Shown piece by piece: positions 1 through 35,623 of a stretch of 35,623 nt of DNA (its first letter is position 1; each line of letters begins with the position of its first letter). The position numbers and the translations under genes are program-made. Origin of the DNA: Candidatus Eiseniibacteriota bacterium (GTDB lineage: Bacteria; Eisenbacteria; RBG-16-71-46); contig JANYBS010000157.1 in NCBI GenBank assembly GCA_025360715.1, positions 1 to 35,623 of the forward strand, in the 5' to 3' direction. A model generated the notes under the pieces. The model worked only from the letters and a program-made list of their open reading frames with translations. It made no database searches and had not been told where the DNA came from.

Positions 1-1
1 C

Positions 2-1972
2 ATCATCTCGCACATCCTGCAAAGTGAGCCGGCGTGGGGCGCGCTGCCCGCGAAAACGCCGGAGCGCTTGCGCGGCCTGCTGCGCCGCTGCCTCGAGAAG
101 GATGTGCGCCGGCGCCAGCGCGACATCGGCGATGCGCGCATCGAACTCGAGGACCTCGCGACGATGGGCGATTCCGCGCGCACGATGAGTGCAGCGGCAG
201 GCGCGCGCACCGGCGCCCCGCACTGGCGCTTGCTCGCCGGTGTCGCCGTCGTCGCTGTCGCCGTCACTTGGGCGCTCGCTCGCCTGATGACCCCCGCACC
301 CGCGGCCCACGTCGCACGTTTCATCGTAGCCGGTCCGCACCATCGTGAGCTCTATGGAGACGGGATGTCCTGTACGATATCGCCGGATGGGCGCATCATC
401 GCGATGATCGTGGCCGACTCCTCGGGCACGGGCAGCATCTGGGTACGGTCGATGGATGCACTCGAGCCGCATGCGTTGCCCGGCACCCAGGGCGCGCAGA
501 CGTTGTTCTTCTCGCCCGATGGTCGTTCGATCGGGTACTTCGCAGGCGATGCCGGCATGTGGAAGGTCGCTGTCGCCGGCGGCGAGCCCGAGCGCATCTG
601 CTCGACCAAGGCCGCGCGTGGCGGATCGTGGAACCGTGACGGTGTGATCGTGTTCGCGCCATACTCCAACGGCGGCATCTATCGTGTCCCGGCGAACGGC
701 GGCGATCCGGTGCAGGTGACGAAGCCCGATTCCGCGCGCGGCGAGACGGGACATCGCTTCCCGCAGTTCCTTCCGGACGGGAAGCATTTCCTGTTCGTGG
801 GTGTGCCGGCGGGTCCCGATGGCAAGGCGGGCCTGTACGCGGGCTCGCTCGACGGAAGCGCCCCGCGGTCGGTGGCCCGCGTCACTGCAGGAGTCTGGTA
901 CGCAGAGCCGGGCTGGTTGCTCACCACGCGCAGCGACCGGCTGACCGCGCAGCGATTCGACGCGAAGGTCATGAAGTTGCAGGGGGACCCCATCACCCTC
1001 GCGGACTTTCTCGCGTCGACACAGTTCAGCGGCGGGCCGCAGATGACCGCGTCGCGTGACGGCGCGCTCGCCTACATGACGTCGGCGAAGGTGCTGACGC
1101 ATCTCGCGCGGGTCGGCCGGGACGGCAACATCCGGGGTGGCACCGCCATCGCCGATGGGAAATGGACCGCGATCATGCCGGGCCCCGATAGCCATCGCGT
1201 CCTCCTCTGCCGGCTCGGCGATGACGGAAAGGGCGCGATCGTCATCGCCGACCTCGAACGCGGGACCTTGTCGCAGGTCACGGCGCTGGGTGACGACGCC
1301 ACACAGGTGGTCTGGGCGCCCGATGGCCAGCGCATCGCGTATCTGGATGAGAACACCGAGACGATCGTCGTCCTTTCGCTGACGGATGGGAGCAGCCATC
1401 GGTTGCTCGCCAGCGACCATTCGTACAAGCGGGTGCTCGACTGGTCCAAGGACGGCCGGCAATTGCTTTATTCGCGGCTCGATCCCGTCACGAAGTGGGA
1501 CCTGTGGCTGATCGCCGTGGATGGCAACAGTGCGCCCCAGCCGTGTGTGCGCACCACGGCCAACGAGATGTTCGGCGAGTTGTCACCGGACGGGCGGCTG
1601 GTCGCGTTCGTCTCGGATGAGAGCGGGACCGGCCAAGTCTACATCCAGGCGGTGGGCTCCGCGGGACTCAAGTACCAGGTCTCGACGCAGGGGGCTTTCG
1701 CGGCGCACTGGACGAACGGTGGCAAGGAGCTGGCGTGGATGCAAAGCGCCCAGAGCGCCACGAGCATACCGATACTGCGCGCGAGCGTGAGTGTTACGGG
1801 AGAACTCTCGGCCGGACGTCCGGAGCTGGTCTGCCAGCTCCCGATGGGCACCGCCTGGGCGAGCCCCGGGTTCGGCGACGACGCCTTCTTGGTGCTCCTG
1901 CCCGCCGACAAGCCCGACGCCCAGACGATCACCGTGGTGCAGAACTGGCAGCAGGCGCTCAAGAAACCATGA
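2..1972 (+). CDS. Ser/Thr protein kinase-type protein, C-terminal part (5' truncated by window), kinase C-lobe end + TM + PD40/TolB-like beta-propeller
   Basis: Frame 2 is open from the window edge: IISHILQSEPAWGALPAKTPERLRGLLRRCLEKDVRRRQRDIGDARIELEDL is typical of the kinase C-lobe end. A TM segment (WRLLAGVAVVAVAVTWALA) follows, then repeated SPDGR / WNRDG / WAPDGQRIAYL blades. Confidence 0.85.
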   Translation: MISHILQSEPAWGALPAKTPERLRGLLRRCLEKDVRRRQRDIGDARIELEDLATMGDSARTMSAAAGARTGAPHWRLLAGVAVVAVAVTWALARLMTPAPAAHVARFIVAGPHHRELYGDGMSCTISPDGRIIAMIVADSSGTGSIWVRSMDALEPHALPGTQGAQTLFFSPDGRSIGYFAGDAGMWKVAVAGGEPERICSTKAARGGSWNRDGVIVFAPYSNGGIYRVPANGGDPVQVTKPDSARGETGHRFPQFLPDGKHFLFVGVPAGPDGKAGLYAGSLDGSAPRSVARVTAGVWYAEPGWLLTTRSDRLTAQRFDAKVMKLQGDPITLADFLASTQFSGGPQMTASRDGALAYMTSAKVLTHLARVGRDGNIRGGTAIADGKWTAIMPGPDSHRVLLCRLGDDGKGAIVIADLERGTLSQVTALGDDATQVVWAPDGQRIAYLDENTETIVVLSLTDGSSHRLLASDHSYKRVLDWSKDGRQLLYSRLDPVTKWDLWLIAVDGNSAPQPCVRTTANEMFGELSPDGRLVAFVSDESGTGQVYIQAVGSAGLKYQVSTQGAFAAHWTNGGKELAWMQSAQSATSIPILRASVSVTGELSAGRPELVCQLPMGTAWASPGFGDDAFLVLLPADKPDAQTITVVQNWQQALKKP

Positions 1973-1987
1973 CGCGCCGGGGGTGAC

Positions 1988-2029
1988 CTTCGCGCGGCTG
2001 CGTTCGCTCACCCGCGAGCTGGCGCGAAG
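1988..2029. terminator. Inverted repeat between convergent genes (possible bidirectional terminator)
   Basis: CTTCGCGC (1988-1995) and GCGCGAAG (2022-2029) are perfect 8-bp complements between the stops of the kinase gene and the minus-strand orphan; no T tract. Confidence 0.35.
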
Positions 2030-2039
2030 TCGCGACCGC

Positions 2040-3902
2040 CTAGGGTATGTCCGGCAGCGCGCCTTCGTCGAGTTCGATCTCGTCGTCTTCACCGCCGCGG
2101 AAGATCCACCACGAACCACTCGCGTCCCCGCGCATGTGCGCCGGGCGGTTGGGCGTGGGGCCGCCGTCGCGGATGAGCGAGCCGGGCATCTTGGAAAGCC
2201 CGTAGTCCGCCAGCTTGCGGTCCAACTGCAGCAAGAGGAGTTCCTGATAGATGGCCGCGGTGATGGCCTTCTCGTACTGGCGGATCAGGTAGAGCGTGGT
2301 CTTGACCGTGTCCCAGGTGTGGCCGCAGTCCTTGAATACGACGCGGTCGAAATCGCGCGCCTGCGCGAGCGCCAGCACGTCGGCGCGCCACGACGGATCC
2401 GATTCCAGCTCGTCGATCTTCGCGAGGTAGTGGACCGTCTTCACCGCAACGCGCGGCATGGCGGCTTTGTTCTCCTTGTCGATCTCCTTCATGAACTCCG
2501 TGCGCGCCGCTTCGGCGTCGCCTTCGAGCGCGAGTGCGACCACATTGTTGCGCAGCGATTGCAGCTTCTTGGCGACCTTACGGCGGCGGTAGCGCTCGCG
2601 GCCGAACATGACGATCTGGTCGAGCGCGATGCCGATGATCGCGCCGGTCGCCACCGCGCCTGGCGAGACGCCGGTGAACACTTCGGCGACCTTGCCCGAT
2701 GCAGGGGTGAGCGAGTGCTGTTGGATCGCGTCCTGCGCGTAAGCGCGCCATGCGCTGTCCTGCGGCTTGTTGATCGCGAACTTGGCCAGGTTCGACGCCA
2801 GGTCGCCCGAGGTCTGCACGCCGTACTCCAGCAGGCGCTCACCGCCCAGGTCTTTGGTGGTGCCCCAAGGATCGATCGCGTCGCTCTCGACGGGCGCGTT
2901 GTTGCGCGGCGGCGGGGGCGGCGGGATCTGGCCGATGCGGCCGGTGGGCGTGGGCGCCTGGTTGGATGTGACGTCGAGCGTGCGCAGCGCGTCCTTGCCC
3001 TGCTCGCGCACGAGCGGGCGCGCGGAGCCGCGCAGCATCCACTCCAGGTCGAGCTTGGCCTTGATCTTCTGCTTGTTGTGGTTGAAGTCCATGAGCGACA
3101 GGCCGTAGCAGCAGAACGCGCCGCAGCGCTCGTGATTGCCCGTGAAGTGCACCTGCCGCACGACATGGGCATAGAGATGGTCGGCGAACTCGGCCCACTG
3201 GGCGCGGCGGTCCATGAGCGTCTCGAGATGCTCATCGACCGAGTTGAAGGTCATCTGGCCGTAGTAGCGGAACTCCTGAAGCCGCTCCTCGAGTTCCACG
3301 TCCGTGGCGTACTTGCTGTTCACCAGCTCGCCGGGAGCGCGATTGCTGTCCGCGGTCTTGTTCTTGTAGACCGAGCGCGCGGTGGTGACGGGATGCCGTA
3401 CGTTATAGGCCGCGCCACGGACCTTCTGAAGCGTGCTGTCGCCCATGAGCATCTTGCCGCGGCGCGCGGCGCGCAGGTACTTCCTGAGGATCTTGTCGAC
3501 TGCGACCGGCAGCAGTCCCAGCGGCAGCACGTCGAGCGTGCCGTAGATGATGCCGCGGCGCAGCTTGGTCTCGTGGCGCGCGTACGTGACGGCCTGCACG
3601 CCCTTGGCGACGGCGATGCCGACGACGATGCCGATCGCCGGGCCGATGCCGAAGGTCACGGCCGCCGTGGCCACGCCAGCGGCGCCGATGGCCGCAGCAG
3701 CGCACATGACGCCGACGCCGCATGCGACCTTGATAGCCGATTCGCCGCCCCAGGCCACGAACTCCTTGTCGCGCCACCAGCCCTTGAGTGCTGGGCCGAT
3801 CTTGGTGCGCTTGGCGCTGCGCAGCGCATCGTTGATGAGCGCGTCCGCCCGGCTCTTGTAATCGGGGTCGAGCAGCTGGATGTCAGGGGCATCGAGTGGC
3901 AT
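2040..3902 (-). CDS. Hypothetical protein with Gly/Ala-rich hydrophobic segments, HERCGAFCCYG motif and poly-Pro linker
   Basis: Best start is MPLDAPDIQLLDPDYKS at 3902 with GGGAG upstream. The longer ORF (to 4733) would overlap the TPR gene. Hydrophobic segment GVGVMCAAAAIGAAGVATAAVTFGIGPAIGIVVGIAVAKG. Confidence 0.75.
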   Translation of the reverse strand: MPLDAPDIQLLDPDYKSRADALINDALRSAKRTKIGPALKGWWRDKEFVAWGGESAIKVACGVGVMCAAAAIGAAGVATAAVTFGIGPAIGIVVGIAVAKGVQAVTYARHETKLRRGIIYGTLDVLPLGLLPVAVDKILRKYLRAARRGKMLMGDSTLQKVRGAAYNVRHPVTTARSVYKNKTADSNRAPGELVNSKYATDVELEERLQEFRYYGQMTFNSVDEHLETLMDRRAQWAEFADHLYAHVVRQVHFTGNHERCGAFCCYGLSLMDFNHNKQKIKAKLDLEWMLRGSARPLVREQGKDALRTLDVTSNQAPTPTGRIGQIPPPPPPRNNAPVESDAIDPWGTTKDLGGERLLEYGVQTSGDLASNLAKFAINKPQDSAWRAYAQDAIQQHSLTPASGKVAEVFTGVSPGAVATGAIIGIALDQIVMFGRERYRRRKVAKKLQSLRNNVVALALEGDAEAARTEFMKEIDKENKAAMPRVAVKTVHYLAKIDELESDPSWRADVLALAQARDFDRVVFKDCGHTWDTVKTTLYLIRQYEKAITAAIYQELLLLQLDRKLADYGLSKMPGSLIRDGGPTPNRPAHMRGDASGSWWIFRGGEDDEIELDEGALPDIP

Positions 3903-4055
3903 CGCAGAGCTCCCGTGGGTGAAAGGCGGCGGATCGAGCGTAAGGAGGCTAACACGCTTGCCCACATGGACGTGCGGGCGAAATACCGGCGAAGCACTGT
4001 GCCGGGATCCCGCATGGCAAAGTCGCGGATGGATCCGGCCGATAACCTGTGGACC

Positions 4056-4994
4056 ATGAGTCCCCGTCCTGCACCTCTGCCGGGCTCCGCCCGCGATATC
4101 GCCCAGCGGCTCTCGCACGAGCGTGAGTTCGTCGAGGCGGTGCTGTGCTTGGAGCGCGCGCTTGCAGAGGCGGGCACCGATGAGCGCGCGCAGATCGCCG
4201 CCGACCTGGGCGATGTCGCGCGGCTGGCAAGCGAGGCGCAGGAGTACGAGACGGCGCAGCACGCGCTCGAGGTGGCGACGGCGGCCGTGAACTGGGCTGA
4301 CCTGCACTGCCAGTTGGGCACCGTGCATCTGCAACGCGGACGCCGCGTCGAGGCGCGCCGCGCGTTCGACCGCGCGCTCACGCTCAATCCACGCTATCGC
4401 GCTGCGGCGGTCGAGCGCGCCCTGCTCGATGCGCGCGAGGGCCGCATCGGCGAGGCGATGGAGACGTTGCGTGCATTGGTGAGCGACGGCACCGTGCATG
4501 AGCCGCGCGCCTTCGAGCAAGGGCTTGGGGCTCTGGGCGAGGCCGAGTTCGAGGACGCCGAGCCGCTGCTGCGCCGCGGGCTCGACATCGGCGATGCGTG
4601 GCTCGACCAGCAGCTGGGCGGCTACCAATCGCTTGTCGATCACGGCGACATGGCGGGCGCGCTGGAACGGATCCGCGCGGCAGTCGAGGAGCGGCCGGGC
4701 TATCCGGACCTGCACCTGCTGCTCGGCGCGCACGAACTGTCGATGGGGGCGCTCGACGATGCGATCGAATCACTCTCGCATGCGCTCGAAGTGCATCCGG
4801 ACTATCACGCTGCGCGCGTGGAGTTCGCGCGCGCGCTCGAGCGGCTCGGCGATACGCCGCAGGCGCTCGCGCAACTGGCGCTGGTGCTGGCACAGGATCC
4901 CGCCCACGCCGGCGCGCGCACGCTTCACGAGCGCCTGACGTCAAGGCGGCGCCAAGTGCGCAAGGCCTCGGAAAGCCTTCCACATCGCGCTTGA
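4056..4994 (+). CDS. TPR-repeat protein
   Basis: [40 protein letters not shown]...; repeated TPR signatures ([63 protein letters not shown]). Confidence 0.8.
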
Positions 4995-5073
4995 TTCCGA
5001 GCGAGCGGGGGAGCAACCTACTGCTTGGGCACGGGCTTTCTCTCCGGCTTCAGCCACTCAGGGAGGACCACCT

Positions 5074-5280
5074 ATGGCGCGTGGCACCGTCACGTGGTTC
5101 AACGACCAGAAGGGCTACGGTTTCATCTCCACCGAAGAGGGCCAGCAGGACGACGTCTTCGTCCATTTCAGCGCCATCGAATGCCAGGGCTTCAAGACCT
5201 TGCACGAAGGTGACGCTGTCAAGTTCGAGATCACCAACAGCGCGCGAGGAAGCGAAGCCACTCACGTCAGTCGAGTCTGA
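5074..5280 (+). CDS. csp: Cold-shock domain protein (CspA family)
   Basis: 68 aa, [39 protein letters not shown]1 (KGYGFI) and RNP2 (VFVHF) motifs; GGGAGGA SD upstream. Confidence 0.95.
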
Positions 5281-5312
5281 TCGGTAGCACCGTCCACGCC
5301 CGTCGACCCCCA

Positions 5313-5337
5313 CGGCCCGATGCCATGCATCGGGCCG
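5313..5337 (+). terminator. Perfect 11-bp hairpin downstream of the csp gene
   Basis: CGGCCCGATGC-CAT-GCATCGGGCCG, about 33 nt after the csp stop; strong GC-rich stem, no U tract. Confidence 0.55.
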
Positions 5338-5500
5338 CGTGTATGCCACGGAAGGCGCTCCTCAAGGCTTCGCCTTGGCGCCCGGGCCTGAACCGGGGCT
5401 GCCCCGAACGCATCGGACGGTGCCCGGCAGGGGGGTGTTTCGGCGACCTGCTCGCCCCCCCCTTTTGCCCTCGTTTGACACAGGCTCTATCCTGAGGCCC

Positions 5501-8488
5501 ATGTTCGAGTCCATCCTGAAGTCCGTCTTCGGTTCCAAACACGACCGCGATATCAAGCGGGTGCGCCCCATCGTCGAAGAGATCAACCGTCTATCCGATG
5601 AGTGGGACACCCTTTCCGATGACCAGCTCCGCGCCAAGACCCCGGAATTCCGGCAGCGACTGGAGGCTGGCGAAGAGACTTTGGACGACCTGCTGCCCGA
5701 GGCCTTCGCCGCGGTCAAACAGGCGTGCAAGCGCCTGTGCGGCAAGACCTGGGACGTGGTGGGCATCCCGCTCACCTGGCAGATCGTTCCTTATGACGTG
5801 CAGCTCATCGGCGGCATCATGCTCCACGAGGGCAAGATCGCCGAGATGGGCACCGGCGAGGGCAAGACCCTGGTCGCGACGCTGCCGCTGTACCTGAACG
5901 GCGTCACGGGCCGCGGCGTGCACCTGGTCACCGTCAACGATTACCTGGCCCGCCGCGACTCGCAGTGGATGGGCGAGATCTTCAAGTTCCTCGGCCTGAC
6001 CGTGGGCTGCATCCAGAACCAGATGGATCCGCCCACGCGCCGGGACCAATACGCCTGCGACATCACCTACGGCACGAACAACGAGTTCGGCTTCGACTAC
6101 TTGCGTGACAACATGGCGGTGCGCCCGGAGTACAAGGTGCAGCGACCGTTCTTCTACGCGATCGTCGACGAAGTCGACTCGGTGCTTATCGACGAGGCGC
6201 GCACGCCGCTCATCATCTCGGGCCCTGTGGAGTCCGAGGACCAGGGCTTCGACGAGATGAAGCCGCTGGTCGAGCGCCTGGTGAAGGCGCAGCAGAACTG
6301 GGCGGCCGAGCAGATGACCGAGGCCGAGGTGCTGCTCAAGCAGCCGCAGAAGGAGTACGACGCCGGCGTGAAGCTGCTGCAGGTGCAGCGCGCGGCGCCC
6401 AAGCACAAGCGCTTCACGAAGCTGCTTTCCGATCAGCCGGGACTCAAGAAGCTCATCAACAAGACCGAGCTCGAGTTCCTGCGCGACAAGCGCATGCATG
6501 AGCTGGACGAGGACCTGTATTACACGATCGATGAGAAGTCGCGGAACATCGACCTTCTCGACAAAGGCCGTGTGCTCATGTCACCGACCGAGCCCGAGAA
6601 GTTCGTCGTGCCCGACCTGGCGGCACAGCTGAGCGAGCTCGAAGGCCGCGAGGACATCGCGCCCGAAGCCCGCATCGCGGAACGTGACCGCATCTACAAG
6701 GCGTATGGCGCGCAGAACGATCGCATCCACAGCATCAGCGCCCTGCTCAAGGCGTACTCGCTCTTCGAGAAGGACGTCGAGTACGTGGTGCAAGAGGGCA
6801 AGGTCATGATCGTCGATGAGTTCACGGGCCGGCTCATGCCGGGCCGGCGGTACTCCGACGGCTTGCACCAGGCGATCGAGGCCAAGGAAGGCGTCACGGT
6901 CGAGGGCGAGACCCAGACCCTGGCCACGATCACGTTGCAGAATTTCTTCCGCATGTACGAGAAGCTCGCGGGCATGACGGGTACGGCCGAGACCGAGGCC
7001 GGGGAGTTCTGGGAGATCTACAAGCTCGACGTGGCCGTGATCCCCACCAACCGTCCGGTGGCGCGCAAAGACGAGAACGATGTGGTGTTCCGCACCAAGC
7101 GCGAGAAGTTCAAGGCGGTGATCGACGAGATCGCAGCGTGTCATGAGCGGGGCCAGCCCGTGCTCGTGGGCACGATCTCGGTCGAGGTGAGCGAGCTGCT
7201 TTCGCGCATGCTCAAGATCCGCGGCGTCAAGCACAGCGTGCTCAACGCCAAGTTCCACCAGCAGGAGGCCGAGATCGTCTCGGCGGCGGGTCAGCGCGGC
7301 GCGGTCACCATCGCGACGAACATGGCCGGCCGTGGTACCGACATCAAGCTGGGCGAGGGCGTGCCGGGTCTGGGCGGATTGTTCATCTTGGGCACCGAGC
7401 GCCATGAGTCGCGCCGCATCGACCGGCAGCTGCGCGGTCGTGCCGGCCGCCAGGGCGACCCGGGCGCTTCGCGTTTCTTCCTGTCGCTCGAAGACGACCT
7501 CATGCGCTTGTTCGGCAGTGAGCGCATCTCGAGTCTCATGGAGCGCATGGGTGTGCAGGAAGGCGAGGTCATCGAGCATTCCATGGTGACCGGCGCCATC
7601 TCGCGCGCGCAGAAGCGGGTCGAGGCGCACAACTTCGACATCCGCAAACATCTGCTCGAGTACGACAACGTCATGAACAAGCAGCGCGAAGAGGTCTACC
7701 GCCAGCGCAACGAAGCGCTGATGCAGGAGGACATCTCGGAGCGCGTGCTCGATGATCTGCACGAGGCGGTCACCGACCGCGCCCAGCGCCTGCTCGGCGA
7801 TGAGAAGATCCATCGCGACGAGTGGAACCTGCGCGGTCTGGCCGAGGAACTGGCGTACCTGCTCATGACACCCGTCACGACTGACGATCTGCAGGGCCCG
7901 CGCGTGGAGAGCGTGATCGAGAACGCCACGGCGCTCGCCGAGCGCTCCTACCGTGCGCGCGAAGTGGAGTTCACGCCCGAAGTCATGCGCGAGCTCGAAA
8001 GGCACTTGTACCTGTACACGCTCGATGAGCACTGGCGCGATCACCTGCACGAACTCGACCACGTCAAGGGCGGCATCGGCTTGCGCGCTTACGGCCAGCG
8101 CGATCCACTGATCGAGTACAAGAAGGAAGCCTTCGCGCTCTTCGAGACCATGATGAACGAGGTCCGTGAGGACTTCGTGCAGCGGCTCTTCCGCGTACAG
8201 TTGGCGCCGCAGGCCGCTCAGCAGGTGATCGAGAGCGCACCGGAGCCGCCGCGGCAGATGGTGGCGCAGCACGCCGAGGCGCAGAGTTTTGGCGGCGCCC
8301 TGCAGGCGGAGCAGACGGGCGAGCCGCAGGTCGGTTCTGCGCCGCAGGCGCAACATCGTCCGCAGCCGGTCGAGCCGGTGCGCAATGCGCCGCGCGTCGG
8401 CCGCAACGACCCGTGCTGGTGCGGGAGCGGCAAGAAGTACAAGAAGTGCCATCAGGCGAGCGATGAAGGTTCGGGGAGCGCCGCGTGA
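5501..8488 (+). CDS. secA: Preprotein translocase ATPase SecA
   Basis: [20 protein letters not shown]...; Walker [55 protein letters not shown]-terminal zinc motif [13 protein letters not shown]. Confidence 0.98.
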
Positions 8489-8967
8489 GCGAACGCGTGC
8501 CTCACGAAGGCGTGCTGAAGCTCCTGCGGCTGCTCGCGGACCGGCTCGAGGATCACCTCGAAGGCGATGAACTCGCGCTCGAGACGCTTGCTGACACGCT
8601 CGAGGACGAGGACTTCTCCGGCGACGAGATCCAGGCGGCGATCGCAGCGGTCCGCAGCCTTGCGGGCGTCGGCCCCGCTGCCGGCTGGGTCGCGGGCCCG
8701 CCGGGTGTGAACGCCTCGCGCGTGCTCAGCCATGAGGAGCGTGAATCGTTGAGCACCGAGGCGTGGGGATATCTCCTTGGCCTTCGTCAGGGCGGCGCAC
8801 TGGACCCGGAACAGTTCGAGCGCGTTCTGGACCTGCTCACGGGCAGTGGCGTGCGACCGGTGTCGGAAGAGCTGGCGCGCGAGGTGGCATCACGGGTGGT
8901 GATGGAACATGACGATGCAGGGCACGCGGGAGAGGCCGGACATGGCGACATCGAAGTCGCGCACTGA
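8485..8967 (+). CDS. smg: Smg / DUF494 family protein
   Basis: GTG start overlaps the secA stop. [38 protein letters not shown] is characteristic of DUF494; position next to topA fits the smg-topA neighbourhood. Confidence 0.8.
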
Positions 8968-11449
8968 CGAAGCCGGGGCACCGGCCGCCAAGAAGAAGGC
9001 GACAAAGAAGACTGCCACGCGCAAGGCGCCGGCCAAGAAGGGCGCGCTTGCCGCGACCGGCACTGCGCCGAAGGTGCGCGCGAAAGCTGGCCGCCGTTCG
9101 GCGAGCGCGTCCCCAGCGGCGGAGGAAGAAGAGATCGACGAAGCCGCGCTCGACATCAGTGTGGGCTCCAAGGCCGCGGGCAAGAACCTGGTCATCGTCG
9201 AGTCGCCCACCAAGTCGAAGACGCTGAACAAGTTCCTGGGCAAGGACTTCATGGTCATGGCCTCGAACGGCCACGTCATGGACCTGCCCAAGAGCAAGCT
9301 CGGCGTGGACATCGACCACGACTTCGAGCCGGTCTACGAGATGATCGCATCCAAGAAGGCGATCATTGCCAAGCTGCGCGCCGCCGCAAAGTCCGCGGCC
9401 ATGATCTACCTGGCGCCCGATCCTGACCGCGAGGGCGAGGCGATCGCGAGCCATCTGGCGATGCTGCTCAAGGGCTCCAAGGGCCCGATCCAGCGGCTCA
9501 CGTTCAATGAGATCACCGAACGCGCCGTGACCGAAGCGCTGAGCCATGCGCGCAAGATCGACGTGAACCTTTACAACGCCCAGCAGGGCCGCCGCGTGCT
9601 CGATCGCTTGGTGGGGTACAAGGTCAGCCCGTTCGTATGGACGACGGTCAAGTACGGCCTGTCGGCCGGCCGCGTCCAGAGCGTGGCGCTGCGCTTGATC
9701 TGCGAGCGCGAGGACCTGATCCGCGCGTTCATGCCCGAGGAATACTGGACGATCGAGGTCGACTACGAAACGGAGACCGCCAAGCCCGAGACCTTCACCG
9801 CGCGCCTCGTGCGCGTGGGCGAAGAGAAGCTCGATGGCGGGCACCTGCGCGGCGACGCGGCAGGCGAGCGCGCGGCCGCGCTGGGCGAGGAACTCGCCCA
9901 GGCCAAGGCGCGCATCACCGGCATCGAGGTCAAGCCGCGCCGCAAATCGGCCGTGCCGCCGTTCATCACCAGCACGCTGCAGCAGACCGCCAGCAACCGC
10001 TATGGCTTCACGAGCCAGCGCACCATGCAGGTGGCGCAGAAGCTCTATGAAGGCATCGAGGTCAAGGGCGAAGGCAGCGTCGGCTTGATCACCTACATGC
10101 GTACCGACGCACCGCGTCTGTCGAACGAAGCGCTCGTCGAGATCCGCGAATGGCTCGGCAAGGAATACGGCCCCGAGTATGTGCCCGAGAAGCCGAATAC
10201 CTTCAAGCTCAAGAAGGGCGCGCAGGATGCGCACGAGGCGATCCGGCCCACGAGCATCGCGCGGACACCGGCATCGCTGCGGCCGTTCCTCACCGACGAA
10301 CAGTTCAAGCTCTACGATCTCATCTGGAAACGCGCCGTGGGTTCGCAGGCGACGCCGGCCGAGTACGACATGACCACGGTCGACATCGAGGCGGGTCGTC
10401 TCGGGCTGCGCGCCTCGGGCAGCGTGCTGCGATTCCCGGGCTGGCTCAAGGTTTACGGGCGCGACGAGGACGATGAAGACGAAGAGGGCCGCCTGCCGGA
10501 GCTGCAGCAGGGGACTTCGCTGCACGTGGCCAACGCGCCGATCTCGGATGAGTCCGAGACGCCGCTGCGACCCGAGCAGCACTTCACCTCGCCGCCGCCG
10601 CGGTACACCGACGCGTCGCTCATCAAGGAGCTCGAAGCCCAGAACATCGGGCGCCCGAGCACCTACGCCACGATCGTCTCCACGATCACCAAGCGTGATT
10701 ATGTGGAGCGCGAGGGCCGTTCGCTCAAGCCCACCGACCTCGGCATGCTCGTGACCGGGCTGCTGGTCGATGTGTTCCCCGACGTGTTCAATGTGAAATT
10801 CACCGCGGCGATGGAAGACGAGCTCGACGAGGTGGAAGAGGGCAAGCGCGAGTGGCACTCGGTGGTGCGCCAGCTGTGGGATCCGCTCTCTCGCGACCTC
10901 GAGAACGTGAAGAAGAAGACGAAGGAGATCAAAGAAAGCCTGCAGAAGCCCACGGACATCACCTGTCCATCGTGCGGGCAGCACAAGCTGGTCAAGAAGT
11001 TCGGCCGCAATGGCGCGTTCCTGGCGTGTCCGGGCTACCCGGACTGCAAGCACACGCAGCCGCTCGATGCGTCCGAGCTGCCCGTGCCGGTCGAGGGCAC
11101 CTGCGACCTCTGCGGCTCAGGCCTGGTCGCGCGCAACGGTCCCTTCGGCCGCTACATCCACTGCGTGCGCCGGCCGGACTGCAAGTTCACCAAGCCGTTC
11201 ACACTCGGCGTGAAGTGCCCCAAGTGCGGTGAAGGCGAGATCGCCGAGAAGCGCAGCCGCAAGGGCAAGATGTTCTTCTCATGCACGCGCTATCCGCAGT
11301 GCGACTACGCGATCTGGGATCGTCCGCGTCCGCAGCCATGTCCCAACTGCAACGCGCCATTCCTGGTCGAGAAGGTTGCGAAGTCCGGCACGAGCCTGCA
11401 GTGCGTGGCGTGCAAGGCCCGCTTCCCGCTCGAGACGGCAGGTGCGTGA
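8942..11449 (+). CDS. topA: DNA topoisomerase I with Lys/Ala-rich N-terminal tail and four C-terminal zinc ribbons
   Basis: NLVIVESPTKSKTLNKFLG, DPDREGEAIASHL, GRVQSVALRLI, GLITYMRTDAPRLS, GRPSTYATIVSTI; four CxxC...C zinc ribbons at the C-terminus. Confidence 0.97.
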   Translation: MATSKSRTDEAGAPAAKKKATKKTATRKAPAKKGALAATGTAPKVRAKAGRRSASASPAAEEEEIDEAALDISVGSKAAGKNLVIVESPTKSKTLNKFLGKDFMVMASNGHVMDLPKSKLGVDIDHDFEPVYEMIASKKAIIAKLRAAAKSAAMIYLAPDPDREGEAIASHLAMLLKGSKGPIQRLTFNEITERAVTEALSHARKIDVNLYNAQQGRRVLDRLVGYKVSPFVWTTVKYGLSAGRVQSVALRLICEREDLIRAFMPEEYWTIEVDYETETAKPETFTARLVRVGEEKLDGGHLRGDAAGERAAALGEELAQAKARITGIEVKPRRKSAVPPFITSTLQQTASNRYGFTSQRTMQVAQKLYEGIEVKGEGSVGLITYMRTDAPRLSNEALVEIREWLGKEYGPEYVPEKPNTFKLKKGAQDAHEAIRPTSIARTPASLRPFLTDEQFKLYDLIWKRAVGSQATPAEYDMTTVDIEAGRLGLRASGSVLRFPGWLKVYGRDEDDEDEEGRLPELQQGTSLHVANAPISDESETPLRPEQHFTSPPPRYTDASLIKELEAQNIGRPSTYATIVSTITKRDYVEREGRSLKPTDLGMLVTGLLVDVFPDVFNVKFTAAMEDELDEVEEGKREWHSVVRQLWDPLSRDLENVKKKTKEIKESLQKPTDITCPSCGQHKLVKKFGRNGAFLACPGYPDCKHTQPLDASELPVPVEGTCDLCGSGLVARNGPFGRYIHCVRRPDCKFTKPFTLGVKCPKCGEGEIAEKRSRKGKMFFSCTRYPQCDYAIWDRPRPQPCPNCNAPFLVEKVAKSGTSLQCVACKARFPLETAGA

Positions 11450-12350
11450 GGCGCTCGAGCGCTTCCTGAGCGAGTTCGCGGCGAGTCGCCGCGGCTCCCC
11501 TCACACCATCGCGGCGTACCGGCGCGACATCACCGCGGTACTCGATTTCGCCGCGGGCGAGGGTAAGCCGGTCGCGCCCGGGCAGTGGGATCGCTTACTG
11601 CTCGAGCGTGCCACACGTGAGCTCTACCGCACGGGCCACGCGGCCACGAGTACTTCGCGCGCACTGGCCGCGTGGCGCAGCTTCGGGCGCTTCTGCGTGC
11701 GCCGCGGCATTCTGGTCACCGATCCCGCTCGCACGCTTGCATTCCCGCGCCGCCCGAAGCGCCTGCCGCGCACACTGCCGCGCTTGGACTTGAACGACGC
11801 GCTCGATCGCCTGGGCGCGCAGGCGGCGGCGGCGCCGGGCGCCGATCCCACGCTGGCGCGCGATCGCGCATTGCTGGAGCTCACGTATTCCGCGGGCCTG
11901 CGGCTCTCCGAGTTAGTGGGCCTCGTGCGCGGCGACCTGGATCGCGTCGGGCTGCTGTTGCGAGTACGCGGCAAGGGCCGCAAGGAGCGCATCGCGCCGT
12001 TGGGCGCGCGCGCACTGGCCGCGCTCGATGCTTACTGGAGCGAACAGGGCCGCATCGCGGGTGCCGCGTCGGAACCCGTGTTCACGGGCCGCGCGGCGGG
12101 TGGCCGCTTGGCCGGCCGCACCGTACAGCGCATCGTCGGTACGCGCTTGGCGCAGGTGGCCGGCGGCCTGGGTGTGACGCCGCATGCGCTGCGGCATTCC
12201 TTCGCAAGCCACCTGCTGGATGCCGGAGCCGACTTACGCGCGATTCAAGAGTTGCTCGGCCACGCGTCGCTAGCCAGTACGCAGGTCTATACCCACGTCA
12301 CGCGTACGCGCCTGCAGCAGGCCTACGCGCAGGCGCATCCGCGTGCGTAG
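11442..12350 (+). CDS. xerC: Tyrosine recombinase XerC
   Basis: GTG start overlaps the topA stop by 8 nt; AGLRLSELVGL, GKGRKERIAPLG, HALRHSFASHLLDAGADLRAIQELLGHASLASTQVYTHV (R-H-R-H-Y catalytic set). Confidence 0.92.
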   Translation: MREALERFLSEFAASRRGSPHTIAAYRRDITAVLDFAAGEGKPVAPGQWDRLLLERATRELYRTGHAATSTSRALAAWRSFGRFCVRRGILVTDPARTLAFPRRPKRLPRTLPRLDLNDALDRLGAQAAAAPGADPTLARDRALLELTYSAGLRLSELVGLVRGDLDRVGLLLRVRGKGRKERIAPLGARALAALDAYWSEQGRIAGAASEPVFTGRAAGGRLAGRTVQRIVGTRLAQVAGGLGVTPHALRHSFASHLLDAGADLRAIQELLGHASLASTQVYTHVTRTRLQQAYAQAHPRA

Positions 12351-13479
12351 GCGCGTTGCGGCCGGGCCCGCGCTGGCCATGCTGCTGGCCATATTGCTGG
12401 CCATATTGCTGGCCATTTCGCTCGCGGGTTGCGCGAAGAAAGGCGCGCCCTCGGGCGGGCCGCCCGACCTGGAGCCGCCGCGCGTGATCTTGACGGTCCC
12501 GGATTCCGGCGCGGCGGGTGTGTCGCGGCAGCCCCTGATCCGCATCGAGTTCAGCGAGGGCATGGAGCCTCGCTCGAGCAGCGACGCGATCGAACTGTTG
12601 CCACCCGTCGAGATCAAGCAGCGGCGCTGGAGCGGCAATGTGCTCTCCCTGGTGCTCAAGGATTCGCTCAAGGCCGACCGCACCTACACCATGTACGCCG
12701 GCGGCGGCGCCCGCGACCGCCACGGCAACAACATCGCCCGCCAGCGCACGGTGGTGTTCACGACCGCGGCCACGTTCCCGCCGGGCGTACTCGAAGGCCG
12801 TGTGGACGCCGTGGGGTTCGCGGCGCCCAATGCGATGCTGTGGTGTTACCGCGATGGCCACATGCCCGACAGCACGGCCAAGGACTTCGACGCGCTGGGA
12901 ATCGCCGATGTCACGGGCCACTTCCGCGTCTCGGGTATCCCGCCGGGCGTGTGGCGCGTGTGGACGTTCGTGGACCTGAACCGCAACCGCTCGTATGAGC
13001 CCGATCAGGACCTGCTCGTGCCCGCGGATTCCGCGATCACGCTCACGGCGGCGCAGCCCGTGAAGAGCGGCCTTGTGTTGAAGGTCGTCAATCCCAAGGC
13101 GCCAGGCCGCTTCGCGGGCTCGGTGCTCGATTCGGTGAGCGATGGCAGCGGCGTCACGCGTTTGATCGTGGCTTCTCTCCGCGACACGACGCGGCGGGTG
13201 CTCTACGACGTGCCGGCGAACGGCAGCTTCGATTTCAAGTTCGAGCCGGGGCCGTATCATATCCGCGCCTTCCGCGACCTGGACCGCAACAAATCCTGGA
13301 AGCGCGATAGCGAGCCCGCCAGCGCCGAGATCCTCGTGACCATCACGCCGGGGGGAGACCTGCATGACGTGCTCTTCGTGCTCATCCGCGCGGCGCTCGA
13401 AACGGCGCGGCCGGCGCCTGGCGCTGCGCCGCCGGACTCGCTACAGCCGGATTCCCTGCGCACGCCGGAGAAGAAGTGA
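12343..13479 (+). CDS. Lipoprotein with bacterial Ig-like (Big_5/SbsA-type) domain
   Basis: Signal peptide ALAMLLAILLAILLAISLAGC with lipobox LAGC; PPRVILTVPDSGAAGVSRQPLIRIEFSEGME is typical of Big_5 domains. Confidence 0.8.
   Translation: MRRRVAAGPALAMLLAILLAILLAISLAGCAKKGAPSGGPPDLEPPRVILTVPDSGAAGVSRQPLIRIEFSEGMEPRSSSDAIELLPPVEIKQRRWSGNVLSLVLKDSLKADRTYTMYAGGGARDRHGNNIARQRTVVFTTAATFPPGVLEGRVDAVGFAAPNAMLWCYRDGHMPDSTAKDFDALGIADVTGHFRVSGIPPGVWRVWTFVDLNRNRSYEPDQDLLVPADSAITLTAAQPVKSGLVLKVVNPKAPGRFAGSVLDSVSDGSGVTRLIVASLRDTTRRVLYDVPANGSFDFKFEPGPYHIRAFRDLDRNKSWKRDSEPASAEILVTITPGGDLHDVLFVLIRAALETARPAPGAAPPDSLQPDSLRTPEKK
12372..12419 (+). repeat. Four copies of a 12-bp tandem unit (GCTGGCCAT core) in the signal-peptide coding region
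   Basis: GCTGGCCAT occurs at 12372, 12384, 12396 and 12408, exactly 12 bp apart, encoding the LLAI LLAI repeats. Confidence 0.9.
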
Positions 13480-14288
13480 CGTTCGAGTTCACCAAGATGC
13501 ACGGCGCGGCGAACGACTTCGTGATGATCGACCACCGCGTGACGTTCCTGCCCGCGGATCCCACGGCGCTCTTTGCGCGCGTATGTGACCGCCACCGCGG
13601 CATCGGCGCCGACGGCGTGCTGGTGCTCGAGCGCCACGAATCTGCTGACTTCCGCATGCGCTATCACAACTCCGACGGCGGCCCGGCCGACTTCTGCGGC
13701 AATGGCGCGCGCTGCATCGCCGCGTTCGCGCTGGCGCTGGGCCTGGGGCAGCTAGGCCGTGTGCGCTTCGAGACGGCGGTCGGCGAGAAGCTCGCGCAGC
13801 GGCTCGACGATGGCCGCATCGCGCTCGGTTTCGGCCCGGTGGGCCTGGGCCGCATCGTGCGCGTGGAGTCCGAAGGCCGCACGTTCACGGGCTTCTTCGT
13901 GAACACCGGCGTGCCGCACTTCGTGGTGCCGGTGCCCGACGTGAAGGATGTGCCGCTTCTCGAGTGGGCGAGGCCACTGCGTTTCCATCCCGACTTCGGT
14001 GCCGAGGGTGCCAACATCGACTTCTATTCCAAGCGAGCCGACGGGCGCATGGCCATGCGCACCTATGAGCGCGGCGTCGAGGGCGAGACGCTTGCCTGTG
14101 GCAGCGGCGCCATCGCTACGGCGATCGCGGCGCTGGCCGATCGTGTGCACCCGCCGGTCACCGTGCTCACCGCCGGTGGCGACGATCTGCTGGTGGCCTT
14201 TGCCGACACTCCGGCGGGTCCCGAAGTCACGCTCACGGGCCCGGTGCAGGTGGTGTACCAGGGCTGCTGGAACGACGCTTCTTCTTAA
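13476..14288 (+). CDS. dapF: Diaminopimelate epimerase
   Basis: KMHGAANDFVMIDHR, RHRGIGADGVLVLE, FCGNGARCIAAFA, ERGVEGETLACGSGAIATA; both catalytic Cys contexts present. Confidence 0.94.
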   Translation: MTFEFTKMHGAANDFVMIDHRVTFLPADPTALFARVCDRHRGIGADGVLVLERHESADFRMRYHNSDGGPADFCGNGARCIAAFALALGLGQLGRVRFETAVGEKLAQRLDDGRIALGFGPVGLGRIVRVESEGRTFTGFFVNTGVPHFVVPVPDVKDVPLLEWARPLRFHPDFGAEGANIDFYSKRADGRMAMRTYERGVEGETLACGSGAIATAIAALADRVHPPVTVLTAGGDDLLVAFADTPAGPEVTLTGPVQVVYQGCWNDASS

Positions 14289-14337
14289 GTCCGCCACACG
14301 CTTTTGCGTGCGCTGTGCGGGCGCATGTCGTACGGTC

Positions 14338-14364
14338 GTGGCTCGAGGAACGTCGAGCGTGCCA
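14338..14364 (+). other. Potential RNA hairpin in the dapA leader
   Basis: GTGG-CTCGA-ggaacg-TCGAG-cgtg-CCAC, 51 nt upstream of the dapA ATG; a second small stem CACGC-TTTT-GCGTG at 14296-14309. Confidence 0.35.
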
Positions 14365-14414
14365 CCTTGTGCTTGCTGGCCGAAGGCCGGCCAAACCCGA
14401 AAGGAATCTGCGCC

Positions 14415-15302
14415 ATGTTCGAGGGTCTGTCGGTCGCGATGGTGACGCCGTTCCGCGGCGGGGCAGTGGACCGAGACGCGACCGCGAAGCTGATCGACCA
14501 CATGATCGATGGCGGTGTGCAGGGCCTGATCGTGTCGGGCTCCACCGGCGAGGCCGCGACCACCACGATCGAAGAACGCCGGGCGCTGTGGCAGTTCGTG
14601 AAGGAGCGCGCCAAGGGCCGTGTGTGGCTCGTGGCCGGGACGGGCTCGAACAATACCGCCGAGACCATCATGGTCACGAAGATGGCCGAAGAAGTCGGTA
14701 TGGACGGCGCGCTGGTCGTGACGCCTTACTACAACAAGCCCACACCCAAGGGTCAGGTCGCGCACTTCACCGCCGTGGCGCAGTCGACGAAGCTGCCCGT
14801 GATCCTCTACAACGTGCCGGGCCGTACGGCGACCAACACCACGCCGGACATCCTGGCGCAGGTGCAGCACCTGCCCAACGTGAAGGCCGTCAAAGAGGCC
14901 TCGGGTAGCGTCGACCAGATGAGCCAGGTGCGCGCGAAGACCACCCTGATGCTGCTTTCGGGCGACGATGCGCTCACGCTGCCCGCGATCGCGGTGGGCG
15001 GCGAGGGCATCATCTCGGTCGCTGGGCAGGCTGCGCCGCGTGAGATGCGCGCGCTCACCGATGCCGCGCGCGCGGGCCGCATGCCTGAGGCCGAAGCGAT
15101 CCACCGCAAGCTGCAGCCGCTCTTCAAGGCCTTGTTCGTGGAGTCGAATCCCGGACCAGTCAAGTTCCTGCTGTCGGAACTCGGCCTGATCGCGAACGAA
15201 CTGCGCCTGCCGCTGGTGCCGGTGGAGCCCAGCACCCAGGCCCTCGTGCGCGAAGTCATCGCGTCGCTTGGCCTCACGGCGGTCTCGGCGGCGCGCGCGT
15301 GA
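14415..15302 (+). CDS. dapA: 4-hydroxy-tetrahydrodipicolinate synthase
   Basis: MFEGLSVAMVTPFRGGAVDRDATAKLIDHMIDGGVQGLIVSGSTGEAATT, YYNKPTPKGQ, LYNVPGRTATN, VKAVKEASGS; AAAGGAA SD. Confidence 0.96.
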   Translation: MFEGLSVAMVTPFRGGAVDRDATAKLIDHMIDGGVQGLIVSGSTGEAATTTIEERRALWQFVKERAKGRVWLVAGTGSNNTAETIMVTKMAEEVGMDGALVVTPYYNKPTPKGQVAHFTAVAQSTKLPVILYNVPGRTATNTTPDILAQVQHLPNVKAVKEASGSVDQMSQVRAKTTLMLLSGDDALTLPAIAVGGEGIISVAGQAAPREMRALTDAARAGRMPEAEAIHRKLQPLFKALFVESNPGPVKFLLSELGLIANELRLPLVPVEPSTQALVREVIASLGLTAVSAARA

Positions 15303-16078
15303 TCCGCGTCGCACTGGTCGGCGCCGCCGGCCGGATGGGCCGCGCCATCGCCGAGGCTGCCGCTGCCACGACCGACGTGCGCATCGTGGCCTGTGTGGAT
15401 GTTCCGCAGAACCTGCCGGCTGTGGGCGGGGTATGGAGCGATGACTTGGCCAAGGTCGTCGAGCCGGGCATGGTCGTGGTGGAGTTCGCGGGGCCCGAGG
15501 GCGCCGTCCAGGCCGCCGCGGTCTGTGCGGCGCACGGTCTGCCATTGGTGAGCGGCTCCACGGGCCTGCCCGCCGAGGGCGAGGCCGCCTTGCGCGCCGC
15601 AGCGGCGAGGGTCGCCGTCTTCCGGGCGAGCAATTTCAGTGTGGGCGTCGCGGCACTGCGCTTGGCGCTGCGAGCCACGCTTGCGGCCGTACCGGGGGAG
15701 TGGGACATCGAGATCATCGAACGCCATCACCGGCTCAAGAAGGACAGTCCCTCGGGCACGGCGCTCACGCTGGCCGACGATGCGCTTGCCGCGCGCGGCT
15801 TGGGGCGCGACGCCCTGCGCCATGGCCGCGAAGGCGTGGTCGGCGCGCGCACCAACACAGAGATCGGCGTTCACGCGATGCGCGGCGGCACCTGGGTCGG
15901 CGACCATACGGTGTTGCTGGCCGGGCCGGGCGAGACGCTCGAGCTGCGGCACGTCGCTCAGGACCGCGCGGCCTTCGCGCATGGCGCTGTCGCTGCCGCG
16001 CGCTATGTGGCAAGCGCTCCCTCGGGGTATCATGGGATGGAAGACCTGTTGCGCGGACCGGGCCCGCTCACGTCATGA
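15299..16078 (+). CDS. dapB: 4-hydroxy-tetrahydrodipicolinate reductase
   Basis: GTG start overlaps the dapA stop by 4 nt; VALVGAAGRMGRAIAEA, VSGSTGLPAEGEAAL, EIIERHHRLKKDSPSGTAL. Confidence 0.95.
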   Translation: MIRVALVGAAGRMGRAIAEAAAATTDVRIVACVDVPQNLPAVGGVWSDDLAKVVEPGMVVVEFAGPEGAVQAAAVCAAHGLPLVSGSTGLPAEGEAALRAAAARVAVFRASNFSVGVAALRLALRATLAAVPGEWDIEIIERHHRLKKDSPSGTALTLADDALAARGLGRDALRHGREGVVGARTNTEIGVHAMRGGTWVGDHTVLLAGPGETLELRHVAQDRAAFAHGAVAAARYVASAPSGYHGMEDLLRGPGPLTS

Positions 16079-16081
16079 CCT

Positions 16082-16117
16082 CACGTGTGACTCCATGTGT
16101 GACACAACGTGTGAATC
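16082..16117 (+). repeat. Three degenerate 12-bp tandem repeats with invariant GTGTGA core
   Basis: cacGTGTGActc / catGTGTGAcac / aacGTGTGAatc; GTGTGA at 16085, 16097 and 16109, between dapB and the next CDS. Confidence 0.85.
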
Positions 16118-16133
16118 ATCACAGGGACCCCGG

Positions 16134-18950
16134 ATGCGCCATCTGTCAAGATCGCTTGCCGCCGCCGCGCTGATGCTGGGCGCGGTGCTCGCGCCCGCCG
16201 CATCGGCGCAGAGCTTTGGCAAGAACAAGGTCCACTACGAATCCTTGCAGTGGTCGGTGCTGCAGACGCCGCACGTGCGGCTGCACTACTACGCGCAGGA
16301 AGAGAGCTTGGCGCGCTCGCTTGCGGCCTTCGCCGAGAGCACGGCCGTGGAGTTCGACGGCCGCTTCCATGTGCACCCGCGCCACCGCGTTCCGGTGCTG
16401 CTGTATTCCACGCATCATCTCTTCCAGCAGACGAACGCCACTCCGGAGCAGCTGACCGAAGCGGTCGGCGGGCTCACCGAACTGATCAAAGGCCGTGTGC
16501 TGCTGCCCCACAATGGCTCATGGGCGCGCCTGCGCTGGGTCACGCGTCACGAGTTCACGCACGCGTACCAGTTGGAGAAGTTCGAGCAGGTCATGCACGC
16601 GCACCATCGACCGCCCACCTGGTTCCCGCCGCTGTGGTTCACCGAAGGGCTGGCTGAGCATTGCGGTACCACCTGGGATGCCGATGCCGAAGGGCTGCTA
16701 CGCGACATGGTGTGCTCACGCATGGCGTATCCGATGACGCGCAGTGAGCCCATCACCGGCTCGGTCGAGATGTACAAGGAAGGCCAGAACTTTCTCGACT
16801 GGCTGAGCGTCAAATACGGTGACGCGCGGATCTTCGACCTGCTTGAGAACACCTGGCGCGGCGACGACTTCGAGACCGTCTTCAAGATCACCTACGGTCG
16901 CGAGCTGCGCGATGTGGACGACGAGTGGTTCGAGTCCGTGCGCAAGCACTTCCTGCCCATGGTCGCCACGTGCGTACGGCCCCAGGAGGTGGCGCGGCCG
17001 TTCCGCCAGCCCAACCGCTTCAACCTGGGCGCGCGCGCGCTGCCCGCGAGCGCGGACACCGACACCACGATCCGCTTCTGCAACTTCGAAGCGGACGACG
17101 GCGCTCAGGACCTTGTGGTGAGCGAGCGTGGCCTGGGCGGCAAGCGCCACGAGCGCCGTCTGCTGCGCGGCGGCGGCTCGCCGGCGTTCGAGTCGTTCCA
17201 TCTCTTTCAGAACCGTCCCGGCGCATCGACGGATGGCCGCATCGTGGTCGCCTCCAAGCACGGCGGCCGCGACGCACTTTACGTGCTCGACGTGGCCACC
17301 GGTCGCATCGAGCGCGAGATGGCGTTCCCGGAGCTGGTCGCGATCCACGATCCGGTCTTCGAGCCCGGCGGTCACGCGGTCGTGATGGCGGCGCAGGACT
17401 ACGATGGCCAGAGCGACCTGTATCGTGTGAGCTGGGACGCGAAGGGGAAGCGCGGTTCCGACGTCGTGCTCCAACGCATCACGCATGATGACTACGATGA
17501 CGAGGAACCTGCCATCTCGCCCGACGGGCGCTATCTGGCCTTCGCCTCGGATCGCAGCGAGAGCGCCGGGCACTACGCGCTCTTTCGCCTGCCGCTCACG
17601 GGTGGCGCGATCGAGCAGGTGAGCTTCCCGGGCGCCGCCGACGACCGCCAGCCGGCTTACTCGCCCGACGGCCGATGGCTCGCGTTCCGCTCCACGCGCG
17701 GCGGCACGAGCGACCTGTACGTGCGCACCGCCGAGCCGTCGCACGAGGCGCGCCGGGTGACGCGCATGCTCGGGCCCGTGAGCGACCCCGACTGGGTGCG
17801 CAGCGGCCGCGGGCTCATCTTCACGGCGCAGGATCATGTGACGTTCCACACGTTCGCATTGCCATGCGTGCCAGAGTCGCTGCGCGTCGAGGTCGAGGCG
17901 TCGCCCGCGGAAGTGCCCGTATTGCCGACGGTCGCACACGCGGACCCGCCGCAGGATTACCAGCGCCGCTTGGGACTGGACCTGCTGCAGAACGGCGTCG
18001 TGTTCGATCCCGGCTTCGGCGGCGCTGGCGGCGGCGGACAGTTGGCCTTCAGCGACGTTCTGGGCAACGAGCAGTACTACCTTTCGTTCGCGAACGACTC
18101 CGAGAACTTCGGCGACTTCTGGGACGGCTGGGAGGGCGGCCTCACGTACATCAACCAGTCCCATCGCCTCAACTATGGGTTGGGCGTCTTCCGCCTGACG
18201 CGACTCTACGATCCTGATTTCGACGTGCTGCGCCGCGAGAAGCGCTTGGGGCTGCTCGGGCTCGTGAGCTATCCGTTCAACCACTTCGATCGCATCGAGG
18301 CGTCCGTGCAGATCCGCCACGCCACCGACCACCTGCTGCGCAGTGGCGAGGCGCCCACGGTGGACCTGGTGAGCAACTTCGTGAGCCTGGTGCACGACAA
18401 CTCGCGCTGGACGTGGGACGGTCCCATCGCCGGTGTGCGCTTGAACCTGACGACCGGCTTCACGCGCGACATGACGACCGGCCGCGCGGACTACGGCACC
18501 GTGCTGGGCGAGGCGCGCGTCTACCGCCGGCCGCTGCCGTTCGCCGTGCTGGCTTCGCGCGGCGTGGTCGAGAGTAGCCTGGGCCGTGATGCGCAGCGAT
18601 CGTTCATCGGCGGTCCCACGCGCCTGCGCGTGCCCGAACGCCGCGAGTTGGCGGGCCTGCAGACCATCACCTGGCAGGAGGAGCTGCGATTCCCGCTGCT
18701 GCAGGGCCTCGTGCTCGCGGTGCCCACGCCGTGGATGCTGCCGTCGCTCAACGGCGCGGTGTTCGCCGATGGCGCGTGGGCGTATGACCACGACGTGCAT
18801 GACCGCAAGGGCGTCGTGGGCTTCTCAGCGTACTTCGGCGGTGGCTTCTACCCCGCGTTGCGCTGGAACTGGACGTGGACGTCGAGCGATCTCAAGCGCT
18901 TCGACTCGCGCAAGCCGACGATGTTCTTCACGCTGGCGTACAACTACTGA
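16134..18950 (+). CDS. Secreted HEXXH peptidase-like protein with PD40 propeller and C-terminal outer-membrane beta-barrel-like region
   Basis: Signal peptide MRHLSRSLAAAALMLGAVLAPAASAQ; zinc motif HEFTHAYQ...WFTEGLAEH; PD40 blades (ISPDGRYLAFASDR; YSPDGRWLAFRSTRGG); aromatic-rich, alternating C-terminal region ending LAYNY. Confidence 0.85.
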   Translation: MRHLSRSLAAAALMLGAVLAPAASAQSFGKNKVHYESLQWSVLQTPHVRLHYYAQEESLARSLAAFAESTAVEFDGRFHVHPRHRVPVLLYSTHHLFQQTNATPEQLTEAVGGLTELIKGRVLLPHNGSWARLRWVTRHEFTHAYQLEKFEQVMHAHHRPPTWFPPLWFTEGLAEHCGTTWDADAEGLLRDMVCSRMAYPMTRSEPITGSVEMYKEGQNFLDWLSVKYGDARIFDLLENTWRGDDFETVFKITYGRELRDVDDEWFESVRKHFLPMVATCVRPQEVARPFRQPNRFNLGARALPASADTDTTIRFCNFEADDGAQDLVVSERGLGGKRHERRLLRGGGSPAFESFHLFQNRPGASTDGRIVVASKHGGRDALYVLDVATGRIEREMAFPELVAIHDPVFEPGGHAVVMAAQDYDGQSDLYRVSWDAKGKRGSDVVLQRITHDDYDDEEPAISPDGRYLAFASDRSESAGHYALFRLPLTGGAIEQVSFPGAADDRQPAYSPDGRWLAFRSTRGGTSDLYVRTAEPSHEARRVTRMLGPVSDPDWVRSGRGLIFTAQDHVTFHTFALPCVPESLRVEVEASPAEVPVLPTVAHADPPQDYQRRLGLDLLQNGVVFDPGFGGAGGGGQLAFSDVLGNEQYYLSFANDSENFGDFWDGWEGGLTYINQSHRLNYGLGVFRLTRLYDPDFDVLRREKRLGLLGLVSYPFNHFDRIEASVQIRHATDHLLRSGEAPTVDLVSNFVSLVHDNSRWTWDGPIAGVRLNLTTGFTRDMTTGRADYGTVLGEARVYRRPLPFAVLASRGVVESSLGRDAQRSFIGGPTRLRVPERRELAGLQTITWQEELRFPLLQGLVLAVPTPWMLPSLNGAVFADGAWAYDHDVHDRKGVVGFSAYFGGGFYPALRWNWTWTSSDLKRFDSRKPTMFFTLAYNY

Positions 18951-18974
18951 GCGTCGGCGCGGACTGGCGGGGCT

Positions 18975-20237
18975 TCACTTCCCGGGATCGAAGCGAATCT
19001 CGGAAGGGTCTCCCAAGCCCGTCACACGCTGCAGGATCGCACCCGTGGGCGAGAGCCGCACGACCGCGCGGTCGGTGCTGGCGACCACCCACGCTTCACC
19101 GGTGGTGCGGTCCACGGCGATGTCGCGCGCGCCGTGCAGGCCGCTCACGGTGAAGACCGCCGCGCGATTGCTCAGCCGCATCACGATCACGCGATCCCCC
19201 ACGGCGTCGGCGATCCAGACACGGTCGTGGTCGCGGTCGATCGTGATGCCGAGGGGGCCGCTGGCGACGAGCAGCGTGTCGAGCGCCTGGCCGTTGGCCG
19301 CGATGCGCGTGACGAGGCCGCGGTCGAGCGACGTGACCCATGCGATATGGCTCACGGAGTCCACCGCCACCCGCGACGGTGCCGAGAACGCAGTGGTCGA
19401 GAGCGGGCCGCCGTTCACATCGAAGTGCCGCACGCGGTTGCCGGCGTTCTCGCAGATCCACACGGAGCGGTCGCCGGGATCGAGCGCGATGCCGGTCGGG
19501 CCGTCGAGCAGTTCGATCGCACCCGGCGTGGCCGACGCGCCCGTTGGGTACAGATGGCGTACGCGGCCCGCTTGGCGGTCGGTGATCCAGACGCTCTCGT
19601 TGACGGCGTCGAGTGCCAGTTCGCGCGCGTCGCTGAAGCCGCTGAAGCGGTTCTTGGCCACGACCTGAGGATCGTAGAGGCCGACCTGACCGTCGTTGAG
19701 GTCGGTGTACCACACGTACTGCGACGCCTGGTCGTACGCCAGGCCGTTGGGAGCGCCCACGCCGATCGCCTGTGCGACGTCGCGGCCATCGGGCGAGAGC
19801 CGCAGCAGCGCGGGCCAGCCGGCGTCGCTCACCCAGATCCGCGCGTTGCCGGGCGTGGCCTCGTCAGACGCCGTGCGCGTGGCCGGCGCGCCGCCGATCA
19901 CGAAACTCAAGCGATACAGGTAGCGCTTGCCGTTGAGCACGCCGAAGTCCGAGAAGCGCGACGCGCTGGCGGGCAGCAGGCTGCCGATGGGGCGATACAC
20001 CGTGTCCGCGGGCGCGAGGCGCTCGAGCAGGAAGCCGTCGATGCCAAGCCCCGGCTCCGGGTCCCATTGCAGGCGCACGAGCCCGAAGTCAGCGATGGCG
20101 TTGAAGCCGGTCGGTCCGCCACCGGTGGCCGGGTTGGCGGGATCGAGCGGGTTCGCGCGGTCGCGACGGCTGCAACCGCCCAAGAGCGCCGCGAAGACGA
20201 GCGCCGCCAGCGCTAGAAGCGCAGTGACACGGCCCAT
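18975..20237 (-). CDS. Lipoprotein with NHL/SMP-30-like beta-propeller
   Basis: MGRVTALLALAALVFAALLGGCSRR lipobox; repeated GPTGIALDPGDRSVWICENAGNRVRHFD / GPLGITIDRDHDRVWIADAVGDRV blades. Confidence 0.82.
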   Translation of the reverse strand: MGRVTALLALAALVFAALLGGCSRRDRANPLDPANPATGGGPTGFNAIADFGLVRLQWDPEPGLGIDGFLLERLAPADTVYRPIGSLLPASASRFSDFGVLNGKRYLYRLSFVIGGAPATRTASDEATPGNARIWVSDAGWPALLRLSPDGRDVAQAIGVGAPNGLAYDQASQYVWYTDLNDGQVGLYDPQVVAKNRFSGFSDARELALDAVNESVWITDRQAGRVRHLYPTGASATPGAIELLDGPTGIALDPGDRSVWICENAGNRVRHFDVNGGPLSTTAFSAPSRVAVDSVSHIAWVTSLDRGLVTRIAANGQALDTLLVASGPLGITIDRDHDRVWIADAVGDRVIVMRLSNRAAVFTVSGLHGARDIAVDRTTGEAWVVASTDRAVVRLSPTGAILQRVTGLGDPSEIRFDPGK

Positions 20238-20659
20238 GCCGTGGGCTCCACTTGCAGGCTCACACGAGTGTGCGCCGGCTGGCGCACGAAACGCAGGTAG
20301 ACCGCGGTGGCCAGCAGCCCTTCGCCCGTCAGCAGCGATGTGCTTGCGAGACGGTCCATGCGCGTCGTGGCGCGGAAGCGCTCGTCGATGCGCGTGCGGT
20401 CGGCCTCGAAGAGGTAGCGGTGATAGCGGCGGTCCGCCTCGTCGCCCAATGGGAATGAGCCGGCGATGCACGCCGCGCCAAGGAGCGCAACGAGATAGGC
20501 GGCGCGATGGGGCTCGCGGATCTCGGCTTGGCGAGGGACCTGCTCGAAAGCAGAAACCGCCTGCGCGTGTGCGCAGGCGGCGTCGGTCATCAAGAAGGTC
20601 GCACAGGAACCTGCGGTCAGCAGGCTCGCGAGCAGTGTCGCGGCCGCGTGGTTCCGCAT
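20213..20659 (-). CDS. Small hypothetical exported/membrane protein
   Basis: 148 aa, N-terminal hydrophobic signal, internal TM (AAYLVALLGAACIAGSFPLG); its 3' end overlaps the start of the NHL lipoprotein gene. Confidence 0.6.
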   Translation of the reverse strand: MRNHAAATLLASLLTAGSCATFLMTDAACAHAQAVSAFEQVPRQAEIREPHRAAYLVALLGAACIAGSFPLGDEADRRYHRYLFEADRTRIDERFRATTRMDRLASTSLLTGEGLLATAVYLRFVRQPAHTRVSLQVEPTAWAVSLRF

Positions 20660-20673
20660 GGCGCGCCCGAAGA

Positions 20674-20931
20674 TCAGGCCGGCAGCTTGGCGACGAACTT
20701 CATGAGGCGGGACTTGTGACGGCTCGCCGTCTCGCGCTTGATGATGCCCTTGGCGGCGGTGCGATCGAGGATCGCGATCGTCGACTTGAGCACGGGCTCA
20801 CCGGTGGTCTTCGTCGTCGCGGTGCGAACGGCCTTTATGGCGTTGCGCATGCGGGTCGTGGCCGCGATGTTGCGGACACGGCTCTTGTTGTTCGTGATCA
20901 CCCGCTTGGCCGCGGACTTGTGATGCGGCAT
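20674..20931 (-). CDS. rpsT: 30S ribosomal protein S20
   Basis: MPHHKSAAKRVITNNKSRVRNIAATTRMRNAIKAVRTA...AKGIIKRETASRHKSRLMKFVAKLPA; AGGAGG SD on the minus strand. Confidence 0.95.
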   Translation of the reverse strand: MPHHKSAAKRVITNNKSRVRNIAATTRMRNAIKAVRTATTKTTGEPVLKSTIAILDRTAAKGIIKRETASRHKSRLMKFVAKLPA

Positions 20932-21054
20932 GGAATCCTCCTGAAGGGACAAGACAGCTCATGAAAAGCCGGGGGAAGGTAAGGCTGGGATGGGGGGGAT
21001 GTCAAGCGTCCGTGCCCGCTTCCCATGCGGCTGTGGCTGCGTCCGGACCCGTAT

Positions 21055-21084
21055 CCTGGGCGCCGGGCATCCGCGGCGCCCAGG
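21055..21084. other. Perfect 10-bp inverted repeat in the rpsT/uvrC divergent region
   Basis: CCTGGGCGCC-gggcatccgc-GGCGCCCAGG. Confidence 0.6.
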
Positions 21085-21169
21085 CCCGCGTTCTTGCGTT
21101 GTGGGCGTGCATGGCGGGGTAGTAATCTGCGTGTCTCGAGTACCCCCGCTCGTGTCCGTGGAGGCCTCC

Positions 21170-22984
21170 GTGGGCTCGCTGAGCGAAAAAATCGCGCATC
21201 TCCCGCTTGTTCCGGGGGTTTACCTGTTCAAGGACGCCCTTGGCGAGGTGCTCTATGTCGGCAAGGCCAGCAGCCTCGCCAGCCGGGTCCGGAGCTACCT
21301 CAAGCCGGATACCGAGCGCCCGCGCATGGCCGAGATGATGGAGCGCGCGGTGGACGTGGACACGATCCTCACCGACACCGAAGCCGAAGCGCTGTTGCTC
21401 GAGTCCACGCTGATCCGCCAGCACCGGCCGCACTTCAACGTGATGCTCAAGGACGATAAGAGCTTTCCGTTCGTGAAGCTGAGCATGGCGGACGAGTTCC
21501 CGCGGCTGTCGGTCACGCGCCGGGTGCGCGACGACGGCGCCCGCTACCTGGGCCCGTTCACCGACGTCAAGAACCTGCGCCGGACGCTTCGCGAACTGCG
21601 CCGCATCTTCCCGCTGCGCACGTGCCGAAACTTCGCGACCTACCAGAAGCAGGACCGGCCGTGCCTGTACTACCACATCAAGCGCTGCGCGGGGCCTTGT
21701 TACAGCCGTGCGCGTGTGGATCCCGCGCGGTACCGCGAGATGGCCGAGGGGCTCCTGCTGTTGCTGGCGGGGCGCAATGAAGAACTACTGGCGCAGCTGC
21801 GCGCCGAGATGGAGCGCGCGGCGCAGAGCCGCCACTACGAGACCGCCGCGCAGCGCCGCGACCAGATCCGGCTCATCGAGTACGCGCAGGTGCCGCAGAA
21901 GATGGTCACCAACGATCCGCGCGACACCGACATCGTGGGTATCGCGCGCGATGGCGCGCGCGCGGCGATCGCGGTGCTGTTCGTGCGTGGCGGCCGCGTG
22001 ATCGGCAAGGACGTGCGGATCGTGCAGCAGGCCGAAGGGATGGACGAGGCGGCCCTGCTCGAGACGTGGGTCTCGCAGCACGCGCTCGCGCGCACCGACC
22101 TGCCACGGCGGCTGCTCGTGACCGCGCTGCCGGAGTCGGCGCCGGTGCTGGTCGCCGCGCTCTCGGCGCGCGCCGGGCACACGGTCGAGATGTTCGCGCC
22201 GCTGCGGGGCCGCGGCCGACGCCTGCTCGAGGTGACCGAGAAGAACGCCGCTGCCGCGTTGGCCGAACAACGCATCGGCCGGCGCAAGCGCTTCTCGCCG
22301 GCGATCGCGGCTCTGCAGAAGGAACTCGGCCTGGCGAGCCCGCCGCATCGCATGATCTGCTTCGACATCTCGAACTTCGGCCCCGACCAGGCGGTCGCGG
22401 CGGTCGTGGCGTCGGAGGACGGCCAGCCGCGCAAGGGGCTTTATCGCCGCATGCGCATCCATCGCCCGGGTCCCGATGACTTCGCCATGATCGGCGAGGC
22501 GGTCGAGCGTTACTGGACGCGTGTGGAATCCGGCGAGCTCCCGCGCCCCGACCTAGTGGTGATCGACGGTGGGCAAGGGCAACTGGCGGCGGCGCGCGCG
22601 TCGCTCGACAAGGTGAGCACACGCGGCGTCGAGGCGATCGGACTGGCCAAGCGCGAAGAACTCATCGTGCGCGAGGGCCTGCCCGATCTGCGTCTTCCCC
22701 GGCGCTCGGCGGGCTTGCGCGCGCTGCAGCGCCTGCGCGACGAGGCGCACCGCTTCGGCCTGGAGTACCACCGCAAGCTGCGCGCCCGCGCGCGCATCGG
22801 CAGTGCGCTCGATGCGGTGCCCGGCGTAGGCCCCGCGCGGCGCGCGAAGCTGCTCAAGGCCTTCGGCTCGGTCGCAGCGCTGCGCGAAGCGAACGTGGAG
22901 CAGGTCGTCGAGCGCGCCCAGGTCCCCGCCGCACTCGCGCAGCGTGTACTCGAGCACCTCCAGAGCCAGGAAGGTGCCGCATGA
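21170..22984 (+). CDS. uvrC: Excinuclease ABC subunit C
   Basis: IAHLPLVPGVYLFKDALGEVLYVGKASSLASRVRSYL; YHIKRCAGPC; ICFDISNFGPDQAVAAVV; PDLVVIDGGQGQL; C-terminal HhH AVPGVGPARRAKLLKAFGS. Start chosen as the GTG after GGAGG. Confidence 0.95.
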   Translation: MGSLSEKIAHLPLVPGVYLFKDALGEVLYVGKASSLASRVRSYLKPDTERPRMAEMMERAVDVDTILTDTEAEALLLESTLIRQHRPHFNVMLKDDKSFPFVKLSMADEFPRLSVTRRVRDDGARYLGPFTDVKNLRRTLRELRRIFPLRTCRNFATYQKQDRPCLYYHIKRCAGPCYSRARVDPARYREMAEGLLLLLAGRNEELLAQLRAEMERAAQSRHYETAAQRRDQIRLIEYAQVPQKMVTNDPRDTDIVGIARDGARAAIAVLFVRGGRVIGKDVRIVQQAEGMDEAALLETWVSQHALARTDLPRRLLVTALPESAPVLVAALSARAGHTVEMFAPLRGRGRRLLEVTEKNAAAALAEQRIGRRKRFSPAIAALQKELGLASPPHRMICFDISNFGPDQAVAAVVASEDGQPRKGLYRRMRIHRPGPDDFAMIGEAVERYWTRVESGELPRPDLVVIDGGQGQLAAARASLDKVSTRGVEAIGLAKREELIVREGLPDLRLPRRSAGLRALQRLRDEAHRFGLEYHRKLRARARIGSALDAVPGVGPARRAKLLKAFGSVAALREANVEQVVERAQVPAALAQRVLEHLQSQEGAA

Positions 22985-23988
22985 GCCGGCCGCGCAAAGG
23001 CACGACCGGCGAAGGCACGTCAGAGGCCAAGGCCGAAAGGGATCAGGCCGGCGTGCCGGAGGCACCTGTGGGCGCGAAAGAACGCGTGCCGGAGGTACGC
23101 CTTCTGTTGGCCAAGGACTCGTGGCTCGACGAAGTGCAGAAGGGCCGGCGGTTGAGCCCGCGCACCGTCGACGCTTACCAGCGCGACCTGGCGGACTACA
23201 CGGCGTTCGCCGCCACCCATCGACTCGCCGACTGGATCGAGGCCACGCCGACTTTCGTCGATGGCTACTTCGCCTCGCTGCTGCGCCGCGGCCTCGCATC
23301 GGCCACGGTCGCGCGCCGCCGCTCCACGCTGCGCGGCTTCCATGCGTTCCTCGCGCGCGTGGGACATCGCAGCGATGATCCCCTTGCGCTCCTGCCCGCG
23401 CCGCGGCGCGAGCGCAAGCTGCCGCACGCGCTCACGCGGGACGATGTGGAACTGCTCCTGGCGCAGCCCCAGGGCGAGTCGCCCGTGGCGCTGCGCGACC
23501 GCGCGATGTTCGAACTGGCCTACGCCTGCGGCTTGCGCGTCTCCGAACTGGTGGGGCTCGAGCTCGCGCAGGTGGACATGAGCGGGAAGGTGCTCATGGT
23601 CACGGGCAAGGGCGACAAGCAGCGCGTGGTACCGTTCGGGCGGCCTGCTCAGCATGCGCTGCGCGAGTGGCTTGAGCGTGGACGCGAGTTGCTGGCCACC
23701 AGACAGCGTCATTCGCGGGTGTTCACCAACGCTCGAGGCGGGATGCTCAGCCGCATGGGATACTGGAAGATACTGCGCGGCCATGCGAGGCAGGCGCAGA
23801 TCGCTGCGCACGTGCACCCGCACGCGCTGCGGCATTCGTTCGCGACACACTTGCTGGAAGGCGGCGCCGACTTGCGTGTGGTCCAGGAGCTCCTGGGACA
23901 CGCCTCGGTGACGACGACAGCAATCTACACGCATCTGGACCGCAGTTATCTGCGCGAGGTGCACAAGCAGTTCCATCCACGTGGATGA
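22981..23988 (+). CDS. xerD: Tyrosine recombinase XerD
   Basis: ATG overlaps the uvrC stop; SPRTVDAYQRDLADYTAF, YACGLRVSELVGLEL, GKGDKQRVVPFG, HPHALRHSFATHLLEGGADLRVVQELLGHASVTTTAIYTHLD; about 40-aa N-terminal extension. Confidence 0.9.
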   Translation: MSRPRKGTTGEGTSEAKAERDQAGVPEAPVGAKERVPEVRLLLAKDSWLDEVQKGRRLSPRTVDAYQRDLADYTAFAATHRLADWIEATPTFVDGYFASLLRRGLASATVARRRSTLRGFHAFLARVGHRSDDPLALLPAPRRERKLPHALTRDDVELLLAQPQGESPVALRDRAMFELAYACGLRVSELVGLELAQVDMSGKVLMVTGKGDKQRVVPFGRPAQHALREWLERGRELLATRQRHSRVFTNARGGMLSRMGYWKILRGHARQAQIAAHVHPHALRHSFATHLLEGGADLRVVQELLGHASVTTTAIYTHLDRSYLREVHKQFHPRG

Positions 23989-24002
23989 GCCACGTGGATG
24001 AG
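23977..24002 (+). repeat. Perfect 13-bp tandem duplication across the xerD stop codon
   Basis: CCACGTGGATGAG twice (23977-23989, 23990-24002); the first copy contains the xerD TGA. Confidence 0.9.
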
Positions 24003-24074
24003 CAACATGGGCGAAATCAAGCTTCGCGGACATCGCCGCGGGGGACCACACGACCGGGGTCGTGGAGGAGACGC

Positions 24075-24719
24075 ATGACGAAGTCGCTGAGAGTGCTGTG
24101 CCTGACCGCGTTGCTGGGGATCACTTTCAATGCGTGCGCGCATGCAGCGAGCATCGTGCTGCCGCGCGCCGGCCAGGTCGGCATCGGTATCGATGGCCAG
24201 TATGGCTCCCTGCTCAAGAGCGGCGGCTTGGGCGACGAGTTCGGCGCCGGTCCCGGGCTTGCGGTGCGGCTGCGATATCGCATGCGCTATGAGCGGGCGA
24301 TCGGCCTGTCGTTCCAGACGCAGAACCTGGACTCGCGCGAGCACCTGCGGCCTTCACCGGCTGGCGCGTTCCTTGGCGGGGTACAAGCGCAGGACACCAC
24401 GAACACTCGCGACCACCTGGTACTGACCCTGGCCGGCTTCGACATCTTCCAGATGTTCGACACGCGTTCGAAGAGCACCAAGTGGGTCAGTGCCGGCATC
24501 GGCCTGGCGCAGGTCTCGTCGCGATTGAGCAACAAGGACGTGCAGTACCCGATCGCGGGCGATGGCATGTACCTGAGCGCCGGCGCGGGTCTGGAGAAAT
24601 TCTTCTACCGCAGCTGGGCGTACGACCTGAACACGCACTATCTGGCGGTCTTCCACGATGGCAAGCTCAACCACGACCTGCAGGCGTCCATCGGCATGAT
24701 CTTCTACGTGGCCTACTGA
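24075..24719 (+). CDS. Outer-membrane beta-barrel-like protein
   Basis: MTKSLRVLCLTALLGITFNACAHAA signal peptide; QVGIGIDGQYGSLL, GMYLSAGAGLEKFFYRSWAYDLNTHYLAVF, terminal strand SIGMIFYVAY; GGAGGAG SD. Confidence 0.75.
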   Translation: MTKSLRVLCLTALLGITFNACAHAASIVLPRAGQVGIGIDGQYGSLLKSGGLGDEFGAGPGLAVRLRYRMRYERAIGLSFQTQNLDSREHLRPSPAGAFLGGVQAQDTTNTRDHLVLTLAGFDIFQMFDTRSKSTKWVSAGIGLAQVSSRLSNKDVQYPIAGDGMYLSAGAGLEKFFYRSWAYDLNTHYLAVFHDGKLNHDLQASIGMIFYVAY

Positions 24720-26134
24720 TGGCACTCCAGCCCCTGACCCTGGCGTTCCATGGCGCGGCACGGACGGTGACCGGGTCGCGGCATCTCATGCGCTTCGGGG
24801 AGCGCCGATGGTTGTTCGACTGCGGGCTCTATCAGGGCCATCGCGATGAGGCCGATCGCATCAACCGCGCATTCGCGTTCGCGCCGGGCGAACTCGATGC
24901 GGTGATCATCTCGCACGCGCATCTGGACCACACGGGTAATCTCCCCACGCTCAGCCACGAGGGTTTTCGCGGACCCATCCATCTGACTTCGGGCACTGCG
25001 GACCTCTCGCGCTTCATGCTCCAGGACAGCGCGTTTCTCATGCAGAAGGATGTCGAGCACGTGAACCGTGTCCACGGCAAGAAAGGTCACCCGCGCACGC
25101 CGCTTTACAAGATGGCCGATGTCGAGGACACGTTGGCGCGTTTCGTCACGCACGACTACCACACGCCGTGGCAGCCCTTCGATGGCGTGAACGTGCAGTA
25201 CCACGACGCGGGCCACATCTTGGGCTCGGCGATGGCCACGTTCGAGTTCACGTCCGAGGGCCGCTCGCTGCGAGTGTGCATGGGCGGTGACCTGGGCCGG
25301 CCGGGGCGGCCGATCCTGCGCGATCCTGAGCGTCCGCCGGGGCCCGACGTGCTGGTGCTCGAGAGCACGTATGGCGACCGCCTGCATGGCAATGAGCGCG
25401 ACACCAACGCAGCGCTCGCCGAAGTCATGACGCGCACGATCGCGCGCGGCGGGCGGGTGATCGTGCCGGCATTCGCAGTGGGACGCACTCAGGAGCTGGT
25501 GGCCGTGCTGCACATGCTCATCGACATGGGCCGCGTGCCCGATGTGCCGGTGTTCGTCGACAGTCCCATGGCGCGCAACGCCACATCGGTCTACAAGCGT
25601 CACCCCGAGTGCTTCGACGACGACACGCGCGATCTACTCGCGCATGGCGGCGGCACGCCGTTCGGTTTTCACCGCTTGCACTACATCGAGAGCCCCGAGG
25701 AGTCGCGCGCGCTCAACGACTTCCGCGATCCGTGCATCATCATCTCGGCCTCGGGCATGTGCGAAGGCGGCCGCGTGGTGCATCACCTTCAGCATGGACT
25801 CGGCGATCCGAAGAACACCGTTTTGTTCGTGGGCTTCCAGGGCGAAGGCACCTTGGGGCGCAGGTTGCGCGACGGCGCCGAGACCGTGAACGTGTTCGGC
25901 GAGCCGGTGCGCGTGCGCGCCGAGATCGCCAGCCTCGACGGCTTCAGCGCACATGCCGACCAGAAGGAGATGCTGGACTGGGTACTGGCGCTGGATCCGT
26001 TGCCGAAGCGCATCTTCCTCGTGCACGGCGAATTGCCGGTGCAGAAGGTCTTCGCCGCGCTCTTGCAGGAAAAGACCGGCGTCGATGTGCGGATCCCCGA
26101 GCGCGGCGAGGAGTTCGATCTGTGGACGAGCTGA
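24719..26134 (+). CDS. Metallo-beta-lactamase / beta-CASP / RMMBL ribonuclease-type protein
   Basis: HAHLDHTG (MBL motif), DAGHILGSAM, FVDSPMA, ISASGMCEGGRVVHHL, SLDGFSAHADQKEMLDWV (RMMBL), LVHGE; TGATG overlap with the upstream stop. Confidence 0.92.
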   Translation: MALQPLTLAFHGAARTVTGSRHLMRFGERRWLFDCGLYQGHRDEADRINRAFAFAPGELDAVIISHAHLDHTGNLPTLSHEGFRGPIHLTSGTADLSRFMLQDSAFLMQKDVEHVNRVHGKKGHPRTPLYKMADVEDTLARFVTHDYHTPWQPFDGVNVQYHDAGHILGSAMATFEFTSEGRSLRVCMGGDLGRPGRPILRDPERPPGPDVLVLESTYGDRLHGNERDTNAALAEVMTRTIARGGRVIVPAFAVGRTQELVAVLHMLIDMGRVPDVPVFVDSPMARNATSVYKRHPECFDDDTRDLLAHGGGTPFGFHRLHYIESPEESRALNDFRDPCIIISASGMCEGGRVVHHLQHGLGDPKNTVLFVGFQGEGTLGRRLRDGAETVNVFGEPVRVRAEIASLDGFSAHADQKEMLDWVLALDPLPKRIFLVHGELPVQKVFAALLQEKTGVDVRIPERGEEFDLWTS

Positions 26135-28131
26135 GCGAGCCGCGCTATCAGGTCGGTCAGCGCCTGCACCATCCCACGTTCGGGGAGGGCCTCATCGTCG
26201 AGGTGCATACCGATCGCGGGCGCGAAGTGCTCGAAGTGGTCTTCGATGGCCAGTTGCGGCGCCTGTCCACCCAGCGCGAGTGGCAGATCGTCGATGGCCG
26301 CGATTCGATCGAGATGCCCGAGGCCGAGCCGGGTGATGCCGGGATGGACGAAGACGGCGAGCCGCTGCCGCTGCCCGCACGCACGTCGGCGCCGTTCCGG
26401 CACTGGCATCCGCAGGGCGATGAACTGCTCGCGAGTTGGCTCGAGGGCCATGCGGAGCCGCAGACGCACTTCGACCTGCGCGCGCAGAGCGAGGAGTGGG
26501 CGGGCTGGGCGAGCGCTGACAAGCTGCTGTCGCTCGATTCGCTGCGCGGCGTGGAACGCTTCCCGCATCAGGTGACGGCATGCCTGCGCGTGCTGCGCGA
26601 CTTCGGCGGGCGCGGCATCCTGGCCGACGAAGTGGGCTTGGGCAAGACCATCGAAGCCGGCATCGTGGTCAAGGAGTATCTCCTGCGCGGCGCCGTGCGC
26701 AGCGTGCTGGTGCTGGTTCCTGCGTCGCTCTGCGAGCAGTGGCGTGTGGAGCTGTGGGAGAAGTTCGAGCTCGACTTCGTGGTCTCGCGCGGGCCCGCTG
26801 GCCAGTGGGGTCGCCATCCGCTCGTGATCTCCTCTTTGGAGACCGCGCGACACGAACGCCACCGGCGCCGCGTGCGTGTGGCCGACTACGACCTGGTCGT
26901 GGTCGACGAGGCGCATCGCCTGCGCAACCACCTCACGTTGGGGTGGAAGTTCATCAATGACCTCAACCCGCGCTACCTGCTGCTGCTCACCGCGACGCCG
27001 GTGCAGAACGACCTGCGCGAGCTATACAACCTGGTCACGCTCGTGCGTCCGGGCACCGTGGGCACGTTTTCACAATTCCGCCGCGACTTCCTGTCGGGTC
27101 ACGACAAGCGCACGCCGCGCAACACGCCGCGTCTGCGCAGGCTCTTGCAGAGCGTCATGATCCGTACGCGGCGCTCCGAGACGAGCCTCACATTCGCGCC
27201 GCGCAAGGTCGAGACGCTGTGGGTGCCGCAGACGCCGGCCGAGCGCTTGCTCTACAAGAATGTGTCCGAGCTGGTAGCCGATGCCGTGCACGGCGAACAG
27301 GGCCAGCCGGGCAAGCCGAACTACTTCACGCTCATGGTGCTGCAGAAAGAGATGGGCTCGTCGTGGGCGTCGGCGCACGGCACGCTCGTGAAGCTCGCTT
27401 CGCACCCCGACGGCATGGACGCGAAGAAGATGCGCGCGCTCGCCGAGCGGGCGGCCGACCTGAGCCACGACCCCAGCAAGATCAAGACGCTGATGCGCTG
27501 CATCCAGAGCCTCAAGGGAGAAAAGGCGATCGTCTTCACCCAGTTCCGCGCCACGCAGGAGTCGATCGTACGTGCGCTCACCGAGGCCGGCCTGACGCAC
27601 GCGGTCTTCCATGGCGAGATGGGCTGGCGCGAGAAGGAAGAGTCGCTCGAGCAATTCCGCATGCACGAACAGGTGCTGGTGAGCACCGAGGCCGGCGGCG
27701 AAGGCCGTAACATGCAGTTCGCCCGCATCGTCATCAACTACGACCTGCCGTGGAACCCGATGCGCCTGGAACAGCGCATCGGCCGTGTGCACCGCCTGGG
27801 CCAGGAGCATCCGGTGCGCGTGATCAATCTGGTCGCGCGCGGCACGATCGAGGCGTACGTGCTCGAGATCCTCGAGCGCAAGATCCGCATGTTCGAACTC
27901 GTGGTGGGCGAGATGGAAGAGATCCTCGGCGCGTGGCAGATGCATGGTTCGTTCGAGGACGAGGTCTTCAAGCGCTGGACGGAATCGCGCAACCCGCGCG
28001 CCCGCAAGAAGCGCTTCACCGAGCTCGCGCAGCATCTGGTGACCGCGCGCAAGCTCTATCAGGCGCAGCGCGACAGCCAGAGCTGGCTGTTCCGTGGCGC
28101 TCATGATGCCGATGAGGAGCCCCACTCGTGA
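26122..28131 (+). CDS. SNF2-family (RapA-like) ATPase/helicase with N-terminal Tudor/KOW-like domain
   Basis: N-term RYQVGQRLHHPTFGEGLIVEVHTDRGREVLEVVFDGQLRRL; ILADEVGLGKTIEAG, VVVDEAHRL, LLTATPVQN, VFTQFRATQESIVRAL, VSTEAGGEGRNMQFA, RIGRVHRLGQ. GTG start overlaps the upstream stop. Confidence 0.92.
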   Translation: MDELSEPRYQVGQRLHHPTFGEGLIVEVHTDRGREVLEVVFDGQLRRLSTQREWQIVDGRDSIEMPEAEPGDAGMDEDGEPLPLPARTSAPFRHWHPQGDELLASWLEGHAEPQTHFDLRAQSEEWAGWASADKLLSLDSLRGVERFPHQVTACLRVLRDFGGRGILADEVGLGKTIEAGIVVKEYLLRGAVRSVLVLVPASLCEQWRVELWEKFELDFVVSRGPAGQWGRHPLVISSLETARHERHRRRVRVADYDLVVVDEAHRLRNHLTLGWKFINDLNPRYLLLLTATPVQNDLRELYNLVTLVRPGTVGTFSQFRRDFLSGHDKRTPRNTPRLRRLLQSVMIRTRRSETSLTFAPRKVETLWVPQTPAERLLYKNVSELVADAVHGEQGQPGKPNYFTLMVLQKEMGSSWASAHGTLVKLASHPDGMDAKKMRALAERAADLSHDPSKIKTLMRCIQSLKGEKAIVFTQFRATQESIVRALTEAGLTHAVFHGEMGWREKEESLEQFRMHEQVLVSTEAGGEGRNMQFARIVINYDLPWNPMRLEQRIGRVHRLGQEHPVRVINLVARGTIEAYVLEILERKIRMFELVVGEMEEILGAWQMHGSFEDEVFKRWTESRNPRARKKRFTELAQHLVTARKLYQAQRDSQSWLFRGAHDADEEPHS

Positions 28132-29417
28132 TGCGCCCTGGCGACGACGGCAACGATACCGACGGCACCGCCGAGGTGGCCGAGGGCGACGCGCAAGCGC
28201 GGATCGCCAAGGCCATCCGCGCCCCACGCGCCCTCAAGCCCGGCCAGAAGCCGGTGAAGGCGGGCAAGGGAAGCAAGGCAAGCGGGACGACCGCGAGAAC
28301 CGCCGCAGGCAAGCCGCGCGCGGCCGCCAAGAAGTCGGCGACGTCGGCAGCTCCCGCCGTGAACATTCCGCACGGCGAGACGGCCGCCGAGAGTCCCGAA
28401 TGGCGCGCGTTCGTGGGCCATTGGCTCGAGATGAGCGGCTGCAAGGTGGAGTCGGCGCCGCGCGGCGACTGGGAGGTCGATCTCTCCGAGGCGCTGCAGA
28501 AACGCTGGCGCCGGCAGCGCGTGCGCTTGGTATTCGACCCGTCACGTTCCACCGTGCCGCGTGGCGCGTGGTTCACGGCGCCGGGCAGCACCGCTGGCCG
28601 CCGCATCCTGGAGGCCGCGCTCAGCGCGCCCATGTTCACCCGCCGCACGGCGCTCGCGCAGGTGCCGGGCGCGCCGGCGAATGGCATCGCCTCGGTCTGT
28701 AAGGCACGCGGTCTTACCTGGGGAGCCCCGCGCCTGGGACCGGTGCGCTACGAGCGTCGCGTGGCATTCCACGCGGTGATCACGCGTTGGGGTGGACTGC
28801 CGTGGCAGGAGCAGTGGGTCGTGCTCGTGGGCACAGGTGGCGAGGTGCTCGAGCGCGACCAGGCGCCGCAGGTGCCGAATGTGCGCCCGCGCGAAGGGCT
28901 CTACCAGATGGGCGAGGCGCTGGAGCCCGAGTTGCGCGAGCGCTGGTTGCACAGCGCGCGGCAGACGCTCGAGGCGCTGGCCGCCGAACGTGAGCGCGAG
29001 TGGGAGATCACCGTGAGCCGCTTGCGCGATGATGAGCTCGATCGCATGGGCGCGTTCTTCGCTGCGCGGATCGAGGAAGAGGAGGACCGTCAGCGCCGCC
29101 GCACGCACGATGATCCCGAGATGGACACCGGCGACGCGACGAGCCTCAAGCTCGAATGGGAACGCCGCGCCGCGGAGGTGCGAAAGCGATGGGAGATGCG
29201 CACCGAGGTGCGGCTCTGGGGACTTGAGGAATGGTCGTGGCCGGTGGCCGACCTGGAGCAGGAGCTCAAGTCCGGCGCCATGCACGTGAAGGTGCGCTCC
29301 CTGGTGGACGTGGCGCGCGGCAAGCCGGCCTTGCCCGCGTGCCCGACGTGCGGCGAACCTGCCGAGATGCTGGTACGCGCCAAGGGCCACGTGGCCTGCG
29401 CCCAGTGCGCGGGGTAG
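28128..29417 (+). CDS. Hypothetical protein: basic Lys/Ala-rich tail, RapA-C-terminal-like region, coiled coil, C-terminal zinc ribbon
   Basis: ATG overlaps the helicase stop (28128-28131). KPVKAGKGSKASGTTARTAAGKPRAAAKKSAT tail; RVRLVFDPSRS...; Glu/Arg-rich coiled coil; CPTCGEPAEMLVRAKGHVACAQC zinc ribbon. Confidence 0.75.
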   Translation: MMRPGDDGNDTDGTAEVAEGDAQARIAKAIRAPRALKPGQKPVKAGKGSKASGTTARTAAGKPRAAAKKSATSAAPAVNIPHGETAAESPEWRAFVGHWLEMSGCKVESAPRGDWEVDLSEALQKRWRRQRVRLVFDPSRSTVPRGAWFTAPGSTAGRRILEAALSAPMFTRRTALAQVPGAPANGIASVCKARGLTWGAPRLGPVRYERRVAFHAVITRWGGLPWQEQWVVLVGTGGEVLERDQAPQVPNVRPREGLYQMGEALEPELRERWLHSARQTLEALAAEREREWEITVSRLRDDELDRMGAFFAARIEEEEDRQRRRTHDDPEMDTGDATSLKLEWERRAAEVRKRWEMRTEVRLWGLEEWSWPVADLEQELKSGAMHVKVRSLVDVARGKPALPACPTCGEPAEMLVRAKGHVACAQCAG

Positions 29418-29449
29418 GGCGGCGCACCCGGCAGCGCACCCGGCCTCGC

Positions 29450-29479
29450 TTGACGCCGCAACCCACTGGCGACTAACAT
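29450..29479 (+). promoter_or_regulatory. Candidate sigma70-type promoter
   Basis: TTGACG (29450-29455), 18-nt spacer, TAACAT (29474-29479), upstream of the YfgM-like CDS in a rare intergenic gap. Confidence 0.5.
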
Positions 29480-29546
29480 TTTCGGTCAATACTGTCATCG
29501 ATATCCCGCCTTGGGTGGCGGGCGGTTCGTTTCCTGGAGGTCTGTC

Positions 29547-30215
29547 TTGTCTTTGGAGTCGCGTAAGGGTGTCGCCCTCGAGGATCCGGGCGCCGAAGTC
29601 GTCGATCAGCTGACGGGATTCTGGGACAAGTACGGCCGTGTCCTGCTGGGCGCGATCGGCGCCGTTGTGGTGATCGCGGTGGTCGCGGTGTTCACGATGC
29701 GTTCGAACGCGAAGCAGGAGAACGACGCCTCCAAGAAGCTGGCCGAGGCCAATCTGTTGTTCTGGCAGGGGGACTACGACCGATCCAAGACCGTGGCCCA
29801 GGAAGCCGGCCGCACGTTCGGCTCCACGTGGAGCGGCACCGACGCGCACCGGATCGCCGGCGACGACATGTTCTGGCGCGGCGATTTCAAGGGCGCGATC
29901 ACCGAGTACAACGCGTACCTGGCCAAGCAGGGCTCGGGCCTGCTGGCCGACGCCGTGCGCCGCAGCCTCGCCTACTCGCTCGAGAGTGACAAGAAGTTCA
30001 CCGACGCCGCCAAGCTGTACGACGGCCTCGTGGGCAAGTTCGAGCGTGAGTCGAGCGCGGAGTTCCTGGCCGCATCGGCGCGTTGCTACGAGGCGAATCA
30101 TCAGAACGACGAGGCGGCGAAGCGTCTGCAGCGCCTGCTCGATGAGTTCGGCGATACGAGCTATGCCTCGCGCGCGCGCGTGCAGCTCGCGATGATCCAG
30201 CCTCCCACGAACTGA
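29547..30215 (+). CDS. Membrane-anchored TPR protein (YfgM/CpoB-like)
   Basis: TTG start after GGAGG; single TM GRVLLGAIGAVVVIAVVAVFTM followed by TPR-like helices (SLAYSLESDKKFTDAAKLYDGLVGKF). Confidence 0.75.
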   Translation: MSLESRKGVALEDPGAEVVDQLTGFWDKYGRVLLGAIGAVVVIAVVAVFTMRSNAKQENDASKKLAEANLLFWQGDYDRSKTVAQEAGRTFGSTWSGTDAHRIAGDDMFWRGDFKGAITEYNAYLAKQGSGLLADAVRRSLAYSLESDKKFTDAAKLYDGLVGKFERESSAEFLAASARCYEANHQNDEAAKRLQRLLDEFGDTSYASRARVQLAMIQPPTN

Positions 30216-30220
30216 CCGGC

Positions 30221-32368
30221 GTGAGCCGCGATAGCGATCCCGAGGTCCATGCCCAGCCGGGCGTGGACCTCGTCTTCATCTGGCACCATCACCAGCCCGA
30301 CTATCGCCATCCGCGCGATGGCCGCGCGCTGCTGCCCTGGGTGCGACTGCACGCCACCAAGGATTACCTGGATATGGCGCTGCACCTGCAGCGCCACCCG
30401 GGAATCAAGTCCACGTTCAACTTTGCGCCCAGCTTGCTCGAGCAGTTGGACGACGCGCTTGCAGGCAAGTCCGACGCACTCTTCGACCTGCTCGCCATGG
30501 AGCCTGCGCGGCTGAATGCCGACCAGCGTGCCGAACTGCAGCGCCGCGCGCGCATGGCGCCGCCGTGGGCGCGCCAGCGCTGGCCGCGCTACGCCGACTT
30601 GTGCGAGCAGTTGCGCGGACCCGCGGTGGCCGACGACGCAGCGTTGCTGCGGTTGTGCGTGTACTTCCTGCTCGCATGGACCGATCCACTGTTGCTCGAA
30701 GATCCGCCCGCGCTTGCTGCGATCGCGGCTGCCGAGGAGTCGCGTGCCACGCTTGCCGATCGCGCTGCGATGTTGGCATGGCATCGCGAGCTGTGGGCGC
30801 GCGTGCTGCCCGCGTATCGCGCGCTCGCAGACTCCGGACAGATCGAGCTCACGTGCTCGCCGGCGTTCCATCCGATCCTGCCGCTGCTGATCGACGTGAC
30901 GCACGCCAAGCGCGCGCGTCCCGACCTGCCGGTAGCAAGCGAGGAGTTCATCGCGCCCGAGGATGCGCGCTGGCAGATCGAGCGCGGCCGCGCGCGGCAC
31001 GCACAAGCCTTCGGCGTGCCGCCGCAGGGCATGTGGCCGTCGGAGGGCAGCGTGAGCCCCGAGGCCGCCGAGATCCTTGCAAGCGCGGGCGTGCGCTGGG
31101 TGGGCACCGACGAAGAAGTACTCTGGCGATCGCTGCCCGGCCGCGGCCGCGGCAAGCACGAGCTCTATCAGCCGTGGGTGCTGCCCACCTCAGGCGGCGA
31201 GCTGGCGTTCTTCTTCCGCGACCACGAGATCTCGGACCTGATCGGTTTCGTCTACAGCCGCTGGGCGCCCCAGGATGCCGCCGCAGACCTGGTCTCTCGC
31301 CTGCGCCGCATCGCCGCCGACCATGGCGGCTCACTCGTGCGTCCGGTCGTGAGCGTGATCCTGGATGGCGAGAACTGCTGGGAGCACTACGCTGACGATG
31401 GCCGGCCGTTCCTTGAAGCGCTCTATAGCGCGCTCGAAGCGGCGCACGACATCCGCACGGTCACGCCCGCGCAGCTGTTGGCGGAAGGCCGCGGCAGCGG
31501 GCGCTTGGAACACTTGCACTCGGGCAGCTGGATCGACGGCGACTTCCACATCTGGTCGGGCCATGCGGAGAAGAATCGAGCGTGGGATCTGCTCGCGCGC
31601 GCTCGCAAGGCGCTGGTGCAATCGGGCGCGACGCGCGTGACGCATTCGGGCGCGTGGGACGCGCTGGGCGCTGCCGAGGGCTCGGACTGGTTCTGGTGGT
31701 TCGGCGACGACAACTTCACCGCCGACAAGCTGTTGTTCGACAGCCTGTTCCGAGCGCACCTGCAAGCGGTCTATGAACGCGCGGAGCTGCCCGTGCCGGG
31801 CGCGCTCGCGCTGCCCATCGTGGCCCCGGGCCGGGGCCAGGCGCCGCACGTGGCGCCCGCCGAGATGGTGCGCCCCACGGTCGATGGCCGCCTGAGCCAT
31901 TTCTACGAGTGGGCCGGCGCCGGGCGCTGGTCGCTGCTGGGCGGCGGCAGCATGCACCGTGTGAGTGAGCCGCTGGTCGAGACTCTGCACTACGGCTTCG
32001 ATGAATCCACCTTCCACCTGCGCTTGGACTTCCTGCAAGGTGTGGCGCCGGGCGAGGCCGTCTCACTCGGCATCGAATCGCTGCGAGGCACGCCGATGGT
32101 GCTGCGCATCGCGCACCTGGCGGCGGGAGCGGATCTCGCTGTGACGGTCGCGAACGGTGAGTCTGCGCCCGGCGCGCGCGCGGCGCTCGCCGAGATATTG
32201 GAAGTCAGCATCCCGTTCGCGGCACTGGGAGTCACGGCGGGCGAGAAGCTCGAGATGCTCTTCCACCTGCAGCGCGGCAGCGAGCGTCTGGAAAGCCTGC
32301 CGCCGGGGCAGCCGCTAAGACTGGTCGTCCCGGGCCCGGATTGGGCAGCGACGAACTGGAGCGCGTAG
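30221..32368 (+). CDS. Glycoside hydrolase family 57 protein
   Basis: VDLVFIWHHHQPDYRHP, GMWPSEGSVSPEAAEILASAGVRWVGTDEEVL, VSVILDGENCWEHYADDGRPFLEALYSAL: GH57 conserved motifs. Confidence 0.9.
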   Translation: MSRDSDPEVHAQPGVDLVFIWHHHQPDYRHPRDGRALLPWVRLHATKDYLDMALHLQRHPGIKSTFNFAPSLLEQLDDALAGKSDALFDLLAMEPARLNADQRAELQRRARMAPPWARQRWPRYADLCEQLRGPAVADDAALLRLCVYFLLAWTDPLLLEDPPALAAIAAAEESRATLADRAAMLAWHRELWARVLPAYRALADSGQIELTCSPAFHPILPLLIDVTHAKRARPDLPVASEEFIAPEDARWQIERGRARHAQAFGVPPQGMWPSEGSVSPEAAEILASAGVRWVGTDEEVLWRSLPGRGRGKHELYQPWVLPTSGGELAFFFRDHEISDLIGFVYSRWAPQDAAADLVSRLRRIAADHGGSLVRPVVSVILDGENCWEHYADDGRPFLEALYSALEAAHDIRTVTPAQLLAEGRGSGRLEHLHSGSWIDGDFHIWSGHAEKNRAWDLLARARKALVQSGATRVTHSGAWDALGAAEGSDWFWWFGDDNFTADKLLFDSLFRAHLQAVYERAELPVPGALALPIVAPGRGQAPHVAPAEMVRPTVDGRLSHFYEWAGAGRWSLLGGGSMHRVSEPLVETLHYGFDESTFHLRLDFLQGVAPGEAVSLGIESLRGTPMVLRIAHLAAGADLAVTVANGESAPGARAALAEILEVSIPFAALGVTAGEKLEMLFHLQRGSERLESLPPGQPLRLVVPGPDWAATNWSA

Positions 32369-32398
32369 CGCACCGGCTTCGACCTTGCGCCGCGACTT

Positions 32399-33763
32399 CT
32401 ATCGGATCCAGACGGTCTTGCGGTTCACGAACTCGCGAATGCCGTCTTGTGCCAGCTCGCGGCCGTGGCCCGATGCCTTGATGCCGCCAAAGGGCAGGCG
32501 CGCGTCGCTCGTGACGAGGCCGTTCACGAACACGGCGCCGGCCTCCAGCCGCGCGGCCACGGCCTCGGCGGCGCCGGCATCGCGCGACCACACGCTGGCG
32601 CCCAGGCCGAAACGCGACTGGTTCGCCAGCGTGATCGCGTGCGCTTGATCGCGCGCGCGGATCACCGCCGCAACCGGGCCGAACGTCTCTTCGTCGAATA
32701 CGGGCATGCCGGGCGCCACGTGCGTGAGCACTGTGGGCGCATAGAAGCAGGCACCGCGCGCCAGCGGCTCGCCGCCGCATGCGAGCTTGGCGCCCATGGC
32801 GATGCTGGCCTGCACCTGAGCGTGCAGGTCGCGCACCAGATCGGGGCGCGCGAGCGGGCCCACTTCGGTCTCGCGCACGGCGGGGTCACCCACTTGCAAC
32901 GCCCGCATGCGCTTGGTGAAGGCGGCCTCGAACGTCTCCGCGATGCTTTCGCTCACGATGAAGCGCTTGGCGGCGATGCAGCTCTGGCCGTTGTTCTGCA
33001 CGCGCGCGGTCACGGCTTGTGCGGCCACGTGTTCGACATCCGCGTTCGCGAGTACGACGAACGCATCGCTGCCGCCCAGTTCGAGCACGACCTTCTTGAG
33101 CGCGGCACCCGCAGCCGCGGCGACGGCGCGGCCCGCGGCTTCGCTGCCGGTCACCGTCACGGCCGCGACCGCGTCGTGTTCGATGAGCGCGCCCACGGCA
33201 TCGGCGGGCAGCAGAAGGCTGCAGAATAGCGCCGGCGGCAATCCTGCTTCGTGCCAGAGCCGCTCGATCGCGAGCGCGACGCCGGGGACATTCGAGGCAT
33301 GCTTGAGCGCGACGGCGTTGCCCGCCAGGATCGCCGGCGCTGCGGCGCGGATCGCCTGCCAGTAAGGGAAGTTCCACGGCATCACTGCGAGCAGCACGCC
33401 GATGGGTTCGCAACGCACGAAGCTGCGCGTGGCGTCGGTCGCGATGGGTTCGTCGGCTAGCAGGCGCTCGCCGTTCTCGGCGTACCACTCGCAGGTGAGC
33501 GCGCACTTCTCGACCTCGGCCTCGGCTTGCGCGATGGGCTTGCCCATCTCGAGCGTGGCGAGGCGCGCCAGTGCCTCCTTCTGCTTGCGCATGAGTGCAG
33601 CCAGGCGCCTGAGCACAGCAGCGCGTGTGTCGTAGGGCGCATGCCGCCAGTCCTGCCACGCGACGTGCGCGTCATCAAGGCGCGCAAGGGCATCGTACAG
33701 CGCGATCGAAGCGTATTCCTGCACGACCTGGCCGGTCGCCGGGTTCACAGAGTGCATGAGCAT
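32399..33763 (-). CDS. Aldehyde dehydrogenase family protein (succinate-semialdehyde dehydrogenase-like)
   Basis: MLMHSVNPATGQVV..., MPWNFPYWQAIRAAAPAILAGNAVALKHA, VTVTGSEAAGRAVAAAAG, LELGGSDAFVVLANAD, NNGQSCIAAKRFIV, EETFGPVAAV, LPFGGIKASGHGREL. Confidence 0.93.
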   Translation of the reverse strand: MLMHSVNPATGQVVQEYASIALYDALARLDDAHVAWQDWRHAPYDTRAAVLRRLAALMRKQKEALARLATLEMGKPIAQAEAEVEKCALTCEWYAENGERLLADEPIATDATRSFVRCEPIGVLLAVMPWNFPYWQAIRAAAPAILAGNAVALKHASNVPGVALAIERLWHEAGLPPALFCSLLLPADAVGALIEHDAVAAVTVTGSEAAGRAVAAAAGAALKKVVLELGGSDAFVVLANADVEHVAAQAVTARVQNNGQSCIAAKRFIVSESIAETFEAAFTKRMRALQVGDPAVRETEVGPLARPDLVRDLHAQVQASIAMGAKLACGGEPLARGACFYAPTVLTHVAPGMPVFDEETFGPVAAVIRARDQAHAITLANQSRFGLGASVWSRDAGAAEAVAARLEAGAVFVNGLVTSDARLPFGGIKASGHGRELAQDGIREFVNRKTVWIR

Positions 33764-33826
33764 GGGGTCACCTTCGTGTTGGCGGGCAACAGCTTGCGGG
33801 GCCACCCGGAAGCCTGGTCTGACGCA

Positions 33827-34759
33827 CTACATGAGCGCCAGCCCCAGTTGCATCGCCGCTACAGGGACTTCGGTGTCCTGCGTCTTGATTCGCGGCTCGG
33901 GCTTCATGACGTCTGGGGCAGACGCGCGGCGCGGATAGACGTCGCGCAGCACGCGCAACGTCTGCTGCGGCGCGCCGCCTAGTGGGCGGTCGAGATAGGC
34001 GCGACCCTCGTAGAGCCGGGCCAGCCGCGCGGCCTCTTCGGGCCAGACTTCTCCCAGCGTGGCAAGGAAATGCTCCTTGGGCCCGGGCTTGAGGTACAGC
34101 ATGCCTGTCCACAGTTTGTTGGCCCCAGCCTCGCGGGCGGCCCGGACCACCGCCGTCATGGACGGCACGCTGTCGGATATGCCCGGGATGAGCGGAGCGA
34201 GCGCGACCGCCACCGACAGCCCCGCATCGGCGAGCGCGCGCACGGCCTTGAGCCGCGCTTCGGGCGGCGCCGTGCCCGGCTCGGTCGCGCGCCAGAGCGC
34301 ATCGTCGAGCGTGGGGATCGAGACGTTGATGCTCACGGTGGCATGCCGCGCGACCTCGCGAAGCACGTCGATATCGCGCACGATGAGCGGCCCGCGCGTG
34401 ATGATGCCGATGGGCTGTGCGTGACGTGCGAACACATCGAGACACGCGCGAGTGAGCTTGAAGCGCCCCTCGCACGGCTGGTAGGGATCGGTGGCGGCGC
34501 CGATGACGACGCTCGGGAGGGGAGTGCTGCGGCGCGAGAGTTCGCGCTCGAGCACCTGCGCGACGTTCGTTTTCACCCGGATCGAGCGGCCATAGCGGTC
34601 GTCGGACGGCCGCTCGGCGCGCCGTTCGAACTCGCGCACATAGCAGAACGTGCAGCGATGCGCGCAACCCATGTAGGGGTTGAGGCTCCATTCGAACGGC
34701 ATTCCCTGGACGCGATTCAGGGCGCTGCGGCACGGCTCGATGCGGTATTGGACGATCAT
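33827..34759 (-). CDS. Radical SAM protein (SPL/Rv2578c-like)
   Basis: EWSLNPYMGCAHRCTFCYVREFERR (CxxxCxxC cluster), VVIGAATDPYQPCEGRFKLTR, LWTGMLYLKPGPKEHFL. Confidence 0.9.
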   Translation of the reverse strand: MIVQYRIEPCRSALNRVQGMPFEWSLNPYMGCAHRCTFCYVREFERRAERPSDDRYGRSIRVKTNVAQVLERELSRRSTPLPSVVIGAATDPYQPCEGRFKLTRACLDVFARHAQPIGIITRGPLIVRDIDVLREVARHATVSINVSIPTLDDALWRATEPGTAPPEARLKAVRALADAGLSVAVALAPLIPGISDSVPSMTAVVRAAREAGANKLWTGMLYLKPGPKEHFLATLGEVWPEEAARLARLYEGRAYLDRPLGGAPQQTLRVLRDVYPRRASAPDVMKPEPRIKTQDTEVPVAAMQLGLALM

Positions 34760-34788
34760 GAAGCAAGTTCTAGCACTTCTGGCGGTAC

Positions 34789-34802
34789 TGCACAAATGTG
34801 CA
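34789..34802. promoter_or_regulatory. Perfect 6-bp-arm palindrome in a divergent intergenic region
   Basis: TGCACA-AA-TGTGCA between the radical SAM gene (-) and DinB-like gene (+). Confidence 0.35.
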
Positions 34803-34864
34803 TGAAGTAGCATGCCGCGGATGCCGACACCCGTCATGTCCGCCCGATCACCACGGAGGCCCCG

Positions 34865-35368
34865 ATGTCCGCGATCCCCGCCGAGGACCCGACCACGCGC
34901 CTGTTCCTGCGCCACGCGCTCGCCACGCTGGCGTACCGCGCTGCCAAGACGCTACGCGATGCGCCCGAGGCGTTCGGTGAGTACCGGCCTTCGCCCGACT
35001 CCAAGCGCGTCGTGGAGATCGTGGCGCACATGGGCGACCTGATCGAGGCGCTCGAGCGGCGCTTTCACGGCGAGACGCAATGGCGCGTGGCGCAGCCCCA
35101 GGCTTGGCACGCTGAAGTGGCGCGGTTCTTCGCGGCGCTGCAGGCGGCCGACGCGTATCTCGCGAGTGGCGCGCCCATGGGCGGCGATCCCGCACGGCTC
35201 TTGCAGGGCGTGATCGCCGACGCGATCACGCACACGGGCCAGCTGGCGATGCTGCGCCGCCTGGCCGGCTACAAGATGAAAGGCGAAGCCTACGCGCGGG
35301 CGGACGTGCAAGTGGGTCGTGTGGGAATGCAGCAGACACCGCCGAGTCCCGAGTTCGAGTTCGACTGA
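34865..35368 (+). CDS. DinB-like (four-helix-bundle) family protein
   Basis: SKRVVEIVAHMGDLIEALERRFHGETQW ... DAITHTGQLAMLRRLAGYKMKGEAYARADVQVGRVG. Confidence 0.75.
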   Translation: MSAIPAEDPTTRLFLRHALATLAYRAAKTLRDAPEAFGEYRPSPDSKRVVEIVAHMGDLIEALERRFHGETQWRVAQPQAWHAEVARFFAALQAADAYLASGAPMGGDPARLLQGVIADAITHTGQLAMLRRLAGYKMKGEAYARADVQVGRVGMQQTPPSPEFEFD

Positions 35369-35436
35369 AACCGCGACGAAGAGTGGCTGCGGCCGCGTTG
35401 ATCGCGGGGATTCCCAATAGGGCATAAAGAATGTGC

Positions 35437-35464
35437 ATGTCGCATAATATGTATTATGTAAACC
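35437..35464 (+). other. dif: Candidate XerC/XerD dif site (chromosome dimer resolution site)
   Basis: ATGTCGCATAA (XerC arm) TATGTA (6-bp centre) TTATGTAAACC (XerD arm). Compared from memory with E. coli dif GGTGCGCATAA-TGTATA-TTATGTTAAAT and B. subtilis dif ACTTCCTAGAA-TATATA-TTATGTAAACT. AT-rich island in very GC-rich DNA. Confidence 0.9.
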
Positions 35465-35623
35465 TGTCGATAACGCGCCGATACGGCGCCCCGGTCGTGG
35501 TCGCCCTCACGGGCCCGGCCGCGCCTGTTCGATGGGCCACGCTCCCGCGTCGGGCGAAGCGCCGGCGAAATGCCGTTGCCACCGGGCCGGTGTCCGTGAA
35601 CTCCACCAGTCCGTGCTCGGATC
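35454..35623 (-). CDS. Possible C-terminal end of a minus-strand CDS running into the window, stop codon inside the dif XerD arm
   Basis: Open minus frame from the window edge: SEHGLVEFTDTGPVATAFRRRFARRGSVAHRTGAAGPVRATTTGAPYRRVIDRFT*; GC-rich third positions in the distal part. No start codon in the window, so absent from the ORF track. Confidence 0.35.
   Translation of the reverse strand, partial: SEHGLVEFTDTGPVATAFRRRFARRGSVAHRTGAAGPVRATTTGAPYRRVIDRFT

What the first reader, a model, noticed from the sequence alone, without database searches (positions are those of the whole stretch)
35437..35464. Canonical-looking dif site: the window probably reaches the replication terminus
The 28-bp sequence ATGTCGCATAA-TATGTA-TTATGTAAACC has the 11-6-11 XerCD layout. 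From memory, its XerD arm matches the B. subtilis dif XerD arm at 10 of 11 positions, and the inner XerC arm CGCATAA is identical to E. coli dif. The inner arms form CATAAT-ATGT-ATTATG. It is an AT-rich island in otherwise very GC-rich DNA, just outside the last gene. No ORF or standard annotation type would flag it.
Basis: partly seen in the sequence, partly recalled or inferred. Interest (0 to 1): 0.85.

Follow-up and report, generated by a model that had tools for sequence, protein, structure and literature searches.

The report
Chromosome dimer resolution site (dif)
This is a genuine dif site, the 28-base sequence where two Xer enzymes cut joined sister chromosomes apart, in an uncultured Candidatus Eisenbacteria relative; the site itself is ordinary, but the genes for both of its enzymes lie within 24 kb of it.

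Summary
It is a dif site. In 20 family genomes the core motif occurs once in 15 and never twice, with no hits to the reversed control pattern. Only the two arms are conserved; the centre and the flanks vary. Where contigs continue past dif in relatives, gene strand flips at the site (left 112+/30-, right 15+/135-) and GC skew drops, so it marks the replication terminus. XerC, XerD and an FtsK gamma domain are all encoded in the genome. XerD lies 5-23 kb upstream of dif on the same strand in 22 genomes of 8 families, and searching there uncovered divergent dif sites that motif searches had missed. The linkage is not universal: it is absent in one more distant genome. Shared gene order explains it most simply. 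Verdict: a new member of a known kind, with an uncommon but probably passive arrangement.

The parts
35437..35464 (+). dif site, 28 bp (XerC arm left, XerD arm right)
   Evidence: single copy in genome; once per genome in relatives; only these bases conserved
35437..35447 (+). XerC-binding arm ATGTCGCATAA (outer 2 bases variable, inner part nearly invariant)
   Evidence: 34 distinct dif sequences compared; assignment to XerC by alignment with E. coli dif
35448..35453 (+). central region TATGTA, 6 bp, variable between genomes
   Evidence: information content 0.2-1.0 bit at its first four positions, about 2 bits in the inner arms
35454..35464 (+). XerD-binding arm TTATGTAAACC, best conserved half
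   Evidence: TTATGT invariant in 34 sequences, which the search pattern itself required; 10/11 to B. subtilis dif
22981..23988 (+). XerD recombinase gene, 11.4 kb upstream of dif, same strand
   Evidence: TIGR02225 330.5 bits, cut-off 329.6; R-K-H-R-H-Y catalytic residues read in the translation
11442..12350 (+). XerC-like recombinase gene (ORF could start at 11229), 23 kb upstream of dif
   Evidence: TIGR02224 280.4 bits against TIGR02225 244.2, below the XerC cut-off of 335; start chosen by codon score
5501..32368 (+). conserved gene block leading to dif: SecA, TopA, XerC, DapF, DapA, DapB, UvrC, XerD, beta-CASP nuclease, SNF2 helicase, TPR protein, GH57; mostly + strand
   Evidence: Pfam, same order in relatives

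Best explanation
The 28-mer is the chromosomal dif site of a Candidatus Eisenbacteria-type bacterium. XerC binds the left arm and XerD the right arm; when recombination has fused the sister chromosomes into a dimer, FtsK brings two dif copies together at the septum, its gamma domain activates XerD, and two successive strand exchanges over the 6-bp centre separate the monomers. Shown here: sequence, single copy, conservation, terminus-type strand polarity, and presence of XerC-like, XerD and FtsK-gamma genes. Inferred from E. coli and B. subtilis: binding, order of strand exchange, FtsK control. The linkage of xerD (and here xerC) to dif is most simply inherited gene order in a stable terminus-proximal block.
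For: Single copy. Once per genome in 15 of 20 family genomes and in 10 of the 10 more complete ones, reversed-pattern control 0. Arms conserved while centre and flanks diverge. Gene strand flips at dif in three long contigs, Fisher p about 3e-35. GC skew left/right +0.029/0.000, +0.015/-0.001, +0.021/-0.014; in G007 the cumulative maximum is 118 bp from dif. KOPS-like GGGNAGGG 30:11 left, 7:18 right, p=0.0007. Two full-length Xer genes and FtsK_gamma at 90 bits. Divergent dif sites found downstream of XerD in genomes where simpler patterns failed.
Against: No binding or recombination data. The own contig ends 159 bp past dif, so polarity was tested in relatives only. G003 and G016 show a weak skew change, with cumulative maxima 48 and 19 kb from dif. 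Skew and gene strand are not independent. Genome-wide ori-ter position untested.
Confidence: 0.96

Rival explanations
1. The site is an attachment or plasmid-type Xer site (cer/psi or IMEX remnant), not the chromosome's own dif.
For: Integrated elements that use Xer carry dif-like sites; contigs end unusually often just right of dif.
Against: One copy, not two; 6-bp centre; same place between the same housekeeping genes across families.
Confidence: 0.02
2. Chance AT-rich inverted repeat, or a terminator or operator.
For: Arm matches to E. coli or B. subtilis dif as good as this are expected by chance in a genome this size.
Against: Near-invariant arms in 34 distinct sequences, once per genome, unrelated flanks.
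Confidence: 0.01
3. It is dif, and the xerD-dif linkage is kept by selection (for example local supply of recombinase or coordinated gene dosage at the terminus), not by passive synteny.
For: XerD 5-23 kb upstream, same strand, in 22 genomes of 8 families, while genes between them partly differ. PMC3025954 reports xerD usually near the origin.
Against: Neighbouring housekeeping genes keep the same order too. G049 has dif 27.9 kb into one contig and both Xer genes on another.
Confidence: 0.1

Closest known systems
Chromosomal dif/XerCD systems of E. coli and B. subtilis (PMC3025954, PMC5357621, PMC2731167)
   Same: 11-6-11 layout, inner arms, better conserved XerD arm, low G+C, intergenic, terminus strand switch, two Xer proteins, FtsK gamma
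   Different: xerD and, in some families, xerC lie within about 25 kb of dif; PMC3025954 reports xerC mostly near dif and xerD near the origin
XerS/difSL of streptococci and XerH/difH of epsilon-proteobacteria
   Same: recombinase gene can be genetically linked to its site
   Different: those use one recombinase, and difSL is an atypical 31-bp site; here two recombinases and a standard 28-bp dif

Membership tests
chromosomal dif (XerCD type) | 28 bp, 11-6-11, conserved inner arms | tested here: met
chromosomal dif (XerCD type) | one copy per chromosome, intergenic, low G+C | tested here: met
chromosomal dif (XerCD type) | lies at the strand-bias switch of the terminus | tested here: met
   in three relatives; genome-wide position not tested, since the only one-contig relative is N-joined
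chromosomal dif (XerCD type) | genome encodes XerC and XerD with catalytic residues | tested here: met
   the XerC-like protein is below the TIGR02224 cut-off, best assignment only
chromosomal dif (XerCD type) | FtsK with gamma domain | tested here: met
chromosomal dif (XerCD type) | XerCD-dependent recombination at the site | not testable with these tools
   needs biochemistry
difSL/XerS single-recombinase system | one Xer recombinase and a 31-bp site | tested here: not met
   two Xer genes, 28-bp site; XerS model only 72-92 bits, cut-off 267

The most novel reading that the evidence does not exclude
In this bacterial class the linkage of xerD (with xerC in some families) to dif is maintained by selection, so that recombinase production or dosage is tied to the terminus in a two-recombinase system.
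Probability: 0.1. Interest if true: 0.45.

Novelty: new member of a known kind. Interest (0 to 1): 0.3.

Why it matters
It fixes the terminus and gives a 28-bp dif profile for a group known mostly from fragmented environmental genomes (the library searches, turned up no dif paper on Eisenbacteria), so contigs can be oriented and candidate Xer-using elements sought. The xerD-dif linkage differs from the trend reported in PMC3025954 and can be tested when closed genomes appear.

Tried and rejected
Genome-wide GC skew on the one-contig relative CP070702/G032: its sampled stretches carry runs of N and the skew is scrambled, so it was discarded, with its 104 kb XerD-dif distance. Rfam and tRNA searches of the window found nothing. 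An IMEX at dif was considered as the cause of the contig ends: in G033 two contigs overlap by 87 bases around dif, which places the branch 17 bases left or 47 bases right of the matched motif rather than at dif's edges, so an element inserted at dif is not indicated there. A second contig carrying the window's right end was looked for and not found. A tRNA-like stretch right of dif in G003 is not called by ARAGORN.

Full report
The sequence ATGTCGCATAATATGTATTATGTAAACC is at 35437-35464 as stated. The window is a whole contig (C11) of a 4.29 Mb draft genome in 253 contigs, and the contig ends 159 bases after the site. The genome has one copy with up to 3 mismatches. Named records with the same motif are mostly Candidatus Eisenbacteria MAGs, and several coincide in contig length and position with members of the window's own family and class.

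Is it more than chance? By itself, similarity to E. coli or B. subtilis dif is not compelling: arm matches as good as these are expected about 21 and 1.2 times in such a genome. The relatives decide. The core motif CGCATAA-N6-TTATGTNAA (1 mismatch allowed) occurs exactly once in 15 of 20 family genomes and in all 10 of the more complete ones, with no hits to the reversed pattern. Over 47 genomes of the class, 27 match at 1 mismatch. When the sites are aligned, the arms are nearly invariant, the 6-bp centre varies, and the DNA on either side is unrelated. The search patterns themselves fix the inner arm bases, so the informative parts are the outer arm bases that were left free (TGT before CGCATAA, AACC after TTATGT), which are also conserved, and the sharp loss of similarity beyond base 28. 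This is the conservation pattern described for dif, with the XerD half best conserved (PMC2731167).

Terminus position. The own contig stops at dif, so the test was made in three relatives with dif inside long contigs. Genes left of dif run 43+/15-, 46+/12- and 23+/3-; right of dif 5+/39-, 7+/46- and 3+/50- (pooled Fisher p about 3e-35). GC skew changes from +0.029 to 0.000 (G003), +0.015 to -0.001 (G016) and +0.021 to -0.014 (G007); in G007 the cumulative maximum lies 118 bp from dif, while in G003 and G016 the curve is flat to the right and peaks 48 and 19 kb away. KOPS-like GGGNAGGG octamers reverse as well (30:11 left, 7:18 right, p=0.0007). Skew, octamers and gene strand are not independent, but all agree. 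A genome-wide curve was not obtained: the one-contig relative is joined across runs of N.

Machinery. The window holds a XerD gene (22981-23988, TIGR02225 330.5 bits, cut-off 329.6) and a second Xer gene that fits XerC better than XerD (11442-12350, 280 against 244 bits). Both translations keep the R-K-H-R-H-Y catalytic residues. The genome also encodes an FtsK gamma domain at 90 bits. The expected parts of a XerCD/dif system are therefore present; that they act together is inferred.

Linkage. XerD lies upstream of dif on the same strand and contig, 5-23 kb away, in 22 genomes of 8 families (in G009 only the XerD C-terminus is on the contig). XerC is on the same contig in 11 of these, in families f1, f8 and f11; in G020, G023, G024, G027 and G036 it is on another contig. 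The linkage was used as a prediction: looking downstream of XerD revealed divergent dif sites missed by the first patterns in G024, G040, G042 and G046, and a weaker candidate in G023. Gene order explains much of this: SecA-TopA-XerC-Dap genes-UvrC-XerD-beta-CASP nuclease-SNF2-TPR-GH57 is kept within the family, and XerD-SNF2 (often with GH57) in other families. On the other side LeuS usually follows dif within 60-230 bp, facing it. The linkage has limits: in MAG173-P120 (G049) dif is 27.9 kb into one contig and both Xer genes are on another. A Xer gene near dif is also seen outside the group: in a Melioribacteraceae genome a XerC-like gene lies 10.7 kb upstream of dif.

Comparison with what is known. 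PMC3025954 predicted dif in 578 of 592 single-chromosome genomes it tabulates and reports xerC mostly near dif and xerD near the origin. In streptococci the single recombinase XerS is linked to difSL (PMC5357621). The present site is a standard 28-bp dif in a group for which the library searches returned no dif paper; the xerD linkage is uncommon against that background but is most simply conserved synteny.

Noticed in passing
window 35465-35623; also G002, G004, G005, G010, G011, G033, G036, G040, G042, G046: Contigs end within 800 bp on the XerD-arm side of dif in 11 genomes against 1 on the XerC side (binomial p 0.006, threshold chosen after seeing the data). LeuS, the usual neighbour, is then found on another contig (not found in G011; G033's is on its partner contig). 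Cause unknown: strain variation, hard-to-assemble DNA or inserted cargo.
   Followed up: partly
L061, L059, L054, L046, just right of dif: In four genomes homologous ORFs of about 290-315 codons on the + strand begin at or run through the right edge of dif, between dif and (where the locus extends) leuS; possible coding overlap with dif.
   Followed up: no
G033: C107 20567-20591 and C207 47-71: The apparent second dif copy is best read as a contig overlap of 87 bases (the contig names begin with k87), not a duplication.
   Followed up: partly
window 24482-26134: Beta-CASP nuclease next to XerD that scores 403 bits to the type VII CRISPR Cas14 model (cut-off 800) and 318 to archaeal aCPSF1 (cut-off 580): a bacterial aCPSF1-like protein, not a Cas protein on this evidence.
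   Followed up: no
window 11229-12350: The XerC-like protein scores well below the XerC cut-off, so this lineage's XerC is divergent.
   Followed up: no
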